Below, one piece after another: positions 1 to 64,000 of a stretch of DNA of 64,000 bases (its first letter is position 1; every line of letters starts with the position of its first letter). The stretch covers positions 806,001 through 870,000 of the forward strand of contig CP066694.1 in the NCBI GenBank assembly GCA_016432545.1, in the 5' to 3' direction. The stretch comes from an archaeon. GTDB lineage: Archaea > Thermoproteota > Nitrososphaeria > Nitrososphaerales > Gagatemarchaeaceae. The position numbers and the translations under genes were made by a program. The notes beneath the pieces were generated by a model. It did not search any database. It had not been told where the DNA came from and saw only the letters and a program-made list of their open reading frames with translations.

Positions 1-81
1 ACGGTGAGTTTGAACCCAACAATTTGCTCACAAACCATCGATAGAATGTCTCTGCCGAAATTTGAACCCGCGTGGGTGGCT

Positions 82-98
82 TCAAATCCGACCCGCGT
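82..98 (+). repeat. 17-bp direct repeat, copy 1
   Basis: The 17-mer TCAAATCCGACCCGCGT occurs here and again, exact and in the same orientation, at 1637-1653. The two copies flank the Lrp-type and ACT-type genes. The string resembles the T-loop and acceptor end of a tRNA, but no tRNA folds around either copy. The surrounding 1-242 otherwise holds nothing I can support. Confidence 0.6.
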
Positions 99-242
99 CA
101 TAAAATTACTTGATTCGTCAGCGAGCAGCAGCTTTGAGCTGTCAGACCCCCGCCAGTCGACCTCCTCCTTTTGTTTAACGGCTATCATGATAAAGATAGG
201 TCGGAAGGTCCCGTTCGAATACTAAGCAGAAAAAGGCGGAGC

Positions 243-752
243 CTACGCCCAGATGGGCCTGTAGGCTAACAGAGTCTCGGATGACTTCACCCCTTGCACT
301 TCGGCAATCTTCGAGACTGAGGAGAGAACTTCGTCTTGGTTCTTCCCGTATACAGTCGCTAGGATGTCGAATTCGCCTGGTACAACGGATGCATTGCGTA
401 CTTGTGGGTGCTGTTCTAGAGACTGGAGGACCTTCTGCGCGTTCTCGTTGACTTGCAACAGGACCAGTGCGAGAGCGTCAGTTGCCTGAACGTTCTTGCC
501 GTTTGCAAAGCCTTCGAAAGGCGTGTAGGTTCTTGTTGATGTGACCCCGGTAATGGATCGGATCTTGTTGACCAGTTCGTAGACCTGCTTTTGGTCTGCG
601 GCCTTCAGCTCAATCGCTAGATCGAACCTGCCGGTCACTGGTGAGAAGTAGGTGATTCCCTGAGTGTGCTTTAGCTGCTCAGTCACTTGGCTGAGCATCC
701 TCGGCTGAACAGATGCGATTATGGTTGTTGGATTCATGTTGGTAGTTATCAT
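243..752 (-). CDS. Tandem RAM (Lrp/AsnC ligand-binding) domain protein
   Basis: This 169-residue protein consists of two consecutive Lrp/AsnC-type RAM domains (about residues 8-80 and 92-165), each with the beta-alpha-beta-beta-alpha-beta pattern and glycines typical of these effector-binding folds. There is no helix-turn-helix, so it cannot bind DNA in the usual Lrp way. Stand-alone RAM proteins in archaea can bind amino acids or modulate full-length Lrp regulators; that role here is inference. The ATG at 752 lies about 30 bp after a TATATAGG-like element near 781-787. The gene sits in an AT-richer stretch than the rest of the window. Confidence 0.8.
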   Translation of the reverse strand: MITTNMNPTTIIASVQPRMLSQVTEQLKHTQGITYFSPVTGRFDLAIELKAADQKQVYELVNKIRSITGVTSTRTYTPFEGFANGKNVQATDALALVLLQVNENAQKVLQSLEQHPQVRNASVVPGEFDILATVYGKNQDEVLSSVSKIAEVQGVKSSETLLAYRPIWA

Positions 753-849
753 TCTATTTCAATTTGCAATGTTTATGACACTATATAGGTGTATCTAATT
801 TCAATGTTATACTTATTACATACTGGCTGGCGCCTTGTGATGGCATAGG

Positions 850-1530
850 TTGACAGCGTCATCCAAAAGAAACGGAAAAACGGTTAGCGAGGCTGTATCT
901 ACGGTCATCTGGCGGAACTACGTGGTGCTCTCGTCGCTGAAGCTGAAGATAGTCAACTACCATGCGCTCGCATCCAAGATCTCGTCTGAAGTGGAGGAAC
1001 TGACCGGGAGGAAGGCCAAGATGGCGACCATCGTGGTCGCGATCAAGAGATTCTCGGACGGCTTGGAAGAGAAGAGACTCGAAGAGATGTCAGCCAGTCT
1101 GAAGGACTCCAAGCTCGAGCTCGCCGGAGGGATGGTTGACGTGTCGGTCGAGGGGAAAGCTACCCAACAGCATCAGATTCTGCAGGATTTCCTGAAGTTG
1201 AAGGACCGGTTCAGCGGCACTCCGTACGTCTTCCAGCTTCCCAACTCGGTTAAGATAATCGCCGAGGAGGAAGACGCGAAACTTCTCGAGGAAGTGTTGT
1301 GGGGAAACTACGAGACGTCTGTTATCAGGGACGTAGCAAAGGTCACGATCAGGTCGTCTCCCTCGGCGAAGAAAGTGCCCGGAATCTCGTCGTTCATCAC
1401 TGAGCTACTCTTCCGGAACGGTGTGAGCATCCTCGACGCGTTCTTGACCAACGAAGACATCGTATTGGTCATGCCGGAAGAGCTGGGGCCCAAAACCTAT
1501 CAAGTATTGAGCGAAGAGATTTCGAAATAG
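850..1530 (+). CDS. Archaeal ACT-like domain protein of unknown function
   Basis: This is a 226-residue soluble protein starting at TTG 850. The N-terminal part (about 15-75) looks like a helical DNA- or protein-binding segment rich in Lys and Arg. The C-terminal part (about 155-225) has the alternating strand-helix pattern of an ACT domain, including a segment reading NEDIVLVMPEELG. The resemblance is to small archaeal ACT-containing proteins of unknown role; I do not recognise a specific product. It is divergent from the RAM-domain gene and shares its intergenic region (753-849), so the two may be co-regulated. No catalytic motif is visible. Confidence 0.7.
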   Translation: MTASSKRNGKTVSEAVSTVIWRNYVVLSSLKLKIVNYHALASKISSEVEELTGRKAKMATIVVAIKRFSDGLEEKRLEEMSASLKDSKLELAGGMVDVSVEGKATQQHQILQDFLKLKDRFSGTPYVFQLPNSVKIIAEEEDAKLLEEVLWGNYETSVIRDVAKVTIRSSPSAKKVPGISSFITELLFRNGVSILDAFLTNEDIVLVMPEELGPKTYQVLSEEISK

Positions 1531-1636
1531 CGAGGCCCCTATGACGCAGTCGCTCAACAAGCTGTTGAACTCCAGGCGGGAGTCTCATGCCCAGACACTA
1601 CTTAGCCGAGCTAGATGCGGCACTGTGCCTTGAGGC

Positions 1637-1653
1637 TCAAATCCGACCCGCGT
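1637..1653 (+). repeat. 17-bp direct repeat, copy 2
   Basis: This is an exact second copy of the 17-mer found at 82-98, in the same orientation. It lies in the gene-poor stretch that follows the ACT-like gene. Confidence 0.6.
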
Positions 1654-1775
1654 GCCTCTTGAAGTGGAATTAGAGCCCCACATCGGAGGTCGTACCTCCC
1701 GTTTCACCCAATATGTGTGGAGTTGGCAGCCTCGGCCGAGCCCTATCCCTTGTATTCCGCGCACCGCGTTCGTGA

Positions 1776-2018
1776 CTACGAACTAGAGGCGTTCTTGCCC
1801 AGTCCCCACCATGCTCGAACAGCGCGGCTAGTCGCGCTGGCCTACATTCTAATGACGTCCTGCTGGTGGTTGATGACCGAGAAGTTCCTGACGAAAGTTG
1901 GGACTCGATCAGTACTATTCAGGATGCAGTGGGGAAGCACAAATCTGGCGAGACCATTCGGTTCCAGGTGCGTCGGGTCTCGGGCGAGACCGAAGAAATC
2001 GTTGTTGGGAGACCGTAG
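1776..2018 (+). pseudogene. Remnant of a PDZ domain (protease-type)
   Basis: One forward frame (codons at positions divisible by 3) reads as a near-complete PDZ domain of about 80 residues. It has a GVL strand start, an SRAGLHSNDVLLVVDDREV segment matching the usual AGLxxGDVLLxVDG core, a helix SISTIQDAVGKHKSGETIRF and a final VRRVSGETEEIVV strand pair, then TAG at 2016. Upstream the frame is closed by TGA at 1773 and no start codon or protease domain precedes it. Such domains are usual in HtrA-like and site-2 proteases. I read it as the decayed 3' end of such a gene. The rest of 1531-2194 holds no supportable gene; ORFs there in other frames have no recognisable composition. Confidence 0.65.
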
Positions 2019-2086
2019 TCGAAGACATCTGCCTGACCGTCGGAGAGTTCCTGCCGTTATGGGAAGCCTCAGACTAGGGAGAATTT

Positions 2087-2106
2087 CCGACCAATTATTT
2101 GGTCGG
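2087..2106. repeat. Perfect 8-bp inverted repeat (hairpin)
   Basis: CCGACCAA-TTAT-TTGGTCGG forms a perfect 8-bp stem with a 4-nt loop. A second, weaker inverted pair (GGCGACC...GGTCGCC) follows at about 2114-2136. They lie between the PDZ remnant and the toxin-antitoxin promoter and could be a terminator or a leftover element end. Neither is followed by a T-run. Confidence 0.5.
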
Positions 2107-2194
2107 TAGTCCCGGCGACCGCATACTTGGTCGCCAAGCAATGCTCCACGTGGGCAACGCGCATCATGAGTCGAGTTGTCCTACCGAATATGCG

Positions 2195-2223
2195 CTTAAA
2201 TACGTGTCAGCGTTGTACGACAA
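2195..2223 (+). promoter_or_regulatory. TATA box and candidate operator of the TA module
   Basis: CTTAAATA (2195-2202) lies about 28 bp before the antitoxin start, as expected for a leaderless archaeal transcript. The inverted repeat TTGT-ACG-ACAA (2213-2223) covers the expected transcription start. It is a plausible site for autorepression by the ribbon-helix-helix antitoxin; binding is inferred. Confidence 0.45.
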
Positions 2224-2226
2224 GTG

Positions 2227-2442
2227 ATGAGCGAAGCTGTATCGGTTAGGTTGCCCGAGGACATAGCGAAGCGGTTGGATGACCTAGCGAGGTCGCTAGA
2301 CCGCCCCAAGACGTACATCGTCACAAAAGCACTAAAGGAGTACCTCGAGGAGTATGAAGACTATCTCGTCGCACTCCACAGGCTGAACGACAAGGACGAC
2401 AAGGTCGTCTCGCAGAAAGACCTGGTCAAGCTTGCCCGGTAG
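2227..2442 (+). CDS. Ribbon-helix-helix antitoxin (CopG/RelB type)
   Basis: This short protein (71 residues from ATG 2227; a GTG directly precedes it at 2224) begins with the RHH strand VSVRLPEDIAKRLDDLA followed by a helix RPKTYIVTKALKEYL, the classic CopG-like DNA-binding unit. The acidic C-terminal tail would wrap and neutralise the toxin. It overlaps the downstream RelE gene by 11 bp, the standard layout of a type II toxin-antitoxin pair, and should repress its own promoter with or without the toxin. Confidence 0.85.
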   Translation: MSEAVSVRLPEDIAKRLDDLARSLDRPKTYIVTKALKEYLEEYEDYLVALHRLNDKDDKVVSQKDLVKLAR

Positions 2443-2683
2443 GATCCTTTACAAGTCGTCCGTAAGCCGCGACCTCAAGAAGATCAGCCCGAAGGACGGG
2501 ACTAGGATCCTAAATCAGATCGGGACGACCTTGAGTGAGAGCCCAAGGGGCGGCGAGGCGCTACATGGAGAGTTCCAGGGACTATTCAAACTCAGAGTGG
2601 GGGACTACAGGGTCGTATATGCGATATTTGGTCCTGACATTCTCGTACTCAGAATCAGACACAGAGGCAAAGCGTATGACTAG
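2432..2683 (+). CDS. RelE/ParE-family toxin
   Basis: This 83-residue basic protein matches the RelE/ParE fold. It has an N-terminal strand, helices around KKISPKDGTRILNQI, then LHGEFQGLFKLRVGDYRVVYAI and a final strand with RIRHRGKAYD. The GxFKLRxGDYRVVY block and the late RHRG are diagnostic of ribosome-associated mRNA interferases of this group. Translation starts at TTG 2432 inside the end of the antitoxin gene, so the two are translationally coupled. It may stabilise the accessory stretch at the window's left end. Confidence 0.85.
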   Translation: MPGRILYKSSVSRDLKKISPKDGTRILNQIGTTLSESPRGGEALHGEFQGLFKLRVGDYRVVYAIFGPDILVLRIRHRGKAYD

Positions 2684-2785
2684 AAATTCTGTGTTCCGAA
2701 CCCGCTTCGGAGACTCTCTTCAAAGCGGATTCGCCAGGTTCCAAGCATCTTCGAGTTTGGACCGTATCTCAGCATGGTTTTCCCA

Positions 2786-2805
2786 TCGGATCCCCCCCGG
2801 TCCAC
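2786..2805 (+). other. tRNA-Ala 3'-end fragment (possible attachment site)
   Basis: Twenty bases here match the T-arm 3' strand and acceptor end of the tRNA-Ala(GGC) gene (29310-29329) at 19 of 20 positions, including a 16-bp exact core with seven consecutive C. No tRNA body precedes it. Partial tRNA 3' ends of this kind are left at the far end of elements integrated into tRNA genes. The orientation fits an element lying to the left, beginning outside the window. Confidence 0.5.
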
Positions 2806-2899
2806 CTTGCCACTCACCTTTCGATGCTTTGAATGCGTAAGAGTCTCCGAACGCCGAAGGGCTTTATCCTCGGCCCTCGAGCGGGGATTTGAACAATAG

Positions 2900-4306
2900 A
2901 TGAGAAGAAGGACATCGGGGGGAAGGTCGGAGGGCCATCCAGGGAGCGCCTCCCCGTGGTCGTACTACGTTGCAGTCGATGAGGTCTACCACTCCAAGTG
3001 GGCTTCCAAGCAGCTAGCAAGGCTGGAGGTCGTAAGGGAAGCGGTCAGACACCTCTGGCCTAGAGGCTATCCGGTCAAACTGATTCAGGTCGCGGGGACT
3101 AGTGGGAAGGGCTCGACATGCCAGTTCCTCCAGAGGGGGCTGTCTGCCTATACGAAGGCCGGCTGTTATGTCAAGCCTCACGTCTTCGATTACTCGGAGA
3201 GGTTCGTGGTGGAGGACGGGCTCGCAAGCCACGAGGAGATCGCCGATGTCTGGGCCAGGGACATCAGGCCGTACTGCGTCCAGAGCGCGCTCAGGGGTGA
3301 AGTATGGGTGCTGGACCACTTTGAGGCGAGCCTCCTGGTCGCTCTGAGAATCTTCGAGAGGCACAAGCTCAGGTGGGCTGTGATCGAGACCGGCCTCGGC
3401 GGTAGGTACGACCCGGTGACCGCCCTCAAGGTAGAGGCGACGGTGCTCACGAACGTGGGCCAGGACCACGAGGAAGTCCTAGGGCAAGAGCTTTGGCAGA
3501 GGGCGCTGGAGAAGGGCGGAATCTGCAGGCCCGGGGTTCCCCTCTTTACTGCCGACTCGAATCAGATTACCAAGCGAGTCTTGTCGGGCCTCTGCAGGGA
3601 CGTGGGCTCTCCGCTTCACATCCTCTCCGCAGGTGATGTCAGAACGATCCGCGACGCCTGGCTCAAGGCTGACAAGTCAGCCCTGTCTGGGGCGCTGCTC
3701 GAGTCCCGCTATCAAGCGACCAACGCGGCTCTGGCTGCCAAGGTGATACTCCAGCTCATTCCTTCGGCGAAGATCAAGACAGTCGTCTCAAAGTTCCTCG
3801 ACGCCCGCTTTGTCGGAAGGTTCTGGGCCGTCGAAAAGGACGTCTTCGCCGACGTCGCTCACAACCCGAGCAAGACGAAAGCCCTTTCAGAGGACCTGGG
3901 GGCGAGGTTCGGAGATGCGAAGTTGGTGCTGGTCGTCGGAATCACCGGAGCGAGGGACCCGGTGGCGGTGATCGGGCCTCTTGTCGCGCACGCCCGCGCC
4001 GTCGTCGTCACTAGCGCAGGGTTCAAGGGCCAGGACCCGGAGAGGGTCTTCTCGTCCTTGAAGGAGTCTTATCCGGGGCTTCCCATGCAACTGGCGTCGG
4101 ACCCTGGGACGGCCCTCTCGGTCGCAAGGAACCTGACCTCGAAGGGCGAGAAGATCCTGTTCACTGGGTCGACTTACATGATCGACCAGGCGCTCAACAA
4201 GGACGACAAGCTGAAGCTCTTGAATGGAAGCGTCGGCTGGAGGGAGCATCGGCAGCGGCAGGTCGTAGGGACTCTCAGCTTCTCCCTCCCGGAGAGCCAG
4301 AGATGA
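2900..4306 (+). CDS. folC: Folylpolyglutamate synthase / dihydrofolate synthase
   Basis: This Mur-ligase-family enzyme adds glutamate to folates (and possibly dihydropteroate), retaining the cofactors used by PurN and PurH. The P-loop GTSGKGS is at residues 66-72, followed by a family-typical TGLGGRYDPV segment and a C-terminal ligase domain with DVAHNPSKT. The length of 468 residues is slightly above usual because of a basic N-terminal tail of about 25 residues; a later start is possible. Its stop overlaps the purB start as ATGA. A CTTTATCC-like TATA lies near 2860. Its position with the purine genes fits a folate-dependent pathway. Confidence 0.9.
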   Translation: MRRRTSGGRSEGHPGSASPWSYYVAVDEVYHSKWASKQLARLEVVREAVRHLWPRGYPVKLIQVAGTSGKGSTCQFLQRGLSAYTKAGCYVKPHVFDYSERFVVEDGLASHEEIADVWARDIRPYCVQSALRGEVWVLDHFEASLLVALRIFERHKLRWAVIETGLGGRYDPVTALKVEATVLTNVGQDHEEVLGQELWQRALEKGGICRPGVPLFTADSNQITKRVLSGLCRDVGSPLHILSAGDVRTIRDAWLKADKSALSGALLESRYQATNAALAAKVILQLIPSAKIKTVVSKFLDARFVGRFWAVEKDVFADVAHNPSKTKALSEDLGARFGDAKLVLVVGITGARDPVAVIGPLVAHARAVVVTSAGFKGQDPERVFSSLKESYPGLPMQLASDPGTALSVARNLTSKGEKILFTGSTYMIDQALNKDDKLKLLNGSVGWREHRQRQVVGTLSFSLPESQR

Positions 4307-5778
4307 GTTCGAAGCGGGACAAGGACGCCCAAGAGAGGTTCGGGTATGACTCCTACCTCTCGCCGTTCACGTGGCGATACGCCAGCAAGGAGATGAGAGC
4401 GCTTTTTTCCGAGGAGGAGAAGAGGGCGACCTGGAGGAAGGTCTGGCTCTCGCTCGCGCAAGCTCAGGGCGCACTGGGGCTCCTCTCCAAAAGGGAAGTG
4501 AAGGACATCCGCTCGAAGAGCGGCAGGGCTCACCTCGACATCGCGAAGGCGCACAATCTGGAGGGGAAGATCAGGCACGACCTCATGGCAGAGCTGAGGA
4601 CCTTTGCGGACCAGGCCAAGGTGGGGGGAGGTAAGCTCCACCTGGGGGCCACCTCGATGGACATCGAGGACAATGCGGACATTCTGATCTATCGGAAGGC
4701 AGTCGCGATCCTCCGCTCGAGGATCCTCGAAGTTCTTGCACACCTCAGGACAAGGGTCGTCGAGAACAAGGAGGTGGTCTGCATGGCCTGGACGCACCTT
4801 CAGCCAGCGGAGCCCACGACGCTTGGCTACAGGTTCGCCAACTACGCCCAGGACCTCGTGCTGGACCTGAAGCTCCTGGACGCGGTCCGGGACACCTTCC
4901 TCGGGGGCAAGGGCATCAAGGGAGCGGTGGGGACGTCGGCTAGCTTCAAGGCCCTCCTCGGGACGGATGCGAAGGTAAGGGGCCAGGAAGCGGCTGTCAT
5001 GAAGATTCTCGGGATCGAGGCCTTCGAAGTGACCGGGCAGACCTACCCAAGGAAGGTGGACTTCGTCCTTCTCTCTTGCCTTGCGTCTGTCGCCCAGAGC
5101 TGCCACAAGTTCGGTCTCGACCTGAGGGTGATGCAGTCGCCGGCCTTCGGCGAGTGGGCCGAACCCTTCGGGGAGAGGCAGGTCGGGTCGAGCGCGATGC
5201 CGTTCAAGAGGAATCCGATAACGGCCGAACGCATGTGTTCTCTGGCCAGGCTGGTCGGCGCGATGCCCCCGGTGGCTTTCTCCAACGCCGCCTCCAGCAT
5301 TCTGGAGAGGACCCTGGACGACTCAGCAGCCAGGCGGATTGCAGTCCCCGAGTCTTTCTTGGCTGTGGAGGAGTGCCTCATTCTGTACGGGAGACTTGCC
5401 GGAGGCCTGCGCGTCTTCCCCGAGATGATCAAGAAGAACGTGGCAAGGTACGGGCCCTTTGCCGGGACTGAGCCCTTGATGATGGAGCTTTCCAAGAAGG
5501 GAGGTGACAGGCAGAAGCTTCATGAGATGATCAGAGTGAAGTCCCAATTGGCATGGGAGGAAGTGATGATGGGCAGAGCCAACCCAATCGAGCGGTTGCT
5601 CGCCAAAGAGAAGTCGGTCTCGACGCGGATCACGGGAAGAGAGTTGAGCAGGCTCATGGACCCGAAGAGGCACGTCGGAGACGCGGCAAGTCGCTGCGAT
5701 TCGTTCGTCAGAAGTACTCTGGACCCGATTCTTGCGAAGGCAAGACGCAGGTCAGGGTCGGAGAAACGCGGATTCTAA
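4303..5778 (+). CDS. purB: Adenylosuccinate lyase
   Basis: PurB cleaves SAICAR to AICAR plus fumarate in IMP synthesis, and adenylosuccinate to AMP plus fumarate. The fumarase/aspartase superfamily signature SSAMPFKRNPITAE is present (5197-5240), as is the conserved TSMDIEDN loop with the earlier TFADQA helix. At 491 residues it is slightly longer than the usual 430-480. It is translationally coupled to folC by ATGA and ends 7 bp from the convergent purM stop, so it is transcribed separately from the main purine operon. Confidence 0.95.
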   Translation: MSSKRDKDAQERFGYDSYLSPFTWRYASKEMRALFSEEEKRATWRKVWLSLAQAQGALGLLSKREVKDIRSKSGRAHLDIAKAHNLEGKIRHDLMAELRTFADQAKVGGGKLHLGATSMDIEDNADILIYRKAVAILRSRILEVLAHLRTRVVENKEVVCMAWTHLQPAEPTTLGYRFANYAQDLVLDLKLLDAVRDTFLGGKGIKGAVGTSASFKALLGTDAKVRGQEAAVMKILGIEAFEVTGQTYPRKVDFVLLSCLASVAQSCHKFGLDLRVMQSPAFGEWAEPFGERQVGSSAMPFKRNPITAERMCSLARLVGAMPPVAFSNAASSILERTLDDSAARRIAVPESFLAVEECLILYGRLAGGLRVFPEMIKKNVARYGPFAGTEPLMMELSKKGGDRQKLHEMIRVKSQLAWEEVMMGRANPIERLLAKEKSVSTRITGRELSRLMDPKRHVGDAASRCDSFVRSTLDPILAKARRRSGSEKRGF

Positions 5779-5785
5779 CGCCCTG

Positions 5786-6826
5786 CTAACTGACCCTAAG
5801 GCCGTTGACGGAGACACCAGACGCGCTTCTCACTCTACCGATTTCATGGACGGCTAGGCCGCCCCTTCGAAGCCTTCTTGCCGCGCGCTGCTCTTCGCCA
5901 GGCGGGAGTACAAGGCACATGCCCACTCCCATGTTGAATGTCGAATACATCTCCTTGGCGGAAACTCTCCCTAGCTTCTGCAAGAGTCCGAAGATTGGGG
6001 GCGGTGGAGGCATCCTGAGGTCGAATCCTAGCCGCCCGTTCCCTACGAGCCTCCCAAGCTTCGTGAATGCGCCCCCAGTCACGTGGGCGATTCCGTGGAT
6101 GTCTCCTCCCTTTGCGGCCGCGAGGACTGGTTTGACGTAGATTCTGGTCGGTTCGAGCAGGGCCTCCCCGACGGAGGTCCCGAGCCCCTCGGGAGAGCTC
6201 CCCAAGGGGACCTTGCCCAAGATCCTTCGCGCGAGAGTGAAGCCGTTGGAGTGCAGGCCCGAGCTCTCGAGGCCGAGCACGAGGTCTCCCTTCGAGATCC
6301 TGGAGCCGTCGACCAGGTCCCGCTTGTCTACCAGGCCCGCTCCCATGGACACCAGGTCGAACCCGTTGCCCCCGTAGCCCTTGATTACGTCCCCCAGTAC
6401 GGCTGTCTCGCCGCCCACGATTGGGGCCGATGAGAGGCGCGCTCCTTCGACGAGCCCACGGGTGAGGTCCGCCACGAGCGGTTCATTCTCTCGCTCGAGG
6501 GCGATGTAGTCCAATAGTGCAACGGGCTCTGCCCCGAGGCATACGAGGTCGTTGACTGTCATGGCGACGCAGTCTATTCCGACAGTGTCGAACTTCCGCA
6601 GGCGCTGAGCGACCAGGACCTTGGACCCCACGCCGTCGGTGTGGAGCGCGAGGGCCGAGTCCCCGCCAAGGTCGACGAGCCCAGCGTAGTGGCCGATCGG
6701 GATGAGGGGGGCTCCTCTTCCCGACCTGAACCGGAAGGTGGAACCGAGGGTTCCTGCGAGGGTCGCTTGGATCTTTTTGACGGTATTGATGTCGACGCCC
6801 GCCTTCGCGTAGGAGGAGCGGGTCAC
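5786..6826 (-). CDS. purM: Phosphoribosylformylglycinamidine cyclo-ligase (AIR synthetase)
   Basis: PurM closes the imidazole ring, turning FGAM into AIR with ATP. The 346-residue protein starts with SYAKAGVDI, typical of PurM. It carries HTDGVGSKVLVAQ, the CVAMTVNDLVCLGAEP segment and a Gly-rich late motif HVTGGAFTKLGRL. It is the last gene of the minus-strand purine operon, 12 bp after purC. PurL and PurM are homologues, and both belong to the same transcript here. Confidence 0.96.
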   Translation of the reverse strand: MTRSSYAKAGVDINTVKKIQATLAGTLGSTFRFRSGRGAPLIPIGHYAGLVDLGGDSALALHTDGVGSKVLVAQRLRKFDTVGIDCVAMTVNDLVCLGAEPVALLDYIALERENEPLVADLTRGLVEGARLSSAPIVGGETAVLGDVIKGYGGNGFDLVSMGAGLVDKRDLVDGSRISKGDLVLGLESSGLHSNGFTLARRILGKVPLGSSPEGLGTSVGEALLEPTRIYVKPVLAAAKGGDIHGIAHVTGGAFTKLGRLVGNGRLGFDLRMPPPPPIFGLLQKLGRVSAKEMYSTFNMGVGMCLVLPPGEEQRAARRLRRGGLAVHEIGRVRSASGVSVNGLRVS

Positions 6827-6838
6827 TCGAGGCCCTGC

Positions 6839-7684
6839 CTAGAGGCGCTTCCCTGAGAGACCTTCGTAGACGGCGGTGTATCGCCTGCTCGTCTCCTCCA
6901 CGAGCCAGCCTGGAAGGGCCGGCGGAGCAGGGACCTTTTCCCCAGCCTTCCTCGCTTGGTCGAGCCTAGCCTTGTATCCCTCGGAGATGAGCCAGTCCCT
7001 GATGGGCTGCTTGTCGTAGCTCTCCTGTGACTTCCCCGGAGCGTAGGCCTCTGAGGGCCACATCCTGAACTCGTCCGGGCCGATGGAGTCCCCCAGGACC
7101 ACTCCTCCCCTCTCGCCTCTTCCGAACTCGAGCTTGATGTCTGCGAGGATGAAACCCGCGGGCCCGGCGCTCGCGGAGATCTTGTCGTAGATTTCGAAGG
7201 AAGCCCGCTTCAGCTCGTCGAGTTCTTCCTGACTCGCCCTGCCCTCTCTTACTATGGCGGGCTCGGTGATCGGTTCGTCCTTGACGTCGGACTTCGTCGT
7301 GGGGTCGAAGTAAGGGCTCGGCAGTTTCGAGGCGAGCACTGAGGGGACCTGAAGCGTCACCTGTCCGTTGGAGGCCCTCTCCATCAGACTCCCGTAGAGG
7401 TAGCCCCTTACGACGCACTCGACCATTATCATGTCCATCCTCCTTACGACCATCATGTCCGGGCCCTCAAGGCGGACCATGTGATTGGGGACGCCCAGAG
7501 TCTCGAAGAAGTGCGCCCCAAGGCGGCAGAGCACGTCGCCCTTCCTCGGGATCGCAGTGGGCAGGACCACGTCGAAGGCGGAGACCCTGTCGGTGAAGTG
7601 GAAGAGGAGTAGGTCGCGGTCCAGCTCGTAGATGTCCTTGACCTTGCCCGACCGCACGAACGTGCCAGGGGGGGTCATCGCCAT
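6839..7684 (-). CDS. purC: SAICAR synthase
   Basis: PurC joins CAIR and aspartate using ATP to make SAICAR. The start region GKVKDIYEL and the motifs FHFTDRVSAFDVVLP, VECVVRGYLYGS and LADIKLEFGRG are those of the family. The 281-residue length is near the archaeal and eukaryote-like form. Two in-frame starts exist, ATG 7684 and ATG 7678. The gene overlaps the purE stop by about 10 bp. The product feeds PurB, encoded on the opposite strand nearby. Confidence 0.96.
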   Translation of the reverse strand: MAMTPPGTFVRSGKVKDIYELDRDLLLFHFTDRVSAFDVVLPTAIPRKGDVLCRLGAHFFETLGVPNHMVRLEGPDMMVVRRMDMIMVECVVRGYLYGSLMERASNGQVTLQVPSVLASKLPSPYFDPTTKSDVKDEPITEPAIVREGRASQEELDELKRASFEIYDKISASAGPAGFILADIKLEFGRGERGGVVLGDSIGPDEFRMWPSEAYAPGKSQESYDKQPIRDWLISEGYKARLDQARKAGEKVPAPPALPGWLVEETSRRYTAVYEGLSGKRL

Positions 7685-8115
7685 GAATCTCTCAGCTTCG
7701 CGATCTTTTCACCGACGCGGTTGTCCTCGAGTGCGACGATCTCGGCCGCGAGTATGCCGGCGTTCCTCCCGTTGTCCACCCCCACGCAGGCGACTGGTAC
7801 CCCGGGCGGCATCTGTACAATCGAAAGGAGTGAGTCTAGGCCGTTGAGTTTCACAGCGACAGGGACCCCGATCACGGGCCTGGTGGTCATGGACGCGACG
7901 ACTCCTGGCAGGTGAGCGGAGAGGCCTGCGACCGCGATGAAGACTCGGGCCTTAGATGAACCTACGAACTTCTTCAGCTTTTCGGGGTTCCGGTGGGCAG
8001 AGATGAAGTGCACCTCGTGAGCGACTCCGAGCTCTGTGAGCGCCTTGGATGCTTCGTCAGTTATAGCCTGGTCGCTCTTGCTCCCAGCAATCACAGCCAC
8101 TGTAGTTTCCGTCAT
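7675..8115 (-). CDS. purE: PurE, N5-CAIR mutase / AIR carboxylase
   Basis: PurE supplies CAIR, either by rearranging N5-CAIR (class I) or by direct carboxylation of AIR (class II). The GSKSD phosphate loop and SAHRNPEKL are present, then AVAGLSAHLPGVVAS. The 146 residues make a single-domain octameric form. No purK lies in this window, so either the ATP-dependent partner is elsewhere or the enzyme uses CO2 directly. It is coupled to the upstream cyclo-ligase gene by an ATGA overlap. Confidence 0.95.
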   Translation of the reverse strand: MTETTVAVIAGSKSDQAITDEASKALTELGVAHEVHFISAHRNPEKLKKFVGSSKARVFIAVAGLSAHLPGVVASMTTRPVIGVPVAVKLNGLDSLLSIVQMPPGVPVACVGVDNGRNAGILAAEIVALEDNRVGEKIAKLRDSWR

Positions 8116-8687
8116 CTCGACCTACTCCTGGGCCGGACGACCCTTTTCTCGGTGACTATGATGTCGAGCGGCTCGTCGGTTGGGCCCTGAGGTACGTTGG
8201 AGAACCTCTGAGACTCGAGCGCCAAACCTGCGGCGAGGGCCCTCCCACGGTTCTTCAAAGCCTTGTCAAAGTAACCCCGTCCGTAGCCGACCCGATGGCC
8301 GTTCTCGTCCCAGGCGACCACAGGCACGAGGACGAGGTCCGCCTTGCGGAGGGGAACGACCCTCGCATCGGCGCGGGGCTCGAGGACGCCGAATGCGCCC
8401 GGGGCGAGCAGGGACAAGTCTGTAACTTCGTGGAAGGTTATCTCGCGAGAGTCGATTAGGACCTTCGGAAGCAGCACAGTCTTACCCGCACCGAGCGCGG
8501 CCTGGATCACTCCAGTCGTCTGTACTTCGTCGCTCTTCGCCGCGTATGCCGCAAGAGTGGAAGCCGTCGCGAACTCCGGAAGAGTGGAAAGGACTTCAGT
8601 GATCTGGATGCTGAGGCTCTCGATCGTGGAGGAAGGAAGCGAGCGCCTGGAGCGCAGAGCCGTCTGCCTTAGCTCGGACTTGCTCAT
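8112..8687 (-). CDS. 5-formyltetrahydrofolate cyclo-ligase
   Basis: The enzyme (5,10-methenyl-THF synthetase) recycles 5-formyl-THF into the active one-carbon pool with ATP. The family motif GYGRGYFDKAL is present around residue 145, with an N-terminal KSELRQTALRSRR helix that normally holds the nucleotide-binding basic residues. The length of 191 residues is standard. It sits between folD and purE with ATGA overlaps on both sides, so it belongs to the folate arm of the purine operon. Confidence 0.93.
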   Translation of the reverse strand: MSKSELRQTALRSRRSLPSSTIESLSIQITEVLSTLPEFATASTLAAYAAKSDEVQTTGVIQAALGAGKTVLLPKVLIDSREITFHEVTDLSLLAPGAFGVLEPRADARVVPLRKADLVLVPVVAWDENGHRVGYGRGYFDKALKNRGRALAAGLALESQRFSNVPQGPTDEPLDIIVTEKRVVRPRSRSR

Positions 8688-9565
8688 CCTCGGGCCACCG
8701 ATGGCAGCAAGAGACCGGCCTGCCGGGAAGCCGCGATCAGAGTGTTCTGAATCAACATGATTACAGTCATCGGGCCAACCCCTCCAGGGACCGGGGTGAT
8801 GTAGGAGGCCTTCTTCGACACGGACTCGAAGTCTGCGTCCCCGACGAGCTTGTCTCCGACGCGATTCATGGCGACATCAACAACCACGGCCCCCTCTCGG
8901 ACCATGTCTGCGGTCAAGGTGAACCGCGGTCGGCGGCCCACGGCTGTTATCAGGATGTCGGCGCGACTGGCGACGGCCGCAAGGTCTGGGGATTTTGAGT
9001 GGCACATCGTGACTGTCGCATCTTCGCTCAGGAGGAGGTGGTAGAGAGGTTTCCCGACGAGCGCGCTGCGGTTGATTATCACGGCGGTGGAGGATGGGAT
9101 CTTGACCTTGTAGTGATGGAGCAACTCCATTACTCCGCGCGGGGTGCACGGGACTAGGTCTGCCTCGCCGTAGAAGAGACGCCCGGTATTCGTTGAAGTG
9201 AGGCCGTCGACGTCCTTCTCGGGGCTGATCGCTTCGACGACCCGCCTCTGGTCTAGGTGGTCGGGGAGGGGGAGCTGGAGCAGGATTCCGTGGACCGAGC
9301 GGTCCTCATTGAGCTGCCGAATCAGCGAGACGACCTGGGCCTCGCTCGAGCTGGCGGGGAGAGAGTGGCTCGTCGAGGTGATGCCCGTCCTCTTCGCGGC
9401 GCGATGCTTGCTGCCCAGGTAGACCTTGGAAGCGGGGTCGTCTCCGACCAGGACCGTGGCGAGTGTCGGATTGGTCCCCAGGCCCTTCATCTTCGAGACC
9501 TGGGATGCGAGGCTGGTCTCGATGCTGGCTGCGAGCGCCCTGCCGTCCATGATCGTCGCGGTCAT
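8684..9565 (-). CDS. folD: Methylenetetrahydrofolate dehydrogenase / cyclohydrolase
   Basis: FolD interconverts 5,10-methylene-THF and 10-formyl-THF, the formyl donor for PurN and PurH. Visible motifs include VGDDPASKVYLGSKHRAAKR (catalytic Lys region), GILLQLPLPDHLD, INRSALVGKPLYHLL for NADP binding and the late PVPGGVGPMT. The frame stays open upstream, but the family N-terminus and an ATGA overlap with purN fix the start at ATG 9565, giving 293 residues. Confidence 0.96.
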   Translation of the reverse strand: MTATIMDGRALAASIETSLASQVSKMKGLGTNPTLATVLVGDDPASKVYLGSKHRAAKRTGITSTSHSLPASSSEAQVVSLIRQLNEDRSVHGILLQLPLPDHLDQRRVVEAISPEKDVDGLTSTNTGRLFYGEADLVPCTPRGVMELLHHYKVKIPSSTAVIINRSALVGKPLYHLLLSEDATVTMCHSKSPDLAAVASRADILITAVGRRPRFTLTADMVREGAVVVDVAMNRVGDKLVGDADFESVSKKASYITPVPGGVGPMTVIMLIQNTLIAASRQAGLLLPSVARG

Positions 9566-10176
9566 GGGGTGATGAGGACCCTCCTTCCTACGATCCTCAG
9601 GCGCCCCTCCACGAAGAGCCGGACCGCCTCTGGGTAGAGCTTGTGTTCCTCCCTCAGGATCCGGGCTGCGAGAGTCTGCGCGCTGTCTCCTTCCGCGACG
9701 CGGACTGCGCGTTGGACGACTACTGGCCCTGCGTCGACTTCGGGAACTACGAAGTGGACGGTGCACCCGGCGACCTTCACTCCGTACTCCAACGCCTGGC
9801 GCTGCGCGTCGATGCCTGGGAAGGCGGGCAGGAGGGACGGGTGGATGTTCATGATCCGTCCCCTGAAAGTATCCACGAAGCTCTTCGGAAGGATCTTCAT
9901 GAAGCCGGCAAGGAGTACTAGCCCTTCCCGCGGAGTGACTCCGTGGGCCTTCAGGACTTCCACCATTGCCTGACCCATTGATTCAGAGGAATCAGAAGGG
10001 CCCAGTGCCACTCCTGCAACCCCGTGCTTCTTGGCGACCTGCAGGGCCTTGGCCTCGGGATTGTTGCTTACTACGACCGAGACTCTGGCGCCCTTGATCG
10101 AGCCCCTCTTGATTTCGCCTAGGATGGACTCGAGGTTGGAGCCGCGCCCGGAGACGAGGACCCCGATGTTGATCAA
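9562..10176 (-). CDS. purN: Phosphoribosylglycinamide formyltransferase
   Basis: PurN formylates GAR to FGAR using 10-formyl-THF. The N-terminal IGVLVSGRGSNLESIL nucleotide loop, the LLAGFMKIL segment and the catalytic region NIHPSLLPAFPG plus GCTVHFVVPEVDAGPV (Asn, His and Asp triad) are all intact in 204 residues. Translation starts at TTG 10176, overlapping the purF stop as TTGA. Use of PurN rather than the formate-dependent PurT shows that the route depends on folate. Confidence 0.96.
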   Translation of the reverse strand: MINIGVLVSGRGSNLESILGEIKRGSIKGARVSVVVSNNPEAKALQVAKKHGVAGVALGPSDSSESMGQAMVEVLKAHGVTPREGLVLLAGFMKILPKSFVDTFRGRIMNIHPSLLPAFPGIDAQRQALEYGVKVAGCTVHFVVPEVDAGPVVVQRAVRVAEGDSAQTLAARILREEHKLYPEAVRLFVEGRLRIVGRRVLITP

Positions 10177-11612
10177 GGCTTGGTCTCGACCTTGGCCGTC
10201 TCGCCGATCGGGGTCGCAGCCGTCAACTTCGAGTAGTCCCCGTTGATGCAGGCGAAACAGAGACTGTCCTGAGGAAGGCCTATCGCTTCGCTTAGGCCCT
10301 CGATGTCGTTGAAGAAGAATTCGTCAGCACCGATCGCTTCGGCGACCTTGGAGGCGGTCGTCTGTATGGAGTCGCCCTCCTCGGCGACCCTGTGCACGAG
10401 GAGTTCCTCCTTGCTGGGGAAGTCGATCCCCATGAAGCAAGGGTGCCTGATGGGAGGGAAGGTCACCGCCATCTTGACCGACTTGGCACCCGCCTTTCTC
10501 AGCGACTTCACGATCACGCTGGAGCTGGTGCCCCGGACGATGCTGTCGTCGACGACTACGACGTCCCTGCCCTGAATCACCTCGCGGATGGGTATGATCC
10601 TCTTAACGACGTCCTCTCTGCCCTCCTGCCCAGGCTGGATGAAGCTCCTGATGCTCCCCTTCCTGCTGTACCTGTCCTTCATCAGGCCCTCGTCCATCGG
10701 GACTCCTGCCTCGACTGAGAACCCGAGGGCGGACGGCCTGGCAGAGTCGGGGACCGGGATGACGACCTCCCCCTTTGCTCCGGACCTCTTCGCCAGGACC
10801 CTTCCCACCTTCTTCCTGGCCTCGTAGACCGAGACGCCGTTGATCCGCGACGACGGGTGAGCGAAGTAGGTGTACTCGAAGGAACAGTAGGCGGTGGGTA
10901 CTTTCGCGGCGAACCTGAAGGACTCGAGGCCCTTAGCGCCGAACTTCACCATCTCGCCCGGCTCGACGTCGCGGACGAAGTCTGCCCCGACCGCAGACAG
11001 CGCGCAGCTCTCGGAGGCGGCGATGTACGTCTTGGTCGCCTCGTGCCATCCAAGGCAAAGAGGTCGGTATCCTCTCGGGTCGCGGATGGCGTAGACGTCT
11101 CCTCCGGAGTCGACTATGATGAAGCAGTATGCCCCGACTAGCTCGGTGGAGAGCTTCTGCACAGCTCTGAACATGTCGCCCTGCTGCTTCAGGTGGTGGA
11201 GGAGCCTGTAGCCGGCGACCCTGGTGTCGGAGTCGCACGACTGGCCGAACTCTTCCTGGACTGGCCCGGTCAGCTGCTCGAAGCCCACTAGGGTCCCGTT
11301 GTGGGCGATGGCGAAGGAGGATTCGATCTGGAGGGGCTGGGCGTTCTCTAGGACGGAGCGGCCCTTTGTGGAGTATCTTACGTGCCCTATGGCCGAGCCC
11401 GCCCTGTGGTTCGCGAGCTGTCCGGCGTCCAGATGCCAGTTGGCCACGAGGCCCATCTTCTTGAAGACGGGCCTGCCGGGCGTCGCAAGGCCCCAGGACT
11501 CCTGCCCCCTGTGCTGGAGAGCCTCGAGGCCGTGGATCGTCTTCCTGACTACGTCTTGCCCGGTCGCGGAGCGCGCCGCGACGAGGCCGCACTTCTCCTT
11601 CGCGTCGGTCAT
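10173..11612 (-). CDS. purF: Amidophosphoribosyltransferase
   Basis: PurF starts the pathway, making phosphoribosylamine from PRPP and glutamine. An N-terminal Ntn glutaminase (Cys at about residue 8 after a short propeptide, in EKCGLVA) is followed by SAIGHVRYSTKG and the PRPP loop VVVVDDSIVRGTS. The frame extends upstream, but ATG 11612 fits the family start and overlaps the purL stop as ATGA, giving 479 residues. The C-terminal CFACINGDYSKL is also typical. As the committed step it is the likely target of AMP and GMP feedback. Confidence 0.96.
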   Translation of the reverse strand: MTDAKEKCGLVAARSATGQDVVRKTIHGLEALQHRGQESWGLATPGRPVFKKMGLVANWHLDAGQLANHRAGSAIGHVRYSTKGRSVLENAQPLQIESSFAIAHNGTLVGFEQLTGPVQEEFGQSCDSDTRVAGYRLLHHLKQQGDMFRAVQKLSTELVGAYCFIIVDSGGDVYAIRDPRGYRPLCLGWHEATKTYIAASESCALSAVGADFVRDVEPGEMVKFGAKGLESFRFAAKVPTAYCSFEYTYFAHPSSRINGVSVYEARKKVGRVLAKRSGAKGEVVIPVPDSARPSALGFSVEAGVPMDEGLMKDRYSRKGSIRSFIQPGQEGREDVVKRIIPIREVIQGRDVVVVDDSIVRGTSSSVIVKSLRKAGAKSVKMAVTFPPIRHPCFMGIDFPSKEELLVHRVAEEGDSIQTTASKVAEAIGADEFFFNDIEGLSEAIGLPQDSLCFACINGDYSKLTAATPIGETAKVETKP

Positions 11613-13798
11613 TCCATCAGCTCCGAGAGCCCTGTCTCCCATAGGCGACTGAGCCTGGCCACGTCGAGGGCCGCAACCCTTCGGCCGCCTGCAAGTATCG
11701 AGACTTCCTTGCCTCCTGTGACTCCGATACGCGCGTGGGGTATGCCTGACTTTGATAGGGCCGACTCGGCCTTCTTCGGGGAGGCGGTGGACAGGAGGAA
11801 CCTTCCGTGGGACTCCGAGAAGAGCGCCTCTGTACGGGAGAGCGACTCGCCAGGGACGAGAGACAGGTCTATCGAGACCCCGAGGCCCCTTCCGATGCAC
11901 ATCTCAGTGGCCGCCGCGGCCAAGCCCCCCTTTGAGAGGTCGTGCACCGCTGTCGTCGCGCGACTGCGGATCAGCCCCAGCATTGCGGCGTACGTCCTCG
12001 AGTCCTGCTCAGGGTCCGGCCTGGGTACTCTTCCTCCAACGAAGCCGAGGACGGTCTCGTAGTACTCCGAGCCTCCGAGCTCGGGCCGCGTCTCCCCTAC
12101 GAGGAAGACGGCCTCTTCGGGGCGCGTGAAGGAGGCCTGTGCCTTCGTGGTCGAGGGAGGGGCCAGGCCCACCACCATTGCGATCGGGGAGGGCTTGATC
12201 GGGATCCCGGTCGCGTCGTCCTCGTTGTAGAAGCTGACCTTGCCGCCCACCACTGGTATGGAGGTCCGCCTGCAGTAGTCGGCCATGCCTTCGACCGATT
12301 CACGGAATGACCAGTAGACCCCGGGGTCAGACGGATCTCCGAATTGGAGGTGGTCCACCATCGCTATCGGCTCGGCGCCCACCGCGACCACGTTCCTGCT
12401 CGCTTCTGCCACGCAACCCGCCCCGCCCGACCTGGGGTCGAGGGCGCTATGCTTGCTGTTGCCATCGGCCTTGATCGCGAGGAAGGAGCCGTTGGGGAGC
12501 CGCATGAGGGCCGCATCGGCGCCACCAGGCTTGAGGACTGTGCTTGTGCCGACCTCGTGGTCGTACTGTTCGTAGACCCAGCGCCTGCTCGAGATGTTCG
12601 GCGAGCCCATCAGAGATGCGAGGGCGGAGGCGACGCCAGGCTCCTTGGGTCTCGGAGCAGGGGTCACCCGCGAGGGCTTGACCGCAACCCTCGGTATCAG
12701 AGGCGAGTTGGCGACGAAGTCAGCGGGGAGGTCGACTATCTTCTTCCCGTTCCAGCGCACGCTGAGCCTCCCGTCGGCCGTCACCTTGCCGATCACTGAA
12801 TAAGGAACTTCGTACTTCTCCAGAGTCTTCAGGACCGGGGCTGAGCGCTTCGGGTCGAGTATCAGGAGCATCCTCTCCTGAGACTCGGAGGTCATCACTT
12901 CGGTCGGCCCCATGTCCGGCTCCCTCACTTGGACCCGGGCGAGCTCGACGTCCACCCCGCTGCCGCCCTTGGAGGCTATCTCAGAGAGCCCGGTCGAGAG
13001 GCCGCCTCCCCCCAGGTCCTTCATTCCTCGGATGAGGCCCGTCTGGGCCGCTTCGAGCAGGGAATCGATCAGAAGTTTCTTCATGAAGGGGTCAGGGACC
13101 TGTACGGAGGACCTGTCAGAGCTAGGGGTGTCTCCGAGGTTCTTGGAGGCGAAGGAGGCGCCGCCTACTCCGTCTCTGCCGGTGGAGCCGCCTGCAAGGA
13201 CTACCACGTCTCCGGGAGTGCGGGCTTCGGCCAGTATCAGGGAACCCTTCCTGGCCACCCCCACGCAGGCGACGTCGACGAGGCAGTTTCGCTCAAAGGT
13301 CTCATCGAACTCGATGTCACCGGCTACGGTGGGAATCCCGATGCAGTTGCCGTAGTCAGCGATCCCCCTGACGACGTTGCGAAGCAGCCAGACGGAGTGG
13401 GTGCTCCTCCTTGGGTCGCCGAACCTCAGGATGTCGACCAGCGCAAGCGGGCGCGAGGCGACGGAGAGGATGTCCCTCACGACGCCCCCGATCCCTGTGG
13501 AGGCCCCGCCGTAGGGGTCGATGGCCGAGGGGTGGTTGTGGCTTTCGATGTGAAGGGTCACGGTGTATCCGCCGCCGACGTCCACGACTCCCGCATCATA
13601 GCCCGGGCCTAGGAGGACCCGGCGCCCGGTCGTCGGGAAGAGCTTGAGGAGGGACTTCGAGGACTTGTACGAGCTGTGCTCGGACCACTCCGCGTCGATG
13701 ACGGCCCACTCGGTCTCGTTGGGTTCTCGCCCCAGGGTCCTCCTCACTGTGGCCGTTTCGTCTTCGGTCAGGCCCAGGACGACCTTCGAGGCGATCAA
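11609..13798 (-). CDS. purL: FGAM synthase large subunit
   Basis: This is the small, prokaryotic-type PurL (729 residues) that converts FGAR to FGAM with ATP and ammonia delivered by PurQ and bridged by PurS. The sequence has EWSEHSSYKSSK, ESHNHPSAIDPYGGASTGIG and a second PurM-like half with MVDHLQFGDP. An upstream open frame reaches 13993, but TTG 13798 starts exactly at the family N-terminus and overlaps the purQ stop as TTGA, so I take that start. Confidence 0.95.
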   Translation of the reverse strand: MIASKVVLGLTEDETATVRRTLGREPNETEWAVIDAEWSEHSSYKSSKSLLKLFPTTGRRVLLGPGYDAGVVDVGGGYTVTLHIESHNHPSAIDPYGGASTGIGGVVRDILSVASRPLALVDILRFGDPRRSTHSVWLLRNVVRGIADYGNCIGIPTVAGDIEFDETFERNCLVDVACVGVARKGSLILAEARTPGDVVVLAGGSTGRDGVGGASFASKNLGDTPSSDRSSVQVPDPFMKKLLIDSLLEAAQTGLIRGMKDLGGGGLSTGLSEIASKGGSGVDVELARVQVREPDMGPTEVMTSESQERMLLILDPKRSAPVLKTLEKYEVPYSVIGKVTADGRLSVRWNGKKIVDLPADFVANSPLIPRVAVKPSRVTPAPRPKEPGVASALASLMGSPNISSRRWVYEQYDHEVGTSTVLKPGGADAALMRLPNGSFLAIKADGNSKHSALDPRSGGAGCVAEASRNVVAVGAEPIAMVDHLQFGDPSDPGVYWSFRESVEGMADYCRRTSIPVVGGKVSFYNEDDATGIPIKPSPIAMVVGLAPPSTTKAQASFTRPEEAVFLVGETRPELGGSEYYETVLGFVGGRVPRPDPEQDSRTYAAMLGLIRSRATTAVHDLSKGGLAAAATEMCIGRGLGVSIDLSLVPGESLSRTEALFSESHGRFLLSTASPKKAESALSKSGIPHARIGVTGGKEVSILAGGRRVAALDVARLSRLWETGLSELME

Positions 13799-14508
13799 CT
13801 TGCGGCCTCCAGGAGGGAGGCGAAGATCGAAGCGCCGTCCGCCGAGTCGTATGGGCTGAGGACCCGGTCCGATGCCCTCTCCGGGTGAGGCATCAGGCCG
13901 ACTACGTTGCCCTCGCGGTTCGTGATCCCAGCGATGTTCTTTGATGTGCCGGTGGGGTTGGAGCCTTTGGTCGCCCTGCCCTCCTGGTCGCAATACCTGA
14001 AGACGACCCCCGCTTCAGACCCAAGGCGGGCGAGTTCCCCGGGCTGTGCGGTGTACCTTCCCTCGTTGTGCGCGATGGGCATCCGGAGCACCTGGCCCTT
14101 CTTCATCCCTCGAGTGAAGGGAGTCCGCTCGTTCTCGACCTTGACGGTGACCCACCTGCAGACGAACCTGAGCGTCGAGTTCCTGAGGAGGGCGCCGGGG
14201 AGGAGGCCTGCTTCTATGAGAATCTGAAACCCGTTGCAGATGCCCAGCACCGGGACCCCCTTCTCGGCGAGGCGCTCGATGCGGCCCAAGGCGGGGCTCC
14301 TCGCGGCGATCGCTCCCCCTCTGAGGTAGTCGCCGAAGGAGAAGCCGCCGGGGAGGACTACAGCGTCATACTTCGATACTTCGGAGTCTTCGTGCCACAC
14401 GAGGTCCGGCCTGAGCCCCCGGACCCGCCTGATCGCTGCGACCGCGTCCATGTCGCAGTTGCTGCCCGGGAACCTTACGACGGCGACCCGGAGTGCGGAG
14501 GACGTCAG
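13795..14508 (-). CDS. purQ: FGAM synthase glutaminase subunit, CTG start
   Basis: PurQ is a class I glutaminase that supplies ammonia to PurL. The nucleophile elbow GICNGFQIL and a late MPHPERASD (catalytic His and Glu) are present. The first ATG (14451) would delete the conserved first strand and the VRFPGSNCD loop, which are encoded intact just upstream. No ATG, GTG or TTG lies in that stretch; the only start that keeps the domain and matches the operon's overlap pattern is CTG 14508, overlapping the purS stop as CTGA. That gives 237 residues. Confidence 0.93.
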   Translation of the reverse strand: MTSSALRVAVVRFPGSNCDMDAVAAIRRVRGLRPDLVWHEDSEVSKYDAVVLPGGFSFGDYLRGGAIAARSPALGRIERLAEKGVPVLGICNGFQILIEAGLLPGALLRNSTLRFVCRWVTVKVENERTPFTRGMKKGQVLRMPIAHNEGRYTAQPGELARLGSEAGVVFRYCDQEGRATKGSNPTGTSKNIAGITNREGNVVGLMPHPERASDRVLSPYDSADGASIFASLLEAAS

Positions 14509-14765
14509 GCTTCCACCGAGAGAGAGTGCGCCGCAGGGTTGTAGATCCTAAGCTCGTCGCAGATTCTTTCGACCATCTCTTTCGCGGAAGAAGAGTCGGC
14601 CGCCTCGACATCGAACCGGAGGAACTTTCCGCTCCTGATTCCCTTTACCTGTTTGAACCCGGACTTGGACACCAGGTCCCTGAGGATGGTCTCGCCCTCT
14701 GGGTCGCTGGCTCCCTCCCGGTTTGAGATTACGACCTTCACGGAGAAGCTGCGCGTCTTTGGCAC
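14505..14765 (-). CDS. purS: FGAM synthase PurS subunit
   Basis: PurS is a small dimeric protein that docks PurQ on PurL. The 86-residue form starting at GTG 14765 begins with FSVKVVISNREGASDPEGET, matching the usual first strand and DPxGE motif, and contains FLRFDVEA. The frame is open further up, but a TATA box 25-32 bp before GTG 14765 indicates a leaderless start there. It is the first gene of the ten-gene purine and folate operon (purS-Q-L-F-N, folD, cyclo-ligase, purE-C-M). Confidence 0.9.
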   Translation of the reverse strand: MPKTRSFSVKVVISNREGASDPEGETILRDLVSKSGFKQVKGIRSGKFLRFDVEAADSSSAKEMVERICDELRIYNPAAHSLSVEA

Positions 14766-14789
14766 AAAAATCGTTGCCCCTTTGATGTC

Positions 14790-14797
14790 TATATAAG
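14790..14797 (-). promoter_or_regulatory. TATA box of the purine operon
   Basis: On the minus strand CTTATATA is followed after 24 nt by the purS GTG, the spacing of a leaderless archaeal promoter. It would drive the whole purS-to-purM operon. A separate TTAATTA near 14847-14853 stands about 26-30 bp before divergent purH. Confidence 0.7.
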
Positions 14798-14878
14798 ATT
14801 GGATTACCATGTTTGTGCTAAACCCCATTGATGCTGAAAAGCCGCGTTAATTAGCGGTCCGAGGGGTCGAGGCCGCGA

Positions 14879-16468
14879 ATGCAGGGCGACGGAGTCCTAA
14901 AGGTAAGCACTGCGATAGTCAGCGTGTCGGACAAGACGGGCCTCGTCGAACTCGCGAAGGGCCTCGTGACCTTCGGCGTGGAGATCCTGTCGACAGGTGG
15001 CACCTACTCCGAGCTGCTGAAGGGCGGGGTCAAGGCTAGGAGCCTGCAGGACGACATGCGTCTTCCGAGCGCGATTTCAGGGAGGGTAAAGACGCTGCAC
15101 GCCCCCTTGCAGGCCGCAATCCTAGCGCGGGGGACCCAAGAGCACCTCGCGGAGCTGAAGGCCATGGGAGTCAAGCCCGTCGACATGGTCGTTTGCAACT
15201 TCTATCCGTTTGGGGTGGCGCTGAAGGAAGGAAGGGGAGACCTGGTGGAGAGCATCGACATCGGAGGGCCCACGATGGTAAGGGGCGCGGCGAAGAACTT
15301 CGAGAGGGTCGTCGTGGTCCCTTCCTACGAACTTTACGACGAGGTCCTGAGTGAAATGAAAGAGACCTCCGGCGGGACGACGTTTGAGTTCAGGAAGAAG
15401 ATGGCTGTGGAAGCCTTTTCGATCACCTCGGCCTACGACGCCTCGATCTTCAACGGACTCAGGGGGCCGGGGCTCCCTCAGCGCCTTCTCCTTTCCGCCT
15501 CGAAGCTTCGGGATGCGAAGTACGGCGAGAACCCCGACCAGAAGGCCGTCATCTACTCGATCGACGGCTGGAGGACGATGGGAGAGTGGCGCCAGTTGGC
15601 GGGGGACGAGATGTCGTTCAACAACTTCCTGGACGTCGGGGGCGCGTACAGGGTCGTGGACGGGCTCAAGGGCGTCTCCGCCGTAGCAACGGTGAAGCAT
15701 GGCCAGATCAGCGGCTTTGCCTTTGCGGATTCGGTCTCGAGGGCCTACGCTCTTGCGCATGCATGCGACCCCGAGGCGGACTTTGGAGGGACCGTGGTCG
15801 CTGGCACGCGGGTGGACGAAGAGGCCGCCAAGCTGATCGGGAGGAACGAGGGGGTCGCGGACTCGTCGGTCTACACCGAGATCGTCATCGCCCCGGGCTT
15901 CACCGATGGAGCCCTCAAGATCCTCGAAGGCAAGCAGAAGAAGAGGATCAGGGTCATCGAGGCCTCGCTCAGGCCCGACTTTCCGTACGATGTGAAGGTC
16001 CTCGAGGGCGCAGTGCTCGTCCAGGACGACGTGGACTACTGGAAGAGGCTCGACCCGTCGCTCGTCACCGTGCCGACGAAGAGAAAGCCGAGGGCCGAGG
16101 AGATGGCCAAGCTGCTAGAGGCCTGGGAGGTCGTGAGGAAGGTCATGTCCAACGGGATCGTAATCGCGGATGGGAAGTTCGAGGGCGGGAGGCTTTCGAG
16201 CTTCTGGACGCTAGGAGTGGGCAGCTTCAGGAAGCGGAACGGAGCGGTCAGGATTGCGCTGGAGAACGCGGGGGACAGGGCGATGGGAGCTGTCTGCGCG
16301 TCGGACGGCTTCTTCCCGTTCAGGGACAGCGTGGAGATGCTCTCCAGGGCGGGCGTGACCGCAGTGATCCAGCCGGGAGGGTCCGTCAAGGACGCAGAAT
16401 CGATCGAGGCCGCCGACGAGGCGGGGATGGCCATGGCTGTGACCCACGTGAGGGCCTTCAAGCACTAG
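14879..16468 (+). CDS. purH: AICAR formyltransferase / IMP cyclohydrolase
   Basis: PurH performs the last two steps to IMP using 10-formyl-THF. The N-terminal cyclohydrolase (MGS-like) domain has VSVSDKTGLVELAKGL and STGGTYSELL. The transformylase domain has KLRDAKYGENPDQKA, then VATVKHGQISGFAF, with Lys-His-Gly in the place of the usual Lys-His-Asn-Pro, and a late DGFFPFRDSVE. The length of 529 residues is normal. It is divergent from purS across a short shared promoter region, and its end overlaps the end of convergent purD by 11 bp. Confidence 0.95.
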   Translation: MQGDGVLKVSTAIVSVSDKTGLVELAKGLVTFGVEILSTGGTYSELLKGGVKARSLQDDMRLPSAISGRVKTLHAPLQAAILARGTQEHLAELKAMGVKPVDMVVCNFYPFGVALKEGRGDLVESIDIGGPTMVRGAAKNFERVVVVPSYELYDEVLSEMKETSGGTTFEFRKKMAVEAFSITSAYDASIFNGLRGPGLPQRLLLSASKLRDAKYGENPDQKAVIYSIDGWRTMGEWRQLAGDEMSFNNFLDVGGAYRVVDGLKGVSAVATVKHGQISGFAFADSVSRAYALAHACDPEADFGGTVVAGTRVDEEAAKLIGRNEGVADSSVYTEIVIAPGFTDGALKILEGKQKKRIRVIEASLRPDFPYDVKVLEGAVLVQDDVDYWKRLDPSLVTVPTKRKPRAEEMAKLLEAWEVVRKVMSNGIVIADGKFEGGRLSSFWTLGVGSFRKRNGAVRIALENAGDRAMGAVCASDGFFPFRDSVEMLSRAGVTAVIQPGGSVKDAESIEAADEAGMAMAVTHVRAFKH

Positions 16469-17840
16469 TGCGAAGCGAGCGAAGGCGGGCGGCGCAGGCG
16501 CGGAGGTCCCGGAAGCTGGCGATGTCCTTCCTCCACCTGAGCGGGCCGGTGAGGGCGCGGGCTCCCCTTAGGGACCTCGTGCGGGCCGACTCGAGGGAGT
16601 CTCCCAAGCCGACGACCGCGACCGCGCGGGAAGACCCCATCAGGGTCCGTCCTGAATCGACGCGGACGTCCATTGGGAATATCTTGAGCTTGTCGGGGCT
16701 CGCAGCGCCCATGGCCACCGCGGCAGAGAGGTCAATCGGGCTACCGTTCGTAGGAACGCCTGGCCCTGTCCCGTATCCTTCCGGGACCGCGCAGGTCACT
16801 ACCGAGGCCTTCCTCGAGAAGCGGATCGACCTTAGCGAGCCGTCGAGGATGCGGTGGCAGACGTCTACGAAGTCGTCAGCGATGGTCGACAGTATGCTGA
16901 TGACCTCGGTGTTGCCTCCCCTGCTGTTTCGCTCCAGTACCTTGAATCCCCTCCGGGTGTGCATGATCGCGTCGTACAGAACGATGCCCCTCAGGCCGGG
17001 CTCTGAGCCGCGCCCCCTCCACTTCCTGAAGGAGGCTTCCTCGGCCGAGACGAGGCGCTCCCACTCGGTCAGCGAGATGAAGGGGAGGCGCTGTGAGGGC
17101 GCTCTGTAGCTGCCCATTCCGCCGGTCAGCTTGCCCTTGTTCCCGTCCAGGGCCCTCTTGTAGTCGCGGGTCAGCGGGGCGGCCACGAAGTGCTTCCCGT
17201 CGCTGAACGCATGGAAGCTCGACTCTTCGCCCTCGACCCTCTTCTCCACCACGACGCGCCCTCTGGAGAGGGCGTCGAGGAAGAACGCCGAGGTCTCCTG
17301 GTCGGAGCGGAAGTCCTTCCCCCAGACGCCCACGCCGGCTCCCCTCGCGGGAGCGTCCGGCTTTACGACGACCTCCCTGAACTCCGAGGCGGTCTCGCGG
17401 AAGTCTCGGAGAGCCTCCGACTGAGAGTGGTATCGTGCGGCGTCGAAGACCTTGTAGTCGGGGTTGGCTCCCTTGAAGATTCTATCGAAGAGGGACCTCT
17501 GCTCGGCCTTGCTCCTCTCCACTGCGAACTTCTTCGAGACGCAGAGCATGGGGATCCCAACCTTCTCGAGGGAGTCACGACCCCCCGCGGTCACGAAGTC
17601 CTCGGTGTCGGTCAGGCCGAAGGCAATTCTTTCCTTGTACCTGCTCGCAAAGAGAGCGACGTCGGTCAGGTTCAGGTCGGGCACGACCCTGTGCGCCTTG
17701 GCTGCGGAGAGGTTGAACGGGTTCTGCTGCTTCTCGACCACGTAGAACTCTGGGACGTACTTCTGGGACCTCCGGAGGGCGTCGACCATAACGGGGGAGC
17801 TGAGGCTCTTCGAGACGATCAGGACGCCTACTTTGTCCAC
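16458..17840 (-). CDS. purD: Phosphoribosylamine-glycine ligase, divergent form
   Basis: PurD couples phosphoribosylamine with glycine to make GAR. The ATP-grasp part is clear: VVVKPDAPARGAGVGVWG, RDYKRALDGNKGKLTGGMGS and a metal site region VLERNSRGGNTE. The N-terminal domain is unusual: the family VGSGGREHA start and GPExPL loop are not seen, and the protein opens VGVLIVSKSLSSPVMVDALR. A TATA box 26 bp before GTG 17840 supports that start (460 residues); an ATG at 17903 is the alternative. It supplies the one step missing from the main operon. Confidence 0.82.
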   Translation of the reverse strand: MDKVGVLIVSKSLSSPVMVDALRRSQKYVPEFYVVEKQQNPFNLSAAKAHRVVPDLNLTDVALFASRYKERIAFGLTDTEDFVTAGGRDSLEKVGIPMLCVSKKFAVERSKAEQRSLFDRIFKGANPDYKVFDAARYHSQSEALRDFRETASEFREVVVKPDAPARGAGVGVWGKDFRSDQETSAFFLDALSRGRVVVEKRVEGEESSFHAFSDGKHFVAAPLTRDYKRALDGNKGKLTGGMGSYRAPSQRLPFISLTEWERLVSAEEASFRKWRGRGSEPGLRGIVLYDAIMHTRRGFKVLERNSRGGNTEVISILSTIADDFVDVCHRILDGSLRSIRFSRKASVVTCAVPEGYGTGPGVPTNGSPIDLSAAVAMGAASPDKLKIFPMDVRVDSGRTLMGSSRAVAVVGLGDSLESARTRSLRGARALTGPLRWRKDIASFRDLRACAARLRSLRTSA

Positions 17841-17863
17841 GTTCGCCGGACACACCTGGCAGG

Positions 17864-17869
17864 TATAAA
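17864..17869 (-). promoter_or_regulatory. TATA box of purD
   Basis: TTTATA on the minus strand, centred 26 bp before the GTG at 17840, points to a leaderless purD mRNA starting at that GTG rather than at the upstream ATG. Confidence 0.6.
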
Positions 17870-17998
17870 CTGGTTTCAGCACGGCCGCCCCTCTTTGGTT
17901 CATCCCGGCGCATGGCCCCTTACTACAGAGGGCGGTCTCTGACGTCGGGCAGGCGACCTTCAGACGACATATTAGGCAAGTAGGGTTTCGGGCACCAG

Positions 17999-18472
17999 AT
18001 GGAACAGGGACCAGGCCAGGAGCAGACGGTTGAACCGATCATGAGCAAGGCGGTGATGGCCGTGGACGTCAACACCAGCGTCCAGGACTGTTCGAAGGCC
18101 ATGGCCAAGAGGGGGGTCAGTTGTGCAGTGGTCACCCAGGGAGGGACTGCGATCGGCATCGTCACGGAGAGGGACCTCGTCGCGAAGGTGCTGGCGGACG
18201 CCGTGGACCCCGGGAAGGTCTTCGTGAAGGACATCATGTCGACCCCCCTGATCACCGTGCCCGCGGAGGCGACAGTGGGGGAAGCTGCGGCCCGGATGGC
18301 GGAGTACAGGGTCAGGAGGTTGATCGTCGTTGGAAAGAGCGGTGGGATGGTCGGGATAATCACCACGGGAGACATCGCACGCTCGCTGGCGGAGAAGCAC
18401 GGCTACAGAGAACCGAAGTTCAACGCCCTCGCGAGGTACAAGGATGGGGTCGAGGAAGGCCCGTACAGATGA
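17999..18472 (+). CDS. Two-CBS-domain protein
   Basis: The 157-residue protein consists of a CBS pair: domain 1 around residues 10-72 (IMSKAVMAVDVNTSV to IGIVTERDLVAKVL) and domain 2 around 77-135 (DIMSTPLITVPAEATV to VGIITTGDIARSLA). CBS pairs bind adenosyl ligands such as AMP, ATP or SAM and work as energy or nucleotide sensors. There is no fused effector domain, so its partner is unknown. Its position next to the purine genes makes a nucleotide-sensing role attractive, but that is inference. It ends directly against the convergent hsp20 gene. Confidence 0.9.
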   Translation: MEQGPGQEQTVEPIMSKAVMAVDVNTSVQDCSKAMAKRGVSCAVVTQGGTAIGIVTERDLVAKVLADAVDPGKVFVKDIMSTPLITVPAEATVGEAAARMAEYRVRRLIVVGKSGGMVGIITTGDIARSLAEKHGYREPKFNALARYKDGVEEGPYR

Positions 18473-19063
18473 TCAGCCGACCCGGAGCTTGACGCCGCCG
18501 TCGGCGCGGGATTTGAGAGGGATGGTTACCTCGAGTACTCCGTTGTTGTAGGTGGACTTCGCCCCCTTGGGGTCCACGGTCCCGGGAAGGTCCAGCTCCT
18601 TGTAGTATCGGTGCTCCTCCCTTTCGACTGAAATGACCAGGGACCTCTCGTTGACCGTGAGGTCGATGTCCTCCTTGCTCACGCCAGGGAGCTCTGCGAT
18701 GACCCTGACCTCCTTGTCCGAACTGACCACGTCCACGAGGGGCTCGCGCTTGTCCTGGATCTCCTTCCACGGAGTCCCCCCTCCCTTTCTCACGTTTCCG
18801 AATTCCCTCACCACTGGCTTTCCGTCCGGGCCGATGGTGACCGAGTAGCCGTAGACGATGGGGCCGATCTCTTTCTTGGTGGAGCCGTCTGGTGACTTCG
18901 ACTCGCGCACGAGGCCTTTTGGCAGATAGCGCTCGAGGTCCTTGAACTGCTCAGAGAAAGCCCTCTCCATCTGCTTCATCATCTCGTCGATGTCCGGCAG
19001 GCTCCAGGGCCCGACGGGATGCCCCCTGCGTTTCTTGTCAGCGTCTTCTGAGTCGTCTTCCAA
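18473..19063 (-). CDS. Small heat shock protein (Hsp20/alpha-crystallin)
   Basis: The C-terminal part (about the last 90 residues) is an alpha-crystallin domain, with EVRVIAELPGVSKEDIDLTV, then LVISVER and NNGVLEVTIPLK. Such proteins hold unfolding proteins in large oligomers. The N-terminal part is Lys- and Pro-rich with an amphipathic helix (DEMMKQMERAFSEQFKDLE). The frame is open to ATG 19162, which would overlap the divergent htpX start codon; an A/T-rich TATA-like element near 19090-19098 and TTG 19063 make the 196-residue form more likely. Pairing with the HtpX protease suggests a shared stress response. Confidence 0.85.
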   Translation of the reverse strand: MEDDSEDADKKRRGHPVGPWSLPDIDEMMKQMERAFSEQFKDLERYLPKGLVRESKSPDGSTKKEIGPIVYGYSVTIGPDGKPVVREFGNVRKGGGTPWKEIQDKREPLVDVVSSDKEVRVIAELPGVSKEDIDLTVNERSLVISVEREEHRYYKELDLPGTVDPKGAKSTYNNGVLEVTIPLKSRADGGVKLRVG

Positions 19064-19160
19064 GGTCGTTCGTAGAGGCGCGGGGGTGGGATTTATTTTT
19101 TCGGTCGCAGTCTGGAACAAGGTTTTTACATCGGGCGAAGGGCCGAATTTCTGCACGGTC

Positions 19161-20060
19161 ATGACTGCTTCAATCTACTTCAGGATGACGCTACTGTTCA
19201 CAGTCCTCACTGGGCTGCTCCTCGGGTTGGGATACCTGGTCGGCCTCTATTTTGGGAGCCCGCTGCTCTTTACCGGCGGAGCACTCGTACTCGCTGCCCT
19301 CTTCAACTTCATCTCCTACTTCTACGCGGACTCTCTGACCATCAGGGCGACGCGGGCGAAGATCATCACGGAGGAGCAGAGCCCTGTCCTGTTCAGGGCG
19401 GTCAGGAACGTCGCGCAGAAGGCTGGGATACCCATGCCTAGGGTGGGGGTAGTGGACTCCCCGCAGCCCAACGCGTTCGCGACGGGGAGGGGCCCAAACA
19501 AGGCGGTCGTCTGCGCCACCACAAGCATCCTCCAGACCCTGACGCCTGAAGAGCTGGAGGCTGTGATCGGGCACGAAATTGGCCACGTCGTCCACAGGGA
19601 CGTGCTGATGTCGAGCATCGCCGCCACGATGGCGGGCGCCATTTCCTACATTGGGAACATTGTGCTGTACTCCCTCTGGTTCGGAGGCGGAAACAGCAGG
19701 GACAGGGGACCTTCTCCTCTTCTGCTGGCAGCGGCCGTCCTGGTGCCCCTGGGAGCGGTGTTCGTTCAGTTGGGGATAAGCAGGGGGGACGAGACGACCG
19801 CAGACGAGTATGGGGCGAAGCTGACTAGGAACCCTGGCGGGCTCATCAGCGCGCTTCAGAAGATCACCTCGAGGGCTCGGACGAGTCCAATAGCCAACAG
19901 GAAGGGACGGGGGCCGTCGCCGGCGACTTCGTCGCTCTGGATCGTCAACCCGTTCAGGGGAAGCTCCCTGGTCGAGCTCTTCTCCACCCATCCATCTCTG
20001 GAGCACAGGGTGGAAAGGCTGAAGCGAGTTGCGCGCGAAATGAACCTGTACGTGCCCTAG
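19161..20060 (+). CDS. htpX: HtpX-type M48 membrane metalloprotease
   Basis: This membrane-embedded zinc protease degrades misfolded membrane proteins. Two N-terminal transmembrane segments (about residues 8-30 and 37-56) precede the zinc motif HEIGH at 138-142 and two more hydrophobic segments (about 155-170 and 183-197). The third ligand is the Glu of DETTADEYGAKLT. The length of 299 residues is usual. The frame is open far upstream, but ATG 19161 is the family start. It is divergent from hsp20. Confidence 0.95.
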   Translation: MTASIYFRMTLLFTVLTGLLLGLGYLVGLYFGSPLLFTGGALVLAALFNFISYFYADSLTIRATRAKIITEEQSPVLFRAVRNVAQKAGIPMPRVGVVDSPQPNAFATGRGPNKAVVCATTSILQTLTPEELEAVIGHEIGHVVHRDVLMSSIAATMAGAISYIGNIVLYSLWFGGGNSRDRGPSPLLLAAAVLVPLGAVFVQLGISRGDETTADEYGAKLTRNPGGLISALQKITSRARTSPIANRKGRGPSPATSSLWIVNPFRGSSLVELFSTHPSLEHRVERLKRVAREMNLYVP

Positions 20061-20497
20061 CCGAGGAGAACTCTTGCCAGCGCCAGGATGGCGCCGACCT
20101 CCAGGACTTCGTCCTTCTCAGCGGGCTGGGCGCTTGTCTTGGCCGGCGGGTTCTGAGTAGGCTGTCCCTGCAGAGACAGAGACGGGAAGATCGGCCCCGG
20201 AAAGAGGGCCGGGGTGTACGTCGGGTTCGATTTCGATGCGGATGACGCTGAAACGGCCGCGAGCAGAGCAGCGGCCGGGTCGGGTTCAGTCGATGTCTGC
20301 GACGTAGGAGGGGTTGCCCTCTGTACCGTGCGGGGGCCGACCCGCGTCCCGACCGGGGGGAGCTTCGAGGTGAACCTGCGCGAAGGGATGAGGGAGACAA
20401 CGGCGAGGAAGACCCCGAAGAAGGCGACGAAGATCGACTTCGAGCCTATTCCTGCGAGGACGACGAGTATCGAGAAGAAGAGAAGGCCTCGATTCAT
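20057..20497 (-). CDS. Membrane protein of unknown function with Pro/Thr/Ser-rich tail
   Basis: The 146-residue protein opens with two closely spaced hydrophobic segments (about residues 4-18 and 20-38, IFVAFFGVFLAVVSLI), followed by a low-complexity stretch rich in Pro, Thr, Ser and Gln and a short hydrophobic C-terminus. I do not recognise a family. The frame runs on upstream into the tRNA-Val gene, so ATG 20497 is the sensible start. Its stop overlaps the stop of convergent htpX. Confidence 0.6.
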   Translation of the reverse strand: MNRGLLFFSILVVLAGIGSKSIFVAFFGVFLAVVSLIPSRRFTSKLPPVGTRVGPRTVQRATPPTSQTSTEPDPAAALLAAVSASSASKSNPTYTPALFPGPIFPSLSLQGQPTQNPPAKTSAQPAEKDEVLEVGAILALARVLLG

Positions 20498-20542
20498 TGA
20501 GACGGTTCTGCCTCCAGATCGTAATAAGGATTGAGAGAGTGG

Positions 20543-20665
20543 TGGGCCGGGGCGGATTTGAACCGCCGACCTTGGCGCGACAAGGCGATTCGCCGTATCC
20601 TGCCAGCTGGTGTCAGAGCTTGACGGGGTTACCCTGACGTCCAAACCATGCTAGACGACCGGCCC
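20543..20665 (-). tRNA. tRNA-Val(GAC) with three introns
   Basis: The 123-bp gene folds to a 75-nt tRNA once three introns are removed. The acceptor is GGGCCGG/CCGGCCC with A73, the anticodon loop CTGACAC (GAC, Val) and the T-arm GGCGG-TTCAAAT-CCGCC. Inferred introns are 16 nt between 28 and 29 (AGGGTAACCCCGTCAA), 15 nt at the canonical 37/38 (CCAGCTGGCAGGATA) and 17 nt between 42 and 43 (AATCGCCTTGTCGCGCC). With these removed the anticodon stem is TCGCT/GGCGA, fully paired. The first and third intron positions match those of the tRNA-Val(TAC) gene at 58.9 kb. An ATAAAAG box lies upstream. Confidence 0.9.
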
Positions 20666-20752
20666 GATTCGGCGAACCGCCCTACGGCCCGCTTTTATCC
20701 TTACACGGGCTCAGGGACGGCTGATTGCCCACTCTCCTGCCGGTCGCTTCGA

Positions 20753-20760
20753 TTAAATAA
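20753..20760 (+). promoter_or_regulatory. TATA box of the HMG-CoA reductase gene
   Basis: TTAAATAA is centred about 31 bp before the ATG at 20788, with no Shine-Dalgarno sequence between, which suggests a leaderless or nearly leaderless transcript. Confidence 0.55.
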
Positions 20761-20787
20761 CTAGCGGACTCGACGAGGTCCACTGGC

Positions 20788-22065
20788 ATGAAGGAATCGT
20801 CCGAAGTTCCTGGGTTCTACAAGCTCTCCATGGAGGAGAGGCTCGAGGTAGTGAAGAGGCTCGCTGGGTTGACGGACGAGGAGGCGCAGTCGATCGCCAA
20901 CACCGGAGGGCTTCCTGCGGACGTCGCCAACCGCATGATCGAGAACGTCGTCGGCGGGATTACGATCCCGATGGGGATAGCGACCAACTTCAAGGTGAAC
21001 GGGAGGGACTACATCGTCCCGATGGCCCTCGAGGAGCCGTCGGTGGTGGCGGCCGCCAGCAACGCGGCGAAGATGGCGAGGGTCAAGGGAGGGTTCGAGG
21101 TCACGAACACGGGCCCGGTCATGATCGGCCAGATCCAGGTGGTGTCAGTCGAAGACCCTGAGGGCGCGAAGTCGAAGCTACTCGGGAAGAAGGCGGAGAT
21201 ACTCAAGAAAGCGAACGACCAGGACCCGATGCTCGTCTCGCTTGGGGGAGGGGCCAAGGACCTGAACGTGAAGGTCCTTTCGACACTCAAGGGGCCGATG
21301 GTCGTCGCGGAGCTGATAGTCAACACAGGGGACGCGATGGGGGCCAACGCAGTCAACACCATGGCCGAGGCGGTCGCCCCCATGGTCGAGGAGATAACCG
21401 GGGGCCGGGTCTTCCTCAGAATAATTTCGAACCTGGCGGACAGGCGGCTCGTCAGGGCCAAGGCCGTCTTTGAGAAGGAAGCGATCGGAGGCGAGGCGGT
21501 GGTGGACGGTGTGGTCTACGCATACGCCTTCGCGGACGCGGACCCGTACAGGTGCGCGACCCACAACAAGGGCATTATGAACGGGGTCGTCGCGGTCGCG
21601 ATCGCGTGCGGGCAGGACATCAGGGCTCTAGAAGCGGGGGCGCACAGCTTCGCTTCAAGGACCGGCAAGTACAAGCCGCTGACCGTTTGGGAGAAGGACT
21701 CGAACGGAGACCTTGTGGGGCGCCTCGAGATGCCGATGGCCGTGGGACTGGTCGGAGGAGCCGCACGGACTCATCCTGCGGCAAGGGCAGCGATCAAGGT
21801 GCTGGGAGTGAAGACTGCGACGGAGCTGGCAGAAGTGATGGCGGCCGTGGGCCTCGCCCAGAACTTCGCGGCCCTGAGGGCGCTGGCCAGCGAGGGGATC
21901 CAGAGGGGACACATGAGGCTGCACGCAAGGAACATCGCAGTCTCGGCGGGCGCAAGCGGGGAGATGATCGAGGCGGTCGCTGCGAAGATGATCGACGAGA
22001 AGAAGATTAGGTTCGACAGGGCAAAGGAGCTCGTCGAAGAGATGTCAGGGAAGACTCGGGCCTAA
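20788..22065 (+). CDS. HMG-CoA reductase, class II type
   Basis: The enzyme reduces HMG-CoA to mevalonate, the entry to isoprenoid membrane lipids. The sequence is of the class II group: NRMIENVVGG, IPMGIATNFKVNGRDYIVP, LEEPSVVAAAS (catalytic Glu near residues 82-83), THNKGIMNG (Lys), GQDIRALEA (Asp) and GHMRLHARNIA (His). The class I archaeal hallmarks are absent. The length of 425 residues fits class II. In an archaeon the natural direction is biosynthetic, although the family was first described as degradative. It stands alone between a tRNA and dedA. Confidence 0.93.
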   Translation: MKESSEVPGFYKLSMEERLEVVKRLAGLTDEEAQSIANTGGLPADVANRMIENVVGGITIPMGIATNFKVNGRDYIVPMALEEPSVVAAASNAAKMARVKGGFEVTNTGPVMIGQIQVVSVEDPEGAKSKLLGKKAEILKKANDQDPMLVSLGGGAKDLNVKVLSTLKGPMVVAELIVNTGDAMGANAVNTMAEAVAPMVEEITGGRVFLRIISNLADRRLVRAKAVFEKEAIGGEAVVDGVVYAYAFADADPYRCATHNKGIMNGVVAVAIACGQDIRALEAGAHSFASRTGKYKPLTVWEKDSNGDLVGRLEMPMAVGLVGGAARTHPAARAAIKVLGVKTATELAEVMAAVGLAQNFAALRALASEGIQRGHMRLHARNIAVSAGASGEMIEAVAAKMIDEKKIRFDRAKELVEEMSGKTRA

Positions 22066-22088
22066 TCGGCGCGGCAGGAGAACACCCT

Positions 22089-22856
22089 TTGGACCCTGGG
22101 AGCGGCGAGGGTGGGCCGAATGAGAAGACAGGTCGTGCCGACCCCATCGTTCCGAGGAACAAGTATCTGTTGGCGATCGCCATCGTCGCCTGCGCGCTAG
22201 GGGCCCTCCAACTCGCGCATCTTCTGCAGGTCCCGTTCGGAGCACTGGGCTCGGAGGGAGGCTCCGTGATACCTACCGCGGCGCTCCTGGACTTCATGAG
22301 GACCTACGGATACCTGGGGCTCTTCGTTCTGATGACGCTGGAGAGCGCGTCGCTTCCGATACCGAGCGAGGTGATCCTTCCATTTGCGGGAGTCCTCGCA
22401 TATCTGGGTGCGATCGGCTTCTGGGAGGGAGTCGTCGTCGCGACCCTGGGGGCCCTGGTTGGGGCGCTGGTCGACTATTATCTGGCAAAGGCCCTGGGGA
22501 GGAGGTTCGTCCTGGCGATGCTGAAGTCTTTCGGGATGGGGAAGAGCGGACTCGACAGGGCGGAAGGGTGGTTCGAGAGGTCCGGGAGGTGGACCGTCCT
22601 TGCGGCCAGGTTCGTCCCGGGGCTGAGGTCGGTGATCTCCCTTCCGGCGGGCCTGTTCAGGATGGGGCTCCTCGAGTTCGTCGTCCTCACCGCGGTGGGT
22701 TGCGTCGTTTGGAATGCCGCTCTGATCTACGCCGGAGTACTAGCGGCCACGGGGATCACGTCGCCCGAGGGGTGGGTGGCTGGAGGAGTCCTTCTCGTAG
22801 GGGCAGCGTACGTGGCGTACTACGTCGCCGGGGCAAGGCGCCCTCGCATCTGCTAG
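22089..22856 (+). CDS. DedA-family membrane protein
   Basis: The 255-residue integral membrane protein has the DedA/VTT core: an amphipathic re-entrant segment with [17 protein letters not shown] (about 92-108), then [19 protein letters not shown] and a second re-entrant [18 protein letters not shown]. Members act as lipid flippases or scramblases, some of them for isoprenoid lipid carriers. The start is TTG 22089, 23 bp after the HMG-CoA reductase gene, so the two may be co-transcribed; a link through isoprenoid lipids is only a guess. Confidence 0.9.
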
Positions 22857-24508
22857 TCTGGGCTCATCGGGATCTTGACGCCCTTGGCCTTCGCGGTCCT
22901 GATCGCCTCCTCGTAGCCTGCGTCTGCATGGCGCGCGACGCCGGTCCCGGGGTCGTTGGTAAGGGCCAGCTCGAGCCTCTTCTCTGCCTCCGGAGTCCCG
23001 TCTGCGAGGACGGCAAGGCCTGCGTGAATCGAATATCCGATGCCGACCCCGCCTCCGTGATGGACCGAGACCCAGGAGGCTCCAGAGACGGCGTTCAGGA
23101 GCGCGTTGAGGATCGGCCAGTCGGCGATCGCGTCGGACCCGTCCTTCATCCCTTCGGTCTCGCGGTAAGGAGACGCCACGGAGCCGGAGTCGAGGTGGTC
23201 GCGGCCGATGACCACGGGTGCTGAGATCGTCCCGTCCCTCACCATCGCGTTTATCGTCTTCCCAAACCTCGCCCTCTCTCCGTATCCGAGCCAGCAGACG
23301 CGGGCCGGGAGTCCCTGGAACTTGACCTTCTCGTGCGCCATGCGGATCCACCGGGTGAGGGATGGGTTGTCGGAAAAGTCTCTCAGGATAGCTTCGTCGG
23401 TTGCGTAGATGTCCTCCGGATCTCCCGAGAGCGCGACCCATCGGAAGGGCCCCCGCCCTTCGCAGAAGAGGGGTCGGATGTACTCAGGGACGAAGCCGGG
23501 GACCGAGAACGCGTCCGCCACCCCCGCGTCCTTCGCCATCTTCCTGATGTTGTTCCCATACTCGAAGGCCACTGAGCCCTTGCTCTGGAAGGAGAGGATC
23601 GCCCTCATGTGGGAGGCGATCGAGCTCATCGACCTCTCGAGGTAGGACTTCGGGTCGGACGCCCGGAGCGCGGAGGCTTCGGAGGGGTCCAGGCCGAGGG
23701 GGATGTATCCTGAGAGGGGGTCGTGCGCCGCTGTCTGGTCCGTGATCACGTCGGGGACAAATCCCGAGCGCAGGAGGGAGGGAAGGACCTCCGCGGAGTT
23801 CCCCAGGAGGGCGACAGAGAGAGGCCTCCCCACCTTCGCCGCCGTGCGCGCAAGCTCGAGCGCCTCCTCGGGGTCCTCCGTCTTGAGGTCGCAGTATGAC
23901 TTGTCCAGACGTCGTTGGATCGCCCTGGCGTCCGCCTCGACGACCAGAGCGACGCCGTCGTTCATCGTCACCGCAAGGGGTTGGGCGCCCCCCATCTCTC
24001 CGAGGCCGGAGGTGAGGACGATTCTGCCTTTCAGAGAGCCGCCGAAGTGCCTCGAGGCCAGGGCGGCGAGCGTTTCGTAGGTGCCTTGGAGTATGCCCTG
24101 GGTCCCGATGTACATCCAGCTCCCCGCGGTCATCTGACCGTACATCGTAAGGCCGCGTTCCTCAAGCTCGCGGAAGTAGGCCCAGTCGGCCCACTTTGGG
24201 ACTATCATGGCGTTGGAGATCAGCACTCGCGGGGCGCTTGGGGTCGTCCTGAAGACGCCCACCGGCTTGCCGGACTGGACGAGGAGAGTCTCGTCGTTCT
24301 CGAGGGACTTCAGGGTCTTCACGATTGCGTCGTACGCCGGCCAGCTCCTGGCTGCGCGCCCAGTTCCGCCGTAGACGATGAGTCGCTCAGGGTCCTTTGC
24401 GACCTCGGAGTCCAGGTTGTTCATCAGCATCCTTAGGGCCGCCTCCTGGTGCCAGCTCTTGCAGGAGATCTCTGGTCCGCGCGGGGCCCTGACCTGGTGC
24501 CTTTGCAC
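22853..24508 (-). CDS. hutU: Urocanate hydratase
   Basis: HutU hydrates urocanate to imidazolonepropionate using tightly bound NAD+. The N-terminal [40 protein letters not shown] and the [20 protein letters not shown] segment are family hallmarks, and the length of 551 residues is standard. It starts at GTG 24508 behind a CTTAAATC-type TATA box about 24 bp upstream. HutI, HutH and HutG lie next to it, completing the pathway. Confidence 0.96.
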
Positions 24509-24579
24509 GTGAGTTAGAGGCTCACTCTCGATTTAAGAGTTCACGAGAATCGTCTCTTTCTGTACATCTCGAGGCAGTC

Positions 24580-24813
24580 CTATGGACCGGACTGGCGCTG
24601 TTCCGTCGGCCTCGAAGGCAGTGCGAGGCCGTAGACGAACATCCCAATCCCGACGGTGGTGATGCCGGCGGCGACGACGATCAGGGCCAACAGTGCGGCG
24701 AAGTTGCCGGATTCTCCGAAAATCACGCCCACTGCGAGGACGGCGATTCCAAAGAAGAAGGTCCCGAAAGCTATCAGCGCGGCCCCCAGCCCGATGATGA
24801 GCGGCCTTTGCAC
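24580..24813 (-). CDS. Small two-helix membrane protein
   Basis: The 77-residue protein has two strongly hydrophobic segments (about residues 4-32 and 39-65) rich in Gly, Ala and Ile and a short charged tail. I do not recognise it. It lies between divergent hutU and hutI transcripts, in the same orientation as hutU, but a transport role is not supported by its size. Confidence 0.55.
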   Translation of the reverse strand: MQRPLIIGLGAALIAFGTFFFGIAVLAVGVIFGESGNFAALLALIVVAAGITTVGIGMFVYGLALPSRPTEQRQSGP

Positions 24814-24915
24814 CAGGCGCCCGCAGTCTGCGGGCCGGATTAAGGGTTGCGCAGTGGGAACCGTGAAGCGCTGGAAGGCTTACGAGTGGGCCCTCATCGG
24901 GGAGGCGCGGAGAGA

Positions 24916-26154
24916 ATGGGGCGACTGATGCTGATCAATGCGGGCGAGTTGGCGACCTGTTCCCCAGACACGAGGGGGAAAAGTTCGGCCATCGGGGTCG
25001 TTGAGGATGGGGCGATGATGGCGGAGGACGGCAAGGTGACCTGGGTCGGGACAACGAGAGAGCTGAGGAGGAAGTCCTTCGGGAGGGCCGAGGTAACCGT
25101 AGACGCTGAAGGGAGCCTGGTGACTCCAGGCTTCGTGGACCCCCACACTCATCTTCTCTTTGCGGGAAGCAGGGAGGACGAGCTGGAGAGGAAGCTAAAG
25201 GGAGAGTCCTACACTGAGATTCTGAAGTCGGGAGGAGGCATCGCAAGGACCGTGAGGGAGACGAGAGGCGCGACCTCTGAAGCCATCGAAAGAGAGTCTT
25301 TGGGCAGGCTCGGTCAGCTGGTCAGGAACGGAGTGACAACGGCCGAGGTGAAGACCGGGTATGGCCAGTCCCTGGAGGAGGAGTTGCGACACTTGGAGAT
25401 CCTGAGGAACATGAAACGGAAGGTCGAGGTCGAGCTGGTGACGACTTTCTTGGGGCTCCACAGCACGCCTCCAGAGTTTGCCCGGCCGAGCGAGTTCGTG
25501 AAGCACGTGATCAAGAGCGTACTGCCCGCCGTTGCCCGCCTTCGAGAGAGGCCGAGGTTCTCGGACTGCTTCTGCGAGGAAGGGGTGTTCTCGAGCGCAG
25601 AGTGCAGACGATACCTAGAGGCATCGGCAGACTTGGGGTTCGCCCTCAAGATTCATGCGGACGAGTTCAAGGAGTCGGGGGGTGCCCGACTGGCGGCAGA
25701 GGTCGGGTGCATGTCCGCGGACCATCTCGGCAGGAGCAGTGATGGAGGGATCGAGGAGATGGGTCGAAGGGGCGTCGTGGCTGTGCTGCTCCCCTGGACG
25801 TCGCTCTGTTCAGGCATTCCATACGCGGACGCAAGGAAGACCATGGACGCAGGGTGTAGGGTTGCCTTGGGCACGGACCTCAGCCCGAACTCATGGATAG
25901 AGTCGCCGCAGCTCGTCATGGGGCTTGCTTGTAACGCACTGAGGATGACCCCCGAGGAGGCGATTCTTGGCTTCACGCGCTTCGCCGCTGATGCACTGGG
26001 GAGGGAGGACATCGGGCGACTGGCTCCGGGTGCGAGCGCAGACTTCCTGGTCCACGACTTTGGGGGGTACAGGGCCCTGCCATACGAGCTTGGAGGTCGG
26101 CACGTCAGAAGGGTCTTCAAGAAAGGAATCGAGATAGGCAGAGGGGCGGTTTAG
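24916..26154 (+). CDS. hutI: Imidazolonepropionase
   Basis: HutI opens the imidazolone ring to give formimidoyl-glutamate. It is an amidohydrolase with the metal motif TPGFVDPHTHLLFAGSRE, the later VEVELVTTFLGLH, KIHADEF, MSADHLG and the Asp of ALGTDLSPNSW. The frame is open to 24847, but ATG 24916 (or ATG 24928) fits the family N-terminus; the product is 412 residues. Its end overlaps the convergent hutH stop by 4 bp. Confidence 0.95.
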   Translation: MGRLMLINAGELATCSPDTRGKSSAIGVVEDGAMMAEDGKVTWVGTTRELRRKSFGRAEVTVDAEGSLVTPGFVDPHTHLLFAGSREDELERKLKGESYTEILKSGGGIARTVRETRGATSEAIERESLGRLGQLVRNGVTTAEVKTGYGQSLEEELRHLEILRNMKRKVEVELVTTFLGLHSTPPEFARPSEFVKHVIKSVLPAVARLRERPRFSDCFCEEGVFSSAECRRYLEASADLGFALKIHADEFKESGGARLAAEVGCMSADHLGRSSDGGIEEMGRRGVVAVLLPWTSLCSGIPYADARKTMDAGCRVALGTDLSPNSWIESPQLVMGLACNALRMTPEEAILGFTRFAADALGREDIGRLAPGASADFLVHDFGGYRALPYELGGRHVRRVFKKGIEIGRGAV

Positions 26155-27626
26155 GGGACTCTTCCGGAGATTGTCGCGCGTGCGAGGGCCTCGATTTCAT
26201 CTCCTTGGGAGCGGTCTCCGCGGAGCAGGGGAGAGGAGAGCCTCACTGTCTTGCAGAGCTCCACTGAGTGCTTCGAGATCCCTGTCTCGTCGGTCCCGAG
26301 TATGTTGGAGGCACAGATCAGTTCGATGGCGAGCATCAGCGAGACGTTCTCCGCGACGGAGAGCGCCTTCATGCCGGCGTTGACCCCGTGGCTCGCGTGG
26401 TCCTCGATCCCCCCCGAGACGCTGGCAGGGTAGGACGACTGGGGGTAGACCAGCTTTGCATTCTCCGCGGCTAACGAGGTCGCAGTGTACTGAAGGATCA
26501 TGAGCCCGGACTCAAGGCCAGGCTTCGCTGCCATGTACTTCGTCTCGGGAGGAGTCCTGGAGAGGAGGACGCCGGTCCGGGCGAGGGAGATCACGCCGAG
26601 GTACGAGACTGCGAGCGAAAGGAAGTCGAGGACCATGGCGACGGGCTGCGCATGGAAGTTACCTCCGTGCATGAATGAACCGTCTTCAAGGAGGACTGGG
26701 TTGTCGGAGACGGAGTTCATTTCACCGACGACCACCTTCTCGGAGAAGGTCAGCGCGTCCTTGAGGGAGCCGTGGACCTGGGGGACGCAGCGTATCGAGT
26801 AAGGGTCCTGCGGGACGGGCTCCTCCCTAAGGCGCTGGCTGTCCTTCAGAAGGTTCCTGAGCCGCCTGGCGACGTAGGCCTGCCCAGCGTGTGCCTTCAG
26901 CTCGGTCAGCCTCTCGTCGAAAGACTGCGAGCAGGCCCCGGTCACCTCCGCAGTAAGGGAGGCGGCCGAGTTGCCAGCCTCCAACAGTGCGCTGCCCCGA
27001 TGCACTGAGAGACACCCGAGGGCAGCGGTGAAGGCCGTGCCGTTGATCATTGCGAGGCCCTCCTTCGCGTGAAGGACCACCTGCTTGAGCTTCGAGGCCG
27101 CGAGGGCCCGGCGAGACTCCATCAGCTCTTCCCGGCGATAGGCCTTCCCTTCCCCGATCATGGTCAGGGCGAGGTGCGCAGAGGGGACGAGATCGCCACT
27201 GGCCCCTAGAGACCCGAATTGTGGGACGTACGGAGTCACTGCTTTGTTGAGCATCTCTGCAAGGAGTTCGGCGAGGGCTGGCCGTACCGCGCTATTCCCG
27301 TTAAGCAGGCTGTTGAGCCGTATGAGCATAGCAGCGCGCACGACTTCTATCGGCATCGGTGCCCCCACACCGGCCGCGTGACTGCGGACCAGGTTGAGCT
27401 GGAGCTCCTTCAGGTTGCCCAGGCGGACTGCCTTGTCAGCCAGCGACCCGAAGCCCGTGTTGACCCCGTAGACGACTTCTCCGCGGCCAAGCTTGCGCTC
27501 CAGTAGGGCACGGAACTTTTGCATCCTCTTCAGGCTCGCCGAGCTGACCTTGACCGGAGCCCCCTTTTCTGCGACCTTGACGGCGGATGCGAGGGTCAGG
27601 GACCTGCCGTCGAGGGCTAGGGCCAT
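26151..27626 (-). CDS. hutH: Histidine ammonia-lyase
   Basis: HutH deaminates histidine to urocanate with an autocatalytic MIO group formed from Ala-Ser-Gly in GSLGASGDLVPSAHLAL. YGVNTGFGSLADK and the FMHGGNFHAQPVAM motif (near 26670) are also present. The longer frame to ATG 27665 is disfavoured: a TATA box 26 bp before ATG 27626 and the family start ALDGRSLTL support 491 residues. It is divergent from hutG and convergent with hutI. Confidence 0.95.
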   Translation of the reverse strand: MALALDGRSLTLASAVKVAEKGAPVKVSSASLKRMQKFRALLERKLGRGEVVYGVNTGFGSLADKAVRLGNLKELQLNLVRSHAAGVGAPMPIEVVRAAMLIRLNSLLNGNSAVRPALAELLAEMLNKAVTPYVPQFGSLGASGDLVPSAHLALTMIGEGKAYRREELMESRRALAASKLKQVVLHAKEGLAMINGTAFTAALGCLSVHRGSALLEAGNSAASLTAEVTGACSQSFDERLTELKAHAGQAYVARRLRNLLKDSQRLREEPVPQDPYSIRCVPQVHGSLKDALTFSEKVVVGEMNSVSDNPVLLEDGSFMHGGNFHAQPVAMVLDFLSLAVSYLGVISLARTGVLLSRTPPETKYMAAKPGLESGLMILQYTATSLAAENAKLVYPQSSYPASVSGGIEDHASHGVNAGMKALSVAENVSLMLAIELICASNILGTDETGISKHSVELCKTVRLSSPLLRGDRSQGDEIEALARATISGRVP

Positions 27627-27648
27627 TGGGACACCCCTGAGGCCTGCG

Positions 27649-27675
27649 ATTAATAGTGTTGACATACGTTTATCT
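27649..27675. promoter_or_regulatory. Back-to-back promoters of hutH and hutG
   Basis: On the minus strand CTATTAAT (27649-27656) is centred 26 bp before hutH ATG 27626. On the plus strand CGTTTATC (about 27667-27674) is centred 28 bp before hutG TTG 27699. The two TATA elements are only about 20 bp apart, so joint control by one regulator would be easy. Confidence 0.5.
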
Positions 27676-27698
27676 CGACTTGAGAGGCGTCGGGAACG

Positions 27699-28679
27699 TT
27701 GAGGCGCAAGGCGGTCTATCCACCAAAGCGCTACGACGACCCGATGGACCTGAGGCTCACGAGTATCATCAGAAGCTCTTCTCGGGCCATGCCCAGGGCA
27801 GTGAACATCCTGGGCGTCCCATATGACGGGGCGGTCCTGGGCAGGAGGGGAGCGTCAGGCGGCCCGGAGGGACTCCGCCAAGCGCTGGCCGGGTTTTCGA
27901 ACTACAGCGTCGAACTGGAGGTTGGGCTCGAGGGCGCCAGGATCTTCGACATGGGTGACATGTTAGTCGGAGGCGGGGATGTGGAAAGGGTGCATGGAAG
28001 GATTCAGAGGGAGGTCCTGCAAGTTCTCAAGAAGGACTCATTGTTGGTCATCTTTGGCGGAGACAACAGCGTCTCCCTCCCCGCGCTGCGGGCCGCGTCA
28101 AGGAAGTTCGGGAAGATAGGCCTAGTCGTGGTGGATTCTCACCTTGACCTGAGGGGGAAGATAGGCGGGAGGCCGACGAGCGGCTCGTCTTATGGACTCG
28201 CGATTGAGACGGTAGGCGGCCTGGACGGGAGAAGGGTGGCGGAGGTCGGGATTCACGGGTTCCTAAATTCCAGGAAGTATGTCGAGAAGGCAGAAGGATT
28301 AGGGGTCAGTATCCTGACCGCAGATAAGGTGAGGAGGTCGGGAGCAAAGCGGGCAGCGGGGCTGGCGTACGAAATAGCCTCTGAGGGTGCCGACGCGGTC
28401 TATCTCAGCGTGGATTTGGACGCGGTGGACACGGGCTTCGTGACCGGAGTCAGCGCACCAAGCTCAGGTGGCATCAGCGCTGCGGAACTAGTGGAGTTCG
28501 TGTCGGAGATTGGGACTAGGGAGAAGGTCAGGTGCGCCGATTTCGTGGAGCTCGCGCCATCTCTGGATCCGACAGGGCGCTCGCAAATCGTGGGCGCGAC
28601 AGCTTTCGTGGGGCTCGTTGCAGGGTTCCTAGTACTAGGAGTAGGTGGGGAGCCGACGGGACGTAGACGCAAAGCATAG
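27699..28679 (+). CDS. hutG: Arginase-family hydrolase, probable formimidoylglutamase
   Basis: The ureohydrolase fold is evident from FGGDNSVSLPALR, VVDSHLDLRG and YLSVDLDAVD. By context with HutH, HutU and HutI it should convert formimidoyl-glutamate to glutamate and formamide. The first metal motif has Asn where arginases and agmatinases carry His (GGDHS), so one manganese site may be altered; the Asp-x-His-x-Asp and Asp-x-Asp ligands are kept. It is 326 residues from TTG 27699; ATG 27744 is an alternative start. Agmatinase-like activity cannot be excluded from sequence alone. Confidence 0.82.
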   Translation: MRRKAVYPPKRYDDPMDLRLTSIIRSSSRAMPRAVNILGVPYDGAVLGRRGASGGPEGLRQALAGFSNYSVELEVGLEGARIFDMGDMLVGGGDVERVHGRIQREVLQVLKKDSLLVIFGGDNSVSLPALRAASRKFGKIGLVVVDSHLDLRGKIGGRPTSGSSYGLAIETVGGLDGRRVAEVGIHGFLNSRKYVEKAEGLGVSILTADKVRRSGAKRAAGLAYEIASEGADAVYLSVDLDAVDTGFVTGVSAPSSGGISAAELVEFVSEIGTREKVRCADFVELAPSLDPTGRSQIVGATAFVGLVAGFLVLGVGGEPTGRRRKA

Positions 28680-28728
28680 TCCAAGACTGTCAAGATTCAT
28701 ATCCACCCTGAGAAAGCCACGGTTGGGT

Positions 28729-28827
28729 GCGGTGGTCGTCTAGCCTGGTCCAGGACAGTAGCCTGCCACGCTACTAACTCGGGTAGTCGCGAAGAGCGAC
28801 TCGAGAATTCAAATCCCGGCCACCGCA
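28729..28827 (+). tRNA. tRNA-Gly(GCC) with a T-arm intron
   Basis: The 99-bp gene has acceptor GCGGTGG/CCACCGC with A73, a D-arm and an uninterrupted anticodon arm GTAGC-CTGCCAC-GCTAC (GCC, Gly). The T-stem TCGGG and its partner CCCGG are separated by an extra 24 nt just before TTCAAAT, beginning TAGTCGCGAAGAGCGACT, which forms its own hairpin. Removing it leaves a 75-nt tRNA. The exact splice site (near 53/54) may shift by a base or two. Confidence 0.9.
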
Positions 28828-28828
28828 C

Positions 28829-29158
28829 TTATCCAACCTTGGAGCCGACCGGAATCGCTTTCTCCGGGGTGAGCAGAGACAGGTTCACATCGTCAAATGC
28901 CGCCAGGAGCATGCACTCCGAAGCGACGCCTGCGACGTTCTTGGGCTGGAGGTTCACTACTGCGATGACGAGCTTGCCCGTCAAGTCCTCCTTTGAATAG
29001 TGGGACTTGATTCCCGCGACGCACTTCTTCTGCTGGCCTTCGCCAAGGTCGACAGTGAGCTTGTACATCGGCTTGCGGGCTGCAGGGATGTCGTCGACTG
29101 ACAGGATTCTTCCGACTCTTAGTTCGATCTTCGCAAAGTCGTCGATTGAGACAGACAT
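28829..29158 (-). CDS. tRNA-binding-domain protein (CsaA / MetRS C-terminal type)
   Basis: This 109-residue stand-alone OB-fold protein starts with IDDFAKIELRVGRILSVDDI and continues KLTVDLGEGQQKKCVAGI and KLVIAVVNLQPKNVAGV, ending near VNLSLLTPEKAIPVGSKV. That is the tRNA-binding domain found at the C-terminus of methionyl-tRNA synthetase and in CsaA. Stand-alone archaeal forms usually partner MetRS or act as tRNA-binding or chaperone proteins. It lies between tRNA-Gly and tRNA-Ala, ending 1 bp from the convergent tRNA-Gly. Confidence 0.9.
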   Translation of the reverse strand: MSVSIDDFAKIELRVGRILSVDDIPAARKPMYKLTVDLGEGQQKKCVAGIKSHYSKEDLTGKLVIAVVNLQPKNVAGVASECMLLAAFDDVNLSLLTPEKAIPVGSKVG

Positions 29159-29225
29159 CGGAGTCCCGGGGACGAGTTGCGCAAATAAGGCTTAAAGAGA
29201 CAACCTTCGAATCGCGAGTTCGAGG

Positions 29226-29328
29226 GGGCCGGTCGTCTAGTCTGGTAGGACACGGCCGCGTGCGTCCAATCCCTTGGCAAAGAAATCCAGACTGGGAGAG
29301 GTCGGGGGTTCGAATCCCCCCCGGTCCA
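29226..29328 (+). tRNA. tRNA-Ala(GGC) with two introns
   Basis: The 103-bp gene has acceptor GGGCCGG/CCGGTCC, with the G3:U70 wobble that specifies alanine, and A73. The loop TTGGCA-T gives anticodon GGC. Inferred introns are 16 nt between 27 and 28 (GGCCGCGTGCGTCCAA) and 13 nt at the canonical 37/38 (AAGAAATCCAGAC). Removal leaves the fully paired stem CTCCC/GGGAG and a 74-nt tRNA. Its last 20 bases recur at 2786-2805. Confidence 0.92.
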
Positions 29329-29372
29329 CTTATCGAGCCATTCCTTAAGAGAAGACCGATTCAAGGTAAGGC

Positions 29373-29549
29373 GTGTCAGGGAAGAGCTGCCAGGCATATT
29401 TCGACCCGACAACGCTGCTCTCCATAATCGTGTTCGCGGTGGAGGCATATGTGCTATTTTGGTTCTATTCGGCTGTCAAGAGAGTGGAAAAATCACTCGA
29501 ACAAATGAAAGCAAGGATGGAATCGCTGACGAAGAACGAAGGGGCCTAA
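29373..29549 (+). CDS. Small single-span membrane protein (58 residues)
   Basis: A frame from GTG 29373 to TAA 29547 encodes 58 residues with one hydrophobic helix (about 14-34, TLLSIIVFAVEAYVLFWFY) and then a charged heptad-like helix (VKRVEKSLEQMKARMESLTK). That is the layout of many archaeal small anchors with a cytoplasmic coiled coil. The composition is protein-like, unlike other frames here. It may belong with the surface protein that follows. No family is recognised. Confidence 0.5.
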   Translation: MSGKSCQAYFDPTTLLSIIVFAVEAYVLFWFYSAVKRVEKSLEQMKARMESLTKNEGA

Positions 29550-29668
29550 GCCCAGTCCAGAGTAAACGCCTCGAGTCTTTCTGATCTGAGGGCCCTACCA
29601 TGCAAGTAAAGGAGGCTCCGGTCGATGTTCCCTTTCAGTGCCCGTTTGTGTCCACAAACGCATAAAAG

Positions 29669-30826
29669 ATGCCCGACATCCTGGCCATGCCGTTGCGGCT
29701 AGGCTCCCGCAGGGCCGAGACCTCGATTCTGGCGATTGGTGTTCTCCTCGTCCTTCTGCTTCCCGGCGCGGTTTCTGCGCTGACCCTCCCGGACCCGCCG
29801 GCTCCCAACACGACGGTGAACGGGCCAATCGCCAACCCAAAGTCTTCCTTTACCGGCGGCGTGCTGATTAAGCTTGACCAGCAGGTCATAACGACCACAG
29901 CTCTCAACGAGCCCGTCGCCACCTTCGAATGCGTCGATGCGACGAAGACTGTGGCGAAGACGGTAAAGTCTGAGACGGGCATGAGCCTTCAGGGACCTCT
30001 GTCTGACGCGCAGACACAGGGAATAATCGACGCCTTCAACAGTGTCCGTCCTCCCAAGGAAGTCAAGCTGACCACGGTAGTCACTGGCACCGCGACGACC
30101 GTAGACACCTGGACACTCACTGGAATCAACTTCCAAGAGACGACCTATGACGTCTACGTGATTACTCAGGCTTCACCTGCGATAGAGCGGCTGGTCGGAT
30201 ACATTGTCATCTCAGTACCGGTCAGCCTTACGACGAAGGATGACCAGACGCCCTGCCCGACTCCTGCGCCTCAGCCGATGATCATCCTGGGCCAGGACTT
30301 CCACCTGGACCCTCCTCCGTCCAACCCGGTTCAGAGCTTCTTTGACATCTTCATAGACATCACCAGACTCCCCGACGACGGCATCGGTCCCTACTTCCAG
30401 TACGGACACGTCAACGTGTATGGCGGAGGAGGGATCGCCGGGACTACAAACGTAAGGCCCGGAGAGACCGTCCAGATGAAGCTCCCGCCGGGGAGCTACG
30501 ACGTGAAGGCTGACGTTGGCGTCTTCGGGTACCACTTCCAGGTCGACGGGGGGAGCTTCAATTCTGCGAACCCGGTCATCCTCAGCGTGACTCTCAGTAT
30601 CGAGGCCTACATCTACACCATCATCATTGTCATCTTCCTGATAATTCTGATCGCGATCCTCCTGATCCTGAAGCGTTTCTGGCCCTGGGGCCGGGGCACT
30701 CCGGAGGAACCGGTCGGAGCTACCGATGGAGGCACTCAGCCAGGCCCAGTCGGGGGCCAAGACTCGCCCGCTCCCAGGGGGGAGCAACCCACAGACGAGG
30801 GCGAGATGTCGATGATTCTAAGTTAG
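29669..30826 (+). CDS. Secreted, C-terminally anchored surface protein of unknown function
   Basis: The 385-residue protein has an N-terminal signal segment (about 18-37, ending at the Ala-Leu-Thr of VSALTLPD), a Thr/Pro/Val-rich exterior of about 270 residues with beta-sandwich-like patterning (NVRPGETVQMKLPPGSYDVK), a very hydrophobic helix near 312-334 and a Gly/Pro-rich cytoplasmic or C-terminal tail. Two Cys are visible in the exterior part, one near residue 90 and one in DQTPCPTPAP. It looks like an envelope or adhesion protein; no family is recognised. Confidence 0.75.
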   Translation: MPDILAMPLRLGSRRAETSILAIGVLLVLLLPGAVSALTLPDPPAPNTTVNGPIANPKSSFTGGVLIKLDQQVITTTALNEPVATFECVDATKTVAKTVKSETGMSLQGPLSDAQTQGIIDAFNSVRPPKEVKLTTVVTGTATTVDTWTLTGINFQETTYDVYVITQASPAIERLVGYIVISVPVSLTTKDDQTPCPTPAPQPMIILGQDFHLDPPPSNPVQSFFDIFIDITRLPDDGIGPYFQYGHVNVYGGGGIAGTTNVRPGETVQMKLPPGSYDVKADVGVFGYHFQVDGGSFNSANPVILSVTLSIEAYIYTIIIVIFLIILIAILLILKRFWPWGRGTPEEPVGATDGGTQPGPVGGQDSPAPRGEQPTDEGEMSMILS

Positions 30827-30886
30827 CGGGACCGCTCATCTTCGGGGCAGAAGCCTGAATTAGGCAGAGAGGAGGTCTGTGCTCTC

Positions 30887-31702
30887 TTGACGATTCACGG
30901 CAAGAGGCTGGCCGTCGCGATTCCAGACACGGTCCTGGAGGAAAAGGGAACGGAACGCGACAAGACGGCGAAGCTGGGACTTGTCGCGAGGGCCTGCTCG
31001 ATCTATGGCGTAGACCTGATAGAGATTTTCGCTGACAAGAGGGGAAGAGGAGAGGGTATCCTGATGTCGAAGGTCCTGACCTACCTGGAAACTCCTCAGT
31101 ATCTCCGGAAGCGCCTCTTCCCCCTGGACGAAGCGCTGAGGTACGCCGGAGTCCTGCCGCCCCTCAGGATCCCTTCGCACCGGCCCAGGGTCGCGGTCGA
31201 AGACCTGAAGGTTGGTGAGGTCAGGGAGGGAGTGACGAACACGGACGGCTCAGTGGAGATAGGCTTGGACAAAGCACCCCTCCTTCCCGGCTCGAAAGGG
31301 AGCGAGAGGAGGGTTACAGTAAGGATTACCTCGAAGAGCCCACTCTCCGCTGAGGAGGTGAAGAGGGAAGAGATCTCCGAATACTGGGGGTACGAGGTCA
31401 GGACGACGTCCGCAGAGAAGGTCCTCGAGGACCCCCGGTTCGACCTGACCATAGCGACGTCCAGGAAGGGGACGCAGCTGGGCGCGGGGGTGAAGTTCTT
31501 GCGGGAGAGGTTGGGAGGCTCATCAGGAATCAAGTTGGTCTTCGGGTCCCCCGCCCGCGGGCTCTTCGAATCGATGGGCCAAGACACACTCCGGAGAGCG
31601 AGCATAGTCCTGAATCTCTTCCCTGAGCAGAGCGTAGGAACCATCCGGACGGAGGAAGCGATCTTCGCCGGCCTGGGACTTCTCAACGACCTCATGGCCT
31701 GA
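30887..31702 (+). CDS. SPOUT-class RNA methyltransferase (archaeal DUF171 type)
   Basis: The 271-residue protein starts KRLAVAIPDTVLEEKGTERDKTAKLGLVARAC and ends with a knotted-methylase region LVFGSPARGLFESM...LNLFPEQSVGTIRTEEAI, where the SAM site lies. An inserted OB-like domain (about 100-165) would bind RNA. Members of this family are commonly found next to the archaeal uL3 gene, as here, and probably methylate rRNA uridine; the exact target is unknown. It starts at TTG 30887 with a GGAGG-type site about 8 bp upstream. Confidence 0.88.
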   Translation: MTIHGKRLAVAIPDTVLEEKGTERDKTAKLGLVARACSIYGVDLIEIFADKRGRGEGILMSKVLTYLETPQYLRKRLFPLDEALRYAGVLPPLRIPSHRPRVAVEDLKVGEVREGVTNTDGSVEIGLDKAPLLPGSKGSERRVTVRITSKSPLSAEEVKREEISEYWGYEVRTTSAEKVLEDPRFDLTIATSRKGTQLGAGVKFLRERLGGSSGIKLVFGSPARGLFESMGQDTLRRASIVLNLFPEQSVGTIRTEEAIFAGLGLLNDLMA

Positions 31703-31754
31703 GAAAGCTTAAGTGCGAACCTGAAAACGGCGATTCGGAAAGGTCTAGCGTGAA

Positions 31755-32708
31755 TTGGGCCATAGGAAACATAGTGCACCGCGCAGAGGCAGTCTTGCAT
31801 ACCGGCCGAGAGGCCGTGCCAAGAGCCTAGTCCCAAGAATCAGGAACTGGCCCAGCGTTAAGAGCGACAAGCCGACGATGCTCGGGTTCCCTGGTTACAA
31901 GGCGGGCACGATTCACGTCATCACGGTAGACGACAGGGCGAAGACGCCAAACTTCGGGAAGCCCCGTTTCAACCTCTCGAGCGTCATCGCGATGCCGGAG
32001 GCAGAGGTCGTTGGGATCAGGATCTATACTCACGAGAACGGACAGGACAAGTGCGTCGGGGAGGCAAAGACAGGCTCGGGCGTCAAACTAGAGGCGCTTC
32101 CGATTCAGAGGGCGACGAAGGTCGCAGCGCTCGTCTCTTCGGTCCCGCGCGAGGCGGGTCTGTCGCAGAAGGTGCCTATCGTGACTGAGGTGGGCGTCTC
32201 CGGGGCGGACACAAAGTCGCAGGCGGAGTACGTTTACGCCCTCTTGGGGAAGAAGGTCAAGTTCGGGGACCTGTTCAAGGCGGGGATGTATGTGGACGTA
32301 CTTGGGATTACGAAGGGGAAGGGGTTCGAGGGGCCGGTAACGAGGTTCGGGATCAAGAGGAAGCAGCACAAGTCCAGGAAGAGCGTCAGAGCGGTCGGAG
32401 TCATCGGGCCGTGGCACCCTGCGGCCGTGACCTACACGACTGCGAGGGCGGGCCAGATGGGATTCCACCAGAGGACGGAGACCGGGAAGAGGATACTGAT
32501 CACCGGCAATGCGAAGGAGAGTCCGATCACCCCGTCAGGAGGCTTCCTTCACTTTGGCAACGTCAACGGGGAGTACGCTGTCCTAAGGGGATCAGTTCCT
32601 GGCCCGGCCAGGAGGTACGTGATGGTAAGGATGAGGAACAGAGGCTTCAGCAAGACTCAGGCTCCGCCTCAGGTCGTCGAGGTCAGCACTGTGGAGAGGA
32701 AGAGATAG
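31755..32708 (+). CDS. rpl3: Ribosomal protein uL3
   Basis: This large-subunit protein lies near the peptidyl-transferase centre. The archaeal N-terminus HRKHSAPRRGSLAYRPRGRA and the tip loop KGKGFEGPVTRFGIKRK are present, with HPAAVTYTTARAGQMGFHQR downstream. The length of 317 residues is near the archaeal norm. It starts at TTG 31755 and opens the ribosomal cluster; uL4 follows after one base. Confidence 0.97.
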   Translation: MGHRKHSAPRRGSLAYRPRGRAKSLVPRIRNWPSVKSDKPTMLGFPGYKAGTIHVITVDDRAKTPNFGKPRFNLSSVIAMPEAEVVGIRIYTHENGQDKCVGEAKTGSGVKLEALPIQRATKVAALVSSVPREAGLSQKVPIVTEVGVSGADTKSQAEYVYALLGKKVKFGDLFKAGMYVDVLGITKGKGFEGPVTRFGIKRKQHKSRKSVRAVGVIGPWHPAAVTYTTARAGQMGFHQRTETGKRILITGNAKESPITPSGGFLHFGNVNGEYAVLRGSVPGPARRYVMVRMRNRGFSKTQAPPQVVEVSTVERKR

Positions 32709-32709
32709 G

Positions 32710-33504
32710 ATGAAGACCGAAGTCGTCGGGCTCGACGGGAAGTCTTCGGGGAAGGTCGACGTCCCCGGGATCTTCGGCACCCAGCTCAGGCCGGACCTCG
32801 TGAAGAGGGTCTTCTGGCTGGTCGGCTCGCACGGCTTTCAGCCAAAGGGCAGGGACCCTATGGCGGGCGAGAGGACCTCTGCCGAGACTCACAGCCCCCC
32901 GACAGGGACCGGAAGGGCGAGGATTCCGAAGGTCAAGGGGGAGAGATACTCGAGAAGCGGACTGGCAGCAGGGGTCGCGAGCGTCGTGGGGGGACGGCTC
33001 CCGCACCCGCCGCGGTCAGAGAAGGTGATCAAGTTGGGAGTCAACAGGAAAGAAAGGCGCCTGGCGACCGACTCGGCGATAGCGTACACTGCCAGCCTTG
33101 AGGCGGTCAAGGCGAGGGGCCACAGGGTCAAGAAATTGACTCTCCCGCTGGTCGTTAGCGACGAGATCGAGACGCTGGAGAAGGCAGGGGAGTTGGCTAC
33201 ATTCCTCGGGAAGGTGGACCTCAAAGCGGAGCTGGAGAGGATCGACGAGGGCGTCAAGAGGAATTCTGGGAAGAGGAAGCTCAGGGGGAGAGTCTACAGA
33301 ATGGGTGTGGGGCCGCTGATTGTAGTAACCAACGACAGGGGCGTGGGGAGGGCGGCCGGGTCGATCCCGGGCGTGGATGTGGCAAGGGTCGAAGACCTCA
33401 GCGTCCTACACCTTGCTCCAGGAGGAGTCCCTGGAAGGCTGACCCTCTGGACCGAGTCCTCGCTGAGCGCACTTGCCGCCAGGTCGAAGGAGGGGGCGGC
33501 TTGA
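32710..33504 (+). CDS. rpl4: Ribosomal protein uL4
   Basis: uL4 lines the exit tunnel. It shows the conserved loop GRARIPKVKGERYSRSGLAAGV and the archaeal segment RKERRLATDSAIAYTAS. The length of 264 residues is typical for archaea. The stop overlaps the uL23 start as TTGA. Confidence 0.97.
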   Translation: MKTEVVGLDGKSSGKVDVPGIFGTQLRPDLVKRVFWLVGSHGFQPKGRDPMAGERTSAETHSPPTGTGRARIPKVKGERYSRSGLAAGVASVVGGRLPHPPRSEKVIKLGVNRKERRLATDSAIAYTASLEAVKARGHRVKKLTLPLVVSDEIETLEKAGELATFLGKVDLKAELERIDEGVKRNSGKRKLRGRVYRMGVGPLIVVTNDRGVGRAAGSIPGVDVARVEDLSVLHLAPGGVPGRLTLWTESSLSALAARSKEGAA

Positions 33505-33767
33505 GGCTCGAGGACGCGCAGAAGATACTCATCAGGCCGTACGTCACGGAAAGGACCTTCGAGCAGATCGAGAGGGAGAACAAGCTCTGCTTCCTCGTGA
33601 GCGACAAGGCCTCGAAGACCCAGATCGCGAGCGCGATGCAGGCGCTGTACGAGGTAAGGGTAACCGCGGTGAACACTTCAAGGACAGTCAAGGGCAAGAA
33701 GGCGTTCATCAGGCTCTCGCCCGAGACCAGGGCCGCGGACCTCGCCACGAGGCTGGGGCTGGTGTAG
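33501..33767 (+). CDS. rpl23: Ribosomal protein uL23
   Basis: uL23 surrounds the tunnel exit and docks SRP. The 88 residues carry ILIRPYVTERTFEQIE at the start and VNTSRTVKGKKAFIRLSPE near the end. It starts at TTG 33501, overlapping the uL4 stop, and is followed immediately by uL2. Confidence 0.96.
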   Translation: MRLEDAQKILIRPYVTERTFEQIERENKLCFLVSDKASKTQIASAMQALYEVRVTAVNTSRTVKGKKAFIRLSPETRAADLATRLGLV

Positions 33768-33768
33768 G

Positions 33769-34515
33769 ATGGGCAAGAGAATCCTTCAGCGAAGGCGCGG
33801 AAAGGCAGGAATACAGTTCAGGAGTCCCAGCAAGGGGAAGATAGCGCCGGTAAGATACCCAAGAATCGGAGTCGAGTCGGAGGGCGCGGGCCGAATAACG
33901 TCGATCCTTGACGAGAGGGGACGCAGTGCCCCGATCGCACAGGTGAGGATGCCCGACAACAGGTACGTCTACCTTCCGGCGGTGGCGGGAATGTCCGTAG
34001 GGATGGAGGTCCCAGTCGGAGGGGAAGCGAACCCAAATCAGGGGAGCATCATGGCGCTTGCAAGGGTCCCCGAGGGGACCAGGGTCTGCAACATCGAGCT
34101 CAGGCCAGGCGACGGCGGGAAGCTGGTCAGGGCTTCGGGAGGGTCGGCCGTGGTCTTCTCGAAGGCGGGCGGGAGGGCGATGATCAAGCTGCCTTCAGGC
34201 AAGAACATCCTGGTGGACGAAAGGTGCAGGGTTACCATCGGCGAGGTCGCGGGCGGCGGGAGGCGCGAGAAGCCGTTCCTCACGGCAGGCGCGAGGCACC
34301 ACGCGATGAGGGCCTCGGGCAGGGTCTACCCACGCATGAGAGGGATTGCGATGGCGGTCGTGTACCACCCCTTCGGCGGTGGGAGGCACCAGCACCCTGG
34401 GAAGTCGACCAGCACCTCGAGGAATGCTCCGCCTGGAAGGAAGGTAGGGTTAATAGCGCCAAGGAAGACAGGAAGAAAGAGATTGGCGAGGTCCAGCGCC
34501 GAGGTGAGCGGTTAG
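33769..34515 (+). CDS. rpl2: Ribosomal protein uL2
   Basis: uL2 is needed for subunit association and peptidyl transfer. The archaeal start GKRILQRRRGKAG and the C-terminal MRGIAMAVVYHPFGGGRHQ, with the conserved His, are intact. The length of 248 residues is usual. It is one base after uL23 and directly abuts uS19. Confidence 0.97.
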   Translation: MGKRILQRRRGKAGIQFRSPSKGKIAPVRYPRIGVESEGAGRITSILDERGRSAPIAQVRMPDNRYVYLPAVAGMSVGMEVPVGGEANPNQGSIMALARVPEGTRVCNIELRPGDGGKLVRASGGSAVVFSKAGGRAMIKLPSGKNILVDERCRVTIGEVAGGGRREKPFLTAGARHHAMRASGRVYPRMRGIAMAVVYHPFGGGRHQHPGKSTSTSRNAPPGRKVGLIAPRKTGRKRLARSSAEVSG

Positions 34516-34911
34516 TTGCCGAAGGAGTTCCGCTTCAGGGGCAAGTCGCTCGACGAGCTCAACGCGATGTCCACGGAGTCTCTTATTGGCCTGCTCTCTT
34601 CGAGGGCGAGGAGGTCCTTGAACAGGGGGGTCTCCGAGGACAAGAGGAAGCTCCTCGAGGACGCTAGGAAGATCAAGGAAGGGAAGTCTGAGGGTCAGAT
34701 CAAGACGCACGCGAGGGACATGATAGTCCTTCCGGCGATGGTCGGACTCACGATAGGAGTCCACAACGGGAAGGAGTTCGTCTCTCTTGAGGTCAAGCCC
34801 GAGATGATAGGGAGGTTCCTCGGAGAGTATGTGATCACCAACAAGAAGGTCGTCCACGGGACCCCGGGCATCGGCTCAAGCCGGTCGAGCCTCTACGTGC
34901 CGCTGAAGTAA
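34516..34911 (+). CDS. rps19: Ribosomal protein uS19
   Basis: This small-subunit head protein has the conserved LEDARKIKEG, IKTHARDMIVLPAMVGLTIGVHNGKEFV and LGEYVITNKKVVHGTPGIG segments. It is 131 residues from TTG 34516, which follows the uL2 stop without a gap. In most archaea uL22 and uS3 come next; here they do not, and the operon ends or passes into an unrelated membrane-protein gene. Confidence 0.97.
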   Translation: MPKEFRFRGKSLDELNAMSTESLIGLLSSRARRSLNRGVSEDKRKLLEDARKIKEGKSEGQIKTHARDMIVLPAMVGLTIGVHNGKEFVSLEVKPEMIGRFLGEYVITNKKVVHGTPGIGSSRSSLYVPLK

Positions 34912-34913
34912 GG

Positions 34914-35318
34914 TTGTTCGACCCGGTTTCATTCGTCAGGATTCTCGCCTTCGCGGTCGTCTATGCCGGGGTCGAGTACAGGTACGTCAATAGGTCTGAG
35001 GCCGAGTGGACCAAGAAGGTCAAGGAATTTCCGGAGAAGCCGGTCTTCTGGGTCATCGCGCCGTACCACCTCTACCTGCTCCTGCCGCTCTTCGTCATAG
35101 TCTCGTTCACGTCCTCCATCACCGCCTGGGCGGGCAACACCTTCCTCCTCGCTGTCTTCGAAGACATCGCGTACTTCGGGTGGAGGGGCAGGTCTGTGAT
35201 CGAGGGGGAGTGGACCACGACCCTGTTCGGGAGCTTCAGGATCGGGCGGTGGATAGTCCCAATATGGTGGCCCCTGGACGCGATGATAGCCGCCGGCCTG
35301 TACTTCGCGCCGTTCTAG
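34914..35318 (+). CDS. Membrane protein of unknown function after uS19
   Basis: The 134-residue protein has three or four hydrophobic segments (about 5-20, 45-65, 70-85 and 112-132), many Trp and Tyr, and a charged stretch SEAEWTKKVKEFPEKP between the first two. It begins at TTG 34914, two bases after uS19, so it is probably on the ribosomal transcript. The end overlaps the convergent dehydrogenase by 4 bp. I do not recognise a family. Confidence 0.65.
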   Translation: MFDPVSFVRILAFAVVYAGVEYRYVNRSEAEWTKKVKEFPEKPVFWVIAPYHLYLLLPLFVIVSFTSSITAWAGNTFLLAVFEDIAYFGWRGRSVIEGEWTTTLFGSFRIGRWIVPIWWPLDAMIAAGLYFAPF

Positions 35319-36892
35319 GACACCACGGTCTGTGACTGGTCGCGCATGAAGTTCAGGAGGTAGTACGGGCTGCCTATGCCCCGGCCCGTGGCCCCGCTGG
35401 CCTTCCAGCCTGTGAAGGACTGCGCGCCCGGCCAGGCGCCGGTCGTAGAGCCGCCGCTGCGGTTGGCGTACGTCACGCCGAACCTGATCCCGTCGAAGAA
35501 CTTCTGCCGTTCCTTCTTGTCTTCACTGAAGATCCCGGCGGTGAGGCCGTAGGGGGTCGCGTTTGCCTTTCTGATGGCCTCGTCGACGTTCCTGACGCCG
35601 TCCACCACGACGAGGGGAAGGAAGAGCTCGTCCTTGAAGAGCCTGTGTTCCTCGGGAAGGCCAGTGATTACTGTGGGCGAAACGTAGTATCCTTTGCCCA
35701 GGCCAGGGCCCGAAACCACCTTGCCCCCGGTCAGGACCTTGCCGCCGGACCTCCTTGCCTCTGCGACGGAAGCCTCGAATTTGGTGACAGCGGCCGCGTT
35801 GATGATAGGGCCCATGAAGACCTCCTTCCGCCTCGGGTCCCCGACGGCGACCTTGGCTATCCGGTCCTTGAGTGCCTGGAGGAATTCGTCTCTTATCCCG
35901 TCCTGGACGTAGACCCTCGAAGTGGCGCTGCACTTCTGACCCCCGTAGCCGTAGGCTGCGCGGACCGTCCCCTCGACTGCCTTGGGGACGTCTGCCCTGT
36001 TGGATACGATGGTCGGGTTCTTGCTCCCCATTTCGAGAAGGATTGGCTTCGGATAGGGTTGCTCGGTCAGGAAGCGCCTGTAGAGCCTCATGCCGACGTC
36101 CCTCGAGCCAGTGAAGGCGATGCCCGCCACGTCCGGGTTGGCGACGAACTCATCCTCGAAGTTGCCGCCGGGCCCGGTCACGAAGTTGACCGCCCCGTCA
36201 GGGACTCCGGCGTCGGAGAGCGCGCTGTAGAGCATGAACCCGGTGAGGGGGGCCTCGCTCGTGGGCTTGAGTATGACCGAGTTCCCTGTGATCAGAGCCC
36301 CGAGGGCCATCCCGCTCGCGAGCATGAAGGGGAAGTTGAACGGGGAGATGACCGGCCAGACGCCATGGGGCTTGCCGAAGACCGTGTTGTGCTCTCCAGG
36401 TCCTGCCTTGCCCATCGCCGAAGTGTAGCCCTTCTCCTTGCGCATGATCTTGGCATAGAAGCTGACTGCGTCGACCGCCTCCCAGCACTCGGCGAGAGCC
36501 TCGAGCCTGTTCTTCCCCACCTCGTAGGTGATCCCGACGGCGATTTCGAACTTCCGCTGGTCGACCAAGCCTGCGAACTTCTCCATCACCCGCACGCGGT
36601 CCTCCCAGGTGAAGGCACGCCAGTCCTCGAAGCCTGCCTTGGCCGCCTCGATGGCTGCCTTTGCGTGCTCCCTAGTTCCCGTCTGGAACTTCCCTACCAC
36701 GATGGAGGTGTCGATGGGGCTTCGGTGCTCGAACTCCCCCGCCGGGGACCAGACCTTCTCGCCGCCGATTACCATCGGGTGCTTCTTTCCGAGTTTGGAA
36801 CCGAACGCCTTGAGAGCTGCTTCGAACTTCGGATGAAGGGTCTCGTCCGCGAAGAGCGTCGTGTATGTCACCTTGGGACCCTGCTTCGGCAA
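35315..36892 (-). CDS. Delta-1-pyrroline-5-carboxylate dehydrogenase
   Basis: This aldehyde dehydrogenase oxidises glutamate semialdehyde to glutamate, the second step of proline or ornithine breakdown. The long N-terminus, VWPVISPFNFPFMLASGMA, AFTGSRDVG, LLEMGSKNPTIVS and the catalytic Cys in GYGGQKCSATSRVY are of the P5CDH group. It has 525 residues from TTG 36892, with GTTAAGTAT about 28 bp upstream. No proline dehydrogenase lies in the window. It and the Hut genes both yield glutamate. Confidence 0.92.
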   Translation of the reverse strand: MPKQGPKVTYTTLFADETLHPKFEAALKAFGSKLGKKHPMVIGGEKVWSPAGEFEHRSPIDTSIVVGKFQTGTREHAKAAIEAAKAGFEDWRAFTWEDRVRVMEKFAGLVDQRKFEIAVGITYEVGKNRLEALAECWEAVDAVSFYAKIMRKEKGYTSAMGKAGPGEHNTVFGKPHGVWPVISPFNFPFMLASGMALGALITGNSVILKPTSEAPLTGFMLYSALSDAGVPDGAVNFVTGPGGNFEDEFVANPDVAGIAFTGSRDVGMRLYRRFLTEQPYPKPILLEMGSKNPTIVSNRADVPKAVEGTVRAAYGYGGQKCSATSRVYVQDGIRDEFLQALKDRIAKVAVGDPRRKEVFMGPIINAAAVTKFEASVAEARRSGGKVLTGGKVVSGPGLGKGYYVSPTVITGLPEEHRLFKDELFLPLVVVDGVRNVDEAIRKANATPYGLTAGIFSEDKKERQKFFDGIRFGVTYANRSGGSTTGAWPGAQSFTGWKASGATGRGIGSPYYLLNFMRDQSQTVVS

Positions 36893-36966
36893 TCTGAGGC
36901 CGAGCGACCGTTTGCGATACTTAACGTTTCCAGACTGAAAGGCGATTCTTTCGGTCTGGCCGGATG

Positions 36967-37596
36967 TTAGGCGCTCTTCTCGAGCAGGGCGTTCTTGGCG
37001 AGGTGGGCCGAGTACTGAATTGCCACGGCGGCCTTCACCTCTCCCATGTCCACACTGGAGCCAAGGAGTTTCTCCATCGAGATCATCGTGCCCGGGTCAA
37101 GCCCGCAGGGCCTGATGAGGTCGAAGTACCCCATGTCGGTGTTGACATTGAGGGCGAAGCCATGGTAGGCGACCCAGTTCGTGACCGCGACGCCGATGGA
37201 GGCCAGCTTCTTCCCTTCGACCCAGACCCCTGGATGCCCTTCGAGGGTCGTCGCGTCAATCCCGAAGCCTGCGACGGCGGAAATGAGAGACTCCTGGATC
37301 CTTCTGACGTGCGCCCGGACGTCGTGGTCCCTGAGTAGGACAATGGGGTATCCGACGAGCTGCCCGGGCCCGTGGTATGTTGCGTCCCCGCCCCTCTCCA
37401 CTGTGAAGACAGGGACGTCCTGCGGCTTGAAGTTGGCCGGGGTGGTCTTTCGGCCCAAGGTGATGACGTGTGGGTGCTCGAGAAGAAGCAGCGTGTCTCC
37501 GTCGTCTCCGCGGGCCCGGTCCTCAGCAAGCTTCCGCTGAAAGTCCAACGCTGCTCCGTACTCCATCGTCCCCAGGTCGCGGACTTCGAGGCTCAT
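36967..37596 (-). CDS. lipB: Octanoyl (lipoyl) transferase
   Basis: LipB moves octanoate from acyl carrier protein to E2 lipoyl domains. The motifs RGGDATYHGPGQLVGYP, the Lys in GKKLASIGVAV and the acyl-accepting Cys in RPCGLDPG are all present in 209 residues. Its ATG overlaps the lpdA stop as ATGA. With LipA at 42.5 kb it gives a bacterial-type lipoate synthesis route for the adjacent dehydrogenase complex. Confidence 0.95.
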   Translation of the reverse strand: MSLEVRDLGTMEYGAALDFQRKLAEDRARGDDGDTLLLLEHPHVITLGRKTTPANFKPQDVPVFTVERGGDATYHGPGQLVGYPIVLLRDHDVRAHVRRIQESLISAVAGFGIDATTLEGHPGVWVEGKKLASIGVAVTNWVAYHGFALNVNTDMGYFDLIRPCGLDPGTMISMEKLLGSSVDMGEVKAAVAIQYSAHLAKNALLEKSA

Positions 37597-39017
37597 GACT
37601 TCAGCTGGTGAATCGGCCTTCCGGCCGCGGACTCGGCTGCCTCCATGATCGCCTCGGGAAGGGTCGGGTGGGGATGCACGGTCAGCGCGATGTCTTCGAC
37701 AGTGGCGCCCATTTCTATCGCCAGGGCGACCTCGCTGATGAGGTTGGAGGCCTCCGGCCCGACTATCTGGACCCCCAGGACGAGCCCGTCCTCCGCCTTT
37801 GCGACGACCTTCACGAAACCCTCAGGCTCCCCGGTCGAGAGGGCCCTGCCGAGTGCGGCGAATTGGAATCGGCTCTTCTTCACCGAGTAGCCCGCTTCGA
37901 TGGCCTTAGCCTCGGTCAGGCCTACACTCGCGACCTCAGGGTCGCAGAAGACTGCGTCAGGAATCACCGTCCAGTCCGCTGCGGTGGGCAGGCCAGCTGC
38001 AGATTCGGCGGCGACGATCCCTTCTTTCGAGGCCTTGTGCGCGAGGAGAGGAGGACCGCGCACGTCGCCGATTGCGAAGATGCCGGGTACGTTGGTCCTC
38101 ATGTGCTCGTCCGTGGTGATGAACCCCCTCTGGTCGGTCTTGACACCGATTGCCTGAAGGTTCAGCTTCTCTGTCCTCGGCTTCCGGCCCACGCTCACTA
38201 GGATTCTGTCGGCCTCTACAGAGACCCTGCCCTCGGGCGTCTCCACTTCGGCCTTCGCGACCCCTCCTGACTTTGAGACTGACAGGACCTTTGACTTCAG
38301 GTGGACCTTCCCGCCCCTGCCTTCGAGCTTCTTGTGGACGAGCCTGACGACTTCGGGATCGGCTCCGGGCATGAGCTGGTCCATCAACTCCACGACCGTC
38401 ACCTTGCTCCCGAGCCTCTGGTACATCGAAGCAAACTCGAGTCCTATCGCTCCGCCGCCGACGATCAGGAGCTTGCCGGGAGCGTCCATGAGTTCCAGCG
38501 CTTCTTTTGAGCCTATGACCAGCGACCCGTCGAACTCGAGGCCGGGTAGTTGGACCGTTCTCGTCCCGGTCGCTATGACTATGTTCTTAGTCGTTATCTC
38601 CTCAGTGCCCTGGGCCGTAGTCACGGAGACCTTCCCTGCCGCCGTGATCTCTGCCTCTCCCTTCAGGACGGTCGCGTGGTTGCCCTTGAGCAGGCCTTCG
38701 ACTCCGGAAACGAGCTTCGAGACGACCTCGCCCTTCCACTTCTGCATCTGGGCGTAGTTTACCGAGACCCCGGTTGCGACGAGCCCGTACTTCTCTGCCT
38801 CCTTCACCTTGTCGAAGAGCTTCGAGACTGTGATGAGCGACTTTGAAGGGATGCAGCCGTAGTTGAGACACTCTCCCCCGACCTTGTCGGCCTCCACGAG
38901 TATAGTCCTGAGCCCAAGTTGTGCGGCGCGGATTGCGCAGACGTAGCCCCCGGGACCTCCTCCGATGACCGTGACGTCAGCCTCTAGCAATTCAGTTCCT
39001 TCTGGTCGGCCGCTCAA
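37593..39017 (-). CDS. lpdA: Dihydrolipoamide dehydrogenase (E3)
   Basis: This flavoprotein re-oxidises the lipoyl arm with NAD+. It has the FAD motif VIGGGPGGYVCAIRAAQLG, the redox disulfide GGECLNYGCIPSK, the NAD motif IVGGGAIGLEFA and the C-terminal His-Glu pair in HPHPTLPE. The length of 474 residues is standard, starting at TTG 39017. It lies 26 bp after the E2 gene in the same operon. Confidence 0.97.
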   Translation of the reverse strand: MSGRPEGTELLEADVTVIGGGPGGYVCAIRAAQLGLRTILVEADKVGGECLNYGCIPSKSLITVSKLFDKVKEAEKYGLVATGVSVNYAQMQKWKGEVVSKLVSGVEGLLKGNHATVLKGEAEITAAGKVSVTTAQGTEEITTKNIVIATGTRTVQLPGLEFDGSLVIGSKEALELMDAPGKLLIVGGGAIGLEFASMYQRLGSKVTVVELMDQLMPGADPEVVRLVHKKLEGRGGKVHLKSKVLSVSKSGGVAKAEVETPEGRVSVEADRILVSVGRKPRTEKLNLQAIGVKTDQRGFITTDEHMRTNVPGIFAIGDVRGPPLLAHKASKEGIVAAESAAGLPTAADWTVIPDAVFCDPEVASVGLTEAKAIEAGYSVKKSRFQFAALGRALSTGEPEGFVKVVAKAEDGLVLGVQIVGPEASNLISEVALAIEMGATVEDIALTVHPHPTLPEAIMEAAESAAGRPIHQLKS

Positions 39018-39043
39018 ACCGGCTTAAAGATTGCTCGGACTTG

Positions 39044-40267
39044 TCAGAGCACTTCGGACAGGAGCTTCTTGGTGTCCTGGATGGTCTCTATGATGCGGCT
39101 GGTGAAGCGGGCGGCGTAGGCCCCGTCTAGTACCCTGTGGTCGAAGCTGAGAGAGAGGTAGGTAGTGTCCCTGACTTCGATCCGCCCTTCGCGGACCACG
39201 GGTCGCTTGCTGATCTTGTGAAGCCCCAGAATCGCGACCTCCGGGAGGTTGATTATCGGGGTGGCGAAGAGCCCACCGATCGCCCCCACGTTCGTGATCG
39301 TGAAGGTCGACCCGTGCACGTCGTCGAGGGCCAGCTGCCCCTTGCGGGCCTTGTCGGCCAGCTTCTCGATCTCGCCGGCCAGCTCGAAGATGTCCTTCTT
39401 GTCCGCTTCCTTCACGACCGGGACTACAAGCCCCTGTTCCGTGTCTGTCGCGATTCCGATGTTGTAGTATTTCTTCAGCACGATGTTCCCGCTCGCCTCG
39501 TCGAGCGAGGAGTTGAGGTAGGGGAAGTCCTTCAGTGCTGGCACCAGGGCCTTGATAATGAACGGGAGGTACGTCAGACGGACCCCGCGCTTCTCCGCGC
39601 TCCCTTTGAGGGCCTCCCGGAGCAGGACCAGCTCCGTCATGTCCGCTTCGTCGACGTGAGTGACCTGCGCCGTGGTCCTCTGGGACTTTACCATGCGCTC
39701 GGCTATCGTCTTTCTGATCCCCTTCAGCGGGACGAGCTCCTCGTTCTTCCCAGCTCTTGGGGCTGACGGCTGCAGGATGGTGGTCGTCGCGGCAGCCTTT
39801 GAACCCGAAGATGCGCGACGGACGTCTTCATCAGTCACCCGGTTCTGAGGACCTGAGCCTCTGACCGCAGCGATGTCGACTCCGAGCTCGCGGGCGAGGC
39901 GCCTTGTCGCAGGGGTAGCCATGACTCCGGTCGGACCCTGCCCCGACTCAGCCTGAGGCGTGGAGGTCTGGGGTGTCGAGGCTGGCGTTGGGCGCGAAAC
40001 TTGGCCCGCGGGCTGTGAAGCGGGGGTAGCGCTTCCATCGTCGATCACGATTATCGTCTCGCCGACTTTGGCGATGTCTCCTTCCTTGACGAGGATCTTG
40101 GTGACCTTTCCGGTCCTTGGGGATGGGATCTGCACGTTGACCTTGTCGGTCATGACCTCGACAAGGGGCTGGTCTTCCTTGATCGTCTCCCCCTCCTTGA
40201 CCATCCACTTCAGGATCTCCCCCTCGGAGACGCCTTCGCCGATGTCGGGAAGTTTTAGCTCGTACAT
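39044..40267 (-). CDS. 2-oxoacid dehydrogenase E2 (lipoyl acyltransferase)
   Basis: The E2 core transfers the acyl group to CoA. One lipoyl domain (about residues 1-78) has the target Lys at about 42 in MTDKVNV. A Pro/Ser/Thr/Gln-rich linker leads to the E1/E3-binding domain (ATPATRRLARELGVDIAAVR, about 118-150), then the catalytic domain ends with SLSFDHRVLDGAYAARF, containing the active His. The length of 407 residues is typical. It lies about 50 bp after the fused E1 gene. Confidence 0.95.
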   Translation of the reverse strand: MYELKLPDIGEGVSEGEILKWMVKEGETIKEDQPLVEVMTDKVNVQIPSPRTGKVTKILVKEGDIAKVGETIIVIDDGSATPASQPAGQVSRPTPASTPQTSTPQAESGQGPTGVMATPATRRLARELGVDIAAVRGSGPQNRVTDEDVRRASSGSKAAATTTILQPSAPRAGKNEELVPLKGIRKTIAERMVKSQRTTAQVTHVDEADMTELVLLREALKGSAEKRGVRLTYLPFIIKALVPALKDFPYLNSSLDEASGNIVLKKYYNIGIATDTEQGLVVPVVKEADKKDIFELAGEIEKLADKARKGQLALDDVHGSTFTITNVGAIGGLFATPIINLPEVAILGLHKISKRPVVREGRIEVRDTTYLSLSFDHRVLDGAYAARFTSRIIETIQDTKKLLSEVL

Positions 40268-40317
40268 CTGAATTTCTGAAGCTTCGGCGCTCGCTTGTCC
40301 TTTTAGTCTTTTTCGCG

Positions 40318-42468
40318 CTAGTAGCGCGCCAGCTCCGCTGCGGCCTTCACTATCCGGTCCTTGTTGGGGATGTAGTAGTCTTCGAGCTTCGAGAGGGGGA
40401 CGACGGTGTCGAAGCCGGCGACGCGCCGGATCGGGGCCTTCAGGTAGTCGAGCCCCTTGTCCGCGACTGTGGCTGCGATCTCGGCGCCGAGCCCGAGAGA
40501 TAGCGGCGCTTCGTGGACTATGACGAGCCTGCCGGTCTTCTGGACCGAGGCAAGGACGGCAGGGAAGTCGAGGGGCGACACCGTCCTCAGGTCGAGCACC
40601 TCGGCCGATATCGACTTCTCGGACTGGAGCGCGTCGGCGGCCTGCAGGGTGGGGACCATCATCGCTCCGTAGGAGACGATGGTGACGTCGGAGCCCTCGC
40701 GGACCACCTTGGCCTTGCCAAGCGGGATGGAGTACGGTTCCTCCGGCACGTCCATCTTGGGGGAGTCGTAGAGCCTCTTCGGCTCCATGAAGATGACCGG
40801 ATCTTCGTCTCTAAGGGCCGAAGCGAGGAGGCCCTTGGCATCGTAGGCGTTCGAAGGGATGACCACCTTGAGCCCCGGAGTGTGAGAGTAGTAAGCTTCG
40901 GGCGAGTCCGAATGGTGCTCGGGGGCGCGAATCCCTGCGCCGTAGGGGAAACGCACGACGCCTCTCGGGGCATACCTCCCTCTCGTCCTGTTCCTCATCC
41001 GCGCGATGTGCCCGAAGATCTGGTCGAAGGCCGGGACTGAGAATCCGTCGAACTGGAACTCTGCGACGGGGATCATCCCCCCAACAGAGAGCCCGACGAA
41101 GAGCCCTGCTATTCCGAGCTCTGCGAGCGGCGTATCGAAGACCCGGTCAGCCCCGAACTCGTCCTGGAGCCCCCTGGTGACCTGGAAGACCCCGCCGTTC
41201 TTGCCGACGTCCTCTCCGAAGACAACGACCCGGCTGTCCCCCTGAAGGCCCTCTCTGAGGGCCATGTTGACCGCGTTGCGGATGTTGACTCCCGGACGCC
41301 CACCACGCATGGTCGGTTCGGGCGGCGCCGCGGGCTCCTTGCTCTCGACTCCGAACGCCTCTCTCTTCTGTTCAGCGAGCCTGGGGGTCAGCTTGGAGTA
41401 CATGTAGTCGAAGATTACCGACGGGTCGGGGGTAGTAATCGCCCTGTAGGCGGCGACCGCCTCGTCCATCTTCTTCTGAGCGGCCTGGGCAAGGGCGGCC
41501 TTCTTAGCGTCGTCCAAGATCCCCCTCGACCTCAGGTACGCCTCGAAGCGCGTTATCGGGCTCCGCTTCTCCCACTCGGCGACCTCCTCGGGGGCCTTCA
41601 GCTTGTTTGACACCAACTCGGCGGTGGTGTGGGGGCCGAGCCTGTAGGTGGAATACTCTATCAGCGTCGGGCCACCGCCCCGCCTCGCCTTCTCGACCGC
41701 GTACTTTGTTGCTTCATACGAGGCGACGACGTCGTTCCCGTCCACCAGGATGCCTTCGAACCCGTAGGCGACGGCCTTTTGCGCTATGGTCTTGGCGGCC
41801 GTCTGCTGGTTCCTCTTGACCGAGATGGCCCACTGATTGTTCTCGACCCCGAAGACGACCGGGAGGTCGTAGACTCCTGCGAAGTTCAGGGCCTCGTGGA
41901 AGTCGCCCTTTGAGGTTCCGCCGTCCCCGGTAGAAACGAATGTCACAGACCTATCGCCCTGGAGCCTCCTCGCCATCGCGAGGCCGACGGCGTGGGGAAG
42001 CTGGGTGGCAACGGGCACTGCGAGCGGCAGCATGTTCAGTTCTTCGGGGATCTCCATCCCCCTCTCGTCCCCACCCCAGTACTGCAGGAGCTTGGCCGGG
42101 GGCATCCCGAAGCCGAGCATCCCTGCGGCGTCTCTGTACATGGGAACGTACCAGTCGCCCTTCACGAGCGCGTTGACGAAGCCCACCTGCCCGCCTTCCT
42201 GGCCCTTCCCGGGGGCGTATGTCCCAATCTCTCTGAGGGTGGAGAGGTTGCTGGCCTTCTCGTCGAAGAGCCTGCCGAAGATCAGCTGCTCATAGAAGCG
42301 CGTGAGGTCGTCAGCACTGATGTTAGGCTCCTTGCCCCGCAGGGTCCCGTCAGGGGAGAGGCGCTGGTAGAGGACCTCCTCTGCCTTTGCGAACTTGAAG
42401 TCTGCCTCGCTGAAAATCCTCGGGACCGCGTCTGCGCCTGAGGACTTCATGAAGTCCGATTCGGTCAA
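40318..42468 (-). CDS. 2-oxoacid dehydrogenase E1, alpha-beta fusion
   Basis: This thiamine-diphosphate enzyme decarboxylates 2-oxoacids, most likely branched-chain ones. The first half (to about 385) is E1-alpha, with the diphosphate-binding motif TGDGGTSKGDFHEALNFAG and ENNQWAISV. The second half begins near RPGVNIRNAVNMALREGL and is E1-beta, with VFGEDVGKNGGVFQVTRGL and VVIPSNAYDAKGLLASA. A short Pro/Ala-rich linker joins them into one 716-residue chain; most relatives use two separate genes. The start is TTG 42468, about 28 bp after a TATA box. Confidence 0.94.
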   Translation of the reverse strand: MTESDFMKSSGADAVPRIFSEADFKFAKAEEVLYQRLSPDGTLRGKEPNISADDLTRFYEQLIFGRLFDEKASNLSTLREIGTYAPGKGQEGGQVGFVNALVKGDWYVPMYRDAAGMLGFGMPPAKLLQYWGGDERGMEIPEELNMLPLAVPVATQLPHAVGLAMARRLQGDRSVTFVSTGDGGTSKGDFHEALNFAGVYDLPVVFGVENNQWAISVKRNQQTAAKTIAQKAVAYGFEGILVDGNDVVASYEATKYAVEKARRGGGPTLIEYSTYRLGPHTTAELVSNKLKAPEEVAEWEKRSPITRFEAYLRSRGILDDAKKAALAQAAQKKMDEAVAAYRAITTPDPSVIFDYMYSKLTPRLAEQKREAFGVESKEPAAPPEPTMRGGRPGVNIRNAVNMALREGLQGDSRVVVFGEDVGKNGGVFQVTRGLQDEFGADRVFDTPLAELGIAGLFVGLSVGGMIPVAEFQFDGFSVPAFDQIFGHIARMRNRTRGRYAPRGVVRFPYGAGIRAPEHHSDSPEAYYSHTPGLKVVIPSNAYDAKGLLASALRDEDPVIFMEPKRLYDSPKMDVPEEPYSIPLGKAKVVREGSDVTIVSYGAMMVPTLQAADALQSEKSISAEVLDLRTVSPLDFPAVLASVQKTGRLVIVHEAPLSLGLGAEIAATVADKGLDYLKAPIRRVAGFDTVVPLSKLEDYYIPNKDRIVKAAAELARY

Positions 42469-42491
42469 GCATCGAAATCGACTGTGGCGGT

Positions 42492-42499
42492 CATATAAG
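42492..42499 (-). promoter_or_regulatory. TATA box of the E1-E2-E3-lipB operon
   Basis: CTTATATG on the minus strand is centred about 28 bp before the TTG at 42468. It separates this operon from the regulator-lipA pair upstream and implies a leaderless E1 mRNA. Confidence 0.6.
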
Positions 42500-42548
42500 A
42501 CTGACTGTGCTCGGAGGTGAAATATGTCGATTGTCGTAATGCCTGGTC

Positions 42549-43436
42549 TTAGTCAGTACCTTTGTCGCTCTCCATCGCAGCCCTGATGAAGAACTCGCCT
42601 GCCTTGTAGCTGCTCCGAACGAGCGGGCCTGACGCTACGTATCGGAATCCGAGGCCCTCGCCGATTCTCTGGTACTCCTCGAAGGTGGAAGGCGGGACGT
42701 ACTCCTCGACCTTCAGATGGCGCCCAGAGGGCCGAAGGTACTGTCCCACCGTCAGGAAGTCGACCCCGGCGCGCCTCAGGTGGATCATGGCCTGCGTCAT
42801 CTCCTCCCTGGTTTCTCCGAGTCCGACCATGATGGAAGACTTCGTGTAGGTCCTGGGGCTCAGCTTCTTTACGTTCCTCAGGACGGATAGGGACTGCCAG
42901 TACTGGGCCCTGGGGTCCCTCACAGAAGGGGTCAGCGACATGGTGGTCTCGATGTTGTGGGCGATTACGTCCGGACCTGCGGAGACGACTTCTTTCAGCG
43001 AGTCAAGGTCGCCCTGGAAGTCGGGGACCAGGACCTCGACCAGGAGGTCGGGGATCTTCTCTTTCACCATTCGTATGGTCCTGGCGAAGTGCCCGGCGCC
43101 CCCGTCGGGAAGGTCGTCTCTGTCCACCGAGGTCAGCACCACGTAGGTCAGCCCCATCTTGGACAGTGCGAAGGCCACGTTTTCAGGTTCGAGCTGGTCG
43201 AGCGCACCGGCCGGCTTCCCGGGCGTCACCATGCAGAAGCGGCAGGCCCTGGAACAAACGTCCCCCATCAGCATCAAGGTCGCCGTACCGCCTCCCCAGC
43301 ACTCCTGCACGTTGGGGCAGTGCGCCTCCTCGCAGACGGTGTGCAGGTTCAGGTCCCTGAATAGGCCCTTGAGTTCAAGGTAGTTTTCGCCGCCCGGAGG
43401 CCGGACGGTTAGCCACTGGGGCTTCTCGACTTGCAT
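42549..43436 (-). CDS. lipA: Lipoyl synthase
   Basis: LipA inserts two sulfurs into protein-bound octanoate. The radical-SAM cluster motif is CSRACRFC, and the auxiliary cluster is bound by the Cys of CEEAHCPNVQEC. MGLTYVVLTSVDRDDLPDGG is also typical. The length of 295 residues is usual. It begins three bases after the regulator gene, with which it must be co-transcribed. Confidence 0.96.
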   Translation of the reverse strand: MQVEKPQWLTVRPPGGENYLELKGLFRDLNLHTVCEEAHCPNVQECWGGGTATLMLMGDVCSRACRFCMVTPGKPAGALDQLEPENVAFALSKMGLTYVVLTSVDRDDLPDGGAGHFARTIRMVKEKIPDLLVEVLVPDFQGDLDSLKEVVSAGPDVIAHNIETTMSLTPSVRDPRAQYWQSLSVLRNVKKLSPRTYTKSSIMVGLGETREEMTQAMIHLRRAGVDFLTVGQYLRPSGRHLKVEEYVPPSTFEEYQRIGEGLGFRYVASGPLVRSSYKAGEFFIRAAMESDKGTD

Positions 43437-43439
43437 CTG

Positions 43440-43868
43440 TCAGCGGCCGACTAGTATCTTCAGGTTACCAAAATCCTTTCCGGAGAGCGCGCCGTCGCAC
43501 GCATAGCAGCCTTCGACCCGGAACCCGGGCTCGAGCTCGCTGTGCAGTGTGCACATCATATGGTTGAACCTGATGTAGTCGAGGACGTTGGTCATGGAAC
43601 GGAGCGTTTCCCGCTCGTCCGAGTCCTCTGAGGAGAGCTCGCGCGCGATGTTGTCGGCTGCCTTGGAGACCGTCGTGTCACCCTCCAGATTGACCATCAT
43701 GCCCCTCGTCTTCCGAGCGTAGTTGCTGATGGACGCCTGGGTGACACCGAGGCGCTTCGCGACTTCCTGCTGGGTCATGTGGTAGTCTTCCCTCAGTCGC
43801 TTTGCGACCATGGCCCTGAGGGCGGGCAGGGCCGACTTCGAGACTATCTCATACGGGCTTATCATCAA
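43440..43868 (-). CDS. XRE-type HTH regulator with C-terminal Cys motif
   Basis: Residues 20-60 form a helix-turn-helix (YHMTQQEVAKRLGVTQASISNYARK). The C-terminal third has Cys in HMMCTLHSELEP and YACDGAL, perhaps a metal or redox site. Similar regulators are common in TACK archaea. Its direct fusion to the lipA transcript suggests control of lipoate or 2-oxoacid dehydrogenase genes, which is inference. Its promoter region (43869-43900) is AT-rich, with TTATACTCAGTTATTTAAG facing both ways toward the Lhr helicase gene. Confidence 0.85.
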   Translation of the reverse strand: MMISPYEIVSKSALPALRAMVAKRLREDYHMTQQEVAKRLGVTQASISNYARKTRGMMVNLEGDTTVSKAADNIARELSSEDSDERETLRSMTNVLDYIRFNHMMCTLHSELEPGFRVEGCYACDGALSGKDFGNLKILVGR

Positions 43869-44021
43869 TTATTACTTATGTTATACTCAGTTATTTAAGC
43901 GTAGTCGGGCTTTCCAGATTGCACTTTCAGAATTACTAGATGAGAGTGCGACTCCAGACCGCAAGGTTATTGGAGAAGACTGGGCGCAGAGGCATTTCTC
44001 CTCCGGAGTCGTTGAATTTCA

Positions 44022-46922
44022 TTGAGTGCAATCCCTGAACGAGACCGAACGGCAGCAAGGCAGGATGTATTCCAGCTCTTCTCGCCTCCGCTAGTCCAGG
44101 CCCTGAAGGAGCGCGGGTTCGGAGCCCCGACCGAACCTCAAGAACAGTTGGTCCCGATTGTGCAGTCCGGCAAGAACGCGCTGCTCATGGCGCCGACGGG
44201 GACGGGCAAGACGGAGGCGGCACTCCTGCCTATCCTTGACGCGCTGGTAAGGGACCAGGAGTCACGAGGCAAGGGGACCAAACTGCTCTACATCACGCCG
44301 CTGAGGGCCCTGAACAGGGACATGCTCGACCGCATGCAGTGGTGGTGCAAGAGGTTCGACATACGCCTGGGTGTCAGGCACGGCGACAGCTCGCAGGCGG
44401 AAAGGACCAACCTGAGCCACGCTCCGCCGGAGATCATGATCACCACGCCCGAGACGCTGCAGATACTCCTCGTGGGGAGGAGGATTCGGCAGAACCTGTC
44501 CAAGCTGAGATGGGTGGTCGTCGACGAAGTCCACGAGCTGTCAGAGGACAAGAGAGGAAGCCAACTTAGCGTGGGGCTGGAGAGGCTCAGGGACGTCGTC
44601 GAAGGAGGCGAGTTCCAGATGATCGGTCTCTCTGCGACCGTCGGGTCGCCGGAGACGGTGGCCAGGTTCCTCGTGGGGAAGGGGAGGGAGTGTGAAGTGG
44701 TGAGGGTCCCGGTCGAGAAGAGCCTGGCGTTGAAGGTCGTAACCCCTCATGCAAGTGAGGAGGACAATCGGCTCGCAGAAGCGATCTACTCGTACCCTGA
44801 CGTTGCTGCGAGGCTCAGGACCATCCGGGAAGTGGTCGAGAGGTACAGGTCAGTCCTGATCTTCACCAACACGAGGACCGAGGCCGAGGCACTGGCGAGC
44901 AGGTTCAGGGTCTGGGACCCGGAGCTTCCGGTCGGGATTCACCACAGCTCCCTCTCAAAGGCGACCAGAGAGGCGGTGGAAAGGAACCTCAAGGACGGGA
45001 AGCTCCTCGGAGTCATCTGCACGAGCAGCCTCGAGCTGGGAATCGACATCGGATTCCTGGAGTACGTGGTGCAGTACAACTCGCCGAGGCAGGTGACGAG
45101 GCTGATCCAGAGGGTAGGCAGGAGCGGGCACAGGGTGGGCCAGGTCTCCAACGGGATGGTCATCACTCAGGACTCGGACGACACGCTGGAGGCGGCGGTC
45201 CTGTGCAGGAAGTCGTCGGCGGGCGAGCTCGAGCCCCTCGAGCCGGTCCTCGCACCCTACGACGTGGCGGTCCATCAGGTCGCAGGCCTCTTGATCGAGC
45301 AGAGCAGCTGGAACTACGACGACCTGGAGGCCCTGTTCCGCAGGAGCTACGCATACGGCGACATGGACCCGGGGAAGCTCAAGAGGGCCCTGACCTACAT
45401 GAGGGAGAGGTACCCCCGGCTGGCCTTCTACAGCGAGTCGGACGGGAAGGTCTTCAGGGCCAGGGACACCAAGCCTCTGTTTTCGTATTACTTCGACAAC
45501 CTCTCGATGATACCCGACGAGAAGCAGTATCTCGTCCTCGAGGGGGACAGCTTCGTAGGGACCCTGGACGAGGCGTTCGTGTCAGAGTACGGAGAGGTAG
45601 GGGTCAAGTTCGTCGAGGCGGGCAGGTGCTGGAAGATTGAGCAGATCTATGGGAACAAGGTCTACGTGAAGGCAGAGGACGACCCCACAGGGGCTGTCCC
45701 CAACTGGGTCGGAGACGAGATTCCGGTTCCAAGGCCCGTAGCGGCGGAGGTCGGGAGCCTCAGGAGGAGGTACGCCGAGGAGCTTGAGAAGGGGAGGGGG
45801 AAGGAGTACCTCCGGGAACTGAGCAGGACGTACCCGATAGAGGAAGAAGCGATTGCTGAGGCGCTCAAAGAGGTCGAGGAGCAGAGGTCGGCAGGCCTCC
45901 CGATTCCGTCGGAGCGAGTCGTGACCGTGGAGAGGTGGGACAGATACCTGGTCGTACAGGCCGCGTTCGGGCACAGGGTCAACAGGCTCCTGGCGAGGGT
46001 CCTGGGGCACCAGATTTCGGAAAGGATCGGGCAGTCGGTCGCGGTCCACCAGGACCCTTACAGGATCGTGATTGAGGCGGACGTGACGCCCCCTGTCGTG
46101 GTCGGCCTCCTAGAGGAGCTCCGAGGGGCGGACCTCCGAGGGGTCTCTCAGAAGGCTGTGGAGAGGAGTGGGATGTTCAAGCGCAGACTGATCCATGCGG
46201 GCAAGAAGTGTGGAGCGATCGCGAAGGACGCTGACTACGCGAGCGTCTCGATATCAGGCCTCATCGAGGCCCTCCGGGACACGCCCGTCTACGAAGAGGC
46301 GATGGACATGATCTTCCACGACGACTTCGACCTCGAGGGGGCCGGCGAGGTAATCGAGAAGATGGCGGCCGGCGCGATTGAAGTGAAGGTCTTGGAGTAC
46401 GAAGCTCTCTCCCCGATCGCCAGGATCGGGGTCGAGGAGATCAGCAGGAGGGGGGAGCTCGTCTCGCCGGAGAGGCTGAGGGCGCTCCTCAGGCAGTCCA
46501 CTAGGGCTAGGGTCAACGACGCCTTCCTGGTGGCGGTCTGCACCCACTGCTGGAACTTCCTGGAGCTCAGGAGGGTGGGCGACCTGGAGGGCCTCGGTAA
46601 GTGCCGGGAGTGCGGGAAGGAGGAGATCGGGCTCTCGGCGGACTCGTACGAGAACGTGTTCTCCCTGGCGATGAAGGCCAGGAGCAGGACCGACCTGAGA
46701 GGGAAGAGGCTGGCGCAGGTGGAGAGCCTGCGGAAGTCTGCGGTGCTGCGCAAGGAGTACGGGCACCCGATTGACATGCTCATCGCGGGAAGGGGGATCA
46801 GGCTGGCGGACGCGGCTGCGCTCGCGGCTAGGATGAAGAAGGAGGGGACCGACCTTGTGGACCTGATCGTAGAGGGGGAGAGGGATGCGATGAGGCGCCG
46901 CTACTTCTTCAGCGGTTCCTGA
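44022..46922 (+). CDS. Lhr-family superfamily 2 helicase, paralogue 1
   Basis: This is a large helicase-related ATPase (966 residues) acting on DNA or DNA/RNA hybrids. Walker A PTGTGKT is at residues 58-64, then TPLRALNRDM, a DEVH box, LSATVGSP and the C-terminal RecA motifs STLELGID-like SSLELGID and QRVGRSGHR. After the winged-helix and Lhr-specific domain there is a zinc ribbon (CTHCWNF...CRECGKEE). It starts at TTG 44022. Its 3' end overlaps the convergent kite-like gene by 22 bp. A second paralogue stands beyond the SMC operon. Confidence 0.94.
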   Translation: MSAIPERDRTAARQDVFQLFSPPLVQALKERGFGAPTEPQEQLVPIVQSGKNALLMAPTGTGKTEAALLPILDALVRDQESRGKGTKLLYITPLRALNRDMLDRMQWWCKRFDIRLGVRHGDSSQAERTNLSHAPPEIMITTPETLQILLVGRRIRQNLSKLRWVVVDEVHELSEDKRGSQLSVGLERLRDVVEGGEFQMIGLSATVGSPETVARFLVGKGRECEVVRVPVEKSLALKVVTPHASEEDNRLAEAIYSYPDVAARLRTIREVVERYRSVLIFTNTRTEAEALASRFRVWDPELPVGIHHSSLSKATREAVERNLKDGKLLGVICTSSLELGIDIGFLEYVVQYNSPRQVTRLIQRVGRSGHRVGQVSNGMVITQDSDDTLEAAVLCRKSSAGELEPLEPVLAPYDVAVHQVAGLLIEQSSWNYDDLEALFRRSYAYGDMDPGKLKRALTYMRERYPRLAFYSESDGKVFRARDTKPLFSYYFDNLSMIPDEKQYLVLEGDSFVGTLDEAFVSEYGEVGVKFVEAGRCWKIEQIYGNKVYVKAEDDPTGAVPNWVGDEIPVPRPVAAEVGSLRRRYAEELEKGRGKEYLRELSRTYPIEEEAIAEALKEVEEQRSAGLPIPSERVVTVERWDRYLVVQAAFGHRVNRLLARVLGHQISERIGQSVAVHQDPYRIVIEADVTPPVVVGLLEELRGADLRGVSQKAVERSGMFKRRLIHAGKKCGAIAKDADYASVSISGLIEALRDTPVYEEAMDMIFHDDFDLEGAGEVIEKMAAGAIEVKVLEYEALSPIARIGVEEISRRGELVSPERLRALLRQSTRARVNDAFLVAVCTHCWNFLELRRVGDLEGLGKCRECGKEEIGLSADSYENVFSLAMKARSRTDLRGKRLAQVESLRKSAVLRKEYGHPIDMLIAGRGIRLADAAALAARMKKEGTDLVDLIVEGERDAMRRRYFFSGS

Positions 46923-47458
46923 GACCTCGAAAGGATCATAGTCATCAGGGTCTTCTCGTCGACTTCGGCCCGCGTCCTCCAGCCCACGTGGACCATGGAC
47001 CTGTCGTCCTGCTCGAGGTACCCCCGCTTGACATAGCGGTCGAGGGAGTACTCCACCCGCCACTTTGGGAACTTCTCGCGGAGGAAGTGCTCGACCTCTC
47101 TGCGCGCCACGCGGCCCTGCTTGGAGTTGACGAAGGCGATGGTCGCGGCGAGGACCGCGAGGTCGTCGATTCGAATCCCGGAGGTCTCTGCTTCGGTGAT
47201 CGTCGGCGAGTCCCTGAATCTCAGCAGAAAGCGGGACGAGTCTTCAGTCCCGTCTGGGCCCTTCACTTCGAAGACCTCCAAGCCCAGCGCCGACACGTCC
47301 TCGGTGAGGACTTCGAGGATCTTCCGATAGTCCCTTCCGAGGTACCGCTTCATCTCCCAGCCCTTCACGCCGGGGTTGCGACCCCGCTGCAGTATGAGCA
47401 CCTGGAAGGCCTTGCGGACCTTCCTTTCCAGGAGAGCCCTGTCGGAGGACTCCGTCAG
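46901..47458 (-). CDS. Kite-like tandem winged-helix protein (Nse3/MAGE-like)
   Basis: The 185-residue protein looks like two winged helices in tandem. The first (about 8-85) has KVRKAFQVLILQRG, a helix-rich middle and LGLEVFEVKG followed by FLLRF, the pattern of the MAGE/Nse3 first winged helix. The second (about 90-160) ends WRVEYSLDRYVKRGYLEQ. Kite proteins (ScpB, Nse1, Nse3) clamp a kleisin in SMC complexes. The only start fitting the coupled operon is CTG 47458, overlapping the kleisin stop as CTGA. Assignment rests on pattern plus context, not on a strict motif. Confidence 0.68.
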   Translation of the reverse strand: MTESSDRALLERKVRKAFQVLILQRGRNPGVKGWEMKRYLGRDYRKILEVLTEDVSALGLEVFEVKGPDGTEDSSRFLLRFRDSPTITEAETSGIRIDDLAVLAATIAFVNSKQGRVARREVEHFLREKFPKWRVEYSLDRYVKRGYLEQDDRSMVHVGWRTRAEVDEKTLMTMILSRSQEPLKK

Positions 47459-48159
47459 GACTCGCCCCCGATGGATATCGCGACTGACCTTGGCAGGCCC
47501 TTGGCCTTCTCGGCGAGGGCAGTTGTCCAGATCTTCCCGGTGAGAGGCTCGGTCTTCAGGGAGGCCCGGCCTTCGCTGATCAAAAAGGCGAGGAGGTAGG
47601 CCCTCAGGACCTTGGTCTCGAAGTCGGGCGCCTGAATGAACTCCCGGTAGTCGATCCACTCCCCGCCCGACCGGTCGAGGAGCTCGTCATGGAGGGCCTT
47701 CAGCTTCGTCTCGAACTGTTCCTGCGTGAAGACTCCAAGGCTGACCAGCTCGGCGTAGTCGACGGTGCCCGGCCCGACTCCGTAGGTCCCGAACTCGTCC
47801 TTGAACCTCTCGGCCATCGAGGAGAGGTCGCGCCAGTAGACGAAGGCCTTCTCGAGGCCCTTGGGTGAGAGCTGGTCGACTTGGGCGACCGGATGCCAGC
47901 TTTTGATGAAAGCCTCGGAGAGGGCTTCCTTGGGGAGGAGCTTGACCTTGAGGTGGACCAGGAGCGGGTCGATGTAGAGCGAAGAGGCCCTGTGCTTGAG
48001 CCACTCGTCCTGGAGCCTCACTATCTGGGCGAGCTCAAGCATGGCCTCGGAGTCGAGGAGTAGCTCGTCGAGGAACTTCCATTCCGGGAGGCGGGCTCGA
48101 AGCACCTTGATCTTTTCCTTAATGTCGACGTCAAAGGGGTTGGCGCTTGATGACTCCAC
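47455..48159 (-). CDS. Kleisin-like subunit (Nse4/ScpA-like)
   Basis: The 234-residue protein has a helical N-terminal part, with LYIDPLLVHLKVKLLPKEAL resembling the ScpA lipid-like helix run, and a C-terminal winged helix VLRAYLLAFLISEGRASLKT. That last segment is close to the Nse4 C-terminal pattern (SFL-x-x-x-GRA-x-x-K), which in eukaryotes binds the SMC5 head. It starts at GTG 48159, 55 bp after the SMC stop, and is coupled to the kite-like gene by CTGA. Kleisins bridge the two SMC heads; that role is inferred from sequence pattern and operon. Confidence 0.72.
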   Translation of the reverse strand: MESSSANPFDVDIKEKIKVLRARLPEWKFLDELLLDSEAMLELAQIVRLQDEWLKHRASSLYIDPLLVHLKVKLLPKEALSEAFIKSWHPVAQVDQLSPKGLEKAFVYWRDLSSMAERFKDEFGTYGVGPGTVDYAELVSLGVFTQEQFETKLKALHDELLDRSGGEWIDYREFIQAPDFETKVLRAYLLAFLISEGRASLKTEPLTGKIWTTALAEKAKGLPRSVAISIGGES

Positions 48160-48214
48160 GTCACGGCAGAGCTCGATTACCCTGAGGATCTCTTCGAAGC
48201 GCTTTGGTTCCGAG

Positions 48215-50188
48215 CTACTTCAGCTCCTTGACCTCGGAGGCGCCGTGGACCGCCTGGACTGTGATCACGTGGGCGCTCCTGTCGAAGACCGTCAGGATGG
48301 AGGGCGTGATCACGAGGTATTGGGACGCCTCGCGCTGCTTCATTTGAGAGAGTATCATCTTGAACATCGCCTCCCTGTTCTTCGGGTCCATGTGGATGTC
48401 GAACTCGTCCATCGCCCTGAGGGGTGAGACGATGCGGCCCTGGAGAGAGAGTATGAAGGCCATGAGGGCGACCGAGCGCTCCCCTCCGCTCTGGGTGAAG
48501 GGGTCGAGGGTCGTCGGAGAACCGCCGCGGAATCCGACGTAGAGCGCGATGCCTGCGTCTTCGATGTCGGCCCCCTCCTCGAACTTGACGAACCCGGAGG
48601 CGTCCGCGGCGGAGAGGACCCCCTGGTAGGCAGGGTCGACCACTTCGATCAGGTTCTCCATCGCCTCCCTCCAGACCGCCTTCCTCGACCCGAGCTCCGA
48701 GAGCATCGCCTTCCTGTTCTCCTGGAGCTGGGCCAGCTTCACCTTGAGCTCCTCGATGTTCCCGCTGTAGTCGTTGTAGATCTTCTCGGCGTCGTCGGGC
48801 ACGTCCTGCATCTTCTGGAGGTGCGCGGAGACGAGCTTGAGCTCTTCGGAGACCTCGTAGGGCTGCCTCGCAGTCTCGACGCGGGGACCGGCCTTCTCGA
48901 GCTCGGGGGCCATCTTCTCGAGCTCCCCTGAGTACTCCTTGGCGCTCCGCTCGAGCTCCCTCAGGTCGGACTCGGTCACCTTGATGCGGTACGAGAGGAC
49001 CTCGGCCTTGACGCGGAACGAGATGTGGCTCTCCATGGTCCTCGTCACCAGCTCCTCGTTCCTGCTGATCTCGGGCTGGAGCGACGAGACCTCCCTGTCA
49101 AGCTCTCCTTTGCGCCTCTGGGCGTCCTCCTCGGCGGCCGCCGCCTTCTGGGTCACGTATTGCAGGAGGTCCTTCACCCTCTTGGCGCTCTTCGCAGGTG
49201 CGCCCGTGATGACCTCCTCGATGGTCTGCGAGAGGCTCGAGACGTCCTCCTTGATCGAGCCGTAGGTGGCCCTCGCCGAGTCGTCCTTCGCCTTCTCCGC
49301 TTCTGCCCTTACGAGGGCGTAGTACAGCTTCCTGAGCTCGACCTGCTTGTCGAGGAGCGTCTGCTTGGTCTGGGCGGCGTCGGCCGAGACTTCTGACTGC
49401 TGAGACCGAAGGTCCTCAAGGGCCCTGGTCTTTGCCTTCACCTTCTCCTCCACGGACTGAAGAGACTTCGTCAGCTTGGTCTGGGTGCTCCAGAGGACCT
49501 CCTTCGCGAGCAGGTCCCTGTGTTCGTTGAGCTTCCGCTTCTCCTGATATCTGTTGTAGATCTGCTTCCAGTACTCGAGGGCTTGGTTGGCGTTGTCGAT
49601 GAGCTGAAGGAGCGAACCCTCTTCTCCTGTCAGCCCGCTTAGCTCTTGTTCGGCCGAGAGGATTCTTTGCCTGTACTCCGCGAAGCCGACGGCCTCCTCG
49701 ACCATCCTCAGGCGCTCCTGCGGCGTCACCGCTCCGAGCTCCTCGATCATCCCCTGGTGCATTATGATCAGCAGGTTGTCCGGATTGATCCCGAACTCCT
49801 TGAGGAGTCGGACGACCTCGCTCTTGTCGATCTCTCTGTAGTCTGCCTCGAACCAGTAGGAGCCGTCCCTCCTCAGGTATCGGCTGAGCATGAATGTGTC
49901 GGACTTTGAATACGCTATGGGGCGACGGCCCGCCTTGGCCGAGTTGTCGAAGACCAGGGAGACCCTCGCGATGTCCTTGCCCCTCCTGATCAGGTCCGAG
50001 AGCTTTCGTGAGCGCTCGGTGTAGGCCTGGCCGAAGGCGACAGAGATCGCAAGGAGGACTGAGGACTTGCCGGCGCCGTTGGGGCCGACAATCAGGTTGA
50101 GCCCGTCCCTCAGCGGAATCCTAGCGTATTCGTAACTCATGAAGTTCTCAAGGATAATCTCCTTTACGGTGGTGAGATGAGAGGGCAT
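48215..50188 (-). CDS. Short SMC ATPase with SMC5/6-type head
   Basis: The ABC-type head has Walker A GPNGAGKS at residues 35-42, a Q-loop region LLIIMHQGMIEELG, signature QSGGERSVALMAFILSLQ (from 566) and Walker B LRAMDEFDIHMD (590-601). QSGGERS plus SLQ recalls SMC5, and SPLRAMDEFDxxMD recalls SMC6. The two coiled-coil arms (about 170-300 and 370-510) are short, so 657 residues against about 1,100 for usual SMCs. No zinc-hook Cys pair is seen, arguing against Rad50. The start is ATG 50188; ATG 50251 would add 21 residues. It is first in an operon with kleisin-like and kite-like genes. Confidence 0.9.
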   Translation of the reverse strand: MPSHLTTVKEIILENFMSYEYARIPLRDGLNLIVGPNGAGKSSVLLAISVAFGQAYTERSRKLSDLIRRGKDIARVSLVFDNSAKAGRRPIAYSKSDTFMLSRYLRRDGSYWFEADYREIDKSEVVRLLKEFGINPDNLLIIMHQGMIEELGAVTPQERLRMVEEAVGFAEYRQRILSAEQELSGLTGEEGSLLQLIDNANQALEYWKQIYNRYQEKRKLNEHRDLLAKEVLWSTQTKLTKSLQSVEEKVKAKTRALEDLRSQQSEVSADAAQTKQTLLDKQVELRKLYYALVRAEAEKAKDDSARATYGSIKEDVSSLSQTIEEVITGAPAKSAKRVKDLLQYVTQKAAAAEEDAQRRKGELDREVSSLQPEISRNEELVTRTMESHISFRVKAEVLSYRIKVTESDLRELERSAKEYSGELEKMAPELEKAGPRVETARQPYEVSEELKLVSAHLQKMQDVPDDAEKIYNDYSGNIEELKVKLAQLQENRKAMLSELGSRKAVWREAMENLIEVVDPAYQGVLSAADASGFVKFEEGADIEDAGIALYVGFRGGSPTTLDPFTQSGGERSVALMAFILSLQGRIVSPLRAMDEFDIHMDPKNREAMFKMILSQMKQREASQYLVITPSILTVFDRSAHVITVQAVHGASEVKELK

Positions 50189-50343
50189 CTCCTTGGAGAT
50201 TTCTTCAGTTCTGCGAGACAAGCTTCGACTCGAAGCGGGCCGGAGGCGCATTTAGATATTGCGCGCTTATTTGGCGCCCGGACACTTTCGGAGCGCTCTC
50301 CCCCGCAATGCCTTAAATCGCCGGCCAGGCTTTTCAGCATCTC

Positions 50344-53187
50344 TTGGCCTCGGAAGCATCCTTTAGCTCCCTAGACCCGAGGGTGAGAAGCCTCCTCGAG
50401 GGATCGGGTATCAGAGAGCCGACGCCTCCTCAGGTCCAAGCCTGGCCGATAATCGCGAGGGGCGAGGATGCACTGGTCGTCGCTCCGACCGGGTCGGGCA
50501 AGACGGAGGCGGCGCTTCTTCCGCTCCTCAGCAGGCTGGTCTCAGAAGGTGGAAGGGAAGGGATCTCGTTGCTGTACATCACTCCGATGAGGGCCCTCAA
50601 CAGGGACATGTTCAAGCGGCTGCAGGGTTGGTGCTCGGGCCTCGGCCTTACAGTTGACATCAGGCACGGAGACACGCCTCAGGCCCAGAGGTCCAGGCAG
50701 GCCGCTCACCCGCCGGACGTCCTGGTCACGACTCCGGAGACCCTCCAGGCCGTCCTGCCGGGGAGCAGGATGAGGCTGAACCTTTCCCACCTCAAGGCGG
50801 TCGTGGTCGACGAGCTCCACAACCTCGTCGAGAGCAAGAGGGGAGTCCAACTGTGTGTGGGCCTCCAGAGGCTCAGGAGGGTCGCGCCGGGTTTCCAGCT
50901 GGTCGCTCTTTCGGCTACTGTCGGGACACCCGAGGTCGCGGCCCGCTTCCTGTTCGGAGACGGGAAGAGATCCATCGTGAGGGCAGAGGCGCCCAAGGAC
51001 TTCACGTACGCGATCGAGTACCCTACGCCCGACCCGGCCGACCAGAGCGCGGCGAGGGAGACCTACTCTGCGCCCGACCTGGCAGCAAGGCTATCCAGGA
51101 TCAACCAGCTGGTCGAGAGCCATACGTCGACGCTGATCTTCGTGAACAGCAGGACCCTGGCTGAGATGATCGGGGAGAAGCTGTCGAGGCTCAGGAAGGA
51201 CGTCGGGGTGCATCATGGTTCCCTTCCGAGGGAGGAGAGGGAGCGGACCGAGCAGGCCTTCAAGTCCGGGGAGCTGAAGGCTCTCGTCTGCACGAGCACG
51301 CTGGAGCTCGGGATCGACGTGGGTTCGGTGGACCTGGTCGTCCAGTACATGTCGCCCAGGCAGGTCACGAGCCTCGTCCAGAGGGTAGGGAGGAGCGGGC
51401 ACAGCCTGGGCAAGGTGTCGAAGGGCGTTCTCGTGACAGTCTCCGCGGACGACATCATGGAGTCTTCCTCCAGCATCCAGGCGGCAGCGGCTGGGGAGAT
51501 CGAGCCTACGAGGCCCTACCGGAACTCTCTGGACGTGCTGGCGCACCAGGTCGCGGGGTACCTGATGGACTACGAGGCGATGGACGCGGACCTGATGCTG
51601 AAGGAGGTGCGAAAGGCTGCGCCGTTCGCGGACCTGAGCGAGGAAGCGTTCAAGCGCACTGTCGCATACCTTGCCGAGCTCAGGAAGATCAGGTTCGACG
51701 GGAAGACAGTCTCGAGGACCAGGCTCACGAGGGAATACTACTTTGAGAACCTATCGATGATCCCCGACGAGACGAGGTACCTGGTGGTGGACGTCTCCAC
51801 GAACGAGTCCGTGGGGATCCTCGGAGAGGAGTTCGTCCTGCTAAAGGCGAAGGTAGGGCTTCACTTTGTCTGCAAGGGCAAGATCTGGCAGATAGAGCAG
51901 GTCGCGGACGACAGGAAGATCTACGTGACGCCGGTCGAAGACCCGCTCGCGGCCGTCCCAGGGTGGGACGGGGAGATGCTCCCCATCCCATACCAGCTGG
52001 CAAAGAGGACTGGAGGACTGAGGAGGGAGATATCGGAGGCGCTGGACAGTGGAGAAGAGGCGGTAGAGAAGGCGATGGCCAGGATCCCCGGAGATTCTGG
52101 CGCGAGGTCTCTCGTCGTGGACGAGATCGAGGAGCACAAGAAGATGGGAGCCCCTGTTCCCTCCGACGAACTGGTGCTCTTTGAGGGGTTCGGCAAGTAC
52201 CTGATCGTCCACCTCTGCTTCGGGGAGAGCGTCAACAGGACCTTCGCCTTGGTATTCGAGGAGATCCTGAGCAGGAGAGGCCTGGTCAGGGTCTGGTGGC
52301 TGGACGGGTACAGGCTCCTGATGGAGCTGACTACTGACACCGAAGAGCTGGACCTGGGGGCGATTTCGAGGGAGTTGATGGGGATATCGCCGCAGGAGCT
52401 TGAGAGGACCTACGCGGTCGCTGCCCAGCGGAACTTCCCCTTCCCGGCCAGGGTCAAGTATGTGGCGGAGCGGTTCGGGGCGCTCAAGAGGGGGAAGCTG
52501 ATCGCACATCCGAACCTCTGTTCGCTGCCGACTAGGTTCGAGAAGACGCCGATCTTCGAGGAGGCCCTCCAGGAGACTGGGAGGGATCTGATCGACATGT
52601 CTAGGGCGCAGGAGATCCTCACCTTGGTCGCTTCAGGTTCCATCCAGGTTCAGACGTTTCAGGCCTCGGATAGGCCGACGCCGATCGCCTTCAGCCTGCT
52701 CTACAGGTACCTCGAGGTCCCGGAGGCCGTCGCACCCGACTCGCTCGGCAAGTCGTCCTACCAGCGCATGAAGGCGAGCATCTTCGGTACCGACGTGAGC
52801 CTGCTCTGCATGAAGTGCGGGGCCGACCAGGGCCTTACGACCGTAGGGGAGCTTCCTGACGAGCCGAAGTGCTCGGCGTGCCAATCAGGCCTGCTAGCTC
52901 CCTGTTACTGGGGGACGTGGAAGGTCTCCGACCTTGCAAAGAAGAGAGATGGGAAGGGTCCCCTCACGGATGAAGAGAGAGCGGAGCTCTCGAAGGCGAG
53001 GAGGGCGGCAGACCTGGTGCTCTCCTATGGGAAGAAGGCGGTCGTGGCTCAGACTGTCTACGGGATAGGGCCGCAGACCGCGTCGCGGATCTTGGCCGAG
53101 CTCCACGACGACGAGGAGGCTTTCTACAGGGACCTCTTGGAAGCGAAGATCAGGTTCGTGACGACAAGGCAGTACTGGTCAAACTAG
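50344..53187 (+). CDS. Lhr-family superfamily 2 helicase, paralogue 2
   Basis: This is a second Lhr helicase (947 residues) with Walker A PTGSGKT at 48-54, TPMRALNRDMFKRLQGWC, a DELH box in place of DEVH, LSATVGTP, STLELGIDVG and QRVGRSGHS. It also has a C-terminal zinc ribbon (CMKCGADQG...CSACQSG), followed by a helical segment ending with a helix-hairpin-helix-like GIGPQTASRILAEL. That tail is absent from paralogue 1. It is divergent from the SMC gene, sharing about 155 bp of promoter region, and starts at TTG 50344. Confidence 0.94.
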   Translation: MASEASFSSLDPRVRSLLEGSGIREPTPPQVQAWPIIARGEDALVVAPTGSGKTEAALLPLLSRLVSEGGREGISLLYITPMRALNRDMFKRLQGWCSGLGLTVDIRHGDTPQAQRSRQAAHPPDVLVTTPETLQAVLPGSRMRLNLSHLKAVVVDELHNLVESKRGVQLCVGLQRLRRVAPGFQLVALSATVGTPEVAARFLFGDGKRSIVRAEAPKDFTYAIEYPTPDPADQSAARETYSAPDLAARLSRINQLVESHTSTLIFVNSRTLAEMIGEKLSRLRKDVGVHHGSLPREERERTEQAFKSGELKALVCTSTLELGIDVGSVDLVVQYMSPRQVTSLVQRVGRSGHSLGKVSKGVLVTVSADDIMESSSSIQAAAAGEIEPTRPYRNSLDVLAHQVAGYLMDYEAMDADLMLKEVRKAAPFADLSEEAFKRTVAYLAELRKIRFDGKTVSRTRLTREYYFENLSMIPDETRYLVVDVSTNESVGILGEEFVLLKAKVGLHFVCKGKIWQIEQVADDRKIYVTPVEDPLAAVPGWDGEMLPIPYQLAKRTGGLRREISEALDSGEEAVEKAMARIPGDSGARSLVVDEIEEHKKMGAPVPSDELVLFEGFGKYLIVHLCFGESVNRTFALVFEEILSRRGLVRVWWLDGYRLLMELTTDTEELDLGAISRELMGISPQELERTYAVAAQRNFPFPARVKYVAERFGALKRGKLIAHPNLCSLPTRFEKTPIFEEALQETGRDLIDMSRAQEILTLVASGSIQVQTFQASDRPTPIAFSLLYRYLEVPEAVAPDSLGKSSYQRMKASIFGTDVSLLCMKCGADQGLTTVGELPDEPKCSACQSGLLAPCYWGTWKVSDLAKKRDGKGPLTDEERAELSKARRAADLVLSYGKKAVVAQTVYGIGPQTASRILAELHDDEEAFYRDLLEAKIRFVTTRQYWSN

Positions 53188-53192
53188 GACGG

Positions 53193-54041
53193 TCAAGGGG
53201 GCGGGGATACGAGGCGGAGCCGGGGGGCTCGGCCAGGGGTTCTAGCAACCCTTCCTAGGTAGATTCGGGTCGTGTAGGCCAGGGTCACCTTCCCGCGGAC
53301 CGAGTGCTTCCGCATCATCTCCTTCAGGTCCGCCTTGAGGGCCCTGGCGCCCTCCTTGTCGTCGGAAGAGGGCGAGTAGGAGGCGGAGAACGCCCTACCG
53401 ACGAGCCCCTTGTAGTCGAGCACCTGCTCGTTCGGGATCCCGAAGACCTTCATGCCGGCAATGAGCCCGGCGAGGTAGGCCCTTTTGATCTCGGGGACCT
53501 TTGCCATGTTGCGCGCATGGGCCTTTGTGATCCGCCTGTACTCCTTTCCTGCAGGGCTCTTCTTGTCCAGCTCATTGTAGAGGACGCATACAAATCCCCC
53601 GGGCTTCAGCACCCTCCGGAACTCAGTCCGGGCCCTCTCCAGGTTGAGCCAGTGCAGGGCCTGCCCTACGGTCACCAGGTCGATGCTCGAGGGCGCCAGG
53701 GTAGTGCGCTCGGCGGTGCCTCTGACGCTCCTGAATCTTCCGCGGTAGGCGGGAGCTAGCTTCTCTTCCGCGAGGGCTCTCATCTCCTTGTTTGGCTCAA
53801 CGCAGTAGGTGACGTTTCCGTTCCTCAGGAAGAGCTCTGAGAGGATTCCCGTCCCGGACGCAACGTCGGCGACGACGCTTGAGGAGCCCAGGCGGGCATT
53901 AGACTCCAGGACCTCGAGGACCCCCGAAGGATAGCGTGGCCTGTACTTCGAGTAGTCTTCGGCTCGTCCGGTGAACCGGTGCGTGTGGTCCCGGCGACCA
54001 TCTTCGTTCTTGGAGGCGCCAGGGCTTCTATTGGGCTTCAT
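53193..54041 (-). CDS. SAM-dependent class I methyltransferase
   Basis: The 282-residue protein has FTGRAEDYSKYRPRYPSGVL at the N-terminus, the SAM loop VADVASGTGILSELFL, VEPNKEMRALAEE, VTVGQALHWLNLERA and LKPGGFVCVLYNE. This is the UbiE/YcgJ-like small-molecule or unknown-substrate group. The substrate cannot be told. It ends a few bases from the convergent Lhr paralogue 2 and starts next to the divergent unknown gene at 54.1 kb. Confidence 0.87.
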   Translation of the reverse strand: MKPNRSPGASKNEDGRRDHTHRFTGRAEDYSKYRPRYPSGVLEVLESNARLGSSSVVADVASGTGILSELFLRNGNVTYCVEPNKEMRALAEEKLAPAYRGRFRSVRGTAERTTLAPSSIDLVTVGQALHWLNLERARTEFRRVLKPGGFVCVLYNELDKKSPAGKEYRRITKAHARNMAKVPEIKRAYLAGLIAGMKVFGIPNEQVLDYKGLVGRAFSASYSPSSDDKEGARALKADLKEMMRKHSVRGKVTLAYTTRIYLGRVARTPGRAPRLRLVSPPP

Positions 54042-54086
54042 TCAGACTCCCCAGTTTATTAGCGCCTAAGGAGCGGGCCTAAAGGT

Positions 54087-54770
54087 TTGGTTCTAGCGGG
54101 GAAAGTCTTTCTGGTCAGGGAGAGCTACGACATGGACGTCCTGGCGGAGAAGCTGAAGGCGTTCAGGATAGAGACAGAGAACACGGTCGAGGACCAGGAC
54201 TTCAAGCTGGTGAGCGAGATCACCGGCCTCTCCGCCGGGAAGGGGTCTCTGGAGGGCACGTTTTCCTTCGACTCGGTCTTTGTGGTGAGGCACAGGGGCA
54301 AGGCCCTGCCGGTCCCCAGGACCTACGAGGCGCAGTTCTCCTTCAACGTCTTCAAGGACAGGCTCTTCCTGCAGGTCTTCGACAAGAAGAACAGGGCCAA
54401 CAACATAGCGAACGAGATCAGCAAGGCGGTCTTCATGAGCCTGGGCCAGGTCGTGGAGGCGAGGATCGAGCCTGAGACGATGAGGAAGTTCCACGAGAAG
54501 AACTTCGACGATACCAAAATTGTATTCTTCGATCAGATAGACATACCCAGCATCGACAAGCTGTCGCTCTACGGGGCGAGCCTCGGCAACACTACGCTGT
54601 ACTCCGACTACCTGACCCACGGGCAGCTCTGGTACATCGTCCTCAAGAGCACGAAGACGGGGTACGTGTTCGGAGTGACCAGGAACTGCGTGGTCACGGG
54701 GTTCAGCAAGATGGAGATGTCAGAGTTCGGCTCCTTCGTGAGGGGAGAGATCCTCCCGCTCATCGCCTAG
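54087..54770 (+). CDS. Conserved-looking protein of unknown function beside an Lhr-type phosphoesterase
   Basis: The 227-residue soluble protein has mixed alpha/beta patterning, including LEGTFSFDSVFVVRHRGK, YEAQFSFNVFKDRLFLQVF and a later LWYIVLKSTKTGYVFGVTR. No catalytic motif, zinc site or transmembrane helix is seen, and I do not recognise it. It starts at TTG 54087 and ends one base before the phosphoesterase gene, so the two form an operon. A role with Lhr and nucleic acid processing is only suggested by position. Confidence 0.72.
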   Translation: MVLAGKVFLVRESYDMDVLAEKLKAFRIETENTVEDQDFKLVSEITGLSAGKGSLEGTFSFDSVFVVRHRGKALPVPRTYEAQFSFNVFKDRLFLQVFDKKNRANNIANEISKAVFMSLGQVVEARIEPETMRKFHEKNFDDTKIVFFDQIDIPSIDKLSLYGASLGNTTLYSDYLTHGQLWYIVLKSTKTGYVFGVTRNCVVTGFSKMEMSEFGSFVRGEILPLIA

Positions 54771-54771
54771 C

Positions 54772-55530
54772 TTGCTCAAGATCGTCCCGGGGGACGCGGC
54801 GCTGGTCTTCTCCGAGGAGGGTGAGAAGACCCTCTTGATCTCAGACCTCCACCTCGGCCTCGAGAAGGAGATGGCTAGGAAGGGCTTCAGTCTGCCAGGG
54901 TATTCTGTCAAGATGGCGGGGAGGGTCAGGGACCTCGCCGAGAGGTATAGTACAACTAGGCTTGCAGTCCTCGGGGACGTCAAGCACTCGGTGGGCAAGG
55001 TGGAGGACATTGACTGGGGCGTCGTCCCCTGGTTCTTCGACACGATGCTTGACCTATTCGGGTCCGTTGACGTCGTCCCAGGGAACCACGACGGGAGCCT
55101 CAAGACCGTCCTTCCGCAGAGGGTCAGGCTCCACCCTTCGCACGGGACCGTCATTGGAACGGGGCGGGGGCGGGTCGGGCTCGCGCACGGGCACGCCTGG
55201 CCGTCGGAGGAGGCGATCCTGGCAAGGAACCTGGTGATCGGCCACTCGCACTTCACCTTCGAGATGAGGGACTCCCTCGGGTCGAGGTCGAGGGAGTCGG
55301 TCTGGGTCACCTCGAAGTACGACGTGGCTGAGCTGATGAAGGGAGCGGGCTACAAGTCCAAGGCGAGGGGGTCGGGGAAACTGACGGTGATGCCGTCCTT
55401 CAACAGGATGGTCGGCGGACAGCCGATAAACCGGAGCAGGTCGTTCCAGTTCGGCCCGGTGCTATCATCGAAGTCCATGAGCCTCGAGGACTCGGACATC
55501 TTCCTGCTCGACGGGACCAGAGTGAACTAG
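54772..55530 (+). CDS. Calcineurin-like metallophosphoesterase (Lhr-associated type)
   Basis: All phosphoesterase motifs are present: ISDLHLGLEKEMARKG, LGDVKHSVG, VPGNHDGS, LAHGHAWPS and a GHSH motif in VIGHSHFTFEM. The DLHLGxE and GDVKHS forms are those of the small archaeal and bacterial enzymes found beside Lhr helicases, thought to act in nucleic acid repair. It has 252 residues and starts at TTG 54772, directly after the unknown gene. It is not Mre11, which is longer and paired with Rad50. Confidence 0.92.
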   Translation: MLKIVPGDAALVFSEEGEKTLLISDLHLGLEKEMARKGFSLPGYSVKMAGRVRDLAERYSTTRLAVLGDVKHSVGKVEDIDWGVVPWFFDTMLDLFGSVDVVPGNHDGSLKTVLPQRVRLHPSHGTVIGTGRGRVGLAHGHAWPSEEAILARNLVIGHSHFTFEMRDSLGSRSRESVWVTSKYDVAELMKGAGYKSKARGSGKLTVMPSFNRMVGGQPINRSRSFQFGPVLSSKSMSLEDSDIFLLDGTRVN

Positions 55531-55890
55531 CTAGCCCTGAGACCTTCCGTTCAGAGAGCCCTGGACGAGCCTCTCGAGGGAAGACTCCCCCACAGCGCCG
55601 ATCACGGCATCCATCGGCTGCCCTCCCTTGAAGACCATGAAGGTCGGGATGGAGAAGACCTGGTAGCGCGACGAGATGTTCATCTCTTCGTCGACGTTTA
55701 CCTTGCCGAAGGTCATCCTGTCCGCGTACTTCGCGGCCAGCTTCTCTACGACTGGGTCCATGACCATGCACGGGCCGCACCAGGAGGCCCAGAAATCGAC
55801 GAACAGTGGCTTTTCGCCGGAGCTCAGCTCGTCGAAATTGGACTCGGTGAGCTTGATTGTCAGTTCGGGGTGACCGGTTGTTGTTGACAC
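55531..55890 (-). CDS. Thioredoxin
   Basis: The 119-residue thioredoxin has the active site WASWCGPC, then FGKVNVDEE and the cis-Pro segment FSIPTFMVFKGG. The fold is complete without a signal peptide, so it is cytosolic and reduces protein disulfides. It starts at GTG 55890 and ends against the phosphoesterase stop. Its promoter region is shared with the divergent Nudix gene. Confidence 0.95.
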   Translation of the reverse strand: MSTTTGHPELTIKLTESNFDELSSGEKPLFVDFWASWCGPCMVMDPVVEKLAAKYADRMTFGKVNVDEEMNISSRYQVFSIPTFMVFKGGQPMDAVIGAVGESSLERLVQGSLNGRSQG

Positions 55891-55926
55891 TTGATACGAA
55901 ACCTATGGGGCATTCTTCGACAATGT

Positions 55927-55935
55927 GTATTTAAG
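55927..55935. promoter_or_regulatory. Shared, near-palindromic TATA element (thioredoxin and Nudix)
   Basis: GTATTTAAG reads CTTAAATAC on the other strand, so one element looks like a TATA box in both directions. It is about 30-34 bp before the Nudix TTG (55965) and about 41 bp before the thioredoxin GTG (55890). Confidence 0.5.
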
Positions 55936-55964
55936 ATTGGGGGGTTGAATTTTCCCAGACCGTC

Positions 55965-56525
55965 TTGGACCGAGACATTCTCGCCCCTCTGAAGGCAAAG
56001 CTAGTCAAGGACGAGCCGAAGGGGTCAGGCCTCCGGTTCGCTGCTGTCTCGGTGATAGTAAGAGACCCGGAGACGCCCAGCGTCCTGTTGATCAAGAGGG
56101 CGGAGCACGCAGCCGACCCCTGGTCCGGGCAAGTCGCCTTCCCCGGGGGAAAGGTGCAGGAGGGGGACAGGACTGTGAAGGACACGGCGATCAGGGAGAC
56201 TTACGAAGAGGTGGGAATCGACCTCGCAGCGTCGGCCGAGTTCATGGGTTACTCCGGGCTCTTCAGGACGCACAACGGAACCATGGACGTCGTGCCGACC
56301 GCGTTCTCGCTGACCGGGGACGTCGAGGTCAGGCTCAACCGAGAGGCGTCCTCCTACAAGTGGGTCGGGCTGGAGGACCTGGCCTCACCCAAGAACAGGT
56401 CGACTTACACGATCGACTCCTCTTCGGGGACGGCCAACCTGCCGGCGGTAGTCGTGGATGACTACGTGGTGTGGGGACTGACTCACAGGATTCTCACGTC
56501 TCTTCTCGGCCTCGGCCCTCCTTGA
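55965..56525 (+). CDS. Nudix hydrolase, CoA-pyrophosphatase-like
   Basis: The Nudix box GGKVQEGDRTVKDTAIRETYEEVGI is complete over 23 residues starting near residue 63 (56151). It is preceded by LIKRAEHAADPWSGQVAFPG, resembling the CoA-diphosphatase motif that places the substrate. The enzyme probably hydrolyses CoA or another nucleoside diphosphate derivative. It has 186 residues from TTG 55965, with a leaderless or nearly leaderless transcript. It is convergent with the metal-dependent regulator gene. Confidence 0.9.
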   Translation: MDRDILAPLKAKLVKDEPKGSGLRFAAVSVIVRDPETPSVLLIKRAEHAADPWSGQVAFPGGKVQEGDRTVKDTAIRETYEEVGIDLAASAEFMGYSGLFRTHNGTMDVVPTAFSLTGDVEVRLNREASSYKWVGLEDLASPKNRSTYTIDSSSGTANLPAVVVDDYVVWGLTHRILTSLLGLGPP

Positions 56526-56529
56526 GCGG

Positions 56530-56973
56530 TCAGCCGGACTCGAGGTGTTTGCGTATGGCCTTGAGGGTCTCAGGGTTCTCCCGCAGGTAGTCGGCGAACT
56601 TCTCCAGCCTGCGGAGGGTCGTCGGGTGAACATGGTGCTCGATCCCTTCGGTGTCCTCGAAAGCGGTCTGGTCGTCTACCCCGATCATGGACATGAACTC
56701 GGAGATGACTGTGTGCCTCTTGATGACTGACTTTGCGAGCCTCTCCCCGGAAGCCGTCAGCTTCATCCCGCGATAGCGCTCGTACTGGAGGTAGCCCTTC
56801 GCTGAGAGCTTGCCTATCATGTTCGATACGGTGGGGGGCTTGACCTTCAACGCGGTGGAGATGTCAGAGGTCGTCGCGTAGCCCTTGTCAGAAATCAGGT
56901 GGTAGACGACCTCGAGATAGTCCTCCGAGCGGGGAGTCTCTTCTGCGGCGTCTTTGGTGCGTGTCCTGGGCAT
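56530..56973 (-). CDS. DtxR/MntR-type metal-dependent repressor
   Basis: The 147-residue protein has a winged helix-turn-helix (YATTSDISTALKVKPPTVSNMIGKLSAKGY) and the metal-sensing dimer domain (ERLAKSVIKRHTVISEFM...EDTEGIEHHVHPTTLRRLE). It should sense Mn2+ or Fe2+ and repress uptake. An ATG at 56994 exists, but the TATA box near 57007-57013 fits start 56973 better. It is divergent from an Nramp transporter across a palindromic site. No SH3-like third domain is present. Confidence 0.92.
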   Translation of the reverse strand: MPRTRTKDAAEETPRSEDYLEVVYHLISDKGYATTSDISTALKVKPPTVSNMIGKLSAKGYLQYERYRGMKLTASGERLAKSVIKRHTVISEFMSMIGVDDQTAFEDTEGIEHHVHPTTLRRLEKFADYLRENPETLKAIRKHLESG

Positions 56974-57012
56974 CCTCGACCTCGGACACCTCATCCATTC
57001 GAAAGGTTATAA

Positions 57013-57028
57013 ATTAGACTAATCTAAT
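57013..57028. promoter_or_regulatory. Candidate MntR/DtxR operator
   Basis: ATTAGACTAATCTAAT is a 6-bp inverted repeat (ATTAGA/TCTAAT) with a 4-bp spacer, resembling the TTAGG/CCTAA style of DtxR-family boxes. It lies in the 87-bp gap between the regulator and the Nramp gene, abutting the regulator's TATA box, so it could control both. Confidence 0.55.
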
Positions 57029-57060
57029 GATTTTTGTCGTTTCTAACTTTGGTGCCATGA

Positions 57061-58305
57061 TTGAGGTCCCTACCTTTCCGCCAGTTCTTCACGTATCTCG
57101 GCCCGGCCCTCATAGTCAGCATGGCCTACATGGACCCTGGCAACTACGGCACGGACATACTCGGAGGAGCCGTCTCGAACTACGACCTCGTATGGTCTGT
57201 CTGGCTCGCCAGCCTCATGGCCATGCTCCTCCAATACCTCTCAGGGAAGCTCGGGATCTCGACCGGGAAGAGCCTTCCAGAGCTTGTGAGGGGCTCCTTA
57301 AGGACGAGGCCAAGGATAGTCACCTACTGGCTTGCCGCCGAGTCCGCAGCAGCGGCCACGGACCTCGCTGAGTACCTCGGCACGGTCATCGCGCTCAACC
57401 TCCTCTTCGGCATCCCTCTGATCTATGCGGCGGTCCTCGGTGCCCTGGACGTCCTGATCCTGCTTGCCTTCGCCTCGAGGCGTTTCAGGCTCATCGAGTA
57501 TACGTTCATGCTCTTCGTGTCGATAATCAGCATAGGGTTCCTCTATGAGATAATCGCGGTGGGGCCTGACTATTCGCAGATTGCAGTCCACAGCGTGTCA
57601 GGAACACTGCCCGCAAGCAGCCTGCTCCTGGTCGTGGGGATCGTGGGGGCGACCGTGATGCCTCACGCCCTCTTCGTGCACTCGTGGCTGACGAAGAACA
57701 AGCTGAAGGAGAACACGATAGAAGAGAAGAGGCGCCTCAGAAAGCTCCACGTCGTCGAGAGCGTCCTGACGCTGACCATCGCAGCGCTCGCGAACGCAGC
57801 CATACTCGTCGTGGCTGCCGTGGTCCTCTTCCCCAGTTTCGGAGCGCACTGCAGCGGAGCGACGTGTCCCAGCCCGACAGTCGACGATGCATATCAGATC
57901 ATGATTCCACTTTATGGCGCGGCCGCCGCCGCCGTCTTCGCAATCACGCTTCTCGCTTCTGGGCTGGCGTCCTCGACGACGGGAACGCTTGCGGGCCAGT
58001 CGATCATGGACGGGCTCCTAGGCACCAAGATCAACATCTTCGTCCGAAGGCTTGTCACGAGGTTCATCAACGTCTTTCCGACCACTATTGCCATCTTACT
58101 GGGCCTGGACCCCCTGTCTCTTCTGGTCTACAGCCAAGTGATTCTCAGCCTGATGATACCCCTTCCGATGATACCGCTGATCTACTACACCAGCAAGCGG
58201 GCCGTCATGGGTGAATTCGTCAACAGACGGGTCACGACCGCCCTTGCTTTGGCAGTCGCAGCCGTCATCATCAGCCTGAACGCGTATCTGTTGAGCACCA
58301 TCTAG
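57061..58305 (+). CDS. mntH: Nramp-family Mn2+/Fe2+ transporter
   Basis: The 414-residue protein has about eleven transmembrane helices. Helix 1 carries the metal-binding MDPGN, and helix 6 has the GATVMPHALFVHS segment with the conserved Met-Pro-His. These residues define proton-coupled Mn/Fe uptake. It starts at TTG 57061 and faces the DtxR-type repressor across a palindromic operator, so it is likely repressed when metal is plentiful. Confidence 0.95.
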   Translation: MRSLPFRQFFTYLGPALIVSMAYMDPGNYGTDILGGAVSNYDLVWSVWLASLMAMLLQYLSGKLGISTGKSLPELVRGSLRTRPRIVTYWLAAESAAAATDLAEYLGTVIALNLLFGIPLIYAAVLGALDVLILLAFASRRFRLIEYTFMLFVSIISIGFLYEIIAVGPDYSQIAVHSVSGTLPASSLLLVVGIVGATVMPHALFVHSWLTKNKLKENTIEEKRRLRKLHVVESVLTLTIAALANAAILVVAAVVLFPSFGAHCSGATCPSPTVDDAYQIMIPLYGAAAAAVFAITLLASGLASSTTGTLAGQSIMDGLLGTKINIFVRRLVTRFINVFPTTIAILLGLDPLSLLVYSQVILSLMIPLPMIPLIYYTSKRAVMGEFVNRRVTTALALAVAAVIISLNAYLLSTI

Positions 58306-58307
58306 CG

Positions 58308-58784
58308 TTAGGTGAGGTCCTTGCGGAGCCTGTCGACTTCGCTGAGCTCGAAGGGGAAGACGACCCACTTGTCGACCACTTCGAGGTAGTAGTCGGGCTC
58401 CGCCTTGCTCCAGGGCTTCTTGAAGAGGACCGCAGTCTGAATGACCTTAGGCTTCTGACCCGCGAGGAATTCCTTGACGAGGATCAGGGTGTCCCCGTGG
58501 TCGACGAGGTCGTCGACGAGGAGAATTGACTTTCCCGCCACCCGCTCGGTGAGCGTCGAGAGGATTGTCGGCGAGCCCCTGCTTTGGATTCCGGTGTAGG
58601 ACTTCACGTTGATGATGTCTATCTTGACGCCGAGGCGGTCGGAGGCGACCATGGCGACCGGGATCCCTCCTCTGGCTATGCCGACCACCAGGTCGAATGG
58701 AGTCCCCCCTGCTCTGATCTTCTCGGCGAGGGCCTCTGCGAGGTTGCCGTACTCAGACCAGGAGATGTACCGGAACTCGGGCAT
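58308..58784 (-). CDS. Purine-type phosphoribosyltransferase
   Basis: The 158-residue PRTase has the PRPP loop SILLVDDLVDHGDTL and an N-terminal VVGIARGGIPVAM pyrophosphate loop. It resembles the archaeal and bacterial xanthine/hypoxanthine group (gpt/hpt-like) and probably salvages a purine base. A hood region Trp-Val-Val-Phe-Pro-Phe-Glu near the C-terminus is typical. It is convergent with the Nramp gene and precedes tRNA-Val(TAC). Confidence 0.88.
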   Translation of the reverse strand: MPEFRYISWSEYGNLAEALAEKIRAGGTPFDLVVGIARGGIPVAMVASDRLGVKIDIINVKSYTGIQSRGSPTILSTLTERVAGKSILLVDDLVDHGDTLILVKEFLAGQKPKVIQTAVLFKKPWSKAEPDYYLEVVDKWVVFPFELSEVDRLRKDLT

Positions 58785-58842
58785 GTCTCACATGGAGGGA
58801 GGAGATTAGATAACTCTAGGGGCGAAGGACGACGGGACAGGA

Positions 58843-58951
58843 TGGGCCGGGGCGGATTTGAACCGCCGACCTTGGCGCGCGCTGGCGCTTCGCCGTGTAA
58901 GGGCCTGACGGGTGTTACCCTGACATCCTAACCGAGCTAGACAACCGGCCC
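58843..58951 (-). tRNA. tRNA-Val(TAC) with two introns
   Basis: The 109-bp gene yields a 75-nt tRNA: acceptor GGGCCGG/CCGGCCC, A73, anticodon loop CTTACAC (TAC, Val) and T-arm GGCGG-TTCAAAT-CCGCC. Two 17-nt introns are inferred, between 28 and 29 (AGGGTAACACCCGTCAG) and between 42 and 43 (AAGCGCCAGCGCGCGCC). Their removal gives the paired stem TCGCC/GGCGA. Both sites coincide with non-canonical introns in tRNA-Val(GAC), so they predate the split of the two isoacceptors. A CTTATTAG box lies about 28 bp upstream. Confidence 0.92.
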
Positions 58952-59047
58952 GATTTTTTTGTGAGTGAGAGCGCTAATAAGCGTTGGATGAGCGACAACG
59001 AATCGATTTAACCTGCCCTCGGCGGACTTTGTAGAGGTGGAAGATCC

Positions 59048-60325
59048 CTGTCGAAGATAGTCGCTGTCAGTGCACGCGAGGTGCTGGACTCGCGCGGCAA
59101 CCCTACCGTCGAGGCGGAGGTGTCGACTTCCGAGTCAGTCGGTCGCGCAAGCGTGCCCTCGGGGGCGTCCACCGGCACTCACGAAGCGGTTGAGCTGCGC
59201 GACGGAGACAAGCGAAGGTTCGGAGGGAAGGGCGTCACGAAGGCGGTAGCCAACGTGAACAGGGTCATCGGGCCGAAACTGAAGGGTATGGACGCGGACG
59301 ACCAGAAGAGGGTCGACGCCGCGATGATAAGGATCGACGGGACGCCTAACAAGGGCAGGCTGGGAGCCAACGCAATCCTGGCTGTGTCGATGGCAGTCTC
59401 CAGGGCTGCCGCGAATGAAAGACTGGTCGGGGTCTATGCGCAGCTCGGCGGGGCAAGGGCCGTGACCCTTCCGGTACCTATGATGAATGTGATCAACGGA
59501 GGAGTGCATGCGGGGAACGACCTCGCGATTCAGGAGTTCCATGTAGAGCCGGTAGGCGCGGGTTCGTGCGCCGAGGCGATTCGCATTGGGTCGGAGGTCT
59601 ATCACAGTCTGAAGGCGGTCCTAATGGACAAGTACGGAAGGAGCGCAATCAATGTGGGCGACGAAGGAGGCTTCGCCCCTCCACTAAGGAGGACCAGGGA
59701 CGCGCTGTCGTCGATGCGGGTCGCCATCGGGAAGGCGGGGTACGATGAGGGGGAGGTGAAGATGGGCGTCGATGCGGCCTCCTCTGAATTCTATGACGCG
59801 GGCAGTGAGACTTACCAAATCGACGGAAGGAAGCTGTCTACGGAGGCCCTAGAGGACTACTACGCTGAACTGAGGGACGAGTTCGGGCTCCTGACAATCG
59901 AAGACCCGTTCGCCGAGGAGGCCTTCCTCCCCTTCGCGTCGATGACTAGGAGGCTGGGGAAGAAGACGGCCATCATCGGGGACGACATCTTTGTGACAAA
60001 CGTCAAGAGAATCAGGAGAGGCATCAGGTCCAAGTCGGGCAATTCTGTACTGATCAAGCTCAACCAGATCGGGACAGTTACGGAGACGTTGGACGCGATA
60101 ACCCTTGCCAAGAGAGCAGGGTGGAAGGTGGTCGTCTCTCACAGGTCAGGAGAGACCGAAGACCCGTTCATCGCGCACTTGGCGACCGCGGTCGGTGCAG
60201 CGTTCATCAAGACCGGGGCGCCTGCGAGGGGAGAGAGGGTAGCGAAGTACAACGAGCTCATGAGGATCGAGGAGCGGCTGGGCGGCAGGGCAAGGTACGC
60301 GGGCAAGAGTCTCAGGCTGGGGTAA
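59048..60325 (+). CDS. eno: Enolase, CTG start
   Basis: Enolase interconverts 2-phosphoglycerate and phosphoenolpyruvate. The signature regions VLDSRGNPTVEAEV, SGASTGTHEAVELRDGD, GANAILAVSMAVSRAA, VGDEGGFAP and KLNQIGTVTETLDAI are all present. The first GTG (59081) would start inside the conserved VLDSRG block. The upstream codons read SKIVAVSARE, the usual enolase start, and the codon before them is CTG 59048, with a GAGG-like site 8-12 bp earlier. I therefore take CTG as the start (425 residues). Confidence 0.95.
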   Translation: MSKIVAVSAREVLDSRGNPTVEAEVSTSESVGRASVPSGASTGTHEAVELRDGDKRRFGGKGVTKAVANVNRVIGPKLKGMDADDQKRVDAAMIRIDGTPNKGRLGANAILAVSMAVSRAAANERLVGVYAQLGGARAVTLPVPMMNVINGGVHAGNDLAIQEFHVEPVGAGSCAEAIRIGSEVYHSLKAVLMDKYGRSAINVGDEGGFAPPLRRTRDALSSMRVAIGKAGYDEGEVKMGVDAASSEFYDAGSETYQIDGRKLSTEALEDYYAELRDEFGLLTIEDPFAEEAFLPFASMTRRLGKKTAIIGDDIFVTNVKRIRRGIRSKSGNSVLIKLNQIGTVTETLDAITLAKRAGWKVVVSHRSGETEDPFIAHLATAVGAAFIKTGAPARGERVAKYNELMRIEERLGGRARYAGKSLRLG

Positions 60326-60331
60326 GCAGAG

Positions 60332-60499
60332 CGCAGGGGGTGGGACTTTCGCCCCGAGGAACCCCCCCGAATTACCGGCGGAGACTTTCCCCTGGGATTC
60401 GAACCCACGAGTCCCGTTAGAGACACAGGCTTAGCAAGCATGCGCCAACTTGGCTGCGCCTTACCAGGCTCCCCGTCGAGGACTCTAGGCTACCCCTGC
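60332..60499 (-). tRNA. tRNA-Ser(GCT) with three introns
   Basis: The gene spans 168 bp but encodes an 86-nt tRNA. The acceptor GCAGGGG at the 5' end pairs with CCCCTGC at the 3' end, with G73 as expected for serine. The D-loop holds a 16-nt intron (AGTCCTCGACGGGGAG), and the anticodon stem a 14-nt intron between 29 and 30 (CCAAGTTGGCGCAT), leaving CAGGC-TTGCTAA-GCCTG. The variable arm is GTCTC-TAAC-GGGAC. A 52-nt intron splits the 3' strand of the T-arm (GTGGG-TTCGAAT ... CCCAC). All stems pair fully after removal. Confidence 0.88.
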
Positions 60500-60530
60500 T
60501 CGATATCGAGCCGACCTGCCGGCGTTAAAA

Positions 60531-60860
60531 AGTGTGAGCGGCGGTGGCTCCCCCGGAGTTCGCCGTCACTCTCCGCCCCCATCTCGTCAGAAGGGGAATC
60601 CCCCACGTAGACGAGGCAGCGTGGACACGTCGCCTTAGGGCTGCTCCCTCCCGGACCTCGCCCGTTTCGGCAATCAAGAGTCAGGACCTCTCCTTCGAGA
60701 GGACTGCTCCTCATGACCGCCCGCCTCGGCGTGAGTTCGTCTCCCCCGACCGGCGCGGGTCGCGAAGAAGACGGGTTTACCCGTGGGTTGCTGGCCGCTG
60801 CATGAAGCCGGTTTCAGCATTCTGGAAGACGGCTACCCTTCCTGCCCTCCCCACCGCCGG
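60531..60860 (-). ncRNA. 7S RNA of the signal recognition particle
   Basis: The minus strand contains the helix 8 signature GGTCCGGGAGGGAGCAGCC (around 60640), the SRP54-binding site with a GGGA tetraloop. The two ends are complementary (GGCGGTGG near 60855 with CCACCGCC near 60541), forming the long helix that closes archaeal 7S RNA. The size of about 330 nt is right. Just past the 3' end lies TTTTTAACG, a likely terminator. Short ORFs over this stretch have no protein-like composition. Exact ends are estimates. Confidence 0.87.
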
Positions 60861-60871
60861 AGACGAGGAGT

Positions 60872-61801
60872 CTAGGCCACGTAATTAACGTGCTGTCTGA
60901 TCTCCGCACTCATCCGGCAGACGTTGCACAGCTCGGACGAGGAGGGCTTTCCGCAGTTGGAGCAGGCCCTCGTCCTGGACTCCGGGTCGCGCGGGTACCG
61001 GGAGATGACGTCGAGGGTCGACCTAAGGAGCACGTTCTTGATTCCCGGGTGTTTGGATTCCATCACGTTCAGGTCCTCGCGCACCTCGCTGCGGAGACCC
61101 TCGTGCATGTAGGGGCAGCTGACGCTCTGGAATTCGATCCCGGATGCGAAGGCGAAGAGGGCGATTTCTTCTTCGTAGATCTCCAGGAACGGCTTGACCC
61201 TCCGCACGGGGAACCCAGAGCCGGAGTACCTGGGGTCGAGCCATCCCATCCTCTGGAGGTCTCCGTGCATCAAGTTCATCATGAATGTCTGGACGTAGTC
61301 GTCCAGGTTGTGGGCTGTGGCCACCACCGAGACACCGGCCCTAGCGGCCGCCTCATCGATGGCCCGGCGCCTGAAGACTCCGCAGAAGCTGCAGGAAGAG
61401 GTCTTCCTCTCGTCCTTCCAGTCCAGGGCCTCATCCAAGGAGAACCCGAAGAGCTCCTTGTAGGAGAGGGTGAGGTGCTCTAGTCCGAGCTCCCGGGCAG
61501 CGTCGTTCGCGTGCTCGAGAGCCTCGTCCCTGTATCCAGCGACACCTTCGTCGACCGAGAGGACCACGAGCTCGTACCCTCTCGGGCCCTGCAGCTCGTG
61601 AAGTATTTTCAGGAGGGAAAGGCTGTCCTTGCCGCCCGAGACAGCGACGCCGACCTTCTCGCCGCGCCTGATCATTGAGTACTTCGAGATGGTCTTCCTT
61701 GTCTTTTCGATGATCGAGGTCTTGAAGCAGTCCCGGCAGAGCGACTCTCCCGAGTAGCGCCGCGTGAAGAAAGCCCTGCCGCCGCACCGCGAGCACGTCA
61801 A
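60872..61801 (-). CDS. ttuA: tRNA 2-thiolation protein (TtuA/NcsA/Ctu1 type)
   Basis: This ATP-pyrophosphatase thiolates tRNA uridine (position 34 or 54). An N-terminal zinc finger (CSRCGG...CRDC), the PP-loop VGVAVSGGKDSLSLL, the Fe-S Cys in TSSCSFCGVFRR with a later SCPYM, and a C-terminal zinc finger (CSNCGK...CNVC) are all present. The frame runs on upstream into the divergent protease gene; TTG 61801, 23 bp after a TTAATA box, gives the standard 309 residues. The promoter of the 7S RNA gene lies inside its 3' end. Confidence 0.95.
   Translation of the reverse strand: MTCSRCGGRAFFTRRYSGESLCRDCFKTSIIEKTRKTISKYSMIRRGEKVGVAVSGGKDSLSLLKILHELQGPRGYELVVLSVDEGVAGYRDEALEHANDAARELGLEHLTLSYKELFGFSLDEALDWKDERKTSSCSFCGVFRRRAIDEAAARAGVSVVATAHNLDDYVQTFMMNLMHGDLQRMGWLDPRYSGSGFPVRRVKPFLEIYEEEIALFAFASGIEFQSVSCPYMHEGLRSEVREDLNVMESKHPGIKNVLLRSTLDVISRYPRDPESRTRACSNCGKPSSSELCNVCRMSAEIRQHVNYVA
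60882..60889 (-). promoter_or_regulatory. TATA box of the 7S RNA gene, inside the ttuA coding end
   Basis: GTTAATTA on the minus strand is centred about 26 bp before the predicted 5' end of 7S RNA (about 60860). It falls within the last codons of ttuA on the same strand, so thiolase transcripts may run into the SRP RNA gene. Confidence 0.55.
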
Positions 61802-61876
61802 CGGGGGCGACGCTCCGAGTTGTTCTATTAAGCGTGAATCCTTAAAGCGCTTGTTCCTTCGGCGGGTCTCAGGTTT

Positions 61877-63121
61877 TTGGAAGAATTCAAGAGGTTTGAG
61901 TTCCAGTATGGGTTGGTACTCGTCAGGACGCGCAGGTTTCAGTCGCTGATGGACCGGCTGGGGGCGAACCGGCTTTCCAGGCCCGCTGGGTGGTTCCTGC
62001 TCTACTTCATGCCGGTGGCTGCGGGGATCGGCTTCTTTCTGTTCTTGAGCCAGCTCGGGATCCTCCTCTCCCCTCGGGGTGCTGCGGTGGCCAGCTACAT
62101 CAGGACACTGAGCCCACTGGCCAACCTCGGCCTGCCTGGGATCAACCCCTACCTGCCGGTTGTCGACGGCTGGATCGCCCTGATAGTCGCGATGATCATC
62201 CACGAGGGCGCGCACGGGGTGGTGGCGAGGAGCCTCGGTCTCCCCGTCAAGGCATCTGGGCTTCTGTTCTTCTTGTTCGTTCCCATCGGGGCCTTTGTGG
62301 ACGTGGACGAGGACGCCCTTAAGGAAGCGAAGGCGTCGCACTCGGGCAGGGTCCTGGCGGCCGGGGCGGGAATCAACTTGGTGGTTGGGATCCTCTGCCT
62401 GATTATCTTGTTCGGCCTGGTGTCGAGCATGAAGCCGGCGACCGACGGCATCGGGGTGGAAGGAGTCTACCCCAATTATCCGGCGGCAAAGGCAGGGATC
62501 ATGGCGGGCGACTTCGTGACCGCGATCAACGGCGTGCAGATCGACGATCCGGCAACGGTCGCGAACAGTTCATGGTATAGGATCAACAACACGGTGACGC
62601 TCACCGTGTGGAGGGGGGGCCAGGTCAGGGACTACAACGTGACGATAGGGTCGCTCAAGTACAACGACACAAGGACCGGGCAGGTCTCGGAGAGGCCTTT
62701 CCTGGGCCTTGAGAACATAGGGTACGCTGGGCTCCAGGGTCTGGTCTCGGCCTACAGCGGCTCGTTCCTTACGAGGCCCGGCCTGTACATCTGCATACCT
62801 ACCTTCCCCGCGTGCCAAGGAATCGTTCCCTTCTCGGACAAGCTTTCGGTCTTCTACACCTCGTCGTACGGGCCCAACCTTGTCCCGGCGGCTACCCTGC
62901 TCTACTGGCTCTTCTTCATCAACTTCAACCTGGCGATCTTCAACGCGCTCCCGATCTATCCGCTGGACGGAGGGCAGGCCTTCAGGGTCGCGGTCAAGGC
63001 GGCAGCGAAGGGGAGGCTCACCGAAGATGGCGTCATGAGGGTCACGAAGGGAGTGACCTTAGCCGTCGTAGCCCTTCTGCTGAGCGTGATCGCAGGGCCG
63101 TACCTCTTCTACTTCGCCTAG
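61877..63121 (+). CDS. Site-2 protease (M50) with PDZ domain
   Basis: This is a 414-residue intramembrane zinc protease. Hydrophobic segments flank HEGAH (about residues 109-113) and the second motif NALPIYPLDGGQA (about 355). A PDZ-like domain with NYPAAKAGIMAGDFVTAINGVQIDD (in parts; about 196-220) sits between them. Such enzymes release membrane-bound regulators or clear signal peptides. It starts at TTG 61877, divergent from ttuA. It shows what an intact PDZ protease gene looks like compared with the remnant near 1.8 kb. Confidence 0.93.
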   Translation: MEEFKRFEFQYGLVLVRTRRFQSLMDRLGANRLSRPAGWFLLYFMPVAAGIGFFLFLSQLGILLSPRGAAVASYIRTLSPLANLGLPGINPYLPVVDGWIALIVAMIIHEGAHGVVARSLGLPVKASGLLFFLFVPIGAFVDVDEDALKEAKASHSGRVLAAGAGINLVVGILCLIILFGLVSSMKPATDGIGVEGVYPNYPAAKAGIMAGDFVTAINGVQIDDPATVANSSWYRINNTVTLTVWRGGQVRDYNVTIGSLKYNDTRTGQVSERPFLGLENIGYAGLQGLVSAYSGSFLTRPGLYICIPTFPACQGIVPFSDKLSVFYTSSYGPNLVPAATLLYWLFFINFNLAIFNALPIYPLDGGQAFRVAVKAAAKGRLTEDGVMRVTKGVTLAVVALLLSVIAGPYLFYFA

Positions 63122-63159
63122 CCGGGGTTCGTTAAATAGGAACAGCGGTTCCCTTTCGG

Positions 63160-63426
63160 ATGGTCGACGTCCAGCCGCCGCCCGACTTCGGGGCACTGGT
63201 CCAGCAGCTTGCAGCCCAGTTCGTCGCGACGATGTCCGTGGTACTCAGCACCGTCGACTCGACCGTGGTCGAAGTCGCCAGGCTAGCCTACGTCACGGTC
63301 TTGTTGCTGGGGGTCCTGCTGTACTTCACCCATCTCGAGAAGAGGCTCGGGAAGGACCTGATCAAGGGAGGGGTGGTGCTCGCGGTCCTGTCGGAGTTCG
63401 TCTTCCCGGCGATCAGTAGGGTCTGA
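63160..63426 (+). CDS. Small membrane protein (88 residues)
   Basis: The protein has hydrophobic helices at about 18-32 and 43-58 and a third near 71-84, with a short polar N-terminus rich in Pro. GTTAAATAGG about 25 bp before ATG 63160 is a good TATA box for a leaderless mRNA. I do not recognise a family. It follows the site-2 protease gene and could be its partner or substrate; there is no direct support. Confidence 0.7.
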   Translation: MVDVQPPPDFGALVQQLAAQFVATMSVVLSTVDSTVVEVARLAYVTVLLLGVLLYFTHLEKRLGKDLIKGGVVLAVLSEFVFPAISRV

Positions 63427-64000
63427 CTGCGTAGCGAAGCAGCGCGACGATTCCTCCGAACGAGGAGACCTGCTTTCCGAACTCCATGGAGGAGTCGGCG
63501 AGGTAGACCTCCCCTCCTGCGCCTTCCACTTCGTTGAGGATGCCCACGACCTGGTCCTCGTCCGCGCCGGAGGCGAAGACATCGTCTGAGACCACGAGGG
63601 CCTCGACAGCCCCGGCCTCCGCAGCCTGAGAGACTCTGGCGACCGAGAAGGCCACCTTGGGGTCCAGGGAGGAGATCCTCTTGACGACTTCTGAGACTAT
63701 CTCCTGCATCCGGACGACCACAGAGCCCTTGGCGACCGACTGGAACGAGGGGGCCTTGACGAGGGCCCTGACCCCGTCGGAGCCGGTGAGGTCGAACCCT
63801 TCGAGGACAGTCAGAGAGGCTGGCTTGAGGCGCTCCCTGATCGCGTTCGCAATGGAGTTCTTGAAGTTGCCCGGGCCCGCGACGATCACGCTGTCGCCCT
63901 CAACGGTCGTCTGCGCGACGAGGTCCGCGACCTTTGAAAGGTAAGGACGCGCGCTCTGCTCCTCGGATTGCTTCCCTCCGAGGCCCGACTCGACGGTGGC
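63413..64000 (-). CDS. pelA: Pelota (Dom34) mRNA surveillance factor, N-terminus outside window
   Basis: The last 196 codons of Pelota are visible. They cover the middle-domain end (VIVAGPGNFKNSIANAIRE) and the eRF1-like third domain (VEALVVSDDVFASG, later FGKQVSSFGGIVALLRY). Pelota with aEF1A or ABCE1 rescues stalled ribosomes. The gene is open to the window's edge. Its end overlaps the convergent small membrane protein gene by 14 bp. Confidence 0.94.
   Translation of the reverse strand, partial: ATVESGLGGKQSEEQSARPYLSKVADLVAQTTVEGDSVIVAGPGNFKNSIANAIRERLKPASLTVLEGFDLTGSDGVRALVKAPSFQSVAKGSVVVRMQEIVSEVVKRISSLDPKVAFSVARVSQAAEAGAVEALVVSDDVFASGADEDQVVGILNEVEGAGGEVYLADSSMEFGKQVSSFGGIVALLRYAVRPY

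What the first reader, a model, noticed from the sequence alone, without database searches (positions are those of the whole stretch)
46901..50188. Compact SMC5/6-like operon: SMC ATPase, Nse4-like kleisin and Nse3-like kite
Three consecutive minus-strand genes encode an SMC ATPase whose head combines SMC5 (QSGGERS...SLQ) and SMC6 (SPLRAMDEFDxxMD) hallmarks, a protein with an Nse4-type C-terminal winged helix, and a tandem winged-helix protein resembling MAGE/Nse3. SMC, kleisin and kite together are the minimal core of SMC5/6 and of bacterial condensin. The arms are short (657 residues in total). Archaeal SMC5/6-related ATPases have been noted before as far as I recall; a linked Nse4-like and Nse3-like pair would be the new part and bears on the origin of the eukaryotic complex.
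Basis: partly seen in the sequence, partly recalled or inferred. Interest (0 to 1): 0.93.

Follow-up and report, generated by a model that had tools for sequence, protein, structure and literature searches.

The report
Archaeal SMC5/6-type kleisin-kite operon
This archaeal chromosome carries a compact three-gene DNA-handling machine whose ATPase, kleisin and kite parts each resemble the eukaryotic SMC5/6 genome-stability complex more than the usual prokaryotic condensin, which suggests that the core of SMC5/6 existed before eukaryotes and gives a simple version to test.

Summary
Three minus-strand genes (46901-50188) encode a 657-aa SMC ATPase, an Nse4-type kleisin and a tandem winged-helix kite. 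The ATPase family scores highest against SMC6 and SMC5 of all solved structures and groups with them in a head tree, apart from SMC1-4 and canonical archaeal SMC. The kleisin family matches Pfam Nse4_C (34/49 members) and, among solved chains, convincingly only Nse4/EID3; archaeal ScpA controls never match Nse4_C. The kite model's best fold matches are Nse3 and Nse1, though its sequence evidence is weak. The three genes co-occur in nearly half of a 250-genome phylum sample, and even where the operon is split (ANME-1). The window genome also keeps canonical SMC-ScpAB. The archaeal SMC5/6-related ATPase was already published (2021); I found no paper on its kleisin and kite, but preprints and most subscription papers were not searchable. 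Assembly, Asgard distribution and function are untested. Verdict: real, a new variant of a known kind, high interest.

The parts
48215..50188 (-). SMC5/6-type SMC ATPase, 657 aa, no hinge detected (in-frame ORF open from ATG 50251)
47455..48213 (-). Nse4-type kleisin (frame extent; true start uncertain). C-terminal winged helix about residues 161-229 of the 249-aa modelled chain
46901..47458 (-). Nse3/Nse1-type kite, tandem winged helices, 185 aa; possible CTG start overlaps the kleisin stop (CTGA)
54087..54770 (+). Candidate associated gene: conserved 227-aa protein of unknown family, divergent from the SMC gene in many relatives
   Evidence: neighbourhood only

Best explanation
This is a minimal archaeal SMC5/6-type SMC-kleisin-kite complex. 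Shown here: homology of the ATPase to SMC5/6, homology of the kleisin's C-terminal winged helix to Nse4, a predicted kite fold closest to Nse3/Nse1, and conserved linkage and co-occurrence. Inferred: two identical ATPases pair by their heads when ATP binds; one kleisin ties the neck of one head to the cap of the other through its C-terminal winged helix; a homodimer of the kite sits on the kleisin and clamps DNA on top of the engaged heads. Because the arms are short hairpins without a detectable hinge, DNA is more likely held in the head-kleisin-kite clamp, or between arms that pair at their tips, than in a large hinge-closed ring. The likely job is general chromosome maintenance or repair, since in some families it is the only SMC complex found.
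For: SMC head. Kleisin: 30, 32, 47, 103, with the ScpA control 76. Kite: 42, 46 (Nse3 E 1.7e-6, TM 0.68; Nse1 TM 0.67; ScpB TM 0.31; MukE 0.34-0.42), with the ScpB control 77. Linkage: 23, 26, 85. Co-occurrence: 53, 54, 57, 100 (57 of 60 genomes with either ATPase or kleisin have both), and in ANME-1 where the genes are split: 48, 52. Sole SMC complex found in 17 genomes of five families: 68, 70, 100. Own canonical SMC-ScpAB elsewhere: 38, 64.
Against: No interface was predicted or measured. Kite sequence evidence is weak: MAGE in 4 of 54 members, best 3.6e-4, hhalign probability 4.5%. The kleisin model is low confidence (pTM 0.37), so its N-terminal neck-binding domain is untested. No hinge was found, while described SMC-kleisin complexes have one. 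The tree holds few, long-branched eukaryotic sequences, and sisterhood to SMC5 plus SMC6 is unresolved. No Nse1 RING, Nse2 or Nse5/6 was seen in the operon.
Confidence: 0.82

Rival explanations
1. A divergent canonical archaeal condensin (SMC-ScpA-ScpB) with shortened arms; the resemblance to Nse4 and Nse3 is shared kleisin/kite ancestry only.
For: The kleisin C-terminal winged helix also aligns with archaeal ScpA (hhalign probability 92.7, E 4.2e-7), as kleisins should; ScpA-C structures also match.
Against: The same genome has a separate SMC-ScpA-ScpB set. 22 archaeal ScpA proteins hit ScpA, Rad21_Rec8 and CNDH2_C but never Nse4_C; MAGE is not among the families listed for 31 ScpB proteins; ScpA against Nse4 gives probability 0.5. 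The head tree separates the two.
Confidence: 0.07
2. A defence system of the Wadjet/Lamassu type that senses and cuts plasmids or viruses.
For: A JetABC chain appears among the Foldseek kite matches (8dk1_F, 2.1e-4); generic ATPase hits to mad3 and LmuB.
Against: No PADLOC match for kleisin or kite. No JetD/Toprim or nuclease is a recurrent neighbour; neighbours are Lhr helicases and an uncharacterised protein. Broad presence, nearly always one copy per genome, and it is the only SMC system found in some families.
Confidence: 0.08
3. A Rad50/RecN-like repair ATPase that happens to sit beside two winged-helix regulators.
For: No hinge and short arms, as in RecN.
Against: No zinc hook; Rad50 scores only 41 bits against 188 for SMC6; a separate Rad50-like gene is present; kleisin and kite co-occur with the ATPase even when unlinked.
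Confidence: 0.03

Closest known systems
Eukaryotic SMC5/6 core (SMC5, SMC6, Nse4, Nse1, Nse3)
   Same: ATPase head signature and best profile scores; Nse4-type kleisin winged helix, in most relatives including the downstream I-x-L-x-x-x-x-W stretch aligned to EID3; kite fold closest to Nse3/Nse1.
   Different: One SMC and one kite gene (homodimers inferred) instead of pairs; no detectable hinge; much shorter arms; no RING, SUMO ligase or Nse5/6 seen.
Archaeal 'SMC5/6-related' SMC (Yoshinaga and Inagaki 2021; cited in PMC9389158)
   Same: Archaeal SMC on the SMC5/6 side of the tree; probably the same family.
   Different: The 2021 paper is not held, so identity was not checked; I found no report of the kleisin and kite partners or of the absent hinge in the library.
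SMC-ScpAB (prokaryotic condensin)
   Same: SMC + kleisin + kite operon logic; kleisin C-terminal winged helix homologous.
   Different: Full-length SMC of about 1180 aa, ScpA/ScpB families; encoded separately in this genome.
Wadjet JetABC / MukBEF
   Same: KITE-based SMC complexes; distant kite fold matches.
   Different: No PADLOC kleisin/kite match, no JetD-like neighbour.

Membership tests
SMC5/6 complex | SMC head on the SMC5/SMC6 side of the SMC tree | tested here: met
   Split from SMC1-4 plus canonical archaeal SMC, SH-aLRT/UFBoot 94/98; best PDB scores SMC6, SMC5. Few eukaryotic sequences used.
SMC5/6 complex | Nse4-type kleisin | tested here: met
   Nse4_C in 34/49 members, best 3.1e-7; two of seven scanned singly reach Pfam's cut-off; PDB Nse4 1.1e-4; hhalign E 4.8e-7. 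C-terminal domain only; the window protein alone gives no Pfam hit.
SMC5/6 complex | MAGE/Nse3- or Nse1-type kite | tested here: inconclusive
   Fold: met. Sequence: weak.
SMC5/6 complex | Hinge domain at the arm tip | tested here: not met
   SMC_hinge not among the window protein's hits nor the 25 most-matched families of 43 members (254 families in all, rest not shown); central region is a short, poorly conserved hairpin.
SMC5/6 complex | SMC heterodimer, Nse1 RING, Nse2, Nse5/6 | tested here: not met
   One SMC and one kite in the operon; no such domains in the operon or conserved neighbours. Rest of the genome not scanned for them.
SMC-kleisin-kite complexes in general | Physical assembly of the three subunits | not testable with these tools
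SMC-ScpAB | ScpA kleisin and ScpB kite | tested here: not met
   No ScpA or ScpB Pfam hit in A1/A2 members; the genome's ScpB is elsewhere.
Wadjet | JetA/JetB/JetD partners | tested here: not met
   (no hits for kleisin/kite); no JetD-like recurrent neighbour.

The most novel reading that the evidence does not exclude
A whole archaeal SMC5/6-type core (homodimeric hinge-less SMC, Nse4-like kleisin, homodimeric Nse1/3-like kite) predates eukaryotes and serves as the only SMC complex in several archaeal families, so that eukaryotic SMC5/6 arose by duplicating both the SMC and the kite of such a complex.
Probability: 0.6. Interest if true: 0.92.

Novelty: new variant of a known kind. Interest (0 to 1): 0.82.

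Why it matters
SMC5/6 is the eukaryotic SMC complex that kept kites, and where its kleisin and kites came from is open; a 2023 review names only ScpA/MukF as prokaryotic kleisins (PMC10003631) and another lists Smc-ScpAB and MukBEF/MksBEF/Wadjet as the prokaryotic KITE complexes (PMC10512200). A three-protein archaeal relative would make the origin testable and give a minimal system for biochemistry. A hinge-less SMC with kleisin and kite would also test whether a closed hinge ring is needed for SMC action.

Tried and rejected
Single-sequence Pfam and NCBIfam scans of kleisin and kite gave nothing useful; family-level scans were needed. A viral-contig scan with the kleisin alignment could not run; one with the ATPase found no relative. 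Asgard genomes could not be reached. One record titled Hodarchaeaceae (Asgard by NCBI taxonomy; L086) is 83% identical in the SMC to a Hadesarchaea record, so I treat it as probably mislabelled and do not count it as Asgard evidence. First tree runs failed on a motif and a thread setting. Human SMC, MAGE-G1 and NSE4A query sequences were recalled; SMC1-5 heads and MAGE-G1 match PDB chains at near identity, NSE4A was only checked against EID3 and yeast Nse4. Defence and Rad50 readings rejected as above.

Full report
Observation. The window is bases 806001-870000 of a 1,504,237-base single-contig archaeal genome. On the minus strand, 50188-46901, lie three adjacent frames: a 657-aa SMC ATPase, a kleisin candidate and a 185-aa kite candidate. 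The SMC stop and the kleisin frame nearly touch, and a possible CTG start of the kite overlaps the kleisin stop. The kleisin and kite lack ATG/GTG/TTG at the start position that most relatives use, so their exact starts are open.

Conservation. A scan of genome contigs gave 257 relatives of the ATPase and kept 80 loci, from Nitrososphaerota/Thaumarchaeota, Bathyarchaeota, Hecatellales, Methanomethylicota, Hadesarchaea and ANME-1-type records. In 58 of 80 the kleisin and kite lie downstream, nearly always directly. The remaining 22 are mostly ANME-1-type loci plus two whose locus ends too soon (L034, L045). Of twelve such ANME-type genomes searched, eleven hold the kleisin and the kite next to each other at another place. 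In a 250-genome sample of the window's phylum the kleisin is in 113, the kite in 113 and the ATPase in 113. In the 121-genome subset, 57 of 60 genomes with either ATPase or kleisin have both; these counts are not independent by descent. The twenty listed order-mates of family f2 lack all three.

What the ATPase is. Profile A3 against the PDB ranks SMC6 (188.6 bits), SMC5 (174), then Pyrococcus SMC (148), SMC2 (145), SMC1 (125), SMC4 (119), SMC3 (115) and Rad50 (41). A head tree (385 columns, LG+F+R4) joins 21 family members with human SMC5, SMC6 and yeast SMC6 against SMC1-4 and 12 canonical archaeal SMCs (94/98); the family is monophyletic (99.8/99); whether it is sister to SMC5+SMC6 is unresolved (8/45). 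Published work already describes archaeal SMC5/6-related SMCs with strong support (PMC9389158).

Hinge. Aligned members are 575-680 aa. SMC_hinge is not among the 25 Pfam families most often matched by 43 members, no C-x-x-C occurs in any member, and the centre is a poorly conserved, variable hairpin between two coils. That this is truly hinge-less is inferred from sequence; no structure of the ATPase was predicted.

Kleisin. Pfam Nse4_C is hit by 34 of 49 members, best 3.1e-7; two of seven members scanned singly reach the Pfam cut-off; the window protein alone does not hit it. Among PDB sequences only yeast Nse4 (1.1e-4) and EID3 (4.2e-4) match convincingly. Profile-profile: Nse4 probability 92.5, E 4.8e-7, over the C-terminal winged helix and on to the closing I-x-L-x-x-x-x-W stretch, which the window protein itself lacks in part. 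The model is weak overall (pLDDT 71, pTM 0.37), with Nse4 as top fold hit (2.0e-4).

Kite. The model is good (pLDDT 84.8, pTM 0.70). Foldseek: Nse3 1.7e-6 (TM 0.68), MAGE-G1, Nse1 (TM 0.67), then a JetABC chain, MukE and ScpB with lower TM. By sequence the case is weak: MAGE in 4 of 54 members (3.6e-4), best PDB hit a MAGE protein at E 0.18, hhalign probability 4.5%.

Controls. Twenty-two archaeal ScpA proteins match ScpA, Rad21_Rec8 and CNDH2_C but not Nse4_C; 31 ScpB proteins match ScpB, and MAGE is not among the 25 families listed for them. ScpA against Nse4 gives probability 0.5. The new kleisin does align with ScpA's winged helix, as expected inside the kleisin superfamily.

Context. The genome has its own canonical SMC, ScpA-like and ScpB genes. 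In the 121-genome subset, canonical SMC and ScpB coincide in 66 of 66; 43 genomes have both systems, 23 only the canonical one, 38 neither, and 17 genomes of five families (f7, f11, f28, f38, f39) only the SMC5/6-type one. Families are coded; f7 looks like Methanomethylicia by protein length, an inference. Recurrent neighbours in 35 loci are an uncharacterised 227-aa family (23), Lhr-type helicases (21) and a phosphoesterase (10). In a sample from the ANME phylum the kleisin is in 28 of 247 genomes.

Mechanism. See Best explanation: head engagement, kleisin bridging and kite clamping are carried over from known KITE-type complexes (reviewed in PMC10512200); none was tested here. Neighbouring helicases and the sole-complex genomes favour general chromosome maintenance or repair over defence; PADLOC found nothing for kleisin or kite.

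Novelty. Searches of the held library found no description of archaeal Nse4- or Nse3-type partners; preprints and most subscription papers are not held and the 2021 paper could not be read. I call it a new variant of a known kind.

Noticed in passing
window 54087-54770 (+): A 227-aa protein with no Pfam, NCBIfam or PDB match is a conserved neighbour of this operon in 23 of 35 diverse loci, often divergent and directly beside the SMC gene, and also beside the split ANME SMC gene in L062: a candidate fourth partner.
   Followed up: partly
window 44022-46922 (+) and 50344-53187 (+): Two Lhr-type helicases flank the operon; at least one Lhr-type gene is near it in 21 of 35 loci. A calcineurin-like phosphoesterase gene (about 54742-55527, +) is next to the 227-aa gene.
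   Followed up: partly
L074, L076, L077, L079 (about 4200-5890, -): In Methanomethylicota-type loci a eukaryotic-type DNA topoisomerase IB gene lies divergent from the SMC5/6-type gene.
   Followed up: partly
window 47455-48213 and 46901-47458: Kleisin and kite lack ATG/GTG/TTG at the start used by relatives (TCG and CTG/ACG instead); L023, L010 and L037 show similar cases. Non-standard starts or different start sites.
   Followed up: partly
L086: Record titled Candidatus Hodarchaeaceae (Asgard) has SMC, kleisin, kite and neighbour genes 75-83% identical to Hadesarchaea records; probably a mislabelled genome.
   Followed up: partly
The genome search phylum sample: 38 of 121 phylum genomes show neither canonical SMC-ScpB nor the SMC5/6-type operon.
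   Followed up: no
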